Shown piece by piece: positions 1-64,000 of a stretch of 64,000 bases of DNA. The DNA is from Arthrobacter jiangjiafuii (GTDB lineage Bacteria > Actinomycetota > Actinomycetes > Actinomycetales > Micrococcaceae): contig NZ_CP076022.1 in the NCBI RefSeq assembly GCF_018622995.1, positions 930,001-994,000 of the forward strand. Direction: 5' to 3'. The first letter of the stretch is position 1; each line of letters begins with the position of its first letter. The position numbers and the translations under genes were made by a program. The notes under the pieces are model-generated. The model was not told the DNA's origin. It saw only the letters and a list, made by a program, of their open reading frames with translations, and ran no database searches.

Positions 1-88
1 TGCCGCCCGGGGTGCGGGCGTACTTGGGGGCGATCCGGCCGGAGCGGGGGGCCTCGATGGAGACGGCCTCATTGGTGGATGTACTCAT
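1..88 (-). CDS. sdhD: Succinate dehydrogenase membrane anchor subunit SdhD, N-terminal fragment
   Basis: Only the first 29 codons are inside the window. The protein starts MSTSTNEAVSIEAPRSGRI and continues off the left edge. A short, charged cytoplasmic N-terminus rich in Ser/Thr/Pro is usual for actinobacterial SdhD. The ATG lies 3 nt after the stop codon of sdhC, so the two are co-transcribed. The product would be the second membrane subunit of complex II, holding heme b and the quinone site together with SdhC. The assignment rests mainly on position behind sdhC, because no membrane helix is visible in the fragment. Confidence 0.75.
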   Translation of the reverse strand, partial: MSTSTNEAVSIEAPRSGRIAPKYARTPGG

Positions 89-91
89 GGC

Positions 92-472
92 TTAATGACC
101 CCCGAAAACGATGGGAAGGTGGCGAATGGAGAAACCGATCATAGTGACCACCCAAAGACCGACGACGCTCCACAGCATCTGGCGCTGGTACTTGGGGCCC
201 TTCTTCCAGAAGTCAATCAGGATCACACGCACGCCGTTGAAGGCGTGGAACACGATGGCGGCGACGAGGCCAAGCTCGCCGAGGCCCATGATCGGGTTCT
301 TGTATGCGCCAATCACGACGTTGTAGGCCTCGGGTGAAACACGCACCAATGAGGTATCCAAGACGTGGACCAAAAGGAAGAAGAAGATCACCACGCCGGT
401 AATACGGTGCGCAACCCACGACCACTGGCCTTCGCGGCCGCGGTAGAGCGTGCCTGCTGGTAACTTCGACAC
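92..472 (-). CDS. sdhC: Succinate dehydrogenase cytochrome b556 subunit SdhC
   Basis: A 126-residue integral membrane protein with three hydrophobic segments, the first following WSWVAHRITGVV. His residues at the start (VAHRITG) and in the helices (LLVHVLD, VFHAFNGVR) are candidate heme ligands. The product anchors the flavoprotein and iron-sulfur subunits and passes electrons from succinate to menaquinone. The reading frame is open further upstream, but I chose the GTG at 472 because AGGGAGGA sits just before it and the family begins with a short N-terminus before the first helix. Codon 4 is TTA, a rare codon here. A good promoter and a CRP-like site lie upstream. Confidence 0.88.
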   Translation of the reverse strand: MSKLPAGTLYRGREGQWSWVAHRITGVVIFFFLLVHVLDTSLVRVSPEAYNVVIGAYKNPIMGLGELGLVAAIVFHAFNGVRVILIDFWKKGPKYQRQMLWSVVGLWVVTMIGFSIRHLPIVFGGH

Positions 473-559
473 TGAATTTTCCTCCCTGCGACGCAGCGGC
501 GCTGGCGTGTCTTCCACGCAGTGATGACGCCGGTGCGACAGCAATATAAGCTCAAGCAT

Positions 560-588
560 AATCTAGGTCTCCCTCGGAGAGCTTTCAA
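560..588 (-). promoter_or_regulatory. Promoter of the sdhCD(AB) operon
   Basis: On the minus strand a -35 box TTGAAA (588-583) is followed after exactly 17 bp by a -10 box TAGATT (565-560). Transcription would begin near 553, leaving a leader of about 80 nt before the sdhC GTG with its Shine-Dalgarno sequence. Both boxes and the spacing are close to the housekeeping sigma consensus. Confidence 0.6.
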
Positions 589-605
589 TTTAGGCAGCCC
601 TATCA

Positions 606-621
606 TGTGACGCTCGTTACA
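606..621. promoter_or_regulatory. CRP/GlxR-like operator upstream of sdhC
   Basis: TGTGACGCTCGTTACA matches the CRP-family consensus TGTGA-N6-TCACA with one mismatch. Its centre (613.5) lies about 60 bp upstream of the inferred sdh transcription start, the classic class I activator position. Similar sites occur upstream of ndh, the LivK-like gene and livH in this window. Confidence 0.5.
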
Positions 622-732
622 CCGCGGGTGGGGCTTGTGAGCGGGGATCCGGGGTTTAGCCCCACGTCCGGGCACCATGGCATCACCGTGGTGCCGGGCC
701 TCGGGCGCGGTCGTCGGCTAATCTTGGCTCTG

Positions 733-1872
733 ATGAGTACAGAACCGGCACACCCCAATCCTTCCTCCGCGGACTTCGACCGCTTCTACGGCGTAATTCC
801 CGCCGGCGGCGTCGGCACCCGCCTGTGGCCGTTGTCCCGTGCGGCCGCACCCAAGTTCCTCCATGACCTCACCGGTTCGGGTTCCACCCTCATCCGTGCG
901 ACCTATGACCGGCTGAGCCCGCTGAGCGGTGACCGGGTCATGGTCGTGACCGGCACGCTCCACCGGGAAGCGGTGCGGAAGCAGCTGCCGGAGATCACCA
1001 GAGAGAACCTGGTGCTGGAATTGGAGCCCAAGGACTCTGCCGCTGCCATCGGGTTGGCTGCAGCCATTCTTTTTAAGCGGGATCCGAACATCATCATGGG
1101 TTCCTTTGCCGCGGACCAGGTCATCACCCCGGTGGATGTGTTCCAGGATGCCGTGCGTGAAGCCGTGCACACCGCTGCGCAGGGTTTTATCGTGACCATC
1201 GGCATCCACCCCACCCACGCAGCCACCGGCTTCGGCTATATCCGTGCCGGAGACCCGCTGGACATTCCCGGGGCGCCGAGTGCACACGCCGTCGTCGAAT
1301 TCGTCGAGAAGCCCTCCGAAGAGGTGGCCCGCACCTACCTGAAGAACGGCCGCTACAGCTGGAACGCGGGAATGTTTGTTGCGCCCGTGGACCTGATGCT
1401 TAAGCACCTGGAAGCGAACCAGCCCGAGCTCTACGTCGGCCTGATGGAAATCGCTGAAGCCTGGGACACCCCGCGCCGGCGTGAGGTGGTGCTGCGGATC
1501 TGGCCCACCCTGCCCAAGATCGCCATCGACTATGCGGTGGCTGAACCTGCCGCGGCAGCCGGTGACGTCGCGATGATTCCGGGCATCTTTAACTGGGACG
1601 ACGTCGGGGACTTCGCGGCAATCGGCCGGCTGAATCCGGCCGCAGAGAACAGCGACCTGACCGTAATGGGCGACGGTGCACGGGTCTATTCGGAGAACGC
1701 GTCCGGAATCGTCGTATCGGATACCAAGCGGGTTATCGCTCTGATCGGCATCGAGGATGTGGTGATCGTGGACACCCTCGATGCGCTGCTCGTGACCACG
1801 AAGGAACACGCCCAGGAGGTCAAGAAGGCTGTGGAACACCTCAAGGCCAGCGGCGACACCGACGTCCTCTAA
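733..1872 (+). CDS. manC: Mannose-1-phosphate guanylyltransferase
   Basis: A 379-residue nucleotidyltransferase making GDP-mannose from mannose-1-phosphate and GTP, which feeds mannosylated glycans and lipoglycans. The pyrophosphorylase signature GGVGTRLWP is at residues 25-33, followed by a Lys in AAPKFLHDL; FVEKP is the usual sugar-binding segment. There is no C-terminal cupin (isomerase) domain, so it is the monofunctional type; manA is a separate gene at the far end of the window. The frame is open upstream to 607, but the ATG at 733 fits the family. TAATCT at 719-724 lies 8 nt before it, so the mRNA may be leaderless. Confidence 0.9.
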   Translation: MSTEPAHPNPSSADFDRFYGVIPAGGVGTRLWPLSRAAAPKFLHDLTGSGSTLIRATYDRLSPLSGDRVMVVTGTLHREAVRKQLPEITRENLVLELEPKDSAAAIGLAAAILFKRDPNIIMGSFAADQVITPVDVFQDAVREAVHTAAQGFIVTIGIHPTHAATGFGYIRAGDPLDIPGAPSAHAVVEFVEKPSEEVARTYLKNGRYSWNAGMFVAPVDLMLKHLEANQPELYVGLMEIAEAWDTPRRREVVLRIWPTLPKIAIDYAVAEPAAAAGDVAMIPGIFNWDDVGDFAAIGRLNPAAENSDLTVMGDGARVYSENASGIVVSDTKRVIALIGIEDVVIVDTLDALLVTTKEHAQEVKKAVEHLKASGDTDVL

Positions 1873-1887
1873 GGCCCGGACGGGCCT
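1872..1887 (+). terminator. Short GC hairpin after manC
   Basis: AGGCCCG-GA-CGGGCCT forms a 7-bp stem overlapping the last base of manC. There is no T-run, so it is a weak candidate for transcript end or stability. Confidence 0.3.
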
Positions 1888-1983
1888 CCGAAAAGGCCCG
1901 TAACCCGCGTCATATTGAGTGGTGGTAGGGAACATCGTCACACGGTTCCCGTAACAGCAGCCTCAGTGGCTAACCTTGAAGCT

Positions 1984-3186
1984 GTGCATACTATCCCACT
2001 GAGTTCACCGGTCCCTTCGATGCGGAGAAGCGTTGCTCCGATCCTGGGTGAGCTGATCGCCTTCCGGCGGGACCTGCACCGGCACCCGGAGCTGTCAACG
2101 AAGGAATTCCGCACCACTGACCGCATTGTCGAAGTCCTGGCGGACGCTGGACTGGCCCCGGTCCGGCTCGAGGGCACCGGCGCCTACGTTGATATCGGCG
2201 AGGGGCCGCTGCGCCTGGCCCTGCGTGCAGACATCGACGCGCTGCCGGTCCTGGAGGAAACCAACCTGGGCTACGCGTCCGTTAATACGGGCATTACCCA
2301 CGCCTGCGGACATGACATCCACACCACCGTCATGGTCGGGGTGGCCCAGATCCTCGCGGCCTTCGAGGCAGCCGGCGAACTCGGCGGCCGGGTGCGCGTC
2401 ATCTTCCAGCCAGCGGAGGAAGTCATGCCCGGCGGCGCCCTCGGCGTCATCAAGCAGGGCGTACTGGAGGGGGTCCCGCGCATCCTGGCCCTGCACTGCG
2501 ATCCCCGGATCGACGTGGGCCAGGTGGGAACGCGTATCGGGGCAATCACCTCCGCCTCGGACACAGTCCGGATTGAGCTGACCGGCCGCGGCGGACACAC
2601 CTCCCGGCCGCACCTCACCGAAGACCTGGTTTTCGCGCTGGCGGAGATCGCGGTGAGCGTTCCGGCTGTGCTTTCCCGGCGGATTGACGTGCGCAGCGGC
2701 GTCTCCGTGGTCTGGGGACAGATGCATGCCGGATCCGCCCCCAATGCCATTCCAGGCCACGGCTTTATGTCCGGCACCATGCGCTGCCTGGATGCCGAGG
2801 CCTGGTACGCGGCCGGGGAACTGCTCGACGACGTCGTCCGGCAGGTAGCTGCGCCCTTCGGCGTGGATGTCACGCTGGAACACACCCGTGGCGTGCCGCC
2901 GGTCATCAATACAGACGCCGAAACCAGCCTGATCGAAGCCGCGGCCCGGGCCGAGCTGGGGGAGGACGCGATTGTCCTGGCCCCCCAGTCCATGGGCGGT
3001 GAAGATTTCGCCTGGATGACGCAGGCGGTTCCCGGAGCCTTGATGCGGCTGGGTACCCGCACCCCCGGAGGGGAGACGTACGACCTGCACCGCGGAGACT
3101 ACAACCCGGACGAGCTGGCGATCAGCACCGGGGTGGCCGTGATGGCGGCAGCGGCTGTCCGTGCGGCCCGCGGGCTGAGGCACTGA
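1984..3186 (+). CDS. M20 family metallopeptidase / amidohydrolase
   Basis: A 400-residue zinc hydrolase of the M20D (aminoacylase / hippurate hydrolase) group. It contains DLHRHPELSTKEF near the N-terminus, the metal-binding ACGHDIHTTVMVG, a PAEE motif (FQPAEEVMPGGA) carrying the catalytic Glu, and a C-terminal GGEDFAWM. Such enzymes cleave N-acyl groups from amino acids or related amides in the cytoplasm; the exact substrate cannot be read from sequence. The frame is open from 1915, but the GTG at 1984 lies 7 nt after TAACCT (1971-1976), the leaderless arrangement common in this window. Confidence 0.85.
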   Translation: MHTIPLSSPVPSMRRSVAPILGELIAFRRDLHRHPELSTKEFRTTDRIVEVLADAGLAPVRLEGTGAYVDIGEGPLRLALRADIDALPVLEETNLGYASVNTGITHACGHDIHTTVMVGVAQILAAFEAAGELGGRVRVIFQPAEEVMPGGALGVIKQGVLEGVPRILALHCDPRIDVGQVGTRIGAITSASDTVRIELTGRGGHTSRPHLTEDLVFALAEIAVSVPAVLSRRIDVRSGVSVVWGQMHAGSAPNAIPGHGFMSGTMRCLDAEAWYAAGELLDDVVRQVAAPFGVDVTLEHTRGVPPVINTDAETSLIEAAARAELGEDAIVLAPQSMGGEDFAWMTQAVPGALMRLGTRTPGGETYDLHRGDYNPDELAISTGVAVMAAAAVRAARGLRH

Positions 3187-3456
3187 CGCTTCCCTTTTCC
3201 TTTTACCCGCCTCATCCTGCCGGGGCGGAGGGGCCGCGTATGCGTCCCCTCAATTGATAACAACATGTAAACGATGCTGCTCTGCGCGCGTTATGAGCAT
3301 CACAGTGTTGTTTTTCACATTATGATGGGGTAGCTGCGGTCCAAGGACGGACGGAACGCTGCACCACACGGACCTTCAGCGCTCGTGCCTCCCGCAGGGG
3401 AGCGGCACAGGCGTTGATGCCTTTACGGGTGGACCCATTTCTTTTCTGGAGGAACA

Positions 3457-4563
3457 TTGAAGAATTTCCCGCGCAGCTTCAAGCGCAACGCAGGCGTCTC
3501 AGCCGCCATGCTCGGCGTTTCGGCGCTCCTGCTTTCCGGCTGCGGTGCAGCACCCGATGAAGAAGCGGATTCGAGCGAAGCTTCGGCAAACAGCGACTTC
3601 CGCGCCTGCATCGTTTCGGATGAAGGCGGTTTCGACGACCGTTCCTTTAACCAGTCCAGCTACGAGGGACTGAAGGCAGCCGAGGAGTCCCTCGGCATCC
3701 AGGTCTCAGAGGCCCAGTCGCAGTCGGAGACCGATTTCCTCCCGAACCTTGACTCCATGATCAGCGAAGGCTGCAACCTCACCGTGACGGTCGGGTTCCT
3801 CCTGGCTGACGCGACCAAGGAGGTTGCGACGGCAAACCCGGACAGCAACTTTGCCATCGTCGATGACAACAGCATCGAGCTCGACAACGTCAAGCCGATC
3901 ATCTACGACACGGCGCAGGCAGCGTTCCTCGCCGGCTACGTAGCGGCAGGCACGTCTGAAACCGGCAAGGTTGCCACCTACGGCGGCATCAACATCCCCA
4001 CCGTCACCATCTTCATGGACGGCTTTGCCGACGGCGTGGAGTACTACAACGAACAGAACAGCGCCGACGTCCAGCTCCTCGGCTGGAACAAGGCAGACCA
4101 GACCGGCTCCTTCGTCGGCAACTTCACGGACACCGGTGCAGGCAAGACCACCACCGAGAACTTCCTGAACGAAGGCGCCGACATCATCATGCCGGTGGCC
4201 GGCCCTGTCGGTTCCGGAACACTGGATGCCGTGGTCGAAGCCAATGCCAACGGCGGCAGCAACAAGGTTGTCTGGGTCGACTCCGACGGCTTCGAGACCA
4301 ACGACGTGGGCACCGAGTTCATCCTGACCTCGGTCATGAAGCTCATGGGCGAGGCAGTCGAGGACGTCATCAGCACCGACGTCGAGGGCAACTTCGACGC
4401 CACCCCGTACATCGGAACCCTGGAAAACGGCGGCGTCGCACTGGCTCCTTACCACGACCAGGAAAGCGCCGTTCCGGCCGACGTCAAGACGGCCGTTGAC
4501 GAGATCAAGGCCAAGATCATCTCCGGTGAAATCACCGTGGAATCCGCAGCCAGCCCTAAGTAA
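3457..4563 (+). CDS. BMP/PnrA family nucleoside-binding lipoprotein
   Basis: A 368-residue exported lipoprotein. A basic N-terminus and hydrophobic segment lead to the lipobox LLLSGC (Cys29), then an acidic linker. The mature part has BMP-family hallmarks: FDDRSFNQSSYEGL, a DxxxF-rich periplasmic-binding fold, and AVDEIKAKIISGEI near the end. It should deliver nucleosides to the ABC transporter encoded just downstream, next to cytidine deaminase and thymidine phosphorylase. The start is TTG at 3457, supported by GGAGG 4 nt upstream and a correct signal peptide. A strong hairpin directly after the gene probably lets it be expressed in excess over the transporter. Confidence 0.88.
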   Translation: MKNFPRSFKRNAGVSAAMLGVSALLLSGCGAAPDEEADSSEASANSDFRACIVSDEGGFDDRSFNQSSYEGLKAAEESLGIQVSEAQSQSETDFLPNLDSMISEGCNLTVTVGFLLADATKEVATANPDSNFAIVDDNSIELDNVKPIIYDTAQAAFLAGYVAAGTSETGKVATYGGINIPTVTIFMDGFADGVEYYNEQNSADVQLLGWNKADQTGSFVGNFTDTGAGKTTTENFLNEGADIIMPVAGPVGSGTLDAVVEANANGGSNKVVWVDSDGFETNDVGTEFILTSVMKLMGEAVEDVISTDVEGNFDATPYIGTLENGGVALAPYHDQESAVPADVKTAVDEIKAKIISGEITVESAASPK

Positions 4564-4586
4564 CACGGACTGGACAGCGACCTGAA

Positions 4587-4634
4587 CCGCCGTCCGCCGG
4601 CTGCGTTGCAGCCGGCGGATGGCGGTTCATTTTG
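4587..4634 (+). terminator. Intra-operon terminator/attenuator hairpin after the binding protein
   Basis: An 18-bp stem (4587-4604 with 4608-4625, one G-U pair, loop GTT) followed by TTCATTTT. It lies between the lipoprotein gene and the ATPase gene, 64 nt before the latter's start. Most transcripts probably end here and some read through. Confidence 0.75.
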
Positions 4635-4697
4635 TTCCGGGTTGCCTTCTCCTTCGGAGGCGCCCAACACTCAGACACAAACAGATTGGTTGGGGTT

Positions 4698-6242
4698 GTG
4701 AAACTCGAACTCAGGGGCATCACCAAACGCTTCGGCGCCTTGGTTGCCAACGACCATATAGACCTGGTGATCGAACCGGGGCAGGTCCACAGCCTGCTCG
4801 GCGAGAACGGTGCAGGCAAGTCCACGTTGATGAACGTGCTCTACGGCCTCTACGAACCCACAGAGGGCGAGATCCTGATCAATGACAAGCCCGTGGTCTT
4901 CTCCGGTCCCGGAGATGCCATGGCAGCCGGCATTGGCATGGTGCATCAGCACTTCATGCTGGTTCCCGTCTTTACCGTCGCGGAGAACGTGGCCCTTGGC
5001 CACGAAACAACAGGGTTCGCCGGTGCGCTGAACCTGGAAACCACCCGCGCCCGCATCCGCCAGATCTCGGACCAGTACGGGTTCGACGTGGACCCCGACG
5101 CAGTCGTCGAAGACCTGCCCGTGGGTGTGCAGCAGCGCGTGGAAATCATCAAGGCCCTGATCCGGGACGCTGAAGTCCTGATCCTGGACGAGCCCACCGC
5201 CGTGCTGACGCCCCGCGAAACGGATGAGCTGCTGGCCATCATGCGCCAGCTGACCGAAGACGGTAAGTCGGTCGTTTTCATCTCGCACAAGCTGCGTGAG
5301 GTCAAAGCGGTTTCAGACGTGATCACCGTGATCCGCCGCGGCAAGGTTGTTGGCGACGCGGCTCCGGGAGCATCGACCACTGAACTGGCCTCCTTGATGG
5401 TGGGCCGTTCCGTCAACCTGACACTTAACAAGGCTCCAGCCCAGCCCGGCGCCGAAACCTTCTCCGTCCGTGACCTCGTCGTGCTGTCCGACACCGGCCA
5501 GCCCGTTGTGGACCACCTCACCTTCAGCATCGCCAAGGGCGAGATCCTCGCGGTCGCCGGTGTCCAGGGCAACGGCCAGACGGAATTGACCGAGGCCATC
5601 ATGGGGCTGCAGGATCACATCTCCGGTTCCATCCAGCTCGACGGCAAGGAACTTGCCGGACGCCGCGTGGACCAGATCATCGACGCCGGTGTGGGCTTCG
5701 TGCCCGAGGACCGCAGCGTCGACGGACTCGTGGGCCCCTTCACCGTCGCGGAGAACCTGATTCTCAACCGGTACAACAAGCCCCCGTTCGCCAGGGGCAT
5801 GTCCATGCGTCCGTCCGTTGTGGCCGCCAACGCCGGCGAGAAAATCGACGAGTTCGACATCCGGACGCAGTCTGCGCAGGCAGCTGCCGGGACACTTTCC
5901 GGTGGCAATCAGCAGAAAGTCGTGATGGCCCGTGAACTGTCCCGCCCGCTTTCGCTGTTCATCGCCTCCCAGCCCACCCGCGGCGTGGACGTCGGTTCGA
6001 TCGAGTTCCTGCACAAGCGGATCGTTGCCGAGCGCGACGGCGGGACGCCGGTCCTGATTGTCTCCACCGAACTGGACGAAGTCCTGGAACTGGCAGACCG
6101 CATCGCCGTGTTGTACGGCGGCAAGCTCATGGGCATTGTCCCGGGCAATACCTCGCGTGACGTCCTTGGCCTGATGATGGCCGGGATGCGCGCCGAAGAA
6201 GCACTTTCGCACGACCGCGATATTGAGGGAGGGGCGCAGTGA
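4698..6242 (+). CDS. Nucleoside ABC transporter ATP-binding protein (two NBDs)
   Basis: A 514-residue duplicated ABC ATPase of the sugar/nucleoside (CUT2, YufO/NupO-like) type. NBD1 has Walker A GENGAGKST (residues 35-43) and Walker B LILDEPTAVLTP. NBD2 has a degenerate Walker A (GVQGNGQTE) but a full signature LSGGNQQKVVMAREL, the usual asymmetry in this family. It powers import through the two permeases that follow with overlapping stop/start codons. The frame is open to 4632; I chose the GTG at 4698 because KLELRGITKRFG is the standard start of the first domain. The terminator hairpin just upstream overlaps the longer reading, which makes that version unlikely. Confidence 0.88.
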   Translation: MKLELRGITKRFGALVANDHIDLVIEPGQVHSLLGENGAGKSTLMNVLYGLYEPTEGEILINDKPVVFSGPGDAMAAGIGMVHQHFMLVPVFTVAENVALGHETTGFAGALNLETTRARIRQISDQYGFDVDPDAVVEDLPVGVQQRVEIIKALIRDAEVLILDEPTAVLTPRETDELLAIMRQLTEDGKSVVFISHKLREVKAVSDVITVIRRGKVVGDAAPGASTTELASLMVGRSVNLTLNKAPAQPGAETFSVRDLVVLSDTGQPVVDHLTFSIAKGEILAVAGVQGNGQTELTEAIMGLQDHISGSIQLDGKELAGRRVDQIIDAGVGFVPEDRSVDGLVGPFTVAENLILNRYNKPPFARGMSMRPSVVAANAGEKIDEFDIRTQSAQAAAGTLSGGNQQKVVMARELSRPLSLFIASQPTRGVDVGSIEFLHKRIVAERDGGTPVLIVSTELDEVLELADRIAVLYGGKLMGIVPGNTSRDVLGLMMAGMRAEEALSHDRDIEGGAQ

Positions 6243-7606
6243 GCCCGGAGAACGAAAACAGGCAGCAGGGCCAACCAGCCCACCGGAAAGAGGAGGCGGC
6301 AGCCGAAGACACCCGGCTGCTGACCGCTGCCGAAACCGCAGGCGGGGCACTGCCGCCGCCTGCCGTTCCCGTCCCCGAATCGGAGCTCCACCCGGAGAGC
6401 AGCGATGAATCGGTGCTCCGCCGCATCGTCTCCGGGAACGCGCTGGTTTCGGTCCTCTCGGTCCTGATGGCGCTCATCGTCGGCGGCCTGCTGATCGCCC
6501 TCACCGACGAAGACGTTGCCAGTGCGGCATCCTACTTCTTCAGCCGTCCGGGGGACCTTTTTGCAGCTGCCTGGTCCGCGGCATCGGGGGCCTACATCGC
6601 CCTTTTCCAGGGCTCGGTCTTCAACTTCGAAGCCGAGAGCTTTTCCCGGATGATTTACCCGCTGACCCAGACGCTGACAGTGGCGACACCGCTGATCTGC
6701 GCCGGACTCGGCGTTGCCCTGGCCTTCCGCGCGGGCCTCTTCAACATCGGTGCTCAGGGCCAGATCCTCATCGGCGCCACCATGGCCGCCTGGGTCGGTT
6801 TCAGCTGGCACTTGCCGGTGGGGCTTCACCTGCTGGTCGTGGTGATCGCAGGTGCCGTCGGCGGTGCACTCTGGGGCGGCATTGCCGGCCTCCTCAAAGC
6901 CAGGACCGGCGCGCATGAAGTCATTGTGACCATCATGCTCAACTACATCGCCATCCAGCTGGTGCTCTTCCTGCTCACGACTCCGGGCTTCCAGCGACCG
7001 GGTTCCACCAACCCGATCAGCCCGCAGCTCGATACAACCGCCATGTTCCCGCCCCTGCTCGGCTCCGGCTTCCGCCTGCACTGGGGTTTCGTGATGGCCG
7101 TTGCCGCCACTGTCTTCATCTGGTGGCTGCTGAACCGTTCCACCGTGGGCTTCGAGCTGCGCGCAGTCGGAGCCAACCCGGCCGCTGCACGGAACGCCGG
7201 GATCAGCACCACCAAGGGCTACGTGATCGTCATGCTCATCGCCGGTGCCCTCGCCGGACTCGCCGGCGTTGCCCAGGTCTCCGGCACCGAAAAGGTGCTG
7301 ACCTCCGGCGTGGCCGCCAGCTTCGGCTTCGACGCGATCACGGTTGCCCTGCTCGGCCGCTCCTCTCCGTGGGGAACCTTCGCGGCAGGAATTCTCTTCG
7401 GCGCCTTCCGTGCGGGCGGCGTCACCATGCAGACCAGCACCGGAACCAACATCGACATCGTCCTGGTGGTCCAGTCGCTGATTGTCCTCTTCATCGCCGC
7501 GCCCCCGCTGGTCCGGTCGCTGTTTAGGATCCCGCCGCCGGGCGCGTTCAAGACATCCGGCAAGCGCACAACCAAGAACACCGAAGCAGCCGGAGGAAAA
7601 GCATGA
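6239..7606 (+). CDS. Nucleoside ABC transporter permease 1
   Basis: A 455-residue membrane protein of the BPD_transp_2 family (YufP/NupP-like). A hydrophilic N-terminal region of about 65 residues precedes roughly nine or ten hydrophobic helices. Family motifs include LFNIGAQGQILIGA and GTFAAGILFGAFRAGG. The GTG start overlaps the ATPase stop in GTGA, and its own stop overlaps the next ATG, so the three subunits are translationally coupled. The Ala/Pro/Glu-rich N-terminal tail is longer than in many homologues and its role is unknown. Confidence 0.88.
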   Translation: MSPENENRQQGQPAHRKEEAAAEDTRLLTAAETAGGALPPPAVPVPESELHPESSDESVLRRIVSGNALVSVLSVLMALIVGGLLIALTDEDVASAASYFFSRPGDLFAAAWSAASGAYIALFQGSVFNFEAESFSRMIYPLTQTLTVATPLICAGLGVALAFRAGLFNIGAQGQILIGATMAAWVGFSWHLPVGLHLLVVVIAGAVGGALWGGIAGLLKARTGAHEVIVTIMLNYIAIQLVLFLLTTPGFQRPGSTNPISPQLDTTAMFPPLLGSGFRLHWGFVMAVAATVFIWWLLNRSTVGFELRAVGANPAAARNAGISTTKGYVIVMLIAGALAGLAGVAQVSGTEKVLTSGVAASFGFDAITVALLGRSSPWGTFAAGILFGAFRAGGVTMQTSTGTNIDIVLVVQSLIVLFIAAPPLVRSLFRIPPPGAFKTSGKRTTKNTEAAGGKA

Positions 7607-8889
7607 GCACCGCAACCACTCTCTCCTCCGCGGGAAAGACTGCAGGGCAGGCAATCCGCAGCTGGAAAATCCCGGTCATCCTCTGGGCCCTGGCAATCCT
7701 CGGGTTCATCCTCTTCGGCCTCGGTTCCCCCTCCGCGGAAGTAACATTCCGCCTCACGGAGGAAAGCGCCGCCATCCAGCTGCCCAATATCGTGGTCTCT
7801 GCGCCGGTGCTGGGCTGGATCTCCTCGGTGGTCCTGCTGGCATCGGCCGCCTACTCCACCATCCTGGTCAGCAGGTTCCAGCACGTGCCGGTCTGGCTGA
7901 TAGCCATGTTCGCCGTCTTCTTTGTCGCTGCCTTCCTGACCTGGTCCGTGGGCAGCGCCCGCAGCCCCAGCGTCGCCATCTACGGGTTGCTGGCCGGATC
8001 CTTCACGCTGGCGTTCCCGCTGATCTTCGGTGCGCTTTCGGGTGTGCTCTGCGAGCGGTCCGGCGTTGTGAACATCGCAATCGAGGGCCAGCTGCTCTTC
8101 GGTGCCTTCGCCGCAGCAGTCGCCGGAACCCTCTCCGGCAACGCCTTCGTGGGGCTCTTCGCCGCAGCCGTTGCCGGTGTGCTGGTCTCGCTGGTCCTGG
8201 CAGTGTTCAGCATCAAGTACATCGTGAACCAGGTGATTGTCGGCGTCGTGCTGAACGTTCTGGTCTCCGGGCTGACCGGCTTCCTGTTCTCCACGGTGCT
8301 CAGCACCGACACCTCCAAGTGGAATTCCCCGCCCCGGCTGCCCTCCATCCGCATCCCGCTGCTGGCGGACATTCCGATCCTCGGCCCGATCCTGTTCGAC
8401 CAGTCCGTGATCGGCTACCTCATGTACATCGCCGTGGCGGGAATCTACTTCGGCCTGTTCCACACCAAGTGGGGCCTGCGTACACGGGCCGTCGGGGAGC
8501 ATCCCAAGGCGGCTGACACGCTGGGCGTGAATGTGAACCGCATGCGGTTCACCAACGTCCTGCTCGCCGGTGCGGTGGCCGGTGTCGGAGGCGCGTTCTT
8601 CACCCTCGTCTCGGTGTCCTCCTTCAACCGCGACATGACCTCCGGCCAGGGCTACATCGCGCTGGCGGCGCTGATCCTGGGCCGCTGGAACCCGATCGGT
8701 GCGCTCTTCGCCGCCCTGCTCTTCGGCTTTGCGTCGAACCTGCAGTCGGTGCTGAGCCTGCTCGGGACCCCGGTACCGAACCAGTTCCTGGCCATGCTGC
8801 CTTACGTGGTGACCATCTTCGCCGTCGCCGGTGTGGTGGGTAAGTCGCGCGGTCCTGCGGCCAGCGGCATACCGTATATCAAGGGCTGA
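7603..8889 (+). CDS. Nucleoside ABC transporter permease 2
   Basis: A 428-residue membrane protein of the same permease family (YufQ/NupQ-like). It shows the recognisable GVVNIAIEGQLLFGAFAA and GYIALAALILGRWNPIG segments. It forms the heteromeric channel with the preceding permease. The ATG overlaps the previous stop by 4 nt. About 37 nt separate it from the cytidine deaminase gene, so uptake and catabolism of nucleosides are likely co-expressed. Confidence 0.88.
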   Translation: MSTATTLSSAGKTAGQAIRSWKIPVILWALAILGFILFGLGSPSAEVTFRLTEESAAIQLPNIVVSAPVLGWISSVVLLASAAYSTILVSRFQHVPVWLIAMFAVFFVAAFLTWSVGSARSPSVAIYGLLAGSFTLAFPLIFGALSGVLCERSGVVNIAIEGQLLFGAFAAAVAGTLSGNAFVGLFAAAVAGVLVSLVLAVFSIKYIVNQVIVGVVLNVLVSGLTGFLFSTVLSTDTSKWNSPPRLPSIRIPLLADIPILGPILFDQSVIGYLMYIAVAGIYFGLFHTKWGLRTRAVGEHPKAADTLGVNVNRMRFTNVLLAGAVAGVGGAFFTLVSVSSFNRDMTSGQGYIALAALILGRWNPIGALFAALLFGFASNLQSVLSLLGTPVPNQFLAMLPYVVTIFAVAGVVGKSRGPAASGIPYIKG

Positions 8890-8926
8890 CGGCCGCACTG
8901 ATGCAGGAAACAAGCAAGGAAAACCT

Positions 8927-9364
8927 ATGAACACAGATACAGGTGCCGCTGCCGACGCAGCGGCAGGAATCGACTGGGACAGCCTGCAGGACGCGGCCCG
9001 TGCCGCCCTGGCCCACGCCTACGTGCCGTACTCGAAGTACCCGGTGGGGGCGGCGGCGCTGACCGACGACGGCCGGGTCATCTCCGGCGCCAACGTGGAA
9101 AACGCCTCCTACGGGCTGACCCTGTGCGCCGAGTGCGCCCTGGTCAGCGCGCTGCACATGACCGGCGGCGGGCGCCTGGCGGCGTTTGTCTGCGTGGACG
9201 GGGCAGGGGAGATCCTGATGCCGTGCGGACGCTGCCGGCAGCTGCTCTACGAATTCCGGGCTCCGGGCATGTTGTTACTTACCGTCAGCGGCATCCGGAC
9301 CATGGACGAGGTCCTGCCGGATGCCTTTGGACCGCAGCATTTGGAAGGACAGGACAGCAAATGA
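8927..9364 (+). CDS. cdd: Cytidine deaminase
   Basis: A 145-residue zinc enzyme converting (deoxy)cytidine to (deoxy)uridine. The zinc and catalytic residues are visible: Cys67-Ala-Glu69 in LTLCAEC and Cys100/Cys103 in PCGRCRQ, with SGANVENASYG before them. Length is typical of the small tetrameric form. The ATG at 8927 follows AAGGA; the open frame upstream overlaps the permease and was discarded. It overlaps deoA by 4 nt, so deaminated product passes to the phosphorylase. Codon 117 is TTA. Confidence 0.93.
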   Translation: MNTDTGAAADAAAGIDWDSLQDAARAALAHAYVPYSKYPVGAAALTDDGRVISGANVENASYGLTLCAECALVSALHMTGGGRLAAFVCVDGAGEILMPCGRCRQLLYEFRAPGMLLLTVSGIRTMDEVLPDAFGPQHLEGQDSK

Positions 9365-10650
9365 GCAGTGAAAAGTTTGACGCCGTCGACATCATCGGGA
9401 TCAAGCGTGACCGGGGAACGCTCTCGCCGGAACAGATTGACTGGACGATCGACGCCTACACCCGCGGCGCCATTGCCGACGAGCAGATGGCAGCGCTGAA
9501 CATGGCGATCCTCCTCAACGGCATGAGCCGGGCGGAGATTTCCCGCTGGACCTCGGCCATGATTGCCTCGGGCGAGCGGATGGACTTCTCCTCGCTGGGC
9601 AAGCCCACCACCGACAAGCACTCCACCGGCGGAGTGGGGGACAAGATCACCCTGCCGCTGGCACCGCTCGTCGCCGTCTTCGGGGTGGCAGTGCCGCAGC
9701 TTTCCGGGCGGGGCCTGGGCCACACCGGGGGAACCCTGGATAAGCTCGAGGCCATCCCGGGCTGGCGCGCAAACCTCTCCAACGAGGAAATGATGGCCCA
9801 GCTCGCCGACGTCGGAGCCGTCATCTGCGCCGCAGGAACCGGGCTGGCGCCGGCGGACAAGAAGCTCTATGCACTGCGCGACGTGACGGGAACGGTGGAA
9901 GCGATCCCGCTGATCGCCTCCTCGATCATGAGCAAGAAGATCGCCGAAGGCACCGGCTCTCTGGTGCTGGATGTGAAGGTGGGCTCCGGTGCGTTCATGA
10001 AGACCGAAGCCAACGCACGGGAGCTGGCGGAGACGATGGTGGCCCTTGGGAAGGATGCCGGGGTCAACACCGTGGCGCTGCTGACCAACATGGCCACGCC
10101 GCTGGGACTGACCGCCGGCAACGCCATCGAGGTCCAGGAATCCGTGGATGTCCTGGCCGGCGGCGGGCCGGCCGATGTGGTTGAGCTGACCGTCCGGCTC
10201 GCAGAGGAAATGCTGGCGGCCGCGGGACTGCCCGACGCCGATCCGGCCGCCGCGCTGGCGGATGGACGGGCCATGGACGTCTGGCGCCGGATGATCTCCG
10301 CCCAGGGCGGAGACCCGGATGCTGCGCTGCCGCGGGCACGGGAATCAGAAACCATTTACGCCGCGGCCGACGGTGTGCTGGTGGAACTGGACGCCCTCTC
10401 CGTGGGCGTGGCCGCCTGGCGCCTCGGTGCCGGCCGGGCACGCAAGGAGGACGTGGTGCAGGCCGGGGCCGGTGTGGTCATGCATGCCAAGCCCGGCGCG
10501 CAGGTCCGGGCCGGAGAGCCCCTGATGACGCTGCTGACGGACACTCCGGAGAAGTTTGACCGGGCGCGCGAGGCACTGGAAAACGCCGTCGTCATTGCTC
10601 CCGAAGGCTCCCGTCCGGCGCAGAAGCTGATCATCGACCGCATCAGCTGA
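9361..10650 (+). CDS. deoA: Thymidine phosphorylase (pyrimidine-nucleoside phosphorylase)
   Basis: A 429-residue enzyme splitting thymidine or (deoxy)uridine with phosphate into base and (deoxy)ribose-1-phosphate. The family signature SGRGLGHTGGTLDKLE is present, with the phosphate-binding KHSTGGVGDK and the lid region VKVGSGAFMK. A C-terminal PYNP-type domain (GVLVELDALSVG and following) completes the fold. The ATG at 9361 sits in ATGA over the cdd stop; the longer open frame reaching back to 9124 lies inside cdd and was ignored. It completes the nucleoside import and breakdown operon. Confidence 0.92.
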   Translation: MSSEKFDAVDIIGIKRDRGTLSPEQIDWTIDAYTRGAIADEQMAALNMAILLNGMSRAEISRWTSAMIASGERMDFSSLGKPTTDKHSTGGVGDKITLPLAPLVAVFGVAVPQLSGRGLGHTGGTLDKLEAIPGWRANLSNEEMMAQLADVGAVICAAGTGLAPADKKLYALRDVTGTVEAIPLIASSIMSKKIAEGTGSLVLDVKVGSGAFMKTEANARELAETMVALGKDAGVNTVALLTNMATPLGLTAGNAIEVQESVDVLAGGGPADVVELTVRLAEEMLAAAGLPDADPAAALADGRAMDVWRRMISAQGGDPDAALPRARESETIYAAADGVLVELDALSVGVAAWRLGAGRARKEDVVQAGAGVVMHAKPGAQVRAGEPLMTLLTDTPEKFDRAREALENAVVIAPEGSRPAQKLIIDRIS

Positions 10651-10658
10651 CCATCTGC

Positions 10659-10686
10659 CCGCGGCGTCCCAGCTGGGACGCCGCGG
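10659..10686. terminator. Hairpin after deoA
   Basis: CCGCGGCGTCCC-AGCT-GGGACGCCGCGG is a perfect 12-bp stem with a 4-nt loop, 8 nt after the deoA stop. There is no T-run, but its position at the operon end supports a terminator role. Confidence 0.6.
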
Positions 10687-10755
10687 TTGGCGGGCACCAC
10701 TACGGGAGTGGCATCGTTGTAGATACCAGAGACCGAATGCAAGGAGAGCCGCCCG

Positions 10756-11454
10756 TTGGACGTGCTGAGTGCAGCAGTGGACAGTATCAACAATTTCATC
10801 CTGACTTCCGCAGATGCGCCGTGGGTCTATCTGGTTTTATTCGCCTTTTGCCTGATTGACGGCTTCTTCCCCCCGGTTCCCAGCGAATCGCTGGTGGTGG
10901 GGCTGGCCGCGCTGGTCGCCACCGGCGCCGGCCCCAATCCGTGGCTGGTCATGGCGGCAGCCGCTGCCGGCGCCTTCCTGGGCGACAACCTGTCCTACCT
11001 GATCGGGCGGGGGATCGGCACCGAACGCTACGGGTGGATGCGGGGCCCGCGGATGACCCGCGGGTTCGCCTGGGCCCGCCGGGAACTGGATAAGCGGTCC
11101 GTATCGCTGATCCTGATCGCCCGGTTCATTCCGATCGGCCGGGTGGTGGTGAACCTGACCGCCGGCGCCACCGGTTTCCCGCGCCGGCTCTTTGTGGGGC
11201 TGACCGCCATGTCCGCCTTGGTCTGGGCCAGCTACAGCGTAGCCATCGGCGCCCTGGCCGGCTCCTGGTTCGAGGAAAACCACCTGCTGGGCGTGGTGGT
11301 GGCGATCGCCGTGGCAATGGTCCTGGGCCTGGTCATCGACCGGATCATCACCAAGCTGCGCGGCCCGACACCGCTGCAGAGCAACCGGGACGACGCCCGG
11401 ACGCGCCATGAGACCGCCGAGGCTGACGCCGAAGACTCGCTCGAAACGCCCTGA
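10756..11454 (+). CDS. DedA family membrane protein
   Basis: A 232-residue polytopic protein of the DedA/SNARE-associated family. It has the typical FFPPVPSESLVVG re-entrant motif near residue 40, GDNLSYLIGR, and the conserved LIARFIPIGRVVVNLTAGATGF. Family members are lipid-carrier flippases or scramblases (undecaprenyl phosphate, PE). The start is TTG at 10756 with AAGGAG 9 nt upstream; no better start lies before the first helix. Codon 28 is TTA. The C-terminal 30 residues are charged and cytoplasmic. Confidence 0.85.
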   Translation: MDVLSAAVDSINNFILTSADAPWVYLVLFAFCLIDGFFPPVPSESLVVGLAALVATGAGPNPWLVMAAAAAGAFLGDNLSYLIGRGIGTERYGWMRGPRMTRGFAWARRELDKRSVSLILIARFIPIGRVVVNLTAGATGFPRRLFVGLTAMSALVWASYSVAIGALAGSWFEENHLLGVVVAIAVAMVLGLVIDRIITKLRGPTPLQSNRDDARTRHETAEADAEDSLETP

Positions 11455-11498
11455 GTCGGCCGCCGGAGACGTGCCGCGGCTCACGTAGAGTGGGAATC

Positions 11499-12656
11499 GT
11501 GACTGAGCCTATATTGCTTCCTGCCTCTGACCTGTTCCTCGACATCCGCAGCCTGCCCAAGGTATCGCTGCATGACCACCTCGACGGCGGCCTGCGGCCC
11601 GCCACGATCATCGACCTCGCGGCCTCCGCCGGGCACGAGCTGCCCTCGACGGATCCGGTTGCCCTGGGCGAATGGTTCCGCGAATCCGCGGACTCGGGAT
11701 CCCTGCCGCGTTACCTCGAGACCTTTGACCACACCATCGCCGTGATGCAGACCCGCGAAGGCCTGGCCCGCGTGGCCCGCGAGTTCGTGGAGGACCTGGC
11801 CGACGACGGCGTGGTCTACGCCGAAATCCGCTGGGCACCCGAGCAGCACCTGCGCGGCGGCCTGAGCCTGGACGAAGCAGTGGAAGCCGTCCAGGAAGGG
11901 CTTGACGCCGGCGTCGAGTCCGTCGAGGCCGGCGGAGCCCTCATCCAGGTGGGCCAGCTGGTCACCGCCATGCGCCATGCGGACCGCGGTTTGGAAATCG
12001 CCGAGCTGGCCGTCCGGCACCGGTACAACGGGGTTGTCGGATTTGATATTGCCGGCGCGGAAGACGGCTTCCCGTCCTCGCGCTTCGCCGACGCCTTCAC
12101 CTATCTGGCTGAGAACCAGTTCCCGGTGACCGTCCACGCCGGTGAGGCCGCCGGCGTGGAGAGCATCAAGGATGCCCTGGTTTCCGGGCGGGCGCTGCGG
12201 CTTGGCCACGGCGTGCGCATCGCCGAGGACATCGAGGTGGACTTCGACGCCGACGACGTCCCCTCCGAGAGCGCCGCAGACGACACCGAAGTGGGCATGG
12301 TGAGCATCGGGCAGGTCGCCGGCTGGGTCCGCGACCGGGGGATCCCGCTGGAAATCTGCCCCTCCTCGAACCTGCAGACCGGTGCCATCGCCTCCTTCGG
12401 CGATGACATCGAATCCCATCCGATCGACCTGCTGTACCAGACCGGGTTCCAGGTCACCGTCAACACCGACAACCGCCTGATGAGCGGGGTCACCCTGACC
12501 GGCGAGTTCGAACTGCTGGTGGAAACCTTCGACTACGATCTTGACGACATCCTGGAACTGACCATGAACGCGGTGGACGCAGCCTTCCTTCCGCTGGAAG
12601 AGCGCGATGTCCTTGCCGCCTATGTCACGGAAGGCTTCAACCAGGCACGTGGCTGA
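11499..12656 (+). CDS. add: Adenosine deaminase
   Basis: A 385-residue metal-dependent deaminase turning adenosine into inosine. Zinc ligands are visible as HDHLDGG near residues 24-30, HAGEAAG in the middle, and TVNTDNRLMSG near the C-terminus where the zinc-binding Asp sits; LGHGVRI and EICPSSN are further family motifs. TAGAGT (11486-11491) stands 7 nt before the GTG, so the transcript is probably leaderless. It complements the nucleoside transporter cluster upstream but has its own promoter. Its stop lies inside the first codons of mazG. Confidence 0.92.
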   Translation: MTEPILLPASDLFLDIRSLPKVSLHDHLDGGLRPATIIDLAASAGHELPSTDPVALGEWFRESADSGSLPRYLETFDHTIAVMQTREGLARVAREFVEDLADDGVVYAEIRWAPEQHLRGGLSLDEAVEAVQEGLDAGVESVEAGGALIQVGQLVTAMRHADRGLEIAELAVRHRYNGVVGFDIAGAEDGFPSSRFADAFTYLAENQFPVTVHAGEAAGVESIKDALVSGRALRLGHGVRIAEDIEVDFDADDVPSESAADDTEVGMVSIGQVAGWVRDRGIPLEICPSSNLQTGAIASFGDDIESHPIDLLYQTGFQVTVNTDNRLMSGVTLTGEFELLVETFDYDLDDILELTMNAVDAAFLPLEERDVLAAYVTEGFNQARG

Positions 12657-13407
12657 GCAGGAAACCGACGCACTATCCGGCGATGACCTCGGCCGGCGGT
12701 TCACCCGCCTGGCCGGGGTCATCACCGAGCTCCGGGCGCGCTGCCCGTGGACTGCTGCGCTGACGCACCAGTCACTGCTGGAATACCTCATCGAAGAAGC
12801 CTACGAAGTGGTTGAAACCGTCGAGGCCGGCCACACCGGGGTGTCGGACGCAGCGGAGTTCTCCGGCGAGCTGGGCGATGTCCTGTTCCAGGTGCTGCTG
12901 CACGCACGGCTGCAGGAAGAAGCGGGCCACTTCGGGATCGGCGAGGTCCTGGACGCACTGACCGCCAAGATGATCCGCCGCAACCCGCACGTATTTGCGC
13001 CCGACGGCTCCCTCCGTGCAGCCACCACGGACGACCCGGCGGAAATCGAACGGGCCTGGGACGAAGTAAAGAAACAGGAAAAACCCGAACGGACCTCGCC
13101 CTTGGACGGCATCCCGGCCGGGCTTCCGGCCCTCCTGCTGGCAGCCAAGGCCCTGGACCGGGCGCGGCGTGCCGGGATAAGCGTCCCGCCGCTGTCGGAG
13201 CCGCCGTCTGACCCGCACCCGCAGACCGGCGGACCGGCACCAGCCTGGCGCACCGGTGAGGAGCTGGGGGACCATTTGTTCGACGTCGTCCGGCAGGCGC
13301 AGGAACAGGGTCTGGACGCCGAGGCCGCACTGCGGGCCGCCGTGCGCCGCTTCAGCACCCGTCTTGACGGGTCCGGAACGCTGCCGGCGGGTCCCCAGGG
13401 GTTTTAA
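12649..13407 (+). CDS. mazG: MazG family nucleotide pyrophosphohydrolase
   Basis: A 252-residue all-alpha NTP pyrophosphatase that hydrolyses (d)NTPs to monophosphates. The first MazG domain has CPWT, THQSLLEYLIEEAYEVVE (EExxE metal-binding motif) and GELGDVLFQVLLHA (ExxD). A weaker second helical region, GEELGDHLFDVVRQA, follows a Pro-rich linker. Typical family members have CPWD; here Asp is replaced by Thr. The GTG at 12649 overlaps the end of add, indicating coupling. The longer frame from 12607 lies in add and has no start signal. Confidence 0.85.
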   Translation: MAEQETDALSGDDLGRRFTRLAGVITELRARCPWTAALTHQSLLEYLIEEAYEVVETVEAGHTGVSDAAEFSGELGDVLFQVLLHARLQEEAGHFGIGEVLDALTAKMIRRNPHVFAPDGSLRAATTDDPAEIERAWDEVKKQEKPERTSPLDGIPAGLPALLLAAKALDRARRAGISVPPLSEPPSDPHPQTGGPAPAWRTGEELGDHLFDVVRQAQEQGLDAEAALRAAVRRFSTRLDGSGTLPAGPQGF

Positions 13408-13445
13408 ATGGCGTCGCGGGTCCTTACTACCGGGACGCTTTCAAC

Positions 13446-13451
13446 TAGGCT
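13446..13451 (+). promoter_or_regulatory. Candidate -10 box for enolase
   Basis: TAGGCT lies 77 nt before the eno ATG and 38 nt after the mazG stop. It is the same -10 form seen at other starts in the window. The -35 region (CTTACT at 13423-13428, 17 bp away) is weak. Confidence 0.35.
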
Positions 13452-13480
13452 GGGAGCAGACAGCGTGGCCCCCTTCATAG

Positions 13481-14812
<1,332 letters not shown>

Positions 14813-14820
14813 GCCTGCAA

Positions 14821-14862
14821 CTGGTGGGTACCCTCGTAGAGAGGGTGCCCGCCAGTCGTGTT
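14821..14862 (+). terminator. Terminator after enolase
   Basis: A 15-bp stem (14821-14835 with 14841-14855, two G-U pairs, loop GTAGA) followed by TCGTGTTT, starting 8 nt after the eno stop. Confidence 0.65.
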
Positions 14863-14958
14863 TAAGGTCTGAGTATTCACGTCTGAAATACCGGCGTCTT
14901 AACCATCCCGGATGTCGTGCGCCTGAGCGTTATCAGCAGGTTTGATCAAGGAGTTTGC

Positions 14959-15810
14959 ATGTCCACCCGACGCCCGAAGGTTCCCCAGGCGCGCACCGCC
15001 GGCGGCAGGACCGCATCCGAGGCCGTGCCCGCCGTCTCCTCCGGCAACCCGGCGCGCCGGCCCACCGGCGCAGACCCCGACACCATCACCGCCACGAAGC
15101 CCGTCGGCGGGGCAACGCGTCCGGCGGCCCGGAAACCGGCCACGGCCAAATCTTCCGCCGAGCCAGCTGCAGCCGCCGCCAAGTCTTCGGCCAAGACGGC
15201 AGCGGCGAAGCCTTCCGCGAAGGAAGCCAAGACCGGTACACCCGCAAGCAAACCCGGCAAGGCCACCAAATCCGGCAAGGCCCCCAAATCCGCAAAACCC
15301 GGCAAAGCCGCCAAACCCGGCAAAAACACTACGGAGCCACGGGCCTCCCGGTTCGGGCGCTTCACCCGGAAGCCTGCGGCCGGCACCGCCAGCAACGCTC
15401 CCACGCCCGAACCCTCGGATGACCTGCAGCCGGTTCCGGCCAAGACGTTTTCCGGCCGACTGCTGGTGCTCGCCATGGTGAGCGCCGTGGTCACGGTGCT
15501 CCTGGCCCCGTCCGTCAGCACCTATCTGCATCAGCGGTCCGAAATTGCCGCCCTCGAGGCGGACATCGCCGCTAAGGAGCAGAGCGCCCAGGAACTGCAG
15601 TCCCAGCTGGACCGCTGGGCGGACCCCAACTACATCAAGCAGCAGGCCCGGGAACGGATCTTCCTGGTGATGCCGGGGGAGACCCGCTACCTCGTCAAGG
15701 GTGAGCACGGGGTGGAAAACGTGGAACAGCAGGCGCAGGAACAGGAAACCGACCTGCAGTGGGTGGACGCTCTCTGGGATTCCGTCACGCGCTCAGCTGC
15801 AGCATCGTAG
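14959..15810 (+). CDS. FtsB/DivIC-like septum formation initiator protein
   Basis: A 283-residue single-pass membrane protein. The first ~160 residues are low-complexity, rich in Ala, Lys and Pro with repeated KPGK/KSGK-type units, and should be disordered and cytoplasmic. One helix follows (LLVLAMVSAVVTVLLAP), then a coiled coil (EIAALEADIAAKEQSAQEL) and the conserved WADPNYIKQQARERIFLVMPGE, the hallmark of the FtsB/DivIC family. It should join the FtsL/FtsQ divisome complex. The ATG at 14959 follows AAGGAG. The basic repeat tail is longer than in model FtsB proteins and resembles histone H1-like linkers. Confidence 0.82.
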   Translation: MSTRRPKVPQARTAGGRTASEAVPAVSSGNPARRPTGADPDTITATKPVGGATRPAARKPATAKSSAEPAAAAAKSSAKTAAAKPSAKEAKTGTPASKPGKATKSGKAPKSAKPGKAAKPGKNTTEPRASRFGRFTRKPAAGTASNAPTPEPSDDLQPVPAKTFSGRLLVLAMVSAVVTVLLAPSVSTYLHQRSEIAALEADIAAKEQSAQELQSQLDRWADPNYIKQQARERIFLVMPGETRYLVKGEHGVENVEQQAQEQETDLQWVDALWDSVTRSAAAS

Positions 15811-15899
15811 GCGGCAGGGCGTCCCTGCGCACAGTAATCTTAGAAGCGCAGACATTCACAGCCCGGGCCTGGTCCAGGCCTCAGGAAGGAACTTCCGGC

Positions 15900-17540
15900 A
15901 TGACCCAGCAGCAGCTCACCCCCACCTCCGAAGACCTGGAGACACTGAGCCGGCAGCTCGGCAGGCCGGCTCGTGATGTGGTGGAAATCGGAGCCCGCTG
16001 CGTTTGCGGCAACCCGCTCGTGGCCACCACGGCACCACGGCTGAGCAACGGTATTCCCTTCCCCACCACCTACTACCTGACGCACCCGGTCATTACCGCC
16101 GCCGTCTCCCGGCTGGAAGCTGCCGGCGTGATGAATGAAATGACCGAACGGCTGGAGCAGGACGCCGGGCTGGCCGCCCGCTACCGCGAAGCCCACGAGG
16201 CGTACCTGCAGGTGAGGGACGAGATCGGCGCCCGCACCGGCGTCGGGCCCGTTCCCGAGATCGACGGCGTTTCCGCAGGCGGCATGCCCACCCGCGTCAA
16301 GTGCCTGCACGTGCTGGTCGGACACTCGCTGGCGGCCGGGCCCGGCGTCAATCCGCTCGGCGACGAGGCCATCGAACGCATCTCACCCTGGTGGACCCGT
16401 GAGCGCTGCTATTGTGAGGGCGCGTGGGACACCGCGGGTGCGGTGCCCAGCCGCGACCTGAGCCGGCACACGAAGACCCAGGGACTCTCCGCCGGTGACC
16501 TCGAGGCCAAGCGTGCCGCCCGCCGGGAAGCCGGCGAGGCGGCAGCAGCCACCGAACAGCAGGGGGAAACAGTGCAGGAACAGACCCAGGGCATGCGTGT
16601 TGCAGCGGTTGACTGCGGCACCAACTCGATCCGCCTGCTCATTGCCGACGTCACCTACGAGGACGGCGTGCCGAAGCTGACCGACGTCGTCCGCCTGATG
16701 CGCGTGAACCGCCTCGGCCAGGGCGTGGACGCCACCGGACGCCTGGCGCCGGAGGCACTGGAACGCACCTTTGCTGCCGCGGACGAATACGCCGCGCTGA
16801 TCCGGAAACACGGAGCAGCGCGCACCCGCTTCGTCGCGACCTCCGCCAGCCGCGATGCCGAGAACCGGCAGGAATTCGTGGACGGAATCCGTGCCCGCCT
16901 GGGCGTGGAACCCGAGGTCATCACCGGCGACGAAGAAGCAGCACTGTCCTTCGCCGGTGCCACGAGCGTCCTGGCGGGACGCAACGGCTCCAAGACCCTC
17001 GTCGTTGACCTGGGCGGCGGCAGCACCGAATTTGTCCTGGGAACGTCCGAAGGCGTGCAGGCAGCAAAAAGCACCGACATGGGCTGCGTCCGGTTCACCG
17101 AGCGCCATCTCGTGTCCGACCCGCCCACCGAGGCTGAAATCGCCATCGCCCGCGGCGAGGTCCTGGACATCATCGCCCAGGTCCTGCCGACGGTGCCGCT
17201 GGCCGACGCAGACCGGCTGGTGGGCGTCGCCGGCACCGTCACCACGGTGACTGCCCATGCCCTGCGCCTGGCTGAGTACAACGCGGAAGCCATCCACGGC
17301 GCCGACCTGGACATCGCGCGGATCGACCAGGCAGCCGGTGAACTGCTGCACATGGACCGCAGCACCCGCGCAGCCCTGCCCTACATGCATCCGGGACGCG
17401 TTGACGTGATCGGTGCCGGCGCCTTGATCTGGCAGACCATCGTGGACCGGGTAGCCGAGCTCACCGACGGACGGGTCTCCTCCGCAATCACCAGCGAGCA
17501 CGACATCCTTGACGGCATCGCCCTGAGCGCAGCGCCGTGA
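15900..17540 (+). CDS. DUF501 domain fused to Ppx/GppA exopolyphosphatase
   Basis: A 546-residue two-part protein in one uninterrupted frame. Residues ~1-200 are a DUF501 domain: RQLGRPARDVVEIGARCVCG, FPTTYYLTHP, then PTRVKCLHVLVGHSLAAGPGVNP and ERCYC. A charged linker follows. From residue 232 a complete Ppx/GppA domain begins (MRVAAVDCGTNSIRLLIADV), with ATSASRDAENR, GDEEAALSF, VVDLGGGSTEF and GVAGTVTT, the ASKHA phosphate-binding motifs. The second part should hydrolyse polyphosphate or pppGpp; DUF501 is uncharacterised. GTG at 16572 with AGGGGGA just upstream, or ATG at 16593, could start a free phosphatase. Upstream ATG has GGAAGGA. Confidence 0.85.
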   Translation: MTQQQLTPTSEDLETLSRQLGRPARDVVEIGARCVCGNPLVATTAPRLSNGIPFPTTYYLTHPVITAAVSRLEAAGVMNEMTERLEQDAGLAARYREAHEAYLQVRDEIGARTGVGPVPEIDGVSAGGMPTRVKCLHVLVGHSLAAGPGVNPLGDEAIERISPWWTRERCYCEGAWDTAGAVPSRDLSRHTKTQGLSAGDLEAKRAARREAGEAAAATEQQGETVQEQTQGMRVAAVDCGTNSIRLLIADVTYEDGVPKLTDVVRLMRVNRLGQGVDATGRLAPEALERTFAAADEYAALIRKHGAARTRFVATSASRDAENRQEFVDGIRARLGVEPEVITGDEEAALSFAGATSVLAGRNGSKTLVVDLGGGSTEFVLGTSEGVQAAKSTDMGCVRFTERHLVSDPPTEAEIAIARGEVLDIIAQVLPTVPLADADRLVGVAGTVTTVTAHALRLAEYNAEAIHGADLDIARIDQAAGELLHMDRSTRAALPYMHPGRVDVIGAGALIWQTIVDRVAELTDGRVSSAITSEHDILDGIALSAAP

Positions 17541-18937
17541 CCGGCAGGTCGGCGGCCCGGGGCAGGACCGGGCGGACGGCAACAGGTGCCGGGCTGCTGA
17601 CAGCGGCGGTACTGGCGCTGTCCCTCCTTCCGGCTGCCCCGGCCGCCGCCGACGAATGGCGGGACAAGCAGTACTGGCTTAACGACTACGGCTTCACGGA
17701 GGCCTGGAAAATCAGCCAGGGCGAGGGCGTGAAGGTCGCCGTGATCGACACCGGGATTGACCCCACACACCCCGACCTCGCCGGCGCCGTGGTGGGTGGC
17801 ACCGATGTCTCCGGAGCCGGGAACCCGGCCGGGAGCGCCGGGCTGGGCGCCGAGCCCGCGCACGGGACCCTGGTGGCGACCCTGTTGGCTGGGCGCGGAC
17901 ACGCCGCGGCCCCCGCCGGCGAAGGGGATACAAAGGACGACGCGGCCGACAAGGACAAGGACGCCGGTCCCAACCCCGAAGGCATCATGGGAGTGGCGCC
18001 GAAGGCCGAGCTGCTGGCTGTCTCGGCCTGGATCGGCCCGGACAATCCCGCCGGCATTCCGATCGAGGACCAGATCCCGGCCGCCATCCGGTGGGCCGTC
18101 AACAACGGCGCGCAGGTGATCAACATGTCCCTGGGCAGCACGTCGACCTCCTGGCCGCAAAGCTGGGACGATGCGTTCCTCTACGCCGAGCAGCAGGACG
18201 TGGTGGTGGTAGCTGCCGCCGGCAACCGCGGCGGCGGCATGGTCCAGGTCGGAGCTCCGGCCACCATTCCCGGCGTGCTCACCGTGGCCGGCGTAGACCG
18301 GCAGCGGGTAGCCAGCTGGGACTCCTCCTCCGAGGGGATCAGCATCGGGGTTGCGGCACCGGCCGAAAACCTGATCGGCGGATTGCCCGGCGGCACGGTC
18401 CAGTATGCGGATTGGAGCGGTACCTCCGGCGCCGCGCCGCTGGTGGCCGGCACGGCGGCCCTGATCCGCTCCGCCTACCCCGACCTCAGCGCCGCTGATG
18501 TGATCAACCGGATCATCAGCACCGCCAAGGATGCAGGAGTCCCCGGGCAGGACACGCTGTACGGCTATGGGTTGCTAGACGCTTCAGCGGCGCTGGCCGC
18601 CGATATCCCGCCGGTGGCCGCGAACCCGCTGGGCAGCATCGCCGACTGGATCAGGATCCACCGCCGGGACGCTTCCACCACGCCCGCCTCCGACGCGCCT
18701 GTGGCCGTGGAACCGTCAGCACCGGAGCTGCCGGAGCCGACCATTCCGACGGCGCTTTCACCGCAGGCGGAGGCCGATGTGTTGCCCGCTGCGCTGGTCC
18801 TGGGCTTCGGGGGACTGCTGCTGGCCGTTACCGCCGGCGGCGCGGTCATGGTGGTCCGGGCGCGGCGGAAGGTGCTGGAAAATCCCCTTCCTGACGAGGC
18901 AGATACCGGCCCTCTGGAACACCAAAATATCTCGTGA
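17537..18937 (+). CDS. Membrane-anchored S8 (subtilisin-like) serine protease
   Basis: A 466-residue exported protease. A signal peptide (Arg-rich start, hydrophobic core to residue ~38, APAAADE cleavage region) precedes the S8 domain with catalytic Asp71 (VAVIDTGID), His109 (AHGTLVATLLAG) and Ser297 (GTSGAAPLVAG), plus oxyanion Asn230. A Pro-rich stretch leads to one C-terminal helix (about 412-436) and a basic tail. This layout is like mycosins, but no type VII secretion genes are nearby, so the role is unknown. The GTG overlaps the stop of the Ppx gene in GTGA, so it is coupled to it. A ~30-residue Asp/Lys-rich insert lies after the catalytic His. Confidence 0.85.
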   Translation: MTGRSAARGRTGRTATGAGLLTAAVLALSLLPAAPAAADEWRDKQYWLNDYGFTEAWKISQGEGVKVAVIDTGIDPTHPDLAGAVVGGTDVSGAGNPAGSAGLGAEPAHGTLVATLLAGRGHAAAPAGEGDTKDDAADKDKDAGPNPEGIMGVAPKAELLAVSAWIGPDNPAGIPIEDQIPAAIRWAVNNGAQVINMSLGSTSTSWPQSWDDAFLYAEQQDVVVVAAAGNRGGGMVQVGAPATIPGVLTVAGVDRQRVASWDSSSEGISIGVAAPAENLIGGLPGGTVQYADWSGTSGAAPLVAGTAALIRSAYPDLSAADVINRIISTAKDAGVPGQDTLYGYGLLDASAALAADIPPVAANPLGSIADWIRIHRRDASTTPASDAPVAVEPSAPELPEPTIPTALSPQAEADVLPAALVLGFGGLLLAVTAGGAVMVVRARRKVLENPLPDEADTGPLEHQNIS

Positions 18938-18948
18938 ACGTTTTCACA
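18933..18948. promoter_or_regulatory. CRP/GlxR-like operator overlapping the ndh -35 region
   Basis: CGTGAACGTTTTCACA fits TGTGA-N6-TCACA with one mismatch. It covers the -35 box GTGAAC (18934-18939) of the ndh promoter, centred about 28 bp before the inferred start site, a position that would favour repression. It overlaps the last codon of the protease gene. Confidence 0.45.
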
Positions 18949-18962
18949 AAGTCGGGTATCAT
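18934..18962 (+). promoter_or_regulatory. Leaderless promoter of ndh
   Basis: -35 GTGAAC (18934-18939), 17-bp spacer, -10 TATCAT (18957-18962), then 6 nt (GGGGGC) to the ATG at 18969. Transcription should begin at or next to the start codon. Confidence 0.55.
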
Positions 18963-18968
18963 GGGGGC

Positions 18969-20354
18969 ATGGCATCTACGACTCAGTTTTCAGACCGTCC
19001 CCGCGTCCTAGTGGTAGGCGGTGGCTACGTAGGGCTCTATGTAGCGAAAAACCTCCAGAAGAAGGTCAAGGACCAGGGCGGGATCGTCACGGTTGTGGAT
19101 CCGCTGCCGTACATGACGTACCAGCCCTTCCTTCCCGAAGTTGCCGCCGGCACCATTGAGGCGCGCGACGCCGTCGTATCCCACCGCATGCACCTGAGGA
19201 ACACCGAGCTCATCACGGGCAAGGTCGTTTCCATCAACCACGCCGCCCGTACGGCCACCATCGAGCCGGGCGACGGCAGCGGGTCCTTTGAGCTCCCGTA
19301 CCAGGATGTTGTCCTGGCTGCAGGCTCGATCACCCGCACGTTCCCCATTCCGGGCCTCGCCGAAGCCGGCATCGGCATGAAGACCATTGAAGAAGCCGTG
19401 GCCACCCGCAACCACGTGCTGGAGCGCATCGAATCCGCTTCACTCATGCCTGCAGGCCCGGAGCGCGAACGCGCCCTGACCTTCGTCGTCGTCGGCGGCG
19501 GCTTTGCCGGCATCGAAACCCTGACCGAGCTTGAAGACATGGCCCGCGACGCCGTGCGCATCAACGACCGGCTCCGGCGCGAAGACCTCCGCTTCGTCCT
19601 GATCGAAGCCATGGGCCGCGTCATGCCCGAGGTCAAGCCCGACCAGGCCGAGTGGGTAGTCGCCAGCATGCGTGAGCGCGGCATCGAGGTGCTGCTGAAC
19701 ACGTCGCTGGCCTCGGCCGAAGACGGCGTGCTCAAGCTGATCAACATGGCCGACAAGTCCCCGGCCGGCGAATTCGGCACCGACACCCTGATCTGGACCG
19801 CCGGGGTCCAGGCCAACCCCATGGTCCGTGCCACCGACTTCCCGATCGATGACCGCGGCCGCGTCCGCGCCAACGCCGAACTGCGCATCACCGGCGACGA
19901 CGGCCCCCTCGACGGTGCCTGGGCTGCCGGCGACGTTTCCGCCGTTCCGGACCTCTCCGGTGGCGGCGTCGGCGGCTTCTGCGTTCCGAACGCACAGCAC
20001 GCCGTCCGCCAGGCCAAGCTGCTGGCCAAGAACATCCTGGCCGCCCGCTACGGCGTCGGCAGCGTCGAAGAGTACAACCACAAGAGCCTGGGTGCCGTTG
20101 CCGGCCTGGGCCAGTACAAGGGCGTGGCCAACATCATGGGCTTCGGTATGAAGGGCTTCCCGGCCTGGCTGGCACACCGTGGCTACCACGGCCTGGCCAT
20201 GCCGATGTTCGAGCGCAAGTTCCGCGTCGTCTCCGGCTGGCTCCTGAACGTGACCTACGGCCGCGACCTGACCGACCTGCGCAACCTGAAGGACCCGCGC
20301 GGGGCGTTCCGCACCGCAGCCACGCCGGCCAAGAAGAAGGAAGCCGTCAAGTAG
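18969..20354 (+). CDS. ndh: Type II NADH dehydrogenase (NADH:quinone oxidoreductase)
   Basis: A 461-residue single-subunit flavoprotein passing electrons from NADH to menaquinone without proton pumping. The FAD-binding VLVVGGGYVGLYVAKNL is near residue 13, the NADH-binding FVVVGGGFAGIETLTEL near residue 180, and GVQANPM, AAGDVSAVP and CVPNAQHAVRQAKLLAKN follow as in the family. The C-terminal amphipathic region (YHGLAMPMFERKFRVVSGWLLN) anchors it to the membrane. The ATG at 18969 follows the 6-nt leaderless arrangement. A hairpin ends transcription before the tRNA. Confidence 0.93.
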   Translation: MASTTQFSDRPRVLVVGGGYVGLYVAKNLQKKVKDQGGIVTVVDPLPYMTYQPFLPEVAAGTIEARDAVVSHRMHLRNTELITGKVVSINHAARTATIEPGDGSGSFELPYQDVVLAAGSITRTFPIPGLAEAGIGMKTIEEAVATRNHVLERIESASLMPAGPERERALTFVVVGGGFAGIETLTELEDMARDAVRINDRLRREDLRFVLIEAMGRVMPEVKPDQAEWVVASMRERGIEVLLNTSLASAEDGVLKLINMADKSPAGEFGTDTLIWTAGVQANPMVRATDFPIDDRGRVRANAELRITGDDGPLDGAWAAGDVSAVPDLSGGGVGGFCVPNAQHAVRQAKLLAKNILAARYGVGSVEEYNHKSLGAVAGLGQYKGVANIMGFGMKGFPAWLAHRGYHGLAMPMFERKFRVVSGWLLNVTYGRDLTDLRNLKDPRGAFRTAATPAKKKEAVK

Positions 20355-20379
20355 GCTTCTTCCCTTCCGCATAACGCGT

Positions 20380-20424
20380 ACGACGGCGGTTCCTCCCTCG
20401 GGAGGGACCGCCGTCGTTGTTTTG
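20380..20424 (+). terminator. Terminator after ndh
   Basis: A long stem (ACGACGGCGGTTCCTCCC paired with the reverse complement ending at 20417, one G-U pair) with a very tight CTCG loop, followed by TGTTTTG. Confidence 0.75.
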
Positions 20425-20441
20425 GGGCGGGAGTGATCCAG

Positions 20442-20447
20442 TAGGCT
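20442..20447 (+). promoter_or_regulatory. Candidate -10 box for the tRNA gene
   Basis: TAGGCT lies 21 nt before the tRNA 5' end; TTGTTT at 20417-20422 is a possible -35 with a long 19-bp spacer. Confidence 0.35.
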
Positions 20448-20468
20448 TGAGCAGAAGCTTTTCGCTTC

Positions 20469-20541
20469 GCCCCAGTAGCCCAATGGCAGAGGCAGTGGAC
20501 TTAAAATCCATGTGTTGTCGGTTCGAGTCCGACCTGGGGTA
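20469..20541 (+). tRNA. tRNA with UAA (Leu) anticodon but short variable loop
   Basis: A 73-nt cloverleaf can be folded by eye: acceptor GCCCCAG/CTGGGGT (ending in a G1-U72 wobble), U8-A9, 3-bp D-stem GCC/GGC with a 10-nt loop containing GG, anticodon stem GTGGA/TCCAT with loop CTTAAAA (anticodon TAA), a variable loop of only 5 nt (GTGTT), T-arm GTCGG-TTCGAGT-CCGAC, discriminator A73. CCA is not encoded. The anticodon and 3-bp D-stem are leucine-like, but known tRNA-Leu molecules are class II with a long variable arm, which is missing here. It stands alone between ndh and a small ORF. Confidence 0.82.
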
Positions 20542-20556
20542 CTGCCTCCAGAGGCA

Positions 20557-20832
20557 TTATCCGCGGTTACTGCCCGAGGGTGGCTGCGGACCCTGGCCCC
20601 ACGGATGGGCGGCCCTCAGGTGTGCCTCCAGGCTCCCGATGGCCTCCTCCTCGGTCGCGGCGTCGTGCTCCCAGCTGCAGGAGCAGCAGCGTGCATGAGG
20701 ACTGCCGTCTTCGGCCACCGGAACACCCCACGCCTCCCAGGGCAGGTAAAAGCCGCCGTAGGTGCCGGAAAACTCCCGCAGCGGACGCTCTGCCGGCCAG
20801 TCTGCCTGCAGGTCACGGCTCTGCTCGATCAT
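20557..20832 (-). CDS. Small Cys/His-rich hypothetical protein
   Basis: A 91-residue protein I do not recognise. It begins MIEQSRDLQADWPAERPL and has an aromatic middle (TYGGFYLPWEAWG), then RCCSCSW and, about 20 residues on, HLRAAHP. The C-x-C ... H-x4-H spacing could bind one zinc ion like a small finger. A GGGAGG lies about 20 nt upstream, rather far for a Shine-Dalgarno sequence; an upstream extension of the frame runs into the rbs promoter and is unlikely. It ends 15 nt from the tRNA on the opposite strand. Codon use looks like its neighbours, but the call is tentative. Confidence 0.45.
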   Translation of the reverse strand: MIEQSRDLQADWPAERPLREFSGTYGGFYLPWEAWGVPVAEDGSPHARCCSCSWEHDAATEEEAIGSLEAHLRAAHPWGQGPQPPSGSNRG

Positions 20833-20965
20833 GCCTGTAGTTCGTTGACGGACCTCCCTGCGGATGGGCGGGACGCGGTGGAGGTCCGCTGGGGGCTCCC
20901 GTTCCGCTGAACCGCTCTGAGTGCCCGTACAGACAGGCCTGGTTACCCCCGCCACATCCCCGTGT

Positions 20966-20994
20966 TTGACGACACACATGTTCTGCATCATACT
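20966..20994 (+). promoter_or_regulatory. Promoter of the lacI-rbsACBD operon
   Basis: -35 TTGACG (20966-20971) and -10 CATACT (20989-20994) with a 17-bp spacer. The -10 box abuts the first LacI-type operator, so bound repressor would block open complex formation. Confidence 0.65.
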
Positions 20995-21022
20995 TGGAAT
21001 CGATTCCATGGAATCGATTCCA
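20995..21022. promoter_or_regulatory. Two tandem LacI-family operators
   Basis: The perfect 14-bp palindrome TGGAATCGATTCCA occurs twice back to back (20995-21008 and 21009-21022), each with the central CG typical of LacI/RbsR sites. They start right after the -10 box and end 20 nt before the regulator's start codon. The regulator encoded downstream is the obvious ligand, giving autoregulation of the whole operon. Confidence 0.85.
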
Positions 21023-21042
21023 CAACGGTGTAGGGAGCAAGT

Positions 21043-22056
21043 GTGCGGTCAACGACGATCAAGGACGTGGCGAAGGCTGCCGGCGTCTCTGCGGCAACCG
21101 CCTCCCGCGTCCTCTCCGGGCACTCCGCAACCTCCGAGGATGCCCGCCAGGCTGTGCGCAAGGCCGCTGCCGACCTCGGCTTCCGTCCCAACGCCCAGGC
21201 CCGCTCGCTGCGCAAGACCAGCACCCAGACCATCGGCCTGCTGCTGCCCGATGTCCGCAACCCCTTCTTCGCCGACCTGGCCCATGCCGTCGAGCAGCGC
21301 GCCCGCGAATTCGGCTACCTCACCCTCTTCGGCAACGCCAACGAGAGCCAGCAGCAGCAGGACAGCTACCTGGACGTGATGCTCTCCCAGCGCGTGGACG
21401 GCCTGATTGCCGCTCCGCAGGGGGAGGCCCGGCACCTGACCGGGCTGCTGGGCGGCGAAGTCCCCACGGTGTTCGTGGACCGCGTGGTCGACGGCGCGGA
21501 GCTTCCCAGCGTCACCGCGGACAACACCGGCGGCATAGCCGACGCCGTCCGCCACCTCACCGCGCTGGGCCACGCCAGGATCGGGTACATCGCCGGTCCG
21601 CAGTCCACGTCGACGGGCCGTGAACGGCTGCAGGCCTACCGGGCAGCCGTGGCCGACACCGGCGCAGATGCGGATGCTTCCCTGGTCTACCTCGGGGACT
21701 TCCAATCCGCCAGCGGCGCCGCAGGAGCACGGCACCTGCTGGACCTGCCCAATCCGCCCTCCGCGCTGCTGGCAGCGGACAGCCTGATGAGCATCGGCGC
21801 CGTCGGCGTCTGCAACGAACGCGGACTGGCGATCGGCCCGGATCTGGCCTTCGTGGCCTATGACGACATCGAAGCCTTTACGCTGCTCAATCCCGCGCTG
21901 ACCGTCATCGCCCACGATGTGCACGCCATGGGCCGCCTGGCCGTGGACCTGCTGCTCGCAGAGATTGCAGGCGAGGCTCCCGAATCGGTGGTGCTGCCGA
22001 GCACCCTCATCATCCGCGGCTCCACCCCGCCCCTCCCAGAAGGAAACCCAGCATGA
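21043..22056 (+). CDS. LacI family repressor of the ribose operon
   Basis: A 337-residue regulator. The helix-turn-helix is at the very N-terminus (TTIKDVAKAAGVSAATASRVLSG), followed by the hinge LGFRPNAQARSLR and a periplasmic-binding-like sugar domain (IGLLLPDVRNPFF ... FVAYDDIEAFTLLNPALTVIAHD). It should bind the paired palindromes upstream and release DNA on binding ribose or a ribose phosphate. The GTG at 21043 has AGGGAG upstream. Its stop overlaps rbsA by 4 nt, so repressor and transporter are one operon, an RbsR-like arrangement. Confidence 0.88.
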   Translation: MRSTTIKDVAKAAGVSAATASRVLSGHSATSEDARQAVRKAAADLGFRPNAQARSLRKTSTQTIGLLLPDVRNPFFADLAHAVEQRAREFGYLTLFGNANESQQQQDSYLDVMLSQRVDGLIAAPQGEARHLTGLLGGEVPTVFVDRVVDGAELPSVTADNTGGIADAVRHLTALGHARIGYIAGPQSTSTGRERLQAYRAAVADTGADADASLVYLGDFQSASGAAGARHLLDLPNPPSALLAADSLMSIGAVGVCNERGLAIGPDLAFVAYDDIEAFTLLNPALTVIAHDVHAMGRLAVDLLLAEIAGEAPESVVLPSTLIIRGSTPPLPEGNPA

Positions 22057-23585
22057 GCGAGAACCCCCTCCTGACGCTTGAGGGTGTCAGCAAGTCCTTC
22101 GGCCCGGTGACCGTGATCGACGGCGTGACCGTCAACGTGTACCCGGGAAAGGTCCAGGTGCTCCTGGGCGAAAACGGGGCCGGAAAATCGACCCTGATCA
22201 AGATGATGTCCGGGGTGTACCAGCCCGACGGCGGCCGCATCCTCGTGGACGGAAACCCGGTTTCACTGCCGGACACCAAGGCCGCCGAAGCGGCAGGCAT
22301 TGCCACCATCCACCAGGAACTGAACCTTGTGGGATCGATGAGCGTCGCCGAGAACATCTGCCTGGGCCGGATGCCCCGCAAATACGGGCTGGTAGACCGC
22401 CGCGCCATGAAGGCCCGCGCCCGGGCAGCGCTGGATCTGATCGGCCTGGACGTGGACCTGGACCAGCCCGTCGGGGAACTGGGCATCGCCCGCCAGCAGC
22501 TGGTGGAGATCGCCAAGGCGCTGAGCCTGGACGCCCGGATCCTGATCCTGGACGAGCCGACGGCGGCCCTGACCACCCGTGAAATCGCCGCACTTTTCAC
22601 AGTGGTCGAGGACCTGCGCCGCAAAGGCGTGGGCATGGTGTTCATCTCCCACCATCTGGACGAGATCGCCGCCATCGGGAACTCCGTGTCCGTGCTGCGG
22701 GACGGGAAATTCATTGCCGAGGTCCCCGCCGGCACACCGGAGGACGAGCTGGTGCGCCTGATGGTCGGGCGGGACATCGAGGCGCAGTTCCCGCGGCGGC
22801 GTGAATATGCCGGTGAGGCCCAAACGCTGCTCGAAGTCCGGGGCCTGTCCATGAAGGGCCTGATCCACGACGTCTCCTTCTCGGTCGCAGCGGGCGAGGT
22901 CGTCTCGCTGGCCGGGCTGATGGGTGCCGGCCGCACCGAGGTGGTCCGGGCCATCGCCGGAGCTGACTCCTACACCGCGGGTTCGGTCAGCGTGAGGGGA
23001 AAGCAGCTTCCCAAAGCGGACATCGGCGCGGCCATCCGGGCCGGCGTCGGCCACGTACCGGAGGACCGCAAGGTCCAGGGCCTGGTACTCGAGGCCGCCG
23101 TGAACGACAACATCGGCTACGCGACGCTGGCAGCCACCGCCAAGGCAGGCCTGGTGGACTTCTCCGGGCAGCGCGCACGCGCCCAGGAAGTGGCGGACCG
23201 GCTGCGGATCCGGATGCACAGCCTGGACCAGGCCGTGGGTTCGCTCTCCGGCGGCAACCAGCAGAAGGCCGTGTTTGCCCGCTGGATCGTAGCCGGCTCC
23301 ACCGTCCTGCTGCTGGACGAACCCACCCGCGGCGTGGATGTGGGCGCCAAGGTGGAAATCTACGAACTGATCAACGCGATCACCGCCGCCGGCGGCGCCG
23401 TCGTCATGGTGTCCAGCGAACTTCCGGAGGTGCTGGGCATGAGTGACCGCATCCTGGTCATGAGCGGCGGACACATTGCCGGTGAGCTTGATGCCGCCGG
23501 CGCCACCCAGGACGCCGTGATGTCACTGGCGGTGCGGGATATACAGCGTGACCTGGAATACCAACTGATGAAGGACGGATCATGA
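22053..23585 (+). CDS. rbsA: Ribose ABC transporter ATP-binding protein
   Basis: A 510-residue double ABC ATPase of the CUT2 family. NBD1 carries Walker A GENGAGKST, Walker B LILDEPTAAL and the loop IHQELNL; NBD2 has a degenerate Walker A (GLMGAGRTE), the signature LSGGNQQKAVFARW and DEPTRGVDVGAK. It drives sugar import with RbsC and RbsB. The ATG overlaps the lacI stop in ATGA, and its stop overlaps rbsC. The ribose assignment rests on the rbsD gene at the operon end. Confidence 0.9.
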   Translation: MSENPLLTLEGVSKSFGPVTVIDGVTVNVYPGKVQVLLGENGAGKSTLIKMMSGVYQPDGGRILVDGNPVSLPDTKAAEAAGIATIHQELNLVGSMSVAENICLGRMPRKYGLVDRRAMKARARAALDLIGLDVDLDQPVGELGIARQQLVEIAKALSLDARILILDEPTAALTTREIAALFTVVEDLRRKGVGMVFISHHLDEIAAIGNSVSVLRDGKFIAEVPAGTPEDELVRLMVGRDIEAQFPRRREYAGEAQTLLEVRGLSMKGLIHDVSFSVAAGEVVSLAGLMGAGRTEVVRAIAGADSYTAGSVSVRGKQLPKADIGAAIRAGVGHVPEDRKVQGLVLEAAVNDNIGYATLAATAKAGLVDFSGQRARAQEVADRLRIRMHSLDQAVGSLSGGNQQKAVFARWIVAGSTVLLLDEPTRGVDVGAKVEIYELINAITAAGGAVVMVSSELPEVLGMSDRILVMSGGHIAGELDAAGATQDAVMSLAVRDIQRDLEYQLMKDGS

Positions 23586-24580
23586 ACAAGGCAGCGGTGC
23601 AGACGCCGGAGACCGGCGCGCGGAAGAAGGCCCCGGATACCGGTGCCCGGGTCAGGAAGTTCCTGGCCGACAATGGGGCACTGGTCGGCCTGGTGGTCCT
23701 GGGGCTGGCGCTCTTTATCGCCACCCCGGATTTCCTGACCGGTCCGAACCTGCTGAACATCGGCATCCAGGCCTCGGTGATTGCCGTCCTGGCCTTCGGC
23801 ATGACCTTTGTGATCGTGGCCGCCGGCATCGACCTGTCGGTGGGCTCGGTGGCAGCCCTGTCCGCCATGGGCTCGGCCTGGATGTTCACGCAGGGGAACC
23901 TTCCCGGCTGGATGGCCCTGCTGGGCGGCCTGTTGATCGGAACGCTCAGCGGCGCCGTCAGCGGATTCGCCGTTGCCTACGGCCGGCTGCCCTCGTTCAT
24001 CGCCACTCTGGCCATGCTCAGCATTGCCCGCGGCCTGACCCTGGTCCTCTCCGACGGCCGGCCGATCGCCACCGCCAGCGAAGTCTCCTTCCTGGGCGGA
24101 GACCTGGGGCCCATCCCGATGCCCATCGTGGTCCTGGTGATCGCCGGCATCGCCGCAGCCCTGATCCTGAACTACACCGTGATCGGCCGCTACATGTATG
24201 CCGTCGGCGGCAACACCGAAGCCGCGCGCCTCTCCGGCATCCCGGTCCGCCGCGTGCTGGTTACCGTCTTTGCGCTGTCGGGGCTTTTTGCGGCCCTTGC
24301 CGGGCTGCTCCTGTCCGGGCGCCTGGACTCTGCCCAGCCCCAGGCCGCTTCCGGCTACGAGCTGGACGCCATCGCCGCCGTCGTCATCGGCGGTGCATCG
24401 CTGGCCGGCGGTGTCGGGCGGATCAGCGGCACCCTGATCGGCGCCCTGGTGCTGGTGGTGATCCGCAACGGACTGAACCTGTTGAACGTCTCCTCGTTCT
24501 GGCAGCAGGTAGTCATCGGCCTCGTGATCGCCCTCGCCGTCGGCGCAGATGCGCTGCGCCGGAAAAACTCCACCCACTAA
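23582..24580 (+). CDS. rbsC: Ribose ABC transporter permease
   Basis: A 332-residue inner-membrane permease (BPD_transp_2). About nine or ten hydrophobic helices with the family segments VAAGIDLSVGSVAALSAMG, GRYMYAVGGNTEAARLSGI and GGASLAGGVGRISGTLIGAL. A ~35-residue hydrophilic N-terminus precedes helix 1. It overlaps rbsA by 4 nt. Confidence 0.92.
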   Translation: MNKAAVQTPETGARKKAPDTGARVRKFLADNGALVGLVVLGLALFIATPDFLTGPNLLNIGIQASVIAVLAFGMTFVIVAAGIDLSVGSVAALSAMGSAWMFTQGNLPGWMALLGGLLIGTLSGAVSGFAVAYGRLPSFIATLAMLSIARGLTLVLSDGRPIATASEVSFLGGDLGPIPMPIVVLVIAGIAAALILNYTVIGRYMYAVGGNTEAARLSGIPVRRVLVTVFALSGLFAALAGLLLSGRLDSAQPQAASGYELDAIAAVVIGGASLAGGVGRISGTLIGALVLVVIRNGLNLLNVSSFWQQVVIGLVIALAVGADALRRKNSTH

Positions 24581-24647
24581 CGGTCCCCGGACCGCTTCCC
24601 CGGTGCCGCGCACGGCACCGGACCACCCCCACCAAAAGGAAAAGACA

Positions 24648-25589
24648 ATGAAGTTCTCCTCCGCCCGCAAGAGTGCGGCACTGACCGTCTCCCTGGCCCT
24701 GCTGCTGACCGCCACCGCCTGCAACCGGGGCGACGACGCAGCGGCCGACGGCGGCACGGTCACCCTGGCCGTCTCCACCCTGAACAACCCCTTCTTCGTT
24801 GAACTGCGCGACGGCGCGCAGGCGGCAGCCGAGGAGGCAGGCCTGAACCTGGACGTGCTGGACGCCCAGAACGACTCCGCGACCCAAACCAACCAGCTGG
24901 CTACCGCCGCCACGTCCGGCACCGACGGCGTCATCATCAACCCGGTCGATTCCGACGCAGCGGCAGCCTCCATCAGCCCGCTGCTCAGCGACGAAACCCC
25001 GATCGTAGCGGTGGACCGCACGGTCAACGGCGCCGAAGTCCAGTCGCTGGTTTCCAGCGACAACAAAGCCGGCGGACGCCAGGCGGCCGAAGAACTGGCC
25101 AAGGCCATGGGCGGCGAAGGCGAGATCATCGTCCTTCAGGGTGTTGCCGGAACCTCCGCCAGCCGCGACCGCGGTGCCGGTTTTGCCGAAGGCTTGAAGG
25201 ACTACCCGGGCATTAAGGTCGCAGCTCAGCAGACAGCCAACTTTGACCGGGCCGAAGCCCTGAACGTCGCCACCAACCTGCTCCAGGCCAATCCGGGGGT
25301 TACGGGAATCTTCGCCGAGAATGACGAGATGGCGCTGGGCGCTATCCAGGCCCTGGGCAACCGCGCCGGAAGCGACGTCAGCGTGGTCGGCTTCGACGGC
25401 ACGGAAGGCGGCTTCAAGGCGATCCAGGATGGCACCCTGACGGCCACCATCGCCCAGCAGCCCGCCGAGCTGGGCAAGCGGTCCGTAGAGGTCCTGGCAC
25501 AGCTGCTCGCCGGCGAAACCGTGGAATCCACTATCCCGGTTCCGGTCACCACCGTGAACACCGACAACGTGGCTGAATTCACCTCATGA
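24648..25589 (+). CDS. rbsB: Ribose-binding lipoprotein
   Basis: A 313-residue periplasmic-binding-protein-like lipoprotein. The signal (KFSSARKSAALTVSLALLL) ends in lipobox TATAC with Cys25. The mature protein shows TLAVSTLNNPFFVELRDGAQ, DAQNDSATQTNQ, PVDSDAAAASI, ASRDRGAGF and VGFDGTEGG, which line the sugar cleft in RbsB. ATG at 24648 has AAAAGGAAAAG upstream; the open frame before it has no start signal. About 67 nt separate it from rbsC, the largest gap in the operon, and could contain a processing or extra ribosome-loading site. Confidence 0.92.
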   Translation: MKFSSARKSAALTVSLALLLTATACNRGDDAAADGGTVTLAVSTLNNPFFVELRDGAQAAAEEAGLNLDVLDAQNDSATQTNQLATAATSGTDGVIINPVDSDAAAASISPLLSDETPIVAVDRTVNGAEVQSLVSSDNKAGGRQAAEELAKAMGGEGEIIVLQGVAGTSASRDRGAGFAEGLKDYPGIKVAAQQTANFDRAEALNVATNLLQANPGVTGIFAENDEMALGAIQALGNRAGSDVSVVGFDGTEGGFKAIQDGTLTATIAQQPAELGKRSVEVLAQLLAGETVESTIPVPVTTVNTDNVAEFTS

Positions 25590-25969
25590 AAAAGGCCGGC
25601 ATCCTCAACGCACCCCTGAACGCCGCTATCGGCCGGCTCGGTCACGGCCACCTCGTGGTGATCGCCGATTGCGGCCTGCCGATTCCCGACGGCGTCCCTG
25701 CCGTGGACCTGGCCCTGGTGAAGGGCATCCCGTCCTTCGCCCAGGTGCTGGCCGCGCTGATGGAGGAGATTGTGGTCGAGGGGGCATTGCTGGCTGAGGA
25801 AGCCGGAGGCACCGGCGTGGAAGCCCTCGTTGCTGCTGCGGGGCTGAGCCCTGAAACGGTGACACATGAGGAGTTCAAGGCACTGCTCCCGTCCGCACGG
25901 CTCATCGTGCGGACGGGGGAGGCCACGCCCTACGCCAACGTCATGTTGCGCAGCGGAGTGAGCTTTTAA
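25586..25969 (+). CDS. rbsD: D-ribose pyranase
   Basis: A 127-residue mutarotase converting beta-D-ribopyranose to the furanose form used by ribokinase. It has the family start MKKAGILNAPLN, the catalytic His region (RLGHGHLVVIADCGLPIP), LALVKGIPSF and the C-terminal IVRTGEATPYANVML. The ATG overlaps the rbsB stop by 4 nt. No ribokinase gene follows, so rbsK must be elsewhere. No terminator hairpin is evident after it. Confidence 0.93.
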   Translation: MKKAGILNAPLNAAIGRLGHGHLVVIADCGLPIPDGVPAVDLALVKGIPSFAQVLAALMEEIVVEGALLAEEAGGTGVEALVAAAGLSPETVTHEEFKALLPSARLIVRTGEATPYANVMLRSGVSF

Positions 25970-26008
25970 CTGCCGGAGCGTTCCGAAGCAAGAGGTAAAG
26001 AACGGCTT

Positions 26009-26024
26009 TGTGACGAGTGTTACA
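26009..26024. promoter_or_regulatory. CRP/GlxR-like operator upstream of the LivK-like gene
   Basis: TGTGACGAGTGTTACA matches TGTGA-N6-TCACA with one mismatch. With TATGTT (26045-26050) as the -10 box, the start would be near 26057 and the site centred near -40, a class II activator position. The same stretch also contains GTTAC-N6-GTAAC (26019-26034), which resembles a GlnR box. Confidence 0.45.
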
Positions 26025-26080
26025 AGGACGTAACCCTAAACCCTTATGTTTGACTCATTATTCAACTAGCTTTTCTTCTA

Positions 26081-26096
26081 ATCAGGAATACCTGAT
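26081..26096. repeat. Inverted repeat in the 5' leader of the LivK-like gene
   Basis: ATCAGG-AATA-CCTGAT is a perfect 6-bp inverted repeat with a 4-nt loop, 45 nt before the start codon. It could be an operator or a small leader hairpin. Confidence 0.35.
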
Positions 26097-26140
26097 AACA
26101 GCATCAAAGGCCTCCGCCTTTCGATCCGGGAGAAAAATCT

Positions 26141-27532
26141 ATGACTGAACTACGCACCACGAGTCGGTTGGGCCTAGGGGTCGGTTACAGCCGGGCGGCC
26201 AAAATTGCTGCGCTCGGGCTGGGCTTCGCGATGTTCGCAACCGGCTGCAGCGGGGGAGACAGCCCCGCGGAGTCCACCGGCTCAGAGTCGGCATCCACTG
26301 CGGCCGCATCGTCGGCAATCAGCTGCCCGCCCAATCAAGGCGGCAAGGGCGAAGACCCGGGACCCAAGGGTGACGCCTCGGCAGTGCCCGCGTCCACCGG
26401 CACCACTGCCACCCCGCTGAAGATCGGCTCCCTGCTTCCCACCACGGGCGCCCTGGCTTTCCTGGGCCCGCCCGAGATTGCCGGCGTCAACCTGGCCGTT
26501 GAGGAAGTCAACGCCGCCGGCGGCGTCCTGGGCCAGCCAATGGAAGTTATCCACCGCGATTCCGGTGACACCACCACGGACATCGCCACGCAGTCGGTTA
26601 CCGATCTGCTCAGCCAGGGGGTCAGCGGCATTGTCGGTGCTGCATCCTCGGGCGTTTCCAAGACCGTCATCGGTCAGATCACCGGAGCCGGCGTTATCCA
26701 GTTCTCGCCTGCGAATACCTCGCCGGACTTCACGGACTGGGATGACAACGGACTGTTCTGGCGGACCGCTCCCTCGGACGTACTCCAGGGACGCACCCTC
26801 GGCAACTACGTCATTGGCTGCGGCGCCCAGACCGTGGGCATGATTGTCCTGAATGATGCCTACGGCACCGGACTGGCGAGCAACGTCCGAAGCTCGGTTG
26901 AATCCGCAGGCGGACAGATTGTTGCCGAAGAAATGTTCAACGAGGGCGAGTCCCAGTTCAGCAGCCAGGTGGACCAGGTCGCGGCTGCCAAGCCGGACGC
27001 CATTGTGGTCATCAGCTTCGAACAGGCCAAGAGCATTGTTCCGCTGCTGACTGCAAAGGGCATCGATCCCACCCAGCTGTTCCTCGTGGACGGCAACACG
27101 TCCGACTACAGCAAGGATCTTGAAGCCGGAACACTTGAAGGGGCACAGGGAACAATCCCCGGCCCGTTCGCCTCCGACAACTTCAAGGAATCGCTGCTGG
27201 CACTGGACCCGGCCCTCAAGGACTGGGCCTACGCCGGTGAAAGCTACGACGCCGTGACCATGCTGGCGCTGGCCGCTGAGGCAGCAGGCAGCACGGATGG
27301 CAAGGCAATGGCCGCCGAACTGCAGGGTGTCTCTGCGGAGGGCGAGAAGTGCTTCGACTACGCGGGCTGCGTGACCATCCTGCGCGGCGGAGGGGACATC
27401 GACTACGACGGTTACTCCGGCCCGGTGACCTTCGATGAGAACGGTGACCCGACCGAGGCGTTCATCGGTATCTACCAGTACGACGCCGACAACAAGCCGG
27501 TTCCGAGCCGCTCCGAAGAGGGCAAGCTCTAA
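26141..27532 (+). CDS. Branched-chain amino acid-type ABC substrate-binding lipoprotein
   Basis: A 463-residue exported receptor of the Peripla_BP_6 (LivK-like) family. A long signal region ends at lipobox FATGC (Cys36). A ~65-residue Ser/Ala/Pro/Gly-rich linker follows, then PLKIGSLLPTTGALAFLGPPEIAGVNLAVEEVNAAGGVLG, the family's N-lobe, and a standard C-lobe (DAIVVISFEQAKSIVPLL). Cys pairs occur in the linker and near the C-terminus (EKCFDYAGC). ATG follows GGGAGA. It faces the livFGMH operon tail-to-tail and very likely serves it; amino acids, amides or urea are all possible ligands. Confidence 0.85.
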   Translation: MTELRTTSRLGLGVGYSRAAKIAALGLGFAMFATGCSGGDSPAESTGSESASTAAASSAISCPPNQGGKGEDPGPKGDASAVPASTGTTATPLKIGSLLPTTGALAFLGPPEIAGVNLAVEEVNAAGGVLGQPMEVIHRDSGDTTTDIATQSVTDLLSQGVSGIVGAASSGVSKTVIGQITGAGVIQFSPANTSPDFTDWDDNGLFWRTAPSDVLQGRTLGNYVIGCGAQTVGMIVLNDAYGTGLASNVRSSVESAGGQIVAEEMFNEGESQFSSQVDQVAAAKPDAIVVISFEQAKSIVPLLTAKGIDPTQLFLVDGNTSDYSKDLEAGTLEGAQGTIPGPFASDNFKESLLALDPALKDWAYAGESYDAVTMLALAAEAAGSTDGKAMAAELQGVSAEGEKCFDYAGCVTILRGGGDIDYDGYSGPVTFDENGDPTEAFIGIYQYDADNKPVPSRSEEGKL

Positions 27533-27563
27533 GGTTCCAACTGTGGCACTGCACTAAACAGCA

Positions 27564-27608
27564 CCAACGAAAGAAGCCCCCGCCGACGGCGGGGGCTTCT
27601 TTCGTTGG
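27564..27608. terminator. Bidirectional terminator between the binding protein and livF
   Basis: A perfect 21-bp stem (27564-27584 with 27588-27608, loop GAC) with a T-rich right arm and A-rich left arm. It sits between two convergent genes and should stop transcription from both sides. Confidence 0.9.
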
Positions 27609-27615
27609 GCGGTCC

Positions 27616-28358
27616 TTACGCGGTGTCTGCGAGGGTTCCCAAGTAGAGCTGGATGACCTTCGGGTCCTTCATCAGGTCCCGGCCGGTGCCCGTGTAGGCG
27701 TCTCGGCCCTGGTCCAGGACGTAGGCGCGGTCGCAGATCTGCAGGCAGCGCCGGGCGTTCTGCTCGACCATGATCACGGAGACCCCGGCCCGGTTGATCT
27801 CATGTACCCGCAGGAAGGCTTCGTCCTGCTTGACGGGGGAGAGCCCGGCAGAGGGTTCGTCCAGCAGCAGCACGGCCGGCTCCATCATCAGCGCCCGGCC
27901 CATGGCAACCATCTGCCGTTCACCGCCGGAGAGCGACCCTGCCCGCTGGGCACGCCGAGTGCGCAGTTCGGGGAAGAGGTCCGCAACGAAATCGAAGCGT
28001 TCCTTGAACCGCTTCGGTGCCTGGAACAGGCCCATCTGCAGGTTTTCCTCGATCGTCAGCGACGGGAACACGTTGTTGTTCTGCGGCACGAATCCCACGC
28101 CGCGGCTGACCAGCTTGTTCGCCTTCAACCCGGTGATGTCCTGCCCGCGGACCACGACGGTCCCCGAGTGCACTTTCACCAGCCCGAACATGGCCTTCAG
28201 CAGGGTGGACTTTCCGGCCCCGTTGGGGCCGATGATGCCGATCAGCTCCCCGCGCCGGGCTTCGATGCTGCAGCCGTTGAGGATATTGACGCCCGGGATG
28301 TAGCCGGCCACCAAATCGGTCACCTTGACGACGGACTCGCCGTCGAATGCCTCGGCAG

Positions 28359-28362
<4 letters not shown>
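27616..28362 (-). CDS. livF: Branched-chain amino acid-type ABC transporter ATPase LivF
   Basis: A 248-residue single-domain ATPase. Walker A GPNGAGKST is near residue 43, followed by the Q-loop FVPQNNNVFPSLTI, signature LSGGERQMVAMGRAL, Walker B VLLLDEPSAGLSP and switch His-region VIMVEQNARRCL. LivF type is told from LivG by its short length and the missing extra loop. The ATG overlaps the livG stop by 4 nt. It is the last gene of the livHMGF operon and ends at the shared terminator. Confidence 0.9.
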
Positions 28363-29428
<1,066 letters not shown>

Positions 29429-29432
<4 letters not shown>

Positions 29433-30409
29433 GCGAACGCCAGCTCCTTCTTGTTGCCCAGGATGCCCTGGGGCCTGAAGATCATCAGCAGCATCAGTGC
29501 CACACCAACAAGGATGTAGCGGACCTGCCCTGCCTGGGAAGTGGTAATGAAAGTGATGTAGCCGGCCTCGATGGCGCCGTACAGCAGTCCCTGGGTCACG
29601 GAAAGGATGACCCAGAAGATCATGGCGCCGATGACCGGGCCCAGCACGGTGGACATGCCGCCCAGCAGCAGTGCGGTGTAGAGGTAGAAGGTCAGCTCGG
29701 TGCCGTAGTTGGCCGGCTGCACCGCATCGCGGGGGAGGGTGAAGATGATGCCGGCCAGGGAGCCAAGCAACCCGCCGATCACCAACGCCTGCATCTTGTA
29801 GGCGTAGACGTTCTTGCCCAGGGCGCGGACGGCGTTTTCATCCTCGCGGATGCCCTTGACCACGCGCCCCCAGGGGCTGCGGATCAGCATCCACACCAGG
29901 AGGCAGGCCACGATGACCAGCGTCCAGGCAACGATGCGGACCCAGACATCACGTTCGTTCATGGCGAAGGGACCCAGATTGTAGCTGCCCGGCGGGATCG
30001 GGTTCAGGCCGTAGAAGTCCCCGGTGAAGGCCGCCAGTCCGTTGGCTGAGCCGGTCACATTGGTCATGCCGTTGGTGGTGACGATGTATCGGATGATCTC
30101 TGCCGCCGCGATGGTCACGATGGCCAGGTAGTCGGCCCGCAGGCGCAGCGTGGGGATACCCAGGATGACCGCGAAGATCGCCGACCCCGCCAGGGCGATC
30201 AGCAGGGCAACCGGAAGAGGGGCGTTGAAGGAGAGAATCGGAATGGCGAAGCCGTAGGCGCCTACGGCCATGAAGCCGGCCTGGCCGAAGTTCAGCAGTC
30301 CGGTATAGCCGAAATGCACCGCCAGTCCCAGGGCTGCGAGTGCATAGGCAGCAGTGGTGGGGCTGATGATCTCGTTGAGTGCGCCGAGAAGAATATTAAC
30401 GAAGTCCAT
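29429..30409 (-). CDS. livM: Branched-chain amino acid-type ABC transporter permease LivM
   Basis: A 326-residue membrane protein with about nine or ten helices. The family core is clear: GLLNFGQAGFMAVGAYGFAI, IPTLRLRADYLAIVTIAAAEIIR, and SPWGRVVKGIREDENAVRALGKNVYAYK. It forms the heterodimeric channel with LivH. It lies 13 nt after livH and overlaps livG by 4 nt. Confidence 0.92.
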
Positions 30410-30422
30410 CTGAGCTAAGCCC

Positions 30423-31778
30423 CTAACCTATGCGCTCGCGCCGGCCCAGGATTCCCTGCGGCCGAACGAGGAGGACAAGAATCATGATGACCAGTGCGCC
30501 TACGTATTTCAGGTCAGCCTCCAGCCAGATTGTGGAGATTTCCACGAAAAGACCCACCAGTACGGAGCCGATCAGCGCTCCGTATACGGTGCCGAGGCCG
30601 CCGAGCGTGACGCCGGCGAAGATCAGCAGCAGGATCTGCTGGCCCATGTTGAAGGACACACCGGGCCGGTAGTAGGCCCAAAGAATGCCGCCCATGGCAG
30701 CCAGCGCTCCGCCGAGAACCCAGACGATCCGGATGACCCGGTCCACATCGATGCCGGAGGCGGCAGCCAGGGCGGGATTGTCCGAAACCGCGCGGGTGGC
30801 CTTTCCGATCCGGGTCCGCAGCAGGAGGATTGCCACGAGCAGGATGACCGCCAGGCTGACGAACAGGGAAATCAGGGTGTTCCGCGGAATGGAAACCGGG
30901 CCCAGTTCCAGCAACGGGCTCTGGCCACCCGGGAGCTGCTGGGTGCCGCCGCCGAAGAAGAACAGGATGATGTAGCGCACGGCAACTGCCAGGCCGATGC
31001 TGACAATCATCATGGGTACCAATCCGGTGCCGCGGCGCCGCAGCGGTTTCCACAGCCCGGCGTCCTGGATGTAGCCGAAGGCACCACCGCCGATTACTGC
31101 CAGCGGCAGGGCAATCCAGGCCGACAGGCCCATCGCCGCGAATCCGAAGGCGAGGACGGCGCCAAGGGTGACCATCTCGCCGTGGGCAAAGTTGGTGAGT
31201 CCGGTGGTGCCGAAGATCAGGGAGAGCCCGACGGCGCTCAGCGCGAGGAGGAGTCCAAAGCTCAGGCCGGCGATCACGCGTTCGGTCAGTACCGAGGCGA
31301 AACTCTCCTGCTGAAGGACAATGCCTTCGCCGAGCAGGAACAGTGTGGTGATGTTCGAGGTGTTGGCGAAGGTGACCGCGCGGGGGTTTTCCTGGCCCTC
31401 GGCCAGCGCCACGCCGTCCGGCAGCGTGGACTCGTCCAGCTCGACCTCATAGGCCCCCTGCTCGGGAACCCCGATCGACCATGACCCGGTGGGACCGGTG
31501 ACGACTTCGCCTTCATAGCCGTTGCCGCTGGCGGTGATCCTGACCCCTTCCACCGGCACGCCGGCATTGCGGACAACACCGCTGATCCGGTCGCTGAATT
31601 CCGCACCGTCCGTGGCGTCGTCCGAGGCAGGCGAAGACGTGCTGCCCGACGGCGGAGCCGTAGGCGTTGTTGTTGTTGTTGCGTGAGCGGCAGGGGCCGC
31701 AAAGAGCAGGGCAGCAAACATCGCTGCCACCGCTGCCAGCATCCCCAGGTACCTGGTCAGCGCCGATGTTCTTAGCAA
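30423..31778 (-). CDS. livH: LivH-type permease with N-terminal extracytoplasmic domain
   Basis: A 451-residue protein in two parts. A signal-like helix (GMLAAVAAMFAALLFAAPAAHA) is followed by a Thr/Ser/Pro linker and a ~90-residue beta-rich domain (ISGVVRNAGVPVEGVRITASG, GPTGSWSIGVPEQGAYEVEL), which looks like a carboxypeptidase-regulatory-like fold. The second part is a full LivH permease (RVIAGLSFGLLLALSAVGLSLIFGTTGLTNFAHGEMV ...). Plain LivH proteins are about 290-300 residues. I chose TTG at 31778, preceded by TGGAGG 10 nt upstream; the frame is open to a GTG at 31856 that lies inside a CRP-like site. First gene of livHMGF. Confidence 0.85.
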   Translation of the reverse strand: MLRTSALTRYLGMLAAVAAMFAALLFAAPAAHATTTTTPTAPPSGSTSSPASDDATDGAEFSDRISGVVRNAGVPVEGVRITASGNGYEGEVVTGPTGSWSIGVPEQGAYEVELDESTLPDGVALAEGQENPRAVTFANTSNITTLFLLGEGIVLQQESFASVLTERVIAGLSFGLLLALSAVGLSLIFGTTGLTNFAHGEMVTLGAVLAFGFAAMGLSAWIALPLAVIGGGAFGYIQDAGLWKPLRRRGTGLVPMMIVSIGLAVAVRYIILFFFGGGTQQLPGGQSPLLELGPVSIPRNTLISLFVSLAVILLVAILLLRTRIGKATRAVSDNPALAAASGIDVDRVIRIVWVLGGALAAMGGILWAYYRPGVSFNMGQQILLLIFAGVTLGGLGTVYGALIGSVLVGLFVEISTIWLEADLKYVGALVIMILVLLVRPQGILGRRERIG

Positions 31779-32095
31779 GTTCGAAAAACCTCCACGCCAA
31801 GGCCGGATGCACCGAGAATTCGGCACTAAGGCGAATACGAGTGTGACGTCTGTCACCGATTGTGGATCATGTTACCTAGTGAATGTTTCAGCCAATGACG
31901 TTTTCGAGGGCACGCATGTCGCGATCAGGTAACGACTTCAGTCCTCCGGGGCAGGCGCAAGTGTCGACGGCACCAATCGGACCTCCTTTGCCAAACCGTT
32001 ATGCTCCCGCCGAGAGGGGCGGGAATCTCCCGTACCTGCCACCCGTTGACATTGGTAGGCTCTAGGTAAACAGCCCCCCAGATGGAGGACATTTC
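31779..32095. other. Divergent intergenic region between livH and the BI-1 family gene
   Basis: 317 bp without a credible gene. It holds the livH ribosome-binding site, a CRP-like site at 31842-31857 and TTGACA at 32046-32051, a possible -35 for the rightward gene with only poorly spaced -10 candidates (TAGGCT, TAGGTA). A small hairpin (CCCGCC...GGCGGG) lies around 32008-32022. Confidence 0.5.
31842..31857. promoter_or_regulatory. CRP/GlxR-like operator upstream of livH
   Basis: TGTGACGTCTGTCACC fits TGTGA-N6-TCACA with one mismatch and lies 64-79 nt upstream of the chosen livH start. It pairs with the similar site in front of the cognate binding-protein gene. I could not identify the livH -10 box with confidence. 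Confidence 0.45.
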
Positions 32096-32941
32096 ATGGC
32101 ACTTGGCGGTAATCCGGTATTCAACGGAAAGAACTTCAACTCCCAGGTTCGCGGCGGCAGGATGAACCAAGGGTCCCTGGCAACGCAGAACGCACCGATG
32201 ACTCCCCAGCAGTTGCAGGAGCTGTACACGGCGCCGTCCGCCGGCCCGGCGCAGACCGGCCGGATGACCTACGACGACGTCATCATGAAGACGCTCGCCT
32301 GCCTGGCGGTTGTACTGGTCGGTGCGGCAGTGCCGATGCTGCTGGTACCCGGCCTGGCCATGCCGCTGATGATCATCGGCGCCCTGGGTGGCTTTGTCCT
32401 CGGCCTGGTGAACTCCTTTAAGCGCGAGCCCGTTCCCGCCCTCATCCTGGCGTATGCCGGACTTGAAGGACTCTTCCTCGGCGGCCTGACCCTGGTGCTG
32501 GACAACCTGTACCCGGGAATCGGCCTCCAGGCCGTGCTGGGCACGCTGTCCGTCTTCGCCGTGACCCTGGTCCTGTTCCGCAGCGGCAAGGTCCGCGCAA
32601 CCCCCAAGGCCATGCGCTTCTTCATGATCGCGCTGATCGGCTACGCAGTCTTCTCCCTGGTCAACATGGGCCTGATGATCTTCGGCGCAACCGACAGCAT
32701 GTTCGGCGTCCGCGATTCCGTGGAGATCATGGGAATTCCGCTGGGCGTCCTGATTGGCATCTTCGCCGTCGGCCTGGCCGCGTTCTCCCTGATTGTGGAC
32801 TTCACCTCCGTGGAGCAGGGTGTGAAGGCGGGCGCTCCGCAGCGCTACTCCTGGACAGCTGCCTTCGGCCTGACCGTCACGCTGGTCTGGCTCTACGTGG
32901 AGATCCTGCGCATCCTCGCAATCCTCCGCGGCAACGACTAA
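32096..32941 (+). CDS. Bax inhibitor-1 / YccA family membrane protein
   Basis: A 281-residue protein of the BI-1 (UPF0005) family. A ~60-residue polar N-terminus with Gln/Asn-rich segments precedes seven hydrophobic helices, starting MTYDDVIMKTLACLAVVLVGAAVP. The late EGLFLGG and an Asp-containing C-terminal helix (AFSLIVDFTSVEQGV) match the calcium-leak channel family. The cellular role in actinobacteria is not established. ATG follows ATGGAGGAC. Confidence 0.85.
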   Translation: MALGGNPVFNGKNFNSQVRGGRMNQGSLATQNAPMTPQQLQELYTAPSAGPAQTGRMTYDDVIMKTLACLAVVLVGAAVPMLLVPGLAMPLMIIGALGGFVLGLVNSFKREPVPALILAYAGLEGLFLGGLTLVLDNLYPGIGLQAVLGTLSVFAVTLVLFRSGKVRATPKAMRFFMIALIGYAVFSLVNMGLMIFGATDSMFGVRDSVEIMGIPLGVLIGIFAVGLAAFSLIVDFTSVEQGVKAGAPQRYSWTAAFGLTVTLVWLYVEILRILAILRGND

Positions 32942-32970
32942 CAACCGGTATCCGGTTCCCCCGGATGCCG

Positions 32971-33012
32971 CAAAGAGGCCAGCAGGCAACCAGCCTGCCG
33001 GCCTCTTTGTGC
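32971..33012 (+). terminator. Terminator after the BI-1 family gene
   Basis: A 17-bp stem with one mismatch (32971-32987 with 32993-33009, loop AACCA), right arm ending in CTCTTTG. Confidence 0.7.
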
Positions 33013-33103
33013 GTTAAGGGTCATCCACTCTGTGCATGCCGTGAAGCGGACCGTAGTATCCGGTGAGGCCGGAGCTTTTGGGTGCGGCGACAGGGGGATA
33101 AGC

Positions 33104-33712
33104 ATGGTGGAATCAACTCAGACCGAGCTGTCTCCGGCCCGGCTCCAAGTGCTGCTGCTGGCGCATCCCGACCTCGACGGCTTCCTTCAGGCACTTGCCG
33201 CCTATCTCTCGGAACACCTTGCCCCGGTACTGGGCAGCTCTGCCCCGGCCGGCTGTTCGCTGCGGATCGTGCGTCCGCGCCGGCAGCCCGTGCAGGTTGG
33301 AGACGGCCACGTCCACCAGATGCCGGACATGGCAGCCGCCTCCGTTCCGGTGCCGGGCGTGGAACCAGCCATCGCCGTCCTCTCCTGTTTCCGGTCCCGG
33401 CCCGGACCCCTCGGGGCCGAGGACGTCAGGGCCGTTGAGCTGGCCGCGGCCGGGATTGCCCCCGCACTGGCCCTGGCGCTGCGGCTGGACGGGCAGGCGC
33501 ACCGGGCGAACAACCTGCAGGCCGCCATGGAATCGCGGACTGTCGTGGATCTGGCCGCCGGCATCATCATGGGACAGAACAACTGCAGCCAGGACCGGGC
33601 AGTGGAGATCCTCCGCAGCGTCTCCAACAGCCGCAACGTCAAGATCCGCGACGTTGCCGCAGGCGTGGTGGCGGTGGTGACTGACCGCGTGAGCACACAC
33701 TTTGAGGAGTGA
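33104..33712 (+). CDS. ANTAR domain response regulator-like protein with GAF-like sensor
   Basis: A 202-residue protein. The C-terminal ~55 residues (AMESRTVVDLAAGIIMGQNNCSQDRAVEILRSVSNSRNVKIRDVAAGVV) are an ANTAR RNA-binding antiterminator domain. Residues ~20-140 look like a degenerate GAF domain (LDGFLQALAAYLSEHLAPVLG ... ALALALRLD). Such proteins bind paired hairpins in mRNA leaders to stop termination; the signal sensed is unknown. ATG at 33104 follows CAGGGGGA. No obvious dual-hairpin ANTAR target is visible next to it. The frame open upstream to 33032 lacks a start signal. Confidence 0.8.
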   Translation: MVESTQTELSPARLQVLLLAHPDLDGFLQALAAYLSEHLAPVLGSSAPAGCSLRIVRPRRQPVQVGDGHVHQMPDMAAASVPVPGVEPAIAVLSCFRSRPGPLGAEDVRAVELAAAGIAPALALALRLDGQAHRANNLQAAMESRTVVDLAAGIIMGQNNCSQDRAVEILRSVSNSRNVKIRDVAAGVVAVVTDRVSTHFEE

Positions 33713-33745
33713 CGCAGCTCGAAGGAGCCGCTGTAGGCTGGAGAA

Positions 33746-34696
33746 ATGAGCGCACCCGGCTATGCCACGGCTGCTGTCCCCGCCACCGGCACCCAATACC
33801 AGCTTGTCCGTGACACGCCCACCGGGCGGGCGGAAGCGAAAATCGCCGCCCTCGCCGGCGCGCTGCGCAGCTATTCCGTGGACGGGACGGAGTACGTGGA
33901 AACCTACGCCGACAGCTCGCTGCCGCCGTCCGCCTGCGGAATCCTCCTGGCTCCCTGGCCGAACCGGGTGGCCGGCGGCCAGTGGACGCTTGATGGCCGC
34001 ACCCAGCAGCTGGACATTACCGAACCATCGCTGGGCAACGCCAGCCACGGGCTGCTGCGCAACACCGGCTACACCCCGGCCGGAACCCCCACGGCGGGCA
34101 GCCTCACCCTGCAGGCCGAGATATTTCCCCAGCACGGATACCCCTTCCACCTCGTTCACGCGGCCACCTACAGCCTGGACGACGACGGCGGCCTCCGCGT
34201 GCGCCAGCACCTGACCAATGTGGGCGGGGCCCGGGCGCCGTTTGCGCTGGGGTCCCATCCCTTCCTGCGCGTCGGATCCGTCCCGGTCGAAGACCTGACG
34301 CTGACAGTGCCTGGACGCACCCGCCTGACCGTTGACGAACAGCTGATTCCCACCGGACAGGAGAGCGTCTCCGGAGCCGGCGACTTCCGCAGGGGCCGCC
34401 GGATCGGTGACCTGCTGTTGAATACCGCCTATACGGACCTCGAACCGGAGGACGGCGAATACCGGCACCGCCTGCAGGCACCGGACGGATCCGGCGTGAT
34501 GCTCTGGAGCACGCCGGAGTTTGGCTATGTCCACGTATTTGTCACCGAAGCGTTCCCTGGACGCACCCGCGCGGTGGCGCTTGAGCCGATGACCGCTCCC
34601 GCCAACGCCCTTAACTCGGGGGAGGGGCTGCGCTGGCTCGAGCCGGATCAGTCCTTTGCCGCGGAATGGGGAATCCGCCCGGAACCGGCCCCCTGA
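33746..34696 (+). CDS. Aldose 1-epimerase family protein
   Basis: A 316-residue beta-sandwich enzyme (galactose mutarotase-like). Family features include SACGILLAPWPNRVAGGQW, GNASHGLLRNTGY with a catalytic His, ALGSHPFLRVG with the second His, and FPGRTRAVALEPMTAPANALNSGEGL carrying the catalytic Glu. It interconverts alpha and beta anomers of aldoses. TAGGCT (33734-33739) lies 6 nt before the ATG, so the mRNA is probably leaderless. Confidence 0.87.
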   Translation: MSAPGYATAAVPATGTQYQLVRDTPTGRAEAKIAALAGALRSYSVDGTEYVETYADSSLPPSACGILLAPWPNRVAGGQWTLDGRTQQLDITEPSLGNASHGLLRNTGYTPAGTPTAGSLTLQAEIFPQHGYPFHLVHAATYSLDDDGGLRVRQHLTNVGGARAPFALGSHPFLRVGSVPVEDLTLTVPGRTRLTVDEQLIPTGQESVSGAGDFRRGRRIGDLLLNTAYTDLEPEDGEYRHRLQAPDGSGVMLWSTPEFGYVHVFVTEAFPGRTRAVALEPMTAPANALNSGEGLRWLEPDQSFAAEWGIRPEPAP

Positions 34697-34742
34697 CGCA
34701 GCCGCGTAAAGGCTGCGTAAAGGTGGGAGCTACACCGAACCG

Positions 34743-35993
34743 ATGTGGAAAGATGAGCCCATGAGACCTCACGCACGCAGTGTAGCCGCGCCCAAAGCGG
34801 TGCAGGCGGCGGCTGTCCGCTCCACGACCCGGGGCACCGACGACGTACCTTTTGCCCTGCGTGTCAGCGCTGCCTGGGCCTGGCGCCTCGGTGTCGTGCT
34901 GGTGGTCGCAGCAGGATTGGTCTGGATTCTGCGGAATTTCTCGCTGCTGATCATTCCCTTGATGATCGCCGGGCTGCTCGCGGGGCTGCTCTCGCCGGTC
35001 ACCGGCTGGCTGCGGCGGAACAAGGTTCCCGGCGGGCTGGCCGTGGCCGTCACGATTGTCGCGTTCCTCGGACTCATCGCCGCTGCCCTGACCCTGGTCG
35101 GCCGGCAGCTGGCTCTGGGCTTCCGGGACCTGTGGGATGAAACCCGTTCCGGCGTCGAACAGATCCAGGGCTGGCTGGCATCGGGCCCGCTGCAGATCAC
35201 CAACACCCAGATGGACTCACTGCTGCAGGAAGCCTCGAACACCCTCCAGCAGAACTCCGCCAACATCCTTTCCGGTGCACTCTCGGTCGGGACCGGCGCC
35301 GGCCACTTTGCCGCCGGGGTCCTGCTGACCCTCTTCGCCCTGGTGTTCTTCCTGCTGGACGGCCGCCGCATCTGGCGCTTCGTGGCTGGCCTCCTGCCGC
35401 GCCGCGCCCGTTCAGGCGGATATGGTGCCGGAATCCACGGCTGGGAATCCATGGTCAACTATGTCCGGGTCCAGCTGCTGGTCGCCTTTATCGACGCCGT
35501 GGGCATCGGCGCGGGCGCTGCCATCATCGGCGTCCCGCTCGCCCTGCCACTGTCCGTCCTGGTGTTCCTGGGATCCTTCGTGCCGCTGATCGGCGCCTTC
35601 CTCACCGGTTTTGTTGCCGTCCTGCTGGCCCTCGTGGCAAACGGATGGGTCAACGCACTGATCATGCTCGGCATTGTCCTGCTGGTCCAGCAACTGGAAT
35701 CGCACATCCTCCAGCCACTGATCATGGGCCGGGCCGTGGCGCTGCATCCGCTGGCCGTGATCCTGGCCGTTACCGGCGGAACCCTTGCCGCCGGGATCCC
35801 CGGAGCACTGTTCTCCGTCCCGCTGCTGGCCATCCTGAACACCACGGTCCGCTACATTGCCGGCCGCGGCTGGGAGCGCGACGACGCGCTGGCGCGGGAC
35901 CCTGTTTTTGCGGCAGTAGGCGCACCGGCGCCGCCACCCGAAGAGAACGATGACGCGTTGGATGACAACGCAGAAGACGAGAAACCACAGTGA
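34743..35993 (+). CDS. AI-2E family transporter
   Basis: A 416-residue membrane protein of the AI-2E/PerM family. After a ~45-residue basic N-terminus there are about seven or eight hydrophobic helices, with the family pattern of two N-terminal helices, an extracytoplasmic amphipathic region (VEQIQGWLASGPLQITNTQMDSLLQEA) and the later LVQQLESHILQPLIMGRAVALHPLAVI. Proteins of this family export small molecules or act as Na+/H+ antiporters. The start could be ATG at 34743 (6 nt after TACACC) or ATG at 34761. The acidic tail overlaps ilvA by 4 nt. Confidence 0.85.
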   Translation: MWKDEPMRPHARSVAAPKAVQAAAVRSTTRGTDDVPFALRVSAAWAWRLGVVLVVAAGLVWILRNFSLLIIPLMIAGLLAGLLSPVTGWLRRNKVPGGLAVAVTIVAFLGLIAAALTLVGRQLALGFRDLWDETRSGVEQIQGWLASGPLQITNTQMDSLLQEASNTLQQNSANILSGALSVGTGAGHFAAGVLLTLFALVFFLLDGRRIWRFVAGLLPRRARSGGYGAGIHGWESMVNYVRVQLLVAFIDAVGIGAGAAIIGVPLALPLSVLVFLGSFVPLIGAFLTGFVAVLLALVANGWVNALIMLGIVLLVQQLESHILQPLIMGRAVALHPLAVILAVTGGTLAAGIPGALFSVPLLAILNTTVRYIAGRGWERDDALARDPVFAAVGAPAPPPEENDDALDDNAEDEKPQ

Positions 35994-37231
35994 ACGACCT
36001 GGCCCTGCTGCCCGTGACGCTTGATGACATCGAGGAGGCAGCCAAGCTGCTGGACGGGGTGATCGCACGGACCCCCATCGAGGTCTCGCGTGCCCTGGGC
36101 CGGCAGACCGGCTCCAATGTCTACTTCAAGTGCGAAAACCTCCAGCGGGCCGGATCGTTCAAGGTCCGCGGCGCGTATGTCCGGATGGCCAAGCTCTCCC
36201 CGTCCGAACGCGACCGCGGCGTGGTTGCCGCGTCCGCCGGAAACCACGCGCAGGGTGTTGCAGTTGCCGCAGCCCGCCTGGGCATCAAGGCCCGGATCTT
36301 CATGCCCCTGGGCGTGGCCCTGCCGAAGCTTGCCGCCACGCAGGGGCACGGCGCCGAGGTAGTGCTGCACGGACACAACGTTGACGAAGCGCTGGCCGAG
36401 GCCCAGCGCTACGCCGACGAGACCGGGGCTGTCCTGGTGCATCCGTTCGACAACGCCGACATCATCGCCGGGCAGGGAACCATCGGCCTGGAACTGCTGG
36501 AACAGGTCCCCGATGTGGACACCGTCCTGATGGGGGTCGGCGGCGGCGGCCTGCTGGCCGGCGTCGCGGTCGCAATCAAGGCGCGGGCCAAGGAACTCGG
36601 GCGGGAGGTACGCATCATCGGCGTGCAGGCGGAAAACGCCGCCGCGTACCCGCCGTCGCTGGCCGCCGACGCGCTGGTGCCCCTGACCAAGGTGTCAACG
36701 ATCGCCGACGGCATCGCCGTCGGCCGGCCGGGCCAGCTGCCGTTTTCCATCATCAAGGAACTGGTGGACGACGTCGTCACCGTCAGCGAGGACTCGCTGG
36801 CACGTGCGCTGATCTTCCTGCTGGAGCGCTCGAAAATGGTGGTCGAGCCGGCCGGCGCTGTGGGCGTGGCGGCCCTGCTGGACGGCAAGATCGAAAACCC
36901 GGGCAACACCGCCGTCATACTCTCCGGCGGCAACATCGACCCGATGCTGATGCTGAAAGTGATCCAGCGCGGCCTGGCCGCAGCGGGCCGCTACCTGGTG
37001 GTGCGGATCCTGCTTGATGACCGGCCGGGTTCGCTGGCGACCATTTCCCGGATCATCGCCGAGTCCGATGCGAACGTTACGGGCGTGGACCATACCCGGG
37101 TGGGCGGATCGATCAGCATGGGGGACGTGGCCATCACCATCAATATGGAAACCAAGGGACACGAGCACTGCGAACAGGTGCTGAACAACCTGCGTGCCCA
37201 AGGATTCCAGCCCGTCGTGCTGCACGGCTAA
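35990..37231 (+). CDS. ilvA: Threonine ammonia-lyase
   Basis: A 413-residue PLP enzyme converting threonine to 2-oxobutanoate, the entry step to isoleucine. The PLP-lysine region KCENLQRAGSFKVRGAY is near residue 55, with ASAGNHAQGVA and the glycine-rich GVGGGGLLAG. A single C-terminal ACT domain (~330-410, YLVVRILLDDRPGSLATISRIIAESDANV) marks the ~400-residue class rather than the 500-residue E. coli IlvA. The GTG overlaps the upstream stop by 4 nt. Confidence 0.9.
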   Translation: MNDLALLPVTLDDIEEAAKLLDGVIARTPIEVSRALGRQTGSNVYFKCENLQRAGSFKVRGAYVRMAKLSPSERDRGVVAASAGNHAQGVAVAAARLGIKARIFMPLGVALPKLAATQGHGAEVVLHGHNVDEALAEAQRYADETGAVLVHPFDNADIIAGQGTIGLELLEQVPDVDTVLMGVGGGGLLAGVAVAIKARAKELGREVRIIGVQAENAAAYPPSLAADALVPLTKVSTIADGIAVGRPGQLPFSIIKELVDDVVTVSEDSLARALIFLLERSKMVVEPAGAVGVAALLDGKIENPGNTAVILSGGNIDPMLMLKVIQRGLAAAGRYLVVRILLDDRPGSLATISRIIAESDANVTGVDHTRVGGSISMGDVAITINMETKGHEHCEQVLNNLRAQGFQPVVLHG

Positions 37232-37234
37232 GGC

Positions 37235-37837
37235 ATGCTGGCGAAGCGGGCCAGGACGGCCCTGTACGTATCCCTGGGCCTGGCGGCACTGATCTGGGCC
37301 TGCTATCTGCTGGCCATGGCTGCCGGTCCGGCCCTGCTGTACCAGCTGGGCATCCTGCCACGGCAGCTGCAGGGATTGGACGGCATCGTCTTCGGACCGC
37401 TGCTGCATGCCGGAGTCAACCATCTGCTGGGGAACACCCTGCCGCTGGTGGTCTTTTCCTTCCTGACCCTGCTCGAGGGCGTCAGGCGGTATCTGGTGGT
37501 CCTCGGCACATCCTGGCTGGCCTCCGGACTGGGTGTCTGGCTCTTCGGGGGCGGACTGACCGTGGGAATTTCCGGCGTCGTCTTCGGATTGTTTGCTTAT
37601 CTGATGGTGCGCGGCATCTACAACCGGGACATCCTGCAGCTGCTGCTCGGCGGCTTCCTGTTCCTGGTTTACGGATCGCTGCTCTGGGGCGTGCTGCCGG
37701 TGTCCATCGGTGTTTCCTGGCAGGCGCACCTCTTCGGCGCGGCCGGGGGAGTGCTTGCCGCGGTGCTGCTCAGCAGGCACCGGCAGGGCAGGGGCACACG
37801 CAAAAGCGGGCCCTCCCAATGGAAGGACCCGCGATGA
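37235..37837 (+). CDS. Rhomboid family intramembrane serine protease
   Basis: A 200-residue protein with six hydrophobic helices. The rhomboid active site is intact: catalytic Ser113 in VGISGVVFGLF, His165 in SWQAHLFGAAGG, and the oxyanion-stabilising HAGVNHLLGNTLPL around residue 58-71. The minimal six-helix core has no extra domain. ATG lies 3 nt after the ilvA stop, so it probably shares that transcript. Substrate unknown. Confidence 0.87.
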   Translation: MLAKRARTALYVSLGLAALIWACYLLAMAAGPALLYQLGILPRQLQGLDGIVFGPLLHAGVNHLLGNTLPLVVFSFLTLLEGVRRYLVVLGTSWLASGLGVWLFGGGLTVGISGVVFGLFAYLMVRGIYNRDILQLLLGGFLFLVYGSLLWGVLPVSIGVSWQAHLFGAAGGVLAAVLLSRHRQGRGTRKSGPSQWKDPR

Positions 37838-37849
37838 CGTGCGAAAAAA

Positions 37850-38341
37850 TCAGGAGCTGTAGGGCTTGGCTGCAATGATCTCCACGGAGATGCTCTTGCC
37901 GTTGGGCGCCGTGTACGTGGCGGTGTCGCCGGCCTTCATGCCCTGGATGGCTGCGCCGAGGGGCGACTTTTCGCTGTAGACGTTGATGTCCGAGTCGCCG
38001 GCGATTTCGCGGCTTCCCAGCAGGAAGGTCTCCAGATCGCCGGCGATCCTGGCTTCCACCAGCATGCCGGGCTCCACCACGCCGTCGTCCGCCGGGGCCT
38101 CGCCCACCTGGGCGGTGCGGAGCAGATGGGTCAGCTGGCGGATGCGTGCCTCAGCCTTGCCCTGCTCTTCCTTGGCCGCGTGGTACCCGCCGTTCTCCTT
38201 CAAATCGCCCTCGGACCGTGCCTGCTCAATGCGGGCAACGATTTCCGTGCGGCCGGGGCCGGACAGATGGTCCAGTTCCGCCTTCAGGCGGTCGTAAGAC
38301 TCCTGAGTGAGCCAAGCGGCAGGTGCGCTGTTGGTGGACAC
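37850..38341 (-). CDS. greA: Transcription elongation factor GreA
   Basis: A 163-residue factor that rescues backtracked RNA polymerase. The N-terminal coiled coil (WLTQESYDRLKAELDHLSG ... ARSEGDLKENGGYHAAKEEQGKAEARIRQL) carries the acidic tip residues in GDLKENGGYHAAK. The C-terminal FKBP-like domain ends with SPLGAAIQGMKAGDTATYTAPNG. GTG at 38341 follows AAGGAGAG; the upstream extension has no such signal. Confidence 0.93.
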   Translation of the reverse strand: MSTNSAPAAWLTQESYDRLKAELDHLSGPGRTEIVARIEQARSEGDLKENGGYHAAKEEQGKAEARIRQLTHLLRTAQVGEAPADDGVVEPGMLVEARIAGDLETFLLGSREIAGDSDINVYSEKSPLGAAIQGMKAGDTATYTAPNGKSISVEIIAAKPYSS

Positions 38342-38588
38342 GGGTCTCTCCTTATGTGACGACCGGACCAAACAAACTGGGCCGGTGGCTGAATACGCTT
38401 TTAAGGCCGGAATGGCCTGACAAGCAAAGACCCCGCCGGGCGGTGACCGGCTGTGTGCTGATCACCTGGGCGGGGCGTAACGTACGGTCCATACTAGTTC
38501 TGAAAACCCGTTTACCCAAGAACCCTGCGGGCTTGATCGCAGAAACCAAACGTGCGCACGGGCAAGGCGGGCCCTCCCTCCAGGGAAA

Positions 38589-39050
38589 TCAGTTGGGGTC
38601 GATGGTCCAGCAGGCGTTCACTCCGCCGGTCACACCCAGTGAATCCGTGCGCAGAGCGAGCCGGTGCGCAGTGGTCCGCTCTTCGGCCGGGCCCACTGTA
38701 ACGTTTTTCCAGCCCACGACGGCATGGGTTTCATTGAGGACCTGGACGGCGCAGGAAACGGTGGCGTCGGTGTCCTTGGTGACCTGGAAATCGACGGTGG
38801 CATGCCCGGCGTCGGGAATCGTGAAACCGACATCCTTGAAGGTGACGTCACCGCCCTCGGACGGCAAGGCGAAATAGCCGGCAGCAACCGCACCGAGCAG
38901 CAGGGCAGCACCGCCGGCAACGATCTTGGTGCGACGCGAGAGGCCCGGCTTGGGAGCACCGTATCGATTGGCTAATCTTGATGCTGACGGAGAACCATCC
39001 GGCGTCTGATCAGGGACCGGCTGCTTGTCAGGACCTTCCTCAATGCTCAC
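38589..39050 (-). CDS. DUF4307 domain membrane protein
   Basis: A 153-residue protein: a Pro/Asp-rich cytoplasmic N-terminus, LANRYGAP, one helix (IVAGGAALLLGAVAAGYFAL), then a small extracytoplasmic domain with VTFKDVGFTIPDAGHATVDFQV and CWTIDPN. This is the DUF4307 pattern of actinobacteria. It is divergent from mca with about 59 nt between start codons, an arrangement I believe is common in relatives. Two Cys (SCAVQV, ACWTI) may form a disulfide. Function unknown. Confidence 0.8.
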   Translation of the reverse strand: MSIEEGPDKQPVPDQTPDGSPSASRLANRYGAPKPGLSRRTKIVAGGAALLLGAVAAGYFALPSEGGDVTFKDVGFTIPDAGHATVDFQVTKDTDATVSCAVQVLNETHAVVGWKNVTVGPAEERTTAHRLALRTDSLGVTGGVNACWTIDPN

Positions 39051-39109
39051 CGCTCCATTTTATCGGAGTTTTCCCGTCTGATTTCCGCCGACCTCTCAGG
39101 AGCCGCTTC

Positions 39110-40039
39110 GTGCCGACCGCCCCAACTGACAATTCCCCTGCCCGGGAGCCGCTGCGCCTGCTGGCCGTCCACGCCCATCCGGATGACGAGGCCAGCAAGG
39201 GTGCGGCCACCATGGCCGCCTACGCGGCGCAGGGTGTCGAAGTCATGGTGGCCACCTGCACCGGCGGGGAGCGCGGCAGCGTGCTGAACCCGGCCATGGA
39301 GTCCAATGCCGGGGCCAAACGGGACCTTGCCGGGCTGCGGCGCACGGAGATGGCCAACGCCCGCAGGGAACTGAACGTGCAGCACCGGTGGCTGGGCTTC
39401 ATGGACTCGGGTCTTCCCGAGGGGGACCCGCTGCCGGACCTGCCCTTCGGCTGCTTTGCCCTGGAACCCCTGTCCCATGCAGCGGCGCCGCTGGTCAGGC
39501 TCGTGCGCCGGTTCCGTCCGCACGTGATCATCAGCTACGACGAGAACGGCGGCTATCCGCACCCGGACCACATCATGGCGCACAAGGTGGCAGTTGAAGC
39601 CTTCGAAGCTGCCGGGGATCCGGACCGGTATCCGGGCACCGGGGCGGCCTGGGAGCCGTTGAAGCTCTACTATGACCGCGCGTTCAACCCCGAACGGTTC
39701 CGGGCGCTGCACGATGCGCTCATTGAGGCAGGTCTGTCCTCTCCTTACGCGGAGCGGATCGCTGCATGGGCTGAAACCGACACCGAGGGACACCAGCCTC
39801 CGGCACCGACCCATCCGACCACCACCCAGATTCAGTGTGGCGACTTTTTCGAGGCCCGCGACCGTGCGCTGAAGAGCCACCGGACGCAGGTTGACCCTGA
39901 CGGCTTCTTTTTCGCCGTCAACGCCGACTCCCAGCGCAAGGTCTGGCCGTGGGAAGACTATTCGCTGATTATGTCCAGGGTTCAGACCGAGCTCCCGGAG
40001 ACAGACCTCTTTGCCGGTATCCGCGCTGGTTTAGGATAG
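39110..40039 (+). CDS. mca: Mycothiol S-conjugate amidase
   Basis: A 309-residue zinc amidase of the LmbE/PIG-L fold that cleaves mycothiol conjugates in detoxification. The metal site AVHAHPDDEASKG begins near residue 19 and the third ligand is in YPHPDHIMAHKVA; GERGSVLNPAM and the C-terminal FFFAVNADSQRKVWPWEDYSL support Mca over MshB. GTG at 39110 has CAGGAG 7 nt upstream. The open frame further upstream overlaps the divergent DUF4307 gene and is not used. Marks the organism as a mycothiol producer. Confidence 0.9.
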   Translation: MPTAPTDNSPAREPLRLLAVHAHPDDEASKGAATMAAYAAQGVEVMVATCTGGERGSVLNPAMESNAGAKRDLAGLRRTEMANARRELNVQHRWLGFMDSGLPEGDPLPDLPFGCFALEPLSHAAAPLVRLVRRFRPHVIISYDENGGYPHPDHIMAHKVAVEAFEAAGDPDRYPGTGAAWEPLKLYYDRAFNPERFRALHDALIEAGLSSPYAERIAAWAETDTEGHQPPAPTHPTTTQIQCGDFFEARDRALKSHRTQVDPDGFFFAVNADSQRKVWPWEDYSLIMSRVQTELPETDLFAGIRAGLG

Positions 40040-40087
40040 GGGGCAGGGACGGCGTAAAGCTGCCTGCTGCCAAGAGAGAGAAAACCC

Positions 40088-40402
40088 GTGAACTTCCTGT
40101 ACAGCCTGCCCTCGCTCGTTAACCCAGGCGGAATGGAGGAAGACGAGCTGAAATCCGGTGTCGGTATCGCCGACGTGACACCGGGCCTGCTGGGCTTCCT
40201 GGCTACCGCCTTCCTGGTGCTGGTTGTGGTGTTCCTCATCCGCGATATGGTCAAGCGCATCCGCCGTGTCCGTTACCGTGAGCAGGCGCTGACCGGTGTG
40301 GGAACCGACGTGTTTATTCCCAGCGCCGAGGAGCCCGGCGCGCTCTCCAAGGAGCCGGCAGCCGGCGACGACGCACGGCCCGGCCGCACCGAACGCGGCT
40401 AG
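40088..40402 (+). CDS. Small single-pass membrane protein of unknown function
   Basis: A 104-residue protein: short start with LNPGG-like turn, ADVTPGLLGFLATAFLVLVVVFLIRDMVKRIRRVRYREQA as one helix plus a strongly basic juxtamembrane stretch, and a polar acidic tail. GTG at 40088 follows GAGAGAGAAAA. It lies 48 nt after mca and 9 nt before the thioredoxin-domain gene, so it is probably part of that operon. I know no function. Confidence 0.7.
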   Translation: MNFLYSLPSLVNPGGMEEDELKSGVGIADVTPGLLGFLATAFLVLVVVFLIRDMVKRIRRVRYREQALTGVGTDVFIPSAEEPGALSKEPAAGDDARPGRTERG

Positions 40403-40411
40403 GGGCACCTG

Positions 40412-42610
<2,199 letters not shown>

Positions 42611-42612
42611 GG

Positions 42613-43353
42613 CTACGCGGCGGGCACCGAGAGCACTGCGAGCAGGATGGCAATGTAGTGGCAGGCAAAGCCGGCCAGGGTGAAGGCATGGAAGATCTCA
42701 TGGAACCCGAACCAGTCCAGTGACGGATTCGGCTTCTTCAGGGCGTAGATCACGGCACCGGCTATGTACATGGCGCCGCCTACACAGACGAGCACCGCTG
42801 CGGCGGGATTCACGGTCAGGAAATCCGGAATGTAGACGAGCGCGGCAAGGCCGAGGGCAATGTAGACCGGGGTGTAGAGCCAGCGCGGGGCATTGAGCCA
42901 CACCAGCCGGAAGAGGACCCCGGCCACCGCCCCGCCCCAGATGAACCAGAGCAGGACTTCGGCTTTTTCCGGGGGCAGCAGGGCCCAGGCCAGCGGCGTG
43001 TACGAGCCGGCAATCACCAGCATGATGTTCGTGTGGTCCAGGCGCTTGAGAATCCGCTTGACCTTGGGGGACCAGTTGCCCCGGTGGTAGACCGCCGAAA
43101 CGCCAAACAGCAGGACTCCGGTGACAGCATAAACGGTGGAAGCAATGCGGGTGCCGGTGGTCGGCGCCAGGGCTATCAGGACTATGCCGGCGGCCAGGAC
43201 CAGCGGGGTGGCCCCGGCATGCAGCCAGCCACGGAATTTCGGTTTGATATCCAGGATGTCCGCAACGTGCTCGACGGCGGATTCCACCGGTCCGGGAGCG
43301 TTCCGTGAGGTGGGATTCCGCTCTGCCGGGGCGGACGACGATGAAGAAGCCAT
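42613..43353 (-). CDS. Hemolysin III / PAQR family membrane protein
   Basis: A 246-residue seven-helix protein. PAQR signature residues are present: KPKFRGWLHAG, SAVYHRGNWSPKVKRILKRLDHTNIMLVIAGSYTPLA and FHEIFHAFTLAGFACHYIAI, with Ser/His/Asp metal ligands. Bacterial members are linked to membrane-fluidity or hydrolase functions; 'hemolysin' is historical. TAGGAT lies 7 nt before the ATG on the minus strand with no Shine-Dalgarno, so the mRNA is probably leaderless. It ends 3 nt from the stop of the convergent DUF255 gene. Confidence 0.87.
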   Translation of the reverse strand: MASSSSSAPAERNPTSRNAPGPVESAVEHVADILDIKPKFRGWLHAGATPLVLAAGIVLIALAPTTGTRIASTVYAVTGVLLFGVSAVYHRGNWSPKVKRILKRLDHTNIMLVIAGSYTPLAWALLPPEKAEVLLWFIWGGAVAGVLFRLVWLNAPRWLYTPVYIALGLAALVYIPDFLTVNPAAAVLVCVGGAMYIAGAVIYALKKPNPSLDWFGFHEIFHAFTLAGFACHYIAILLAVLSVPAA

Positions 43354-43514
43354 GTAAAAAATCCTAACCTACGCAACGGTAGGTTACGGAGCGGCGAGCT
43401 GCCCCCGCAGCCCCGGAAAACCCGCCGCGCACGATCGGTGCGTATTTTGGGAATACACTTTTTAGTGCGCCACCCGCTCCCGGGTCGCGTTACCCCGGCA
43501 CAGAGGACAGGCAG

Positions 43515-44288
43515 GTGCGGCTCCGCATGAGGTTCCCGGGCGTTGTGTATGCCTACTACGAGCGCAAGCTGCGCCGCAGCCTCAGCACGGACCGCATTCC
43601 CGGACACATCGGCGTCATGGTGGACGGCAACCGGCGCTGGGCAAAGCTCGCCGGTGCGCCCACTGCCGACGGGCACCAGGCCGGCGCAGACAAGATCCTG
43701 GAATTCCTTGGCTGGTGCCAGGAACTGGGCGTGCGCCGGGTAACGCTGTACATGCTCTCCACCGACAACCTGAACCGGGATCCGGACGAGCTTGATCCCC
43801 TGCTGGACATCATCGGCAACACCCTGGACCGGCTGGGGGAGAAGGGGGACCTGCGGGTCAACGCCGTTGGCGCCCTGGACATCCTGCCGGCCGATCTCAG
43901 CCGGAAACTCAACGCGCTCGGGGCCAGCACCGCGGACGCCGAAGGCCTGCACGTCAACGTAGCCATCGGCTACGGCGGACGACGGGAAATCGTGGACGCC
44001 GTCAAAGAACTCCTGAACGACGCAGCCGCGCACGGCAAGACCATAGCCGAAATCACCGACGAGCTGTGCGACACCCAGATCTCCGAGTATCTCTATACCC
44101 GCGGCCAGCCCGATCCGGAACTGGTGATCCGCACCTCCGGCGAGCAGCGGCTGTCCGGATTCCTGATGTGGCAGAGCGCCTACAGCGAGTTCTATTTCTG
44201 CGAGGCACTCTGGCCGGACTTCCGCCGCGTGGACTTCCTGCGCGCGTTGCGCGACTACGCGTCCCGGCAGCGCCGCTTCGGATCCTGA
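43515..44288 (+). CDS. uppS: Isoprenyl transferase (undecaprenyl/decaprenyl diphosphate synthase family)
   Basis: A 257-residue cis-prenyltransferase. It shows HIGVMVDGNRRWAK with the catalytic Asp, GHQAGADKILEFLGWCQELG, NVAIGYGGRREIVDAV, and the signature PDPELVIRTSGEQRLSGFLMWQSAYSEFYF. The N-terminus resembles short-chain (Z-farnesyl) synthases of mycobacteria as well as long-chain ones, so product length is uncertain. Starts at GTG 43515 or ATG 43527; AGAGGACAGG precedes the former. It supplies a lipid carrier for cell-wall building. Confidence 0.9.
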   Translation: MRLRMRFPGVVYAYYERKLRRSLSTDRIPGHIGVMVDGNRRWAKLAGAPTADGHQAGADKILEFLGWCQELGVRRVTLYMLSTDNLNRDPDELDPLLDIIGNTLDRLGEKGDLRVNAVGALDILPADLSRKLNALGASTADAEGLHVNVAIGYGGRREIVDAVKELLNDAAAHGKTIAEITDELCDTQISEYLYTRGQPDPELVIRTSGEQRLSGFLMWQSAYSEFYFCEALWPDFRRVDFLRALRDYASRQRRFGS

Positions 44289-44430
44289 TTTCCCGGCACT
44301 TGGCCTAAGTTCCCGGTACCCCGCACAAAACGGAACTGTGTCCTGCAGCGGGCAAAGCCCGACCCGGCGTACCTTGGTGCTATTGATCACCCGCACCTAT
44401 CCGGGGCAGCGCCCCTGAGTGGAGTTTCCC

Positions 44431-45819
44431 GTGGCTGTGCCTTCTTCCCCGCGAACTTCCCCGCGAACCTCTCCCGAACCCCGTCCGGCACCGGATCCGG
44501 CCCTGCAAGGACCGGGCGCCGGGGACGCTCCGGCCGGGTTTGTGCTGGACACCTCGGTGCTGCTTTCGGATCCGAGGGCGGTGCTGCGGTTCGCCGAACA
44601 CGAGGTGATCCTTCCGCTGGTGGTGATCACCGAACTGGAAAAGAAACGCCACGATCCGGAACTGGGCTATTTCGCCCGCGCCGCCCTGCGCCTGCTCGAC
44701 GACCTGCGCGCCGAACACGGCGGGCTGGGCGCCCCCGTTCCGCTGGGCGACTCCGGCGGAACCCTGCGGGTGGAGCTGAACCATGTATCGCTGGACGTGC
44801 TTCCCCACGGAATCCGCGGCGTCGACAATGACAGCCGTATCCTCGCCGTCGCCCGGGCCCTGGCGGATGAGGGGCGGAACATCACCGTGGTCTCCAAGGA
44901 CCTGCCGATGCGGGTCAAGGCCTCGGCCGTGGGCCTGCGGGCCGAGGAATACCGTTCCGGCCTGGTCCGGGACACCGGCTGGACCGGCGTCGTGGAACTG
45001 GACGTCACGGACGCCGACGTCGACGGCCTGTACGAACACCGTCCGGTCTTCATTCCCGGGGCTGCAGAACAGCCGGTGAACACCGGAGTGGTCCTGGTCT
45101 CCGGCCGGGGCTCGGCGCTGGGCCGGGTCGGGGCGGACAAACAGGTGCGGCTGGTCCGCGGCGACCGCGAGGTGTTTGGCCTGCACGGGCGCTCCGCAGA
45201 GCAGCGGCTGGCCATTGACCTGCTGATGGATCCGGCGGTGGGGATCGTGTCGCTGGGCGGCCGGGCGGGCACCGGCAAGTCCGCGTTGGCATTGTGTGCG
45301 GGGCTGGAGGCGGTGCTGGAGCGCCGCGAGCACCGCAAGGTGGTGGTGTTCCGCCCGCTCTATGCAGTGGGCGGCCAGGAGCTGGGCTACCTGCCGGGCA
45401 GCGAAGCGGAGAAGATGGGGCCCTGGGGCCAGGCCGTGTTCGACACGCTGGAGGCGCTGGTCTCCAAGGAAGTGGTGGAGGAGATCCTGGACCGCGGCAT
45501 GCTTGAGGTCCTGCCGCTCACGCATATCCGGGGCAGGTCGCTGCATGACTCCTTCGTGATCGTGGACGAGGCCCAGTCGCTGGAGAAGAACGTCCTGCTG
45601 ACCGTGCTGTCCCGGATCGGGCAGAACTCACGCGTGGTGCTGACCCACGACATCGCGCAGCGCGACAATCTGCGGGTGGGCCGCCATGACGGGGTTGCCG
45701 CCGTCGTCGAAACCCTGAAGGGCCATCCGCTCTTCGGCCACATCACCCTGACCCGGTCCGAGCGCTCGCCGATTGCCGCGCTGGTCACGGAACTGCTGGA
45801 GGAGGGCCAGATCGGCTAA
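44431..45819 (+). CDS. PIN-PhoH family protein (PhoH2)
   Basis: A 462-residue protein. After a Ser/Pro-rich N-terminus (~40 residues), a PIN ribonuclease domain begins [21 protein letters not shown] with [12 protein letters not shown] and an Asp-rich [15 protein letters not shown]. The PhoH ATPase/helicase domain carries Walker [16 protein letters not shown] and [20 protein letters not shown]. Such PhoH2 proteins are RNA helicase-ribonucleases and often belong to toxin-antitoxin-like loci, but no antitoxin gene is seen upstream here. GTG 44431 has GTGGAG upstream; GTG 44419 is an alternative. Confidence 0.86.
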
Positions 45820-45845
45820 GGCCGGCTGCCCGCTACATCTGCCCG

Positions 45846-46670
45846 CTACATCCGGCCGTAGCGGGCCCGGACCAGGGCAAAAGCGCCGTAGCAGATCAGC
45901 CCTGTAGCGATCACAGCGACAATGTATGGCCCGTCCGGAGCCGCCAGCAGCCGTTTGAGGCTGCCGTCCAGCCCGGTGGATTCTCCGGGGCTGTTGTGGA
46001 GGGCAGCAAAAATGAACAACCCGCCGGCCAGGATCAGGGCGATGCCCTTCGCGACGTGCCCGGTGACGCCAAGGACTTCAATGGCTTGTCCCCGGCGCGT
46101 GCCGGCGAAGTGCCGGAGTTCGCTCCGGAACTTGCGGCGCGCACCCTTATAGATGAAGTACACGCCGATGCCCAGGATGAGCAGGCCGACGGCGGTAAGC
46201 GCGGGCCGGCCTGCAGGCGAGGCGAGGACTGTGGAACTGAAATGCGCGGTGGAATCCCCGGAGTCCCTGCCCCGGCCCCGGGCGAAGGCGGCGAAGGTCG
46301 CCGCGACGCTGCCGTAGATCAGCACCAGTGACCCGGAGGAAACCGCCTTGGTGAGGCGGGTCCCGGCCGGTTTCCGGCGCACGCGCACGGTCGCCTCGCC
46401 GAGTTGCCGCAATGCCAGCGCGGCGCAGGCGGCGCACCCGCCCCACATGAGGGCCGGCCCGGCCGCGGACGCGGCCAGCGGTCCGAGGGCGCCGCTGGTG
46501 TCAGCATCGCCGTACCGGCCGAAAACCAGGCGCAGCGCAATGAAGCCGATGAGGATGTGCAGCAGGGCCATCACAGCGAAACCGGCCCGGGCCAGGAAAT
46601 CCAGGCTGTCATTGTTGGAGGCCCGTTCCAGGGCCTCGGCCGGGCTCCCGGCGGCAGTGTCGTCGGCCAT
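45846..46670 (-). CDS. DUF1206 domain membrane protein
   Basis: A 274-residue protein with six hydrophobic helices in three similar pairs, the DUF1206 pattern (LARAGFAVMALLHILIGFIALRL ... GHVAKGIALILAGGLFIFAAL ... GPYIVAVIATGLICYGAFALVRARY). Function unknown. ATG 46670 follows TACACT by 6 nt on the minus strand, so it is probably leaderless. It diverges from the prepilin peptidase gene and converges on phoH. The frame is open further upstream but only through the divergent promoter region. Confidence 0.8.
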   Translation of the reverse strand: MADDTAAGSPAEALERASNNDSLDFLARAGFAVMALLHILIGFIALRLVFGRYGDADTSGALGPLAASAAGPALMWGGCAACAALALRQLGEATVRVRRKPAGTRLTKAVSSGSLVLIYGSVAATFAAFARGRGRDSGDSTAHFSSTVLASPAGRPALTAVGLLILGIGVYFIYKGARRKFRSELRHFAGTRRGQAIEVLGVTGHVAKGIALILAGGLFIFAALHNSPGESTGLDGSLKRLLAAPDGPYIVAVIATGLICYGAFALVRARYGRM

Positions 46671-46776
46671 GGGGCCAGTGTATTCCGGTGGTTGCCAGCG
46701 GATCAGCAGCAGTTCCGTTATCCACAGGGCTGCCTGGCCGGGCACCGCGCGTTTTGCTGTGGCGTACCGTGTTCCC

Positions 46777-47289
46777 ATGGTGGGGGTCCTGGGGGAATAT
46801 CATGCGGCAGGCGGTGCTGCTTTCTGGCTGCTGGGTCTGGCAGCCGCGTACTTCCTGGTCCTCGCGGTCCGGCTGGCAGTCGTTGACGCCCTGACGCACC
46901 GCCTGCCGGACCGGATGGTGCTGCCGGCTTATCCGGCAGCGGCGCTGCTGCTCGGCACGGCCGCCCTGGCCGCGGGAGACCCGGCCAGGATCGCGCCGAT
47001 GGCCGCAGCGGGAGCCGCGCTCTGGATGGCGTACTTCCTGCTGCGCCTGGGCAACCCGGCAGGACTTGGCTTCGGCGACGTCAAACTGGCCGGGGTACTG
47101 GGCCTGTACCTGGGATTTCTCGGCTGGGAATTCGTGCTGGCCGGCACCTTTGCCGCGTTCCTGCTTGGCGGCGGGTGGGGCGTGTGGCTGATCCTGTCCC
47201 GGCGGGGAACCGCCAGGACGAGCATCGCCTTCGGGCCGTTCATGCTCGCCGGTGCCGGGCTGGCGATGGTGCTGCCTGGCCTACAGTAG
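46777..47289 (+). CDS. Prepilin peptidase (A24 family)
   Basis: A 170-residue membrane aspartyl protease lacking the N-terminal methylase domain. The two active Asp regions are visible: VVDALTHRLPDRMVLP and GFGDVKLAGVLGLYLG (GxGD). It processes type IV pilin-like signal peptides in TadV/CpaA-type systems, but no pilin genes are in the window. ATG 46777 follows TACCGT by 6 nt. It ends 4 nt before the NUDIX start. Confidence 0.83.
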   Translation: MVGVLGEYHAAGGAAFWLLGLAAAYFLVLAVRLAVVDALTHRLPDRMVLPAYPAAALLLGTAALAAGDPARIAPMAAAGAALWMAYFLLRLGNPAGLGFGDVKLAGVLGLYLGFLGWEFVLAGTFAAFLLGGGWGVWLILSRRGTARTSIAFGPFMLAGAGLAMVLPGLQ

Positions 47290-47293
47290 GAGC

Positions 47294-47764
47294 ATGCCCA
47301 CGCCAGATTTTGTCCTGTCCCTGCGCGAGAAGATCGGCCACGAACTGCTCTGGCTCCCGGGGATCACCGCCGTCGTCTTCAATGAGGAGGAGCAGGTGCT
47401 GCTGGCGCAGCGGGCGGACAACGGCCGCTGGACCCTTGTCACGGGCATGCTGGAACCGGGGGAGGAACCCGCCGCCGGTGCCCTGCGCGAAGTGGAGGAA
47501 GAGACCGGTGTGACCGCCCGGATCGAATACCTGATCCATGTCGGCTCGCACGGGCCCATAACCTTCCCCAACGGCGACGAGTGTTCCTTCCTCAACGTGG
47601 CCTTCCGCTGCCGCTATGTCTCCGGAACAGCCCGGGTGAACGACGACGAATCCGTGGATGTCCGCTGGTTCCCCCTGGACGCGCTGCCGCCGCTGAGCGA
47701 ACGCCACACCATGCTGTTGGACCTGGCCCTGGAGGCCGACGGCGTTCCCTCCTTTGACCACTGA
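47294..47764 (+). CDS. NUDIX hydrolase
   Basis: A 156-residue hydrolase with a perfect NUDIX box from Gly to Val: GMLEPGEE, then seven residues, REVEEETGV. Further family features are VVFNEEEQVLLAQRADNGRWTLVTG and the later FLNVAFRCRYVSGTARVNDDESVDVRWFPL. Substrate could be ADP-ribose, a dinucleotide or an oxidised nucleotide. ATG 47294 follows TACAGTAGGAGC, which serves as both a -10 box (6 nt) and a Shine-Dalgarno. Confidence 0.88.
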   Translation: MPTPDFVLSLREKIGHELLWLPGITAVVFNEEEQVLLAQRADNGRWTLVTGMLEPGEEPAAGALREVEEETGVTARIEYLIHVGSHGPITFPNGDECSFLNVAFRCRYVSGTARVNDDESVDVRWFPLDALPPLSERHTMLLDLALEADGVPSFDH

Positions 47765-47789
47765 AGGCCGGTTCACCGGTTAAACAGCC

Positions 47790-47826
47790 CCGGCCCCCTG
47801 CTCCCGGAAGAGGAGCAGGGGGCCGG
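47790..47826. terminator. Hairpin between convergent NUDIX and MFS genes
   Basis: A 15-bp GC stem (47790-47804 with 47812-47826, loop CGGAAGA) with no T-run, placed between two gene ends. Confidence 0.6.
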
Positions 47827-47849
47827 AGCAGGGGAGTGGCGACGCGGAA

Positions 47850-50236
<2,387 letters not shown>

Positions 50237-50247
50237 GGAGTGTATAT

Positions 50248-50272
50248 TTGCACCACCCTGGACATAGTGCAA
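50248..50272. promoter_or_regulatory. Candidate TetR operator
   Basis: Inverted repeat TTGCAC-N13-GTGCAA, lying 12 nt before the TetR start. A third half-site-like element, GTGCAC, is at 50221-50226 inside the coding start. TATACA/AAATAT between the arms may belong to the promoter. Confidence 0.5.
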
Positions 50273-50324
50273 CTTAGGGGGGGGGTGGCAGTGCGGGGCG
50301 GGCCGACAATTTATGTGTGTGGAC

Positions 50325-50366
50325 AGCGCAAAGGCGCCCGGCCTGACGGCCGGGCGCCTTTGCGCT
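50325..50366. terminator. Terminator between tetR upstream region and fumC
   Basis: A perfect 19-bp stem (50325-50343 with 50348-50366, loop TGAC) 35 nt beyond the fumC stop on the minus strand. Confidence 0.7.
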
Positions 50367-50400
50367 GCGCAGGAAGCTGCGCAGCGGCAGTCTGCTGTGG

Positions 50401-51822
50401 CTAGGCCTGCGGGGGCTTGGTCATGGAGAGCACGTCCAGTGCCTTATCCAGCTGCTCCACGGTCAGCTCGCCGCGCTCCACGAAGCCGAGCTCTTCGACG
50501 GCCTGGCGGATGGTCTTGCCTTCCTTGACGGCGAACTTGGCGATCTTGGCGGCGTTCTCGTAGCCGATGAACTTGTTCAGCGGGGTCACGATCGAGGGGG
50601 AAGCCTCGGCCAGGTAACGGGCGCGCTCCACGTTCGCTTCGATGCCGTCAATCATCTTGTCGGCCATGATCCGGGAGGAGTTGGACAGCAGGCGGATGGA
50701 TTCGAGCAGGTTCGAGGCAATGACGGGGATGCCGACATTGAGTTCGAAGTAGCCGAACGTACCGGCCCAGGCGATGGCGGCGTCGTTGCCGACCACCTGT
50801 GCGGCAACCTGCATCACGGCCTCGGAGATGACGGGGTTGACCTTGCCCGGCATGATCGAGGAGCCCGGCTGCAGGTCGGGGATGGCGATTTCGCCCAGGC
50901 CGGTGTTGGGGCCCGAACCCATCCAGCGCAGGTCGTTCGCGATCTTGGAGAAGGACACGGCGATGGTGCGCAGCATGCCGGAGACCTCAACGAGGGCGTC
51001 GCGGTTGGCCTGTGCCTCGAAGTGGTCGCGGGCTTCGGTCAGCGGCAGGCCGGTGTCGGCGGCCAGGATCTCGATGACGCGCTGCGGGAAACCGGCCGGG
51101 GTGTTGATGCCGGTGCCCACGGCGGTGCCGCCCAGGGGAACTTCGGCCACGCGCGGCAGGGAAGCCTGGACGCGCTCGATGCCGTAACGGACCTGCGCGG
51201 CGTAGCCGCCGAACTCCTGGCCCATGGTCACCGGGGTGGCGTCCATGAGGTGCGTGCGGCCGGACTTCACAACATCCTTGAACTCCACGGCCTTGCGCTC
51301 GAGCGAAAGCGCCAGGTAGTCCAGGGCGGGGATCAGGTTGTTGATCAGGGCGGAGGTCGCTGCGACGTGGACAGAGGTCGGGAACACGTCGTTGGAGGAC
51401 TGCGAGGCGTTCACATGGTCGTTCGGGTGGACCGTGGTATCGCTCCCGGCGTCCTTGAGGGCGCGGGTGGCCAGCTCGGCCAGGACCTCGTTGGTGTTCA
51501 TGTTGGAGGAGGTTCCGGATCCGGTCTGGAAGACGTCGATCGGGAACTGGTCGTCCAGGGAGCCGCCGGCCACCAGGTCGGCGGCCTTTTCGATGGCCCG
51601 GGCGCGCTCGTCGTCGAGCACTCCCAGTTCGGCGTTCGCGGTGGCCGCGGCCTTCTTGATCCGGGCCAGCGCTTCGATGTGAGCGCTGTCCAACGGCTTG
51701 CCGGAGATCGGGAAGTTCTCGACGGCGCGCTGGGTCTGGGCACGGTAGAGGGCGTTCACCGGGACGCGGACCTCGCCCATGGTGTCATGTTCGATGCGGA
51801 ATTCAGGAGTGTCAGAAGTCAT
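50401..51822 (-). CDS. fumC: Class II fumarate hydratase
   Basis: A 473-residue TCA-cycle enzyme (fumarate to malate). Matches include [62 protein letters not shown], and the signature [11 protein letters not shown]. It is iron-independent. On the minus strand TAGGGT lies 7 nt before the ATG; TGGGAG could also act as Shine-Dalgarno. It pairs functionally with the sdh operon at the window's left end. Confidence 0.94.
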
Positions 51823-51906
51823 GCTCCCAACCCTAGTATCCGCAGCGCCCGGGCCGAAACCGGACGACGGCGCGTGGCGTCGCGCCGGTCGGCCCGGTCA
51901 CCGTCG

Positions 51907-52566
51907 TCAGGCCCGTGGGGAGCGCAGCACCGAGGGGTGGGCCAGGGCGCCGAACCCGGAGACCAGGTCCGCGGCGCCTTCAGCCAGCCGGTAGGAAACG
52001 CCGATGACGGCGGTGCGGCCCTCTTCCACTGCCGCGGCGATGAGCTGGGAGCTTTCCACCAGGCGTTCGGCGGTCTGCTTGGTGTGCTCCACGACCATGT
52101 CGTTGACCTCGGTGAACCCGTTGCGCTGGGCAGCCAGGACGGAGGGGGTAATGCGCTCCACCAGGTTGCGGATGTGGCCGCCGGGCATCTCCCCGGTATC
52201 CACCGTCCGCTTGGCTGCGGTCACTGCGCCGCAGCTGTCATGGCCCAGGACCACGATCAGCGGGACGCCGAGGGTGACGACGCTGTACTCCAGGGAGCCG
52301 AGGACGGCGTCGTCGATCACCTGCCCCGCGGTACGGATGACGAAGGCGTCGCCCAGGCCGAGGTCGAAAATGATCTCGGCGGCCAGCCGGGAGTCCGAGC
52401 AACCGAAGATGACGGCAAAGGGGTTCTGCTCATGGATCAGGGAGCTGCGGCGGTTGGCGTCCTGGTTGGGATGAGAGGAGTTTCCGGCTACAAAGCGGGC
52501 GTTGCCTTCATGCAGTGTCTGCCAGGCCTGGGCGGGGGTAATAACGGGATCAGTCGTTTCAGTCAC
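51907..52566 (-). CDS. Beta-carbonic anhydrase
   Basis: A 219-residue zinc enzyme hydrating CO2. Zinc ligands Cys56, His109 and Cys112 with the Asp58-Arg60 dyad are seen in IFGCSDSRLAAE and VLGHDSCGAV. Also RTAGQVIDDAVLGSLEYSV. GTG 52566 follows TACGCT by 7 nt on the minus strand, so probably leaderless. Confidence 0.9.
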   Translation of the reverse strand: MTETTDPVITPAQAWQTLHEGNARFVAGNSSHPNQDANRRSSLIHEQNPFAVIFGCSDSRLAAEIIFDLGLGDAFVIRTAGQVIDDAVLGSLEYSVVTLGVPLIVVLGHDSCGAVTAAKRTVDTGEMPGGHIRNLVERITPSVLAAQRNGFTEVNDMVVEHTKQTAERLVESSQLIAAAVEEGRTAVIGVSYRLAEGAADLVSGFGALAHPSVLRSPRA

Positions 52567-52601
52567 GCTACTTAGCGTAGTCCCCGGGCCGTAGGGAACG
52601 A

Positions 52602-53186
52602 CTACTTGTTACCCAGCTCCCGGACCACGGCTTCGGCGAGGACGTCGAACTCGGCCAGGTCGGCTTCTCCGCTCAGGACCACGGTCATGCCGTCCTGTTC
52701 CAGGATCAGGCTCGCTTCGCCCTCCTCGGAGTCCCGCAGCTCCCAGGTGCTCCCGCCGGCAGCGCGTTCACCGGCCACCTTGGCGTTGTCGGACATCTGG
52801 GCGATCCAGGTCGGGTTGCCCGCATCGGTCTGGGCAAGGCTAATAAAGTCTGATCCGGGAGTGACGTAACCCACTTCCCAAACGGGGACCCCGCTGGTCC
52901 CGGCGGCCTCCCAGCGGGCGTAGTTCGAACTCCAGCCCTCGGGCAGCTCCGGCGCGAGCGGCGCGTAACCGGCGTCGCCGGCCGCCTGGTTTGCGATCTG
53001 CGACACGTCGACGTTGCGGGTCTGCGCCGTAGGGGTGGGGTTGAGCAGGACCGGAACCAGGACCAGTGCCAGCGTCAGGCCGGTGGCAATCAACATGCCG
53101 ATCACGCTCGCATTGGCCCGTTTGGCCTGCTTGGGGGTCAAAACGGGGGTTACGGGCGTCTCTTGGTCCTGCTGCTGCTCACTCAC
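52602..53186 (-). CDS. DUF4245 domain membrane protein
   Basis: A 194-residue protein with a Gln/Thr-rich cytoplasmic start, LTPKQAKRANASVIGMLIATGLTLALVLVPVLLNP as a single helix, and an extracytoplasmic domain (PELPEGWSSNYARWEAAGTSGVPVWEVGYVTPG) typical of DUF4245. Function unknown. GTG 53186 lies 6 nt after GATCAT. It lies back-to-back with glpX, as I would expect in related genomes, but no shared function is known. Confidence 0.78.
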   Translation of the reverse strand: MSEQQQDQETPVTPVLTPKQAKRANASVIGMLIATGLTLALVLVPVLLNPTPTAQTRNVDVSQIANQAAGDAGYAPLAPELPEGWSSNYARWEAAGTSGVPVWEVGYVTPGSDFISLAQTDAGNPTWIAQMSDNAKVAGERAAGGSTWELRDSEEGEASLILEQDGMTVVLSGEADLAEFDVLAEAVVRELGNK

Positions 53187-53351
53187 CCTCCCATGATCGC
53201 TTATCCGGTGCTCCAACTCCTAGTTGGAGCGCAAGCCCCATTCCCTCAATCTGCGCGCACTGGTGGTGGCGAAGGCCACTCAGACTATGATCGGAGCAAG
53301 GATCAGCCGTTTTTGGTTGTTCACCAAACGGTTTACATCGAAATTTCGAAG

Positions 53352-54392
53352 ATGAGGTTAGACGTGTCCAAAGGCGCTCAGTACTCCACACTTTCCCCCG
53401 CCCTGGCAGTCGGGGACAACGAGCCGGACCGGAACCTGGCGCTTGAATTGGTCCGGGTTACCGAAGCAGCCGCCATCGCCGGCGGGCACTGGGTCGGGTT
53501 CGGCGACAAGAACGCCGCCGACGGCGCTGCCGTCGACGCAATGCGTTCACTGATCTCCACCGTCTCCTTCAACGGCGTTGTGGTTATCGGTGAAGGCGAA
53601 AAAGACGAAGCCCCCATGCTCTACAACGGCGAGCACGTCGGTGACGGCACCGGAGCCCTCTGCGACGTCGCGGTGGACCCGATTGACGGCACCCGCCTGA
53701 CGGCGCTGGGCATCAACAACGCGCTGGCCGTGCTGGCGGTGGCTGAACGCGGCACCATGTTCGATCCCTCCGCGGTGTTCTACATGGAAAAGCTGATCAC
53801 CGGCCCCGAAGCCGCCGACATGGTGGACCTGCGCCTGCCGGTCAAGCAGAACCTGCACCTGATCGCCAAGGCCAAGGGCAAGAAGATCAACCAGCTCAAC
53901 GTGATGATCCTGGACCGTGACCGGCACAAGCCGCTGGTCCAGGAAATCCGCGACGCCGGAGCCCGCACCCGGATGCTGATGGACGGCGACGTCGCCGGCG
54001 GCATTGCCGCAGCCCGCGAGGGTACCGACGTCGATGCGCTGATGGGCATCGGTGGCACCCCCGAAGGCATCATCACCGCCTGCGCCATCAAGACCCTCGG
54101 CGGCGTCATCCAGGGCCGGCTGTGGCCGACCTCCGATGAGGAGAAGCAGAAGGCCATCGACGCCGGCCACGATCTGGACCGCGTCATGTCCACCAACGAC
54201 CTGGTCACCAGCGACAACTGCTACTTCGCCGCCACCGGCATCACCGACGGCGACCTGGTCCGCGGCGTGCGCTACAAGAAGGACCGCGTGTTGACGCAGT
54301 CCATCGTGATGCGTTCCAAGTCCGGCACCATCCGCGTGGTCGACGGCGAGCACCAGTCCCACAAGTGGGAGTCCTACGCACGCCTGAAGTAA
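53352..54392 (+). CDS. glpX: Class II fructose-1,6-bisphosphatase
   Basis: A 346-residue gluconeogenic phosphatase (fructose-1,6-bisphosphate to fructose-6-phosphate). Metal and substrate motifs: GDKNAADGAAVDAM, GEGEKDEAPMLYNGE, DVAVDPIDGTRLTALG and GIGGTPEGIITACAIK. Starts possible at ATG 53352 or GTG 53364; a 12-bp palindrome TCGAAATTTCGA (53338-53349) sits right before the ATG and may affect initiation. TATGAT at 53286-53291 is a possible -10. Confidence 0.93.
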   Translation: MRLDVSKGAQYSTLSPALAVGDNEPDRNLALELVRVTEAAAIAGGHWVGFGDKNAADGAAVDAMRSLISTVSFNGVVVIGEGEKDEAPMLYNGEHVGDGTGALCDVAVDPIDGTRLTALGINNALAVLAVAERGTMFDPSAVFYMEKLITGPEAADMVDLRLPVKQNLHLIAKAKGKKINQLNVMILDRDRHKPLVQEIRDAGARTRMLMDGDVAGGIAAAREGTDVDALMGIGGTPEGIITACAIKTLGGVIQGRLWPTSDEEKQKAIDAGHDLDRVMSTNDLVTSDNCYFAATGITDGDLVRGVRYKKDRVLTQSIVMRSKSGTIRVVDGEHQSHKWESYARLK

Positions 54393-54426
54393 GCCTGCGA
54401 GCAGGCTCCCGCCGTTTGCCGGCCAC

Positions 54427-54468
54427 AAAAGCCCCGGAACCGCTTGGACGCGGTTCCGGGGCTTTTCC
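54427..54468 (+). terminator. Terminator after glpX
   Basis: A perfect 17-bp stem (54427-54443 with 54450-54466, loop TTGGAC), left arm AAAA, right arm TTTT. Confidence 0.88.
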
Positions 54469-54693
54469 GTGTGCCGGCTCAGCGTCGAGTGTGCAGCTGT
54501 GGTGGGATACGGCCAAAGTCGTGATCCGAGTGTGCAGCTGTGGTGGGCAAATTCGTGTTTTGGCCGCCAGAGCTGCACTCTCGGTGCGGGTTTTTGACTG
54601 AAAGCCGCCGGAGCTGCGCTCTCGGTTCCACCGCCGCACGATCCGGGGAGGCAGAGGCATGCGTAGTCTGCACGAGGGCTCCGGGGGAGGCTA
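54467..54693. other. Intergenic region with a repeat cluster
   Basis: No gene is visible. Its content is four copies of a ~22-bp element (see repeat entry); the remainder is unremarkable sequence up to the alkC remnant. Confidence 0.6.
54485..54625. repeat. Four copies of a ~22-bp intergenic repeat, two direct and two inverted
   Basis: Consensus CCGAGNGTGCAGCTNTGGYG. Copies at 54485-54506 (+), 54526-54547 (+), about 54562-54583 (-) and 54604-54625 (-). The two plus copies share 21 of 22 bases; the minus copies differ at a few positions. The head-to-head layout allows long stem formation. Confidence 0.75.
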
Positions 54694-55200
54694 TCAAACC
54701 TGATCCGCACCGGGGATCCTGGGAAGCAGCACGGCAGCCGGGACAGCGCCGTCGGCAGCCCTGTCAGCCTTGTCCGCCCTGTCCGCGCTGCCCACCGATG
54801 CGGCAGCAGGTGCCGGGAGTAGGTCAAAGGCCGCCCGGGCGGAGGGGACGCCGTTCACCTGCAGAGTCACGGCATGCGGGCCGGGACGATAGCGGCGGGT
54901 GGTGATCGGCCGGAACGAGTGCTCGCGGGCGACGTCCAGGGTTTCCCCGGGGCCCAGGGTGGCGGTGGTCAGCTTGAAGGTCTTGCCGGTCTGGGTTCCG
55001 TTGGCTTTGCGGTGATGCACGATGTAATCCACGGCTAGACGGGCGGGCCCTGACCCGGTGTTGCGGATGGAGGCTGTGAAGCGGACTCCCCTCCAGCGGA
55101 ACCGAGGTGGCGACCGAACGGCGGACGTACTCGCTTTCATCCCGGTACAGCGCATCGAGGATCGGCACTGTGGCGCCGCGGGCCGCAAAGGGCGGTTCAG
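54694..55200 (-). pseudogene. AlkC-type DNA alkylation repeat protein, remnant
   Basis: Two pieces of one protein in different frames. Around 55105-55180 the minus strand reads PILDALYRDESEYVRRSVA, a HEAT-repeat segment of AlkC-family alkylpurine glycosylases. From about 55095 down to the stop at 54694 another frame reads RFTASIRNTGSGPARLAVDYIVHHRKANG, LGPGETLDVAREHSFRPITTRRYRPGPHAVTLQVNG, the family's C-terminal Ig-like domain. The N-terminal repeats and the stretch between are missing and the frame changes at the junction, so it is not functional. It follows the TspO-like gene on the same strand. Confidence 0.7.
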
Positions 55201-55207
55201 GGACGAG

Positions 55208-56059
55208 TCAGGGGAGGGCGGGGGCCGGGGCCGGGCGGATCCGGCCACGGCCCAGCACCCGGTAGGTTCCGGCCGCGAGGACCACGGCGATGGCGGCAAG
55301 CACGGCTGCGACCGCGGTGCCGCTGGAGAGCAGTTCGCCGGTGAGGCGGGAGACCGCAATCCAGGACAGGCCCCATGCCAGGGCGGCCGCCGGAGCGAGC
55401 CTGCCCCGCCCGTAGGCGGCCAGGCCGACGCCCACAGCGGCCACCACCGCGAGGATGCCGATTGACCACACCTCCGGAGCCAGGCCGAGGCCGTCAAACC
55501 CGGAGTCGGTGAGCGCAGCGGCAACATTGGCGCAGGTGGCCACCGATACCCAGCCCAGGTACAGCCCCAGCGTGCCGTCAACCACTACGGCTTCGAGCCA
55601 GTTAGCCGCCGGCGAGCGTGAGTAGCGGGCGAAGCAGGCCGCCAGGACTGCCAGCAGGACGACAATGACCAGCACGCTGATTCCCACCCAGCCGGCCTGG
55701 ACGCTGAGGATCCACGCCGCGTTCAGGAGCAGGGACGCGGCGACGAGCCAGCCGAGTGAGCGCTGCCGGCCAGAGGTGCGCTGGGACGGCAGCCACTGCC
55801 AGATTGTGTAGGCCCCGAGCCCGGTGTAAATCACGGACCAGATGGAGAATGCGCCGCTGGCCGGGGCGAGATAGGTGGCATCGGCGTTGAGCGCACCGCC
55901 CGCGGCCTGGGCAATCGGGGTGCCGCCGAACACCCCGACGCCGATCATGGACCCGACAATGCCGACGACAAAACAGACGGTGACGGTGAGCTGCCGGGCC
56001 AGATCGGTACCCCGGGAACCGGGAGCCGCGGAGCGCGTGTCAAAGGATGAAGTAGTCAT
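55208..56059 (-). CDS. TspO/MBR-like tryptophan-rich membrane protein
   Basis: A 283-residue protein with about nine hydrophobic helices. GAFSIWSVIYTGLGAYTIWQWLPSQ and NWLEAVVVDGTLGLYLGWVSVATCANVAAAL resemble the TspO/MBR-related proteins of actinobacteria, which are longer than the five-helix TspO. Ligand (tetrapyrroles or other) unknown. The ATG at 56059 follows TACGCT by 5 nt on the minus strand. It lies head-to-head with femAB; the start codons are 76 nt apart. Confidence 0.7.
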   Translation of the reverse strand: MTTSSFDTRSAAPGSRGTDLARQLTVTVCFVVGIVGSMIGVGVFGGTPIAQAAGGALNADATYLAPASGAFSIWSVIYTGLGAYTIWQWLPSQRTSGRQRSLGWLVAASLLLNAAWILSVQAGWVGISVLVIVVLLAVLAACFARYSRSPAANWLEAVVVDGTLGLYLGWVSVATCANVAAALTDSGFDGLGLAPEVWSIGILAVVAAVGVGLAAYGRGRLAPAAALAWGLSWIAVSRLTGELLSSGTAVAAVLAAIAVVLAAGTYRVLGRGRIRPAPAPALP

Positions 56060-56135
56060 AGTCGAGCGTAGCAAGTGGCCGGTGCCACAGAGCAGCCGCA
56101 CCGGCGGGCTGGGCATCCCCGGTAGGCTGGAAAGC

Positions 56136-57164
56136 ATGACACTGCGCGTTACACCCTGCTCCGACTCTGCCAGCTGGAACGAAGCCGTCAACGGTTTCAA
56201 CGGACATCCGCAGCAGCTGTGGGGGTGGGGCAAGACCAAGGCCGAGCACAACTGGAGCGTTGACCGCCTCCTGGTGGCGGACGACGGCGGCAAGGTGGTG
56301 GGCGCCGCCCAGGTGCTGCTGCGCCGGCTGCCGTTCCCATTCAAGGCGCTCGCCTACATTCCCCGGGGCCCCCAGTCTGTTGCCGGCCGCGAGCTCGAGG
56401 TCCTCGACGCCGTCGCCGGCTACATCAAGTCTGCACATTCCCCCGTGGCACTGAGCATCGAACCGGACTGGGATGCCGACGGCGACCTGGTAGCCGGCCT
56501 GCCGGCAGCCGGTTTCCGGCCCTCGGCCAACACCATCCTGATCGGCCGCACCCTGATCCTGGACCTGTCCCGCACCGAGGATGAGCTGCTCGCGGATATG
56601 TCGAAGAAGCACCGGCAGTACATCCGCAAGTCCGGCCGCGAGGCGCTGGAGTACCGGCGCGTCACGCGCGCCGAAATCCCCAACTGCCTGGCGGTGTACA
56701 AGCAGACCGCGGAGCGCGCCGGCTTCGGCATCCACGAAGACGGCTACTACCTGGACATCTTCGACAACCTGGGCGAGGACTCACCGGTTTATGCGGCGTT
56801 CAGTGGCAACGACGTCGTTGCCTTCCTGTGGCTGTCCACCAGCGGCTATACCGCGTTTGAGCTGTACGGAGGCATGACCGAGGAGGGCGAGCACCTGAGG
56901 GCGAACTACGCGCTGAAATGGCACGCCATCACGGAAATGAAGGAACGCGGGATCATCCGCTACGACTTCAACGGGCTGCTCAATGACGGTGTGTCCAAAT
57001 TCAAGATGGGCTGGGCCAAGCACGAGAACCAGCTGGCCGGCACTTGGGACAAGCCGCTGTCCCCGCTGTACCCGGTCTTCACCACTGCCCTGCCGCTGGC
57101 CAAGAACGGGCTGCGGAAACTGCGAGGACTGGCTTCAGCTGCGAAGGCGAAACTCCGCCGCTGA
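56136..57164 (+). CDS. FemAB/FmhB-like peptidoglycan bridge aminoacyltransferase
   Basis: A 342-residue double-GNAT protein. Features: QLWGWGKTKAEHNW, YIPRGPQSV, LLADMSKKHRQYIRKSGREALEYR, YLDIFDNLGEDSPVYAAFSGNDVVAFLW and GIIRYDFNGLLNDGVSKFKMGWAKHENQLAGTWD, all typical of lipid II:glycine (or Ala/Ser) glycyltransferase-like FemX proteins that use aminoacyl-tRNA. It should help build the interpeptide bridge of peptidoglycan. TAGGCT (56123-56128) lies 7 nt before the ATG at 56136; the longer frame overlaps the divergent gene and is not used. Confidence 0.85.
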   Translation: MTLRVTPCSDSASWNEAVNGFNGHPQQLWGWGKTKAEHNWSVDRLLVADDGGKVVGAAQVLLRRLPFPFKALAYIPRGPQSVAGRELEVLDAVAGYIKSAHSPVALSIEPDWDADGDLVAGLPAAGFRPSANTILIGRTLILDLSRTEDELLADMSKKHRQYIRKSGREALEYRRVTRAEIPNCLAVYKQTAERAGFGIHEDGYYLDIFDNLGEDSPVYAAFSGNDVVAFLWLSTSGYTAFELYGGMTEEGEHLRANYALKWHAITEMKERGIIRYDFNGLLNDGVSKFKMGWAKHENQLAGTWDKPLSPLYPVFTTALPLAKNGLRKLRGLASAAKAKLRR

Positions 57165-57203
57165 CCTTCCGTGGCCGGTCGCGGGGTGGCCGGGGGCCGG
57201 ATA

Positions 57204-57316
57204 GGGGCGTGATCTCAGCACTCGGCAGCGAGTGTCGAGCTCACGCCCTTTGCCTTCGACCATTGCCGGGATCACGCCCAAAAAGCTGCCTGAGAGGGGC
57301 GCGACGTCAACACTCG
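57204..57316. repeat. Paired hairpin repeats between convergent femAB and manA
   Basis: Four related units (consensus GGGCGTGANNTCNNCACTCG): 57204-57224 (+), 57229-57248 (-), 57265-57279 (-, partial) and 57296-57316 (+). The first two pair with a 4-nt loop (GCAG) and few mismatches; the third and fourth form a second, weaker hairpin. It fills the gap between two gene ends and may act as terminators or REP-like elements. Distinct from the repeat at 54485-54625. Confidence 0.7.
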
Positions 57317-57350
57317 ATGGAAGATGCCGGCCCGGAAACCCGGCAGGCGG

Positions 57351-58700
57351 CTAGAAAACCAGGCGGGGCTCCACGGGCCCGGCCGCATCGGGGCCCTGGG
57401 AGCCCACGGTCACCGCGAAGGCGAGGGCGCCGTCGTCGTGCTGTGCCGAATGTGCCGAGAGCTTGGCGATCACCGGCGCCTCTGCTGCGGGAATGAAGGC
57501 GCTCTGCCCGGTCTCCAGCACCAAATCACCTTTGGGCGAATCCAGGACCACAGTGCCGCGGACCACGATGACAATGGTGGGCCCGTTCTGCAGCACGGAA
57601 ACATCGGAACCTGACATCGACGCCGCAGGGGAGTAGCCCTCGCCCTGGTCCTGGGCGCGCTGTTCCAGCTCAATCCGCTGGAGCTGGAACTCGGCGAACG
57701 GCGGGCGGTACAGCTCCTGTCCCATCTGCGTGTAGTCGGCCGCCAGCACGGGCACGGGCAGGGGCTGGAAATCGATGGTCCGCAGCAGTTCCGGAACGTC
57801 AATGTGCTTGGGCGTCAGCCCGCCGCGCAGGACGTTGTCCGAGGAAGCCATCACCTCGATGCCGAGGCCGTTCAGGTAGGCATGGACGTTGCCCGCGGGC
57901 AGGTACACGGCCTCCCCGGGCTGCAGCGACGCGCGGTTCAGCAGCAGGGACAGCAGCACCCCGGGATCGGCGGGGTAGTAGACGTGCAGTTCGAGCACCG
58001 TCACGAGTTCCTTCGCAAACGGTGCCAGGTCCGCGGGATCGGCGGCGGCCAGGGCATCGGCGGCCACCGTGACCGTGTGCCGTACCTCGGGACCGTCCTG
58101 GATCAGGGTGCTGAAGACGTTCCGCAGCCGGTCTGCGGGGTCATGACCACTGGACAGTTCCGCTACGGCCCACGTCAGCAGTTCAGGCACCTCTGCCCGC
58201 GTGTCTACCGCGCGCACGACGGCGCGGAAGAGTTCGGCGGCCTCATCGGGGGCGCGGAATCCGCACAATGCTTCGAACGGCGTCAGCGCAAAGATCATTT
58301 CCGGTTTGTGGTTGCGGTCCTTGTAGTTGCGCTCCGGCGCTCCGCGGTCCACGCCCGCGGCATCCTCGGCGGCGAAACCGGCACGGGCCTGCTCCGCGGT
58401 GGGGTGCACCTGCAGCGACAAGGGTGCCCCGGCCGCCAGGACCTTGGCCAGGAAGGGCAGGACATCGCCGTAGGTTTCCGCTGCCTCCCGGCCGAGCATC
58501 TGGTGCGGATCCGCAGCGATCAGCTCATCGAGTGTCTGTGCCGCCGGAACCGGCGGCACCAGGGCCGACGGAGCGCCGGGGTGGGCGCCGATCCACAGCT
58601 CAGCTTCCGGCTGGCCCGAGGGCTCCCGGCCGAAAAGCTCGGCCATGGCCGTCAGTGAACCCCACCCGTAGGGCCGCAGTGTGTTGTTCAGCAGGTACAT
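57351..58700 (-). CDS. manA: Mannose-6-phosphate isomerase
   Basis: A 449-residue type I phosphomannose isomerase linking fructose-6-phosphate to mannose-6-phosphate. Key parts: NTLRPYGWGSLTAMAELFG, LSLQVHPTAEQARAGF with zinc-site residues, NHKPEMIFALTPFEALCGFR, and the signature YLPAGNVHAYLNGLGIEVMASSDNVLRGGLTPKHID. It feeds GDP-mannose synthesis with ManC. Start ATG at 58700 fits the family; the open frame upstream has no ribosome-binding site. Confidence 0.93.
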   Translation of the reverse strand: MYLLNNTLRPYGWGSLTAMAELFGREPSGQPEAELWIGAHPGAPSALVPPVPAAQTLDELIAADPHQMLGREAAETYGDVLPFLAKVLAAGAPLSLQVHPTAEQARAGFAAEDAAGVDRGAPERNYKDRNHKPEMIFALTPFEALCGFRAPDEAAELFRAVVRAVDTRAEVPELLTWAVAELSSGHDPADRLRNVFSTLIQDGPEVRHTVTVAADALAAADPADLAPFAKELVTVLELHVYYPADPGVLLSLLLNRASLQPGEAVYLPAGNVHAYLNGLGIEVMASSDNVLRGGLTPKHIDVPELLRTIDFQPLPVPVLAADYTQMGQELYRPPFAEFQLQRIELEQRAQDQGEGYSPAASMSGSDVSVLQNGPTIVIVVRGTVVLDSPKGDLVLETGQSAFIPAAEAPVIAKLSAHSAQHDDGALAFAVTVGSQGPDAAGPVEPRLVF

Positions 58701-58765
58701 GGCTCTCGTTTCGGAACGGGTGGGCGGACGGGCGGACGGCTGGGACGGTACGGCGAGGAGAGCGG

Positions 58766-60421
58766 TTACCCGGGACTGCACACGCCGTTGTTGTCCAGCA
58801 GCGTGCTGAGGGTGGCATCGTCCTGGATTTCCGCCAGGTACTGCAGGTATTCCACCGTGATCTCCTCCTGTGCCGTGCCGGGATCGGCGACGGCACCGGA
58901 CTCGGCACCAATATCGGTGCTGTTGTCAGTGGGGGCCTCCGGTGCGGCAGCGCTGTCATCAGCAGGCGCCTGCTCAGCGGGCGCTTCTTCTGCCGGGGCC
59001 TCGGGAGCGGGTGCCTCTTCTGCGGGTACTTCCTCCGCCGCCGCAGCCTGGCCGGAGATCATCTGCGCAACCCGGGCATGGATGAGGTCGAAGTCCGGGT
59101 AGGTCACAAAGTTGTCCGCCGCGGTACCGAAGTCCGGCGGGCCGATGGTCAGCCGCTCCATGGGCTGTCCCTTGGCCTTCAGCGCCAGGTCCAGGAAGCT
59201 GCCCAGCTGGTCCTGCGGAAGGTCGGTCTTGACGATCTGTTCGCCGGCGGCGGCAATCGCCTGGAAACGGGTCAGCAGTGTCGCCGGATCGAGCTGGGCA
59301 ACCATGGCCTGCTGGACGCATTGCTGGCGGGCGATGCGGTGGTAATCGGTGACGAATTCGCGGGACCGGGCATACCAGAGGGCTGTGTAGCCGTCCATCT
59401 TCTGGGTGCCTGGCGGGATCCAGCCGTCCGGCGGGTAGTGCCGGTTGGTGCCGGGGATTTCACCGGCGGTGATGGGGACCCAGCCGCCGGCGTTGATGGT
59501 GATGCCGCCCATCGCGTCGACCAGGGTGGAGAAGCCCTCCATATCCACGATCACGTAGGCCTGGACTTCCAGCCCGAGGATGCCGGACGCGGCATCCATC
59601 ATGGCTTCGGCACCGGGGTCGGCGGATTCCGGATACAGGTCCGCGTGGTTTTCCATGACCGTCTGGTAGAGGCTGTTCAGGATGCACTCGTCGCCGCAGT
59701 TGTACCCGGAAGGGTAGATGTCGGCCAGCGGAGAATCCGCCGGGAACGGGGCATTTTGGAAGTTGCGGGGAAGACTGAAGGTGATGGACTTACCAGTTTT
59801 GGCATCCACGCTGATCACCGACATGCTGTCCGGGCGCAGGCCGGTGCGGTCCTCGCCGGCGTCGCCGCCCATCAGCATGAAGTTGTAGCGGCCGTCGACT
59901 GGATCAAGCGAGGGGCCGGAGGCGAAGATGGTGCCAAACGCGCTCCGGCTGACGTTGAGCATGTACGCGCCGTAGGCCAGGCCGCCGCTGGTGCCGACCA
60001 TCAGGACGGCGAGCAGCCCGGCGACCAGCGGACGCATCCGCCGCTCCAGCAGGGGTGGCCGGATGATGCGCAACGTGTTCAGGAACAGCAGCGCCCAGCC
60101 TGCGGCCAGCAGCACCAGGACCACCATCAGGATGAAGGAGGCCCAGCCATTGGTGACAATGTTCACCAGCAGCGCCCTGTCGGTCAGCGCCAGGACCAGT
60201 GCAGCAGCCAGGAAGAACCAGACGGTGAAGGTCACCTGCAGTGCGCGCCGGCCGAGCCTCCGGTTACCGGCTACCACCTGGGCGGACCCGGGCAGGACGA
60301 GGGTCAGCAGCAGGAGGATGAAAGCCCGCTTGGTGCGAACGCCGGAAGGCGCAGTCTGCGGATTGCGCACCGGATCGGTGAGCATTCCGGCGCCGTCGTG
60401 ATGCATGTTCTTCTGACCCAT
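58766..60421 (-). CDS. LytR-CpsA-Psr (LCP) family cell wall ligase
   Basis: A 551-residue membrane protein. About four hydrophobic helices occupy the first ~155 residues (FILLLLTLVLPGSAQV ... LLAVLMVGTSGGLAYGAYM), then the LCP domain: FMLMGGDAGEDRTGLRPDSMSVISVDAKTGKSITFSLPRN, YVIVDMEGFSTLVDAMGGI and ALWYARSREFVTDYHRIARQQ. It transfers glycopolymers from lipid carrier to peptidoglycan. A Pro/Ala/Glu repeat linker of ~70 residues and a short acidic tail ending CSPG follow. ATG 60421 lies 9 nt after purE stop, so it trails the purKE operon. Confidence 0.88.
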   Translation of the reverse strand: MGQKNMHHDGAGMLTDPVRNPQTAPSGVRTKRAFILLLLTLVLPGSAQVVAGNRRLGRRALQVTFTVWFFLAAALVLALTDRALLVNIVTNGWASFILMVVLVLLAAGWALLFLNTLRIIRPPLLERRMRPLVAGLLAVLMVGTSGGLAYGAYMLNVSRSAFGTIFASGPSLDPVDGRYNFMLMGGDAGEDRTGLRPDSMSVISVDAKTGKSITFSLPRNFQNAPFPADSPLADIYPSGYNCGDECILNSLYQTVMENHADLYPESADPGAEAMMDAASGILGLEVQAYVIVDMEGFSTLVDAMGGITINAGGWVPITAGEIPGTNRHYPPDGWIPPGTQKMDGYTALWYARSREFVTDYHRIARQQCVQQAMVAQLDPATLLTRFQAIAAAGEQIVKTDLPQDQLGSFLDLALKAKGQPMERLTIGPPDFGTAADNFVTYPDFDLIHARVAQMISGQAAAAEEVPAEEAPAPEAPAEEAPAEQAPADDSAAAPEAPTDNSTDIGAESGAVADPGTAQEEITVEYLQYLAEIQDDATLSTLLDNNGVCSPG

Positions 60422-60430
60422 TGACCTGTC

Positions 60431-60955
60431 CTAGTCGGTGCCGACGGCGGTGCGCAGCTTCGCACCCTTGGCCAGCGCGGTCTGCCGCAGCCCCGCGGCG
60501 AACTCGAGCAGCTGCTGCTGGAGTTGGGCAGCGAGCGGATCGGTGCCGGCGGCAAGGATCCGCACCGCGAGCAGTCCTGCATTCCGGGCTCCGCCGATGG
60601 AGACAGTGGCCACCGGCACACCGGCGGGCATCTGCACGATGGAGAGCAGCGAATCCATGCCGTCCAGGGTTTTCAGCGGTACCGGAACACCGATCACCGG
60701 CAGCGGGGTCACCGCTGCCAGCATGCCCGGCAGGTGCGCGGCGCCGCCGGCACCGGCAATGATCACGCGCAGGCCACGGCGGTGCGCCTGCTGGCCGTAC
60801 TCAATCATTTCAAGCGGCATCCGGTGGGCCGAAACGACGTCGGCCTCGTAGGGGATGTTGAACTCTGCCAGGGCGGCCGCGGCTGCGTCCATCACCGGCC
60901 AATCGGAGTCCGAACCCATGACGAGCCCGACCAGTGGGGTGTTCCGGATGCTCAT
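60431..60955 (-). CDS. purE: N5-carboxyaminoimidazole ribonucleotide mutase
   Basis: A 174-residue enzyme of purine synthesis (N5-CAIR to CAIR). It has [56 protein letters not shown] and [33 protein letters not shown], all hallmark class I PurE motifs. ATG overlaps the purK stop by 4 nt. Confidence 0.96.
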
Positions 60956-62124
60956 GAGTTCTCCTTCTGGGAATCGGTGCCGTCGCGCAGGATGGCGGCC
61001 GCGTGTTCCGCGCTCCGCCGTACCCGGGGCAGGTCCGCAGCGCTGCGGCCCACCACATTGACATGCCCGATCTTGCGGCCCGGGCGGACCGCTTTGCCGT
61101 AAGCGTGGATTTTGGCTGCCGGCTCGGCAGCCAGTGCAAGAGCATAGCTGCTGAACAGATCCTCGTTGGCACCGCCCAGATAGTTCTTCATGACGACGAC
61201 GTCGCCGAGCACGTCCGTGGCGCCCAGCGGGAGGTCAAGGACTGCCCGCAGATGCTGCTCAAACTGCCCGGTGACCGAGCCGTCCATGGTCCAGTGCCCG
61301 GAGTTGTGCGGCCGCATGGCCAGTTCGTTGATGAGGAAGCCCTCGCCCCGCCCCGGGGTCTCGAAGAGCTCAACCGCCATCACGCCGGTGACGCCCAGTT
61401 CGGCGGCGATCCGCAGGGCAGCTGCCTGGGCCGCGGCGGCGACCGACGGGTCCAGGTCCTGGGCCGGAGCGATGACTTCGTCGCACACGCCGTCCACCTG
61501 GATGGAGTGGACCACCGGCCATGGCACTGCGGTTCCGCCCGGCGTGCGGGCCACCAGGGCGGACAGTTCACGGCTGAACGGAACCTTTTCTTCGGCCAGG
61601 AGGGGGCCTCCGGTGAACCAGTCTGCAGCTGCGAGGGCTTCCTCGGCGTCCGCGATAATCCGCACGCCCTTGCCGTCGTAGCCGCCGCGCGGAGTCTTCA
61701 GCACCACGGGCCAGCCGATCGCCTTGCCGAAGTCCACCAGTTCGGCGGTGCCGGCCACGGCGGCCCAGCGCGGGTTGGGCAGGCCGAGGCGTTCCACTGC
61801 GGCGCGCATGACCAGCTTGTCCTGTGCATGGATCAGCGCCTCGGGGGAGGGCTGGACATTCACCCCGGCGGCGGCGAGGGAACGCAGATGTTCTGCAGGG
61901 ACATGCTCGTGGTCAAAGGTGAGGACGTCGACGTCCGCGGCGAAGGCGGAAAGCGTCGGCAGGTCGGTGTAGTCACCCACAACTGCCCGGGCGACGGCGG
62001 GTACGGCGCACGCATCAGCTCCCTCAGCGAGGACTCGAAGATCAAAACCGAGGGCTGTTGCAGCCGGGGCCATCATCCGGGCCAGCTGGCCGCCGCCGAC
62101 AACGCCAATAATAGGGAAGTTCAC
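60952..62124 (-). CDS. purK: N5-carboxyaminoimidazole ribonucleotide synthase
   Basis: A 390-residue ATP-grasp enzyme that carboxylates AIR with bicarbonate and ATP. It begins [22 protein letters not shown], with [60 protein letters not shown] and the ATP-grasp [23 protein letters not shown] at 62124 lies 6 nt after TAACCT on the minus strand, so the operon transcript purKE-LCP may be leaderless. Confidence 0.95.
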
Positions 62125-62311
62125 GGTCCAAGGTTACCGAAAAGAGACAGAAAACCCCTTCACCGCCTCCGCCGCGGGCCCAGTCTTCAGCAAACGCCCG
62201 CAAACCGGAGGTAACATTGAGCCTTACCGTCTGCCTTCAATGTGCGGCGGATTCTTGTGTCCAGCTCAGGCAATCCCGGCCAGCGGCGCACCAACGGCCT
62301 CGGAGGAACCC

Positions 62312-62929
62312 TTGTTATCATCACTGTCCACGCGTTTCAGAGGCCTTTTCTCCCTGTTTTGGCGGGAAGTATCCAAGTTCGGCACCGTGGGCGCCTTCGC
62401 CTTCGTCCTGGACAACGGCCTCTGGTGGATCCTGCTCCACGGACCCCTGGACGGCAGCGCCACCAAGGCCCGGATCATCAGCGCCTGCACGGCAACCCTC
62501 TTCTCCTGGGTGGCCAACCGCCTGTGGACCTTCCGCCACCGGCGCCAGGCGAACATCACCCGTGAAGTGGTGCTGTTCTTCATCATTAACGGTGTGGGCA
62601 TCATCATCTCCAGCGGCTTCACCTGGATCGCCCAGTACCCGCTGGGCATCACTGACGCGAAGTGGCTCGGATTCGCCGGTGTCGTTGGCATCGGTGTGGC
62701 TACGATCCTGCGGTTCTTCGCCTACCGTTTTTGGGTCTTCAATGCCGAGCTGGACGACGAGCCCGGCTTCCAGACAGACCACGAGCTGCTCGATGATGCC
62801 GGTTCCAAGAATCCGGCACGCCCTATGGAGGCCGAAACCACTCCCGGCAGCACCAGCAGCGGTTTCCGCGCCGGCGGCGCAGGGTCCAGCATGGAAGCCG
62901 AGCCGACTAGGCCTGAAGCCGCGCCGTAA
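62312..62929 (+). CDS. GtrA family membrane protein
   Basis: A 205-residue four-helix protein of the GtrA family, which moves polyprenyl-phosphate-linked sugars across the membrane. Key pieces: FGTVGAFAFVLDNGLWWILL, ISACTATLFSWVANRLWTFRHRR, REVVLFFIINGVGIIISSGFTW and ILRFFAYRFWVFNA. An acidic C-terminal tail follows. TTG at 62312 has GGAGG 5 nt upstream and gives a normal length; ATG 62240 is possible but has no ribosome-binding site. The second codon is TTA, rare here. Confidence 0.85.
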   Translation: MLSSLSTRFRGLFSLFWREVSKFGTVGAFAFVLDNGLWWILLHGPLDGSATKARIISACTATLFSWVANRLWTFRHRRQANITREVVLFFIINGVGIIISSGFTWIAQYPLGITDAKWLGFAGVVGIGVATILRFFAYRFWVFNAELDDEPGFQTDHELLDDAGSKNPARPMEAETTPGSTSSGFRAGGAGSSMEAEPTRPEAAP

Positions 62930-63653
62930 TCCGCTCGGCGGCCAGCAGCCGCTCGGTCACTTCCACTTCTGAAGCCGCCAGCACAATGGTGCCGCCGGCA
63001 GCCCAGGTCCGCAGCGCCGCAGTGAGCACCGACGGCAGGTCCACGGAGGCGGGGATGAGCAGCGTCTGGCGCGTGCCGCCGTCGGCCGCTTCGGCCAGCT
63101 GGCCGTAGCTGAGGTTAAGGCCCGAGCCCAGGAAACTGTGCAGCGCTGTATAGCCCTCCTCTGCTTCCTCCCCGGACAGGTAGGTGTCGGCATAACTGCG
63201 CACCTCCGCCGCGTAATCCACTGCCCCCGCCGGAAGGTCTCCGGGCCAGCGCAGCTCCAGGGCGCCCTGCGCCACGGCCACCACGGTGCCGCCGGCGGTG
63301 TCGAGCAGCTCCTGGGACGCGGTCACGGTAACGTCCGAAACGGCAACGTCTGCGGCCGCACCGCCTGGATGCGCAGGTTCGCCGAGCTGGACCGTGCACC
63401 CGGTCTGCCAGGCAGCCAGTGCCCAGACCAGGGTCTTCCAATGTGCCGGCAGATCAAGCCGGATCCGGATGCCCGGTTCGGCGTCAAGTTCGTCAACCAG
63501 CAGGTTGGACGTCTTCGCCACCCAGTTGTCCATGACCTTGCCGGACAGCTCGATCCGCTCTCCTGAGGGTCCGTACCAGATCAGCGCCGGGGACGTGGCT
63601 TGGCGGGTACGCAGCGTGGACAGCAGGGCGGGGACGGATGGCTGTGCAGGCAT
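62907..63653 (-). CDS. TIGR03089 family protein (truncated AMP-binding-like)
   Basis: A 248-residue protein resembling the N-terminal part of acyl/aryl-AMP ligases (SPALIWYGPSGERIELSGKVMDNWVAKTSNLLVDELD, GIRIRLDLPAHWKTLVWALAAWQTGC). The ATP/AMP-binding core motifs and the C-terminal domain of real ligases are absent, which is normal for this actinobacterial family of unknown function. It overlaps the convergent gtrA 3' end by 23 nt. Confidence 0.78.
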   Translation of the reverse strand: MPAQPSVPALLSTLRTRQATSPALIWYGPSGERIELSGKVMDNWVAKTSNLLVDELDAEPGIRIRLDLPAHWKTLVWALAAWQTGCTVQLGEPAHPGGAAADVAVSDVTVTASQELLDTAGGTVVAVAQGALELRWPGDLPAGAVDYAAEVRSYADTYLSGEEAEEGYTALHSFLGSGLNLSYGQLAEAADGGTRQTLLIPASVDLPSVLTAALRTWAAGGTIVLAASEVEVTERLLAAERITARLQA

Positions 63654-63963
63654 GGAGTCTCATTTCGTGGACATGGTGTGGCGCGGAACTTACGTAGGTG
63701 CGCAAAAATCGGTGTTGATCCCGGCAAATGCAATAGCGGCGCGCCGGGGAAGCGGGCTGAAATCCGGGCGTGGCGTGCCCCGGATCCGCGGACTTGACTC
63801 TATAGGATGCCGAAACAGCTTGACGGCATCGTATTACACGCGTGTAATTAGGTGAATCGGATTTGTTCCGGCAATCCACCACCGATATGCATTCCACGCA
63901 GGCTGATTGTGCCTGGCGCGGCTCAAGATCCGCTGCAGGGACAATAACACCGGGAGGACTTCC
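63654..63963. other. Intergenic region with promoter and perfect palindrome
   Basis: 310 bp without a credible gene. It holds a promoter for the rightward gene (63820-63848), the palindrome within it, and a second TTGACT (63794-63799) with TATAGGAT soon after but poor spacing. The leader of the rightward gene would be about 109 nt. Confidence 0.55.
63820..63848 (+). promoter_or_regulatory. Promoter with overlapping 16-bp palindromic operator
   Basis: -35 TTGACG (63820-63825), 17-bp spacer, -10 TGTAAT (63843-63848). The perfect palindrome ATTACACGCGTGTAAT (63833-63848) covers the -10 box and half the spacer, so a dimeric regulator bound there would control this promoter. Confidence 0.6.
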
Positions 63964-64000
63964 ATGGGGCAGGCAGAATACACGCACGATCAGTCCATTG
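63964..64000 (+). CDS. Start of an unidentified gene
   Basis: ATG at 63964 with GGGAGG 6 nt upstream opens a frame reading MGQAEYTHDQSI and running off the window. The promoter above drives it. Twelve residues are too few to name the family; position next to gtrA and LCP genes hints at envelope biology, but that is only inference. Confidence 0.6.
   Translation, partial: MGQAEYTHDQSI

Follow-up and report, generated by a model that had tools for sequence, protein, structure and literature searches.

The tRNA gene and its surroundings

The window, which is the whole stretch of 64,000 nucleotides of Arthrobacter jiangjiafuii analysed here (NZ_CP076022.1, 930,001–994,000), contains one tRNA gene by both ARAGORN and Rfam RF00005. 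In the window scan, ARAGORN called a tRNA with anticodon taa at 20469–20542, and RF00005 matched 20469–20541 at 61.2 bits against a gathering threshold of 29. The gene lies downstream of an open reading frame which we take to be NADH-dehydrogenase-like (ndh-like), a label that comes from the sequence-only reading and from inspection by eye. The features are listed below.

18777–20354, + strand: ndh-like ORF upstream of the tRNA, as listed, with a provisional start
20380–20417, + strand: terminator-like hairpin of 17 pairs, 3′ of the ndh-like gene (1 found against a shuffle mean of 0.4)
20442–20447, + strand: candidate −10 element TAGGCT, kept upstream in genus loci
20469–20541, + strand: class I tRNA-Leu(UAA), 73 nt without CCA (ARAGORN, Rfam and genome inventory)
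20478–20493, + strand: D arm, GCC / C13 A14 A15 U16 G18 G19 C20 A20a G21 A22 / GGC
20502–20504, + strand: anticodon UAA, in the loop CTTAAAA (20500–20506)
20512–20516, + strand: variable loop GUGUU of 5 nt (positions 44–48), with A15 faced by U48
20541, + strand: discriminator A73, read from sequence

The hairpin would part the tRNA from the ndh-like transcript. The hexamer TAGGCT, taken as a candidate −10 element, was found no more than 75 nt upstream in 27 of the 29 genus loci and was replaced by TACGCT in the other two, starting 23–57 nt before the tRNA; a sigma-70 consensus scan gave no site. According to tblastn, the ndh-like gene stands upstream of the tRNA in all 29 genus loci, and it is present at 13 and absent at 9 of 22 further loci, the nine including two tRNA-Asn loci and three with CAA. 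Adjoining the tRNA at 21043–25969, a LacI-type regulator is followed by apparent genes of a sugar ABC transporter and by one RbsD-like gene, as named by eye from the translations.

Cloverleaf and class

The acceptor strands GCCCCAG/CTGGGGT close with a G1-U72 end pair, the D stem GCC/GGC of 3 bp carries a 10-nt loop (CAATGGCAGA), and the T arm reads GTCGG-TTCGAGT-CCGAC. The D loop is of the Leu type, and C12-G23 and C13 occupy the sites of G12-C23 and G13 in class II tRNA-Leu. The cloverleaf set out in the sequence-only reading, with TAA in CTTAAAA, the 3-bp D stem and 10-nt loop, A73, the 5-nt variable loop and G1-U72, could thus be read directly in every part, and two tRNA callers concur with it. 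Folding alone gave −28 kcal/mol (z = −2.65), with 1 of 200 shuffles equally good. The minimum-energy fold kept the acceptor stem, the T stem and most of the anticodon stem and paired the D arm otherwise, so that support for the cloverleaf comes from the tRNA models and from covariation. The latter was scored on 53 distinct bacterial class I sequences with a UAA anticodon: pairing held in 1054 of 1060 stem cells, and double-sided changes occurred at 17 of 20 pairs, including 2 of the 3 D-stem pairs; the genus alone (10 distinct sequences) gave 197 of 200 paired cells and double-sided changes at 3 of 20 pairs. The earlier reading had proposed an ARAGORN run and a check of cloverleaf conservation; these returned a tRNA call and the compensatory changes just described. 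A better fold with another anticodon was sought and none was found, since ARAGORN, Rfam and covariation concur, the unconstrained fold differing in the D arm.

Bacterial tRNA-Leu is class II and has a long variable arm. A class I tRNA is a cloverleaf with a variable loop of 4–5 nt, as defined in the accessible text of PMC7609411, and the window tRNA, with its 5-nt loop, has this form and not the class II arm of at least 10 nt. Of 192 parsed short tRNA-Leu relatives, 180 have a variable loop of 5 nt and 12 have one of 6 nt, and G1-U72 is common (110/192).

The sole UAA tRNA of the genome

The source genome is one contig of 3.59 Mb with 52 tRNA places according to RF00005. ARAGORN, run over stretches covering all of them, returned five tRNA-Leu genes (CAA, CAG, GAG, UAG and UAA), of which the first four are class II and 83–84 nt long. 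RF00005 and ARAGORN show no UAA tRNA in the genome besides the window class I tRNA, and a hidden class II tRNA-Leu(UAA) was not present among the 52 places. With no other UAA tRNA and under standard decoding rules, UUA would therefore be read by the window tRNA alone in this genome, and not by a second decoder, as had been considered from the sequence. The accompanying remark that TTA is rare holds, TTA making up 10 of 1553 Leu codons in 53 window ORFs, which were chosen by length and GC3 only and are not annotated genes. A search of 12 genomes, the source genome included, gave one LeuRS over the family cut-off in each, and a second LeuRS over the cut-off in none.

Spread of the short and long forms

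The short tRNA-Leu(UAA) was found in 29 of 29 genus genomes examined, and the conservation at this locus that had been suggested as a check across Micrococcaceae extends far beyond that family. A pattern scan of 198 genomes, an even sample of the order, gave 162 with the short form, 6 with the long form, none with both and 30 with neither; the patterns allow no mismatch and most matches were not checked as tRNAs, so "neither" does not mean absence. Indeed, one genome (G102) was missed by the first short pattern and matched by a looser one, and another (G386) was missed by the long pattern through one D-loop letter. Across 258 genomes of the phylum, the same kind of scan gave 65 short, 114 long, 1 both and 80 neither, while an overlap of about 29 would be expected under independence. 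In the lone overlap genome (G287), the long match (L141) was called a tRNA and the short match (L127) was not. Of the class I matches retrieved, only one other was not called as a tRNA, namely L154, which is an additional copy in G298. Reversed patterns used as a control gave 0 in the order scans and in one phylum scan, and two genomes (G376 and G396) in the other phylum scan. The short and long UAA forms nearly exclude each other across the sampled genomes. Nocardia farcinica and Arthrobacter sp. StoSoilB13 are among the named organisms with the short form; in both cases the record belongs to a plasmid collection.

Some class I tRNA-Leu bodies bear a CAA or a UAG anticodon instead, in bacteria (L095, L106, L107) as well as in phages (L080, L084, L110, L113). 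In one genome (G054), class I occurs with CAA (L095) and class II with UAA (L145), which is the reverse of the source genome.

Phages and traces of integration

Short tRNA-Leu was called in phages of Myxococcus, Synechococcus, Rhodococcus, Streptomyces, Serratia, Salmonella, Acinetobacter and Thermobifida, in some cases with a CAA or UAG anticodon. Viral contigs held at least 120 stretches matching the pattern, and ARAGORN called tRNA-Leu(UAA) in 77 of the first 80, one of them partial. Two Arthrobacter phages, Karkharias and PeggyLeg03 (L087 and L115, 1501–1545), contain bases 29–73 of the tRNA at 91% identity near tyrosine integrase genes, and this copy is perhaps attP. A second copy of bases 43–73 was detected in three genus genomes, about 6, 40 and 44 kb downstream, at the following places.

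G008:C14:205052–205082: second copy of bases 43–73
G002:C1:1016066–1016096: second copy of bases 43–73
G018:C3:216804–216834: second copy of bases 43–73

The window tRNA gene thus looks like an integration site; no integrase adjoining the tRNA was recognised by eye within 1.5 kb in these three genomes.

Leucine identity letters and tertiary core

According to the accessible text of a 2023 review (PMC9976931), the determinants of E. coli LeuRS are A73, A15-U48, G18G19, A20a and D/T-loop contacts, the bacterial Leu identity set also including U8-A14. The same source states that the long arm is not crucial, that tRNA-Leu without its anticodon and variable arms remains active, and that human mt-tRNA-Leu(UUR) is recognised via A73 and A14. 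When judged against these E. coli determinants, not those of the host, the window tRNA carries the whole bacterial set by sequence, namely A73, A15-U48, G18G19, A20a, U8-A14 and the T-loop contacts. Among 37 distinct short tRNA sequences of the source genome, it alone combines A73, U48, A15 and A20a.

We collected 203 distinct short tRNA-Leu strings, of which five were dropped (two at contig ends, three unparsed), and trimming reduced the set to 192. A73, U48, A15, A20a and A22 occur in 192/192 and A14 in 191/192; for the many sequences obtained by pattern, C12, C13, A14, A15, A20a, A22 and G23 had been fixed by the search, and the parser demanded G18G19, while A9, U48 and A73 were free. A73, U48, A15 and A20a also occur in 45 of 45 short tRNA-Leu found without the search pattern. 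At other positions the two forms part. Short forms have A9 in 185/192, C12-G23 in 191/192 and C13 in 190/192, whereas the parsed long forms have G9 and G12-C23 in 30/30 each and G13 in 29/30 (2 of 32 unparsed), position 9 being free and letters 12-23 and 13 being fixed in both search patterns. Without pattern-found rows, the short forms gave A9 in 43/45, C12-G23 in 44/45 and C13 in 43/45, and the long forms G9 in 10/10, G12-C23 in 10/10 and G13 in 9/10, with 1 of 11 unparsed. The G9, G12-C23, G13 core, a class II feature derived in the present analysis and not from the literature, is absent from the window tRNA, which has A9, C12-G23 and C13 instead. These core letters may reflect an exchange of class II tertiary contacts for class I ones, which would have followed arm loss.

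Co-adaptation of LeuRS was considered and rejected: in five LeuRS of one family (f34, below), the true class split gave 2 separating columns, against 1 to 20 in the nine other 2-versus-3 splits.

Exchange of the two forms at one locus

Both forms occur in family f34, one member of which is recorded as Rubrobacteraceae. The joint pattern matched in 24 of 31 f34 genomes, 18 with the short and 6 with the long form, and G386 provides a seventh long form. The same upstream stretch lies within about 1 kb of the tRNA in 23 of the 24 loci, for both forms, the 24th locus (L188, in G494) being too short to tell, and the acceptor and T-arm letters are near-identical between the two forms. On a tree of the flanks (23 rows, 18 short and 5 long), the short/long label changes 5 times, at least 3 of them on well-supported branches, a count that gives no direction; shuffled labels gave 4.6 changes on average, and the label is hence not clustered on this tree.

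In three metagenome-assembled genomes (G358, G494 and G386), the short gene is interrupted near the anticodon loop, and inserts with an HNH-like ORF and an intact class II tRNA-Leu(UAA) were located as follows.

L162 (reverse complement), 6403–10407: insert with HNH-like ORF and intact class II tRNA-Leu(UAA)
L205, 380–2721: insert with HNH-like ORF and intact class II tRNA-Leu(UAA)
L342, 3933–4494: insert with HNH-like ORF and intact class II tRNA-Leu(UAA)

The distance from the start of the 5′ part to the start of the intact long tRNA-Leu(UAA) is 470, 471 and 473 nt, with an ORF of 134–135 aa between them. Two of the proteins matched Pfam HNH at 9.2e-6, above the curated cut-off, and at 3e-4, just below it, and the other two element proteins are 77 and 79% identical to that of G494. 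The displaced 3′ part lies further downstream in G358 and G494, while the G386 contig ends before it; in G358 and G386, the 5′ part is preceded by host sequence. The cargo in G494 includes an Mrr-type nuclease domain and that in G358 a DUF4145 protein. Over the 31 f34 genomes, the HNH-like protein had three close matches, and three further genomes gave weak matches. Two short peptides from it found the same three contigs only in a scan of the genome collection, and with them no relative was confirmed in viral contigs. In the other long-form genomes (G379, G290, G484 and G491), neither an HNH match nor a 5′ remnant was found, and no HNH-like gene adjoining the window tRNA was seen in the listed ORFs. 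Extra 3′ fragments were observed beside a whole short gene at G372:C257:1–43 (bases 32–74) and G490:C4:30348–30393 (bases 29–74). A likeness between the flank after the long tRNA and that after the displaced 3′ part was also tried; it was weak in G494, where 0 of 500 shuffles scored as well, and absent in G358 (498 of 500), and we set it aside.

On the hypothesis that the HNH nuclease targets the short gene, the short and long tRNA-Leu(UAA) could be competing alleles that selfish elements disseminate: a mobile HNH endonuclease would cut one at the anticodon loop and carry the other as an uncuttable replacement, and the order-wide short form would be a fixed outcome. We hold this idea tentatively and regard it as somewhat doubtful.

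Interpretation

The window tRNA is, with high confidence, a working class I tRNA-Leu(UAA) and the cell's sole UUA decoder. This reading follows from the tRNA calls, the sole UAA tRNA, its conservation, the near-exclusion of the class II form, the intact identity letters and the single LeuRS, and the short form as a long-kept replacement of the long form in the order is part of it. The tRNA is most likely a normal leucyl-tRNA that does without the long arm, as suggested by A73, A15-U48 and A20a in 192/192 and by one LeuRS. LeuRS would recognise it via the discriminator A73 and the elbow (A14, A15-U48, G18G19, A20a and T-loop contacts), none of which should need a long arm, while A9, C12-G23 and C13 would replace G9, G12-C23 and G13 in a class I-type tertiary core. 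Transcription, leucylation and decoding by the window tRNA are presumed. Among the interpretations offered from the sequence alone, the tRNA-Leu that has lost its long arm is borne out by its intact Leu letters, by a single LeuRS above the cut-off and by the lack of a further UAA tRNA; the other synthetase, the regulatory role and the second decoder are not.

If a synthetase other than LeuRS, such as AsnRS or LysRS, charged this class I body with its UAA anticodon, UUA would be mistranslated or reassigned. The D-arm sequence is largely common to the window tRNA and the tRNA-Asn and tRNA-Lys of the source genome, some BLAST matches of the window tRNA are tRNA-Asn, and there is a human precedent, a tRNA-Met whose altered anticodon makes it a short tRNA-Leu(CAA), as given in the accessible text of PMC8450103. 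However, the window tRNA agrees with tRNA-Leu in A73, in A15-U48 and in its 3-bp D stem with A20a, whereas the genome's tRNA-Asn, inspected by eye, has G73 and a 4-bp D stem. The window tRNA is moreover the only UAA tRNA, the short and long UAA forms seldom if ever occur together in the sampled genomes, and some f34 genomes carry a class II tRNA-Leu(UAA) at the shared locus, which makes leucine the most likely meaning of UUA under either form. Charging by another synthetase is therefore very unlikely.

Equally slight is the chance of a regulatory or non-translating tRNA, acting as a bldA-like switch or an aminoacyl donor. The rarity of UUA (10/1553) means that its supply could gate TTA-containing genes, as Streptomyces bldA does according to the accessible text of PMC4932002. 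Against this role stand the sole UAA tRNA, the TTA codons in use and the near-exclusion between the two forms in the sampled genomes, and no donor-type gene adjoining the tRNA was seen by eye among the listed ORFs; regulation could still add to decoding. Lastly, a prophage remnant or pseudogene, which the phage copies of this tRNA family and the integrase-linked and repeated 3′ fragments might suggest, is the least credible reading of all in view of the compensatory changes, the upstream synteny in 29/29 genus genomes and the absence of another UAA tRNA.

If the window tRNA is a working tRNA-Leu(UAA), UUA in this bacterium and, by pattern, in most sampled genomes of its order would be read by an arm-less tRNA-Leu. 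Such a tRNA would constitute a natural test of which tRNA-Leu parts its synthetase needs and a caution for annotation rules that assign isotype from the long arm. The locus swaps in f34 would be matched pairs for measuring the cost of arm loss, and if the HNH link is true, a tRNA gene would be replaceable by a parasite carrying its own cure.

Comparison with known systems

The accessible text of the 2023 review places the long arm in tRNA-Leu everywhere but in animal mitochondria (PMC9976931), and tRNA-Leu-2, 3 and 5 of M. tuberculosis are named as long-looped in that of PMC11541572, which says nothing there about the remaining ones. Our literature search, from which subscription papers and supplements were mostly out of reach, turned up no description of a class I tRNA-Leu(UAA) in the role of standard UUA decoder in bacteria. 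In the accessible literature, one bacterial short-loop tRNA-Leu has appeared in print: a 2019 paper gives a single sentence to a tRNA-Leu(UAG) that Mycobacterium mucogenicum and M. phocaicum-type strains carry in a phage-like cluster of tRNA genes (PMC6582537, accessible text). It resembles the window tRNA in its short variable loop and its actinobacterial host, and its cluster has an HNH endonuclease gene. However, the mycobacterial tRNA is an extra copy beside a long-armed isoacceptor, whereas the window tRNA is the only UAA tRNA and is chromosomal across the order. What is new here is a short tRNA-Leu as the presumed standard UUA decoder, with the Leu identity letters present and a body outside the class II definition.

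Animal mitochondrial tRNA-Leu likewise has no long arm, but it belongs to an organelle with its own LeuRS, while the window tRNA is bacterial and complete in its stems. The nematode nev-tRNAs also show a mismatch between variable-arm class and anticodon, in the opposite direction, with a long arm on tRNAs that have class I anticodons (PMC4033280, accessible text). With bacterial class II tRNA-Leu(UAA), such as Streptomyces bldA, the window tRNA has in common the UAA anticodon, the Leu D loop with A20a, A15 and A73, and in f34 the same locus; it differs in having no long arm and in A9, C12-G23 and C13 for G9, G12-C23 and G13.
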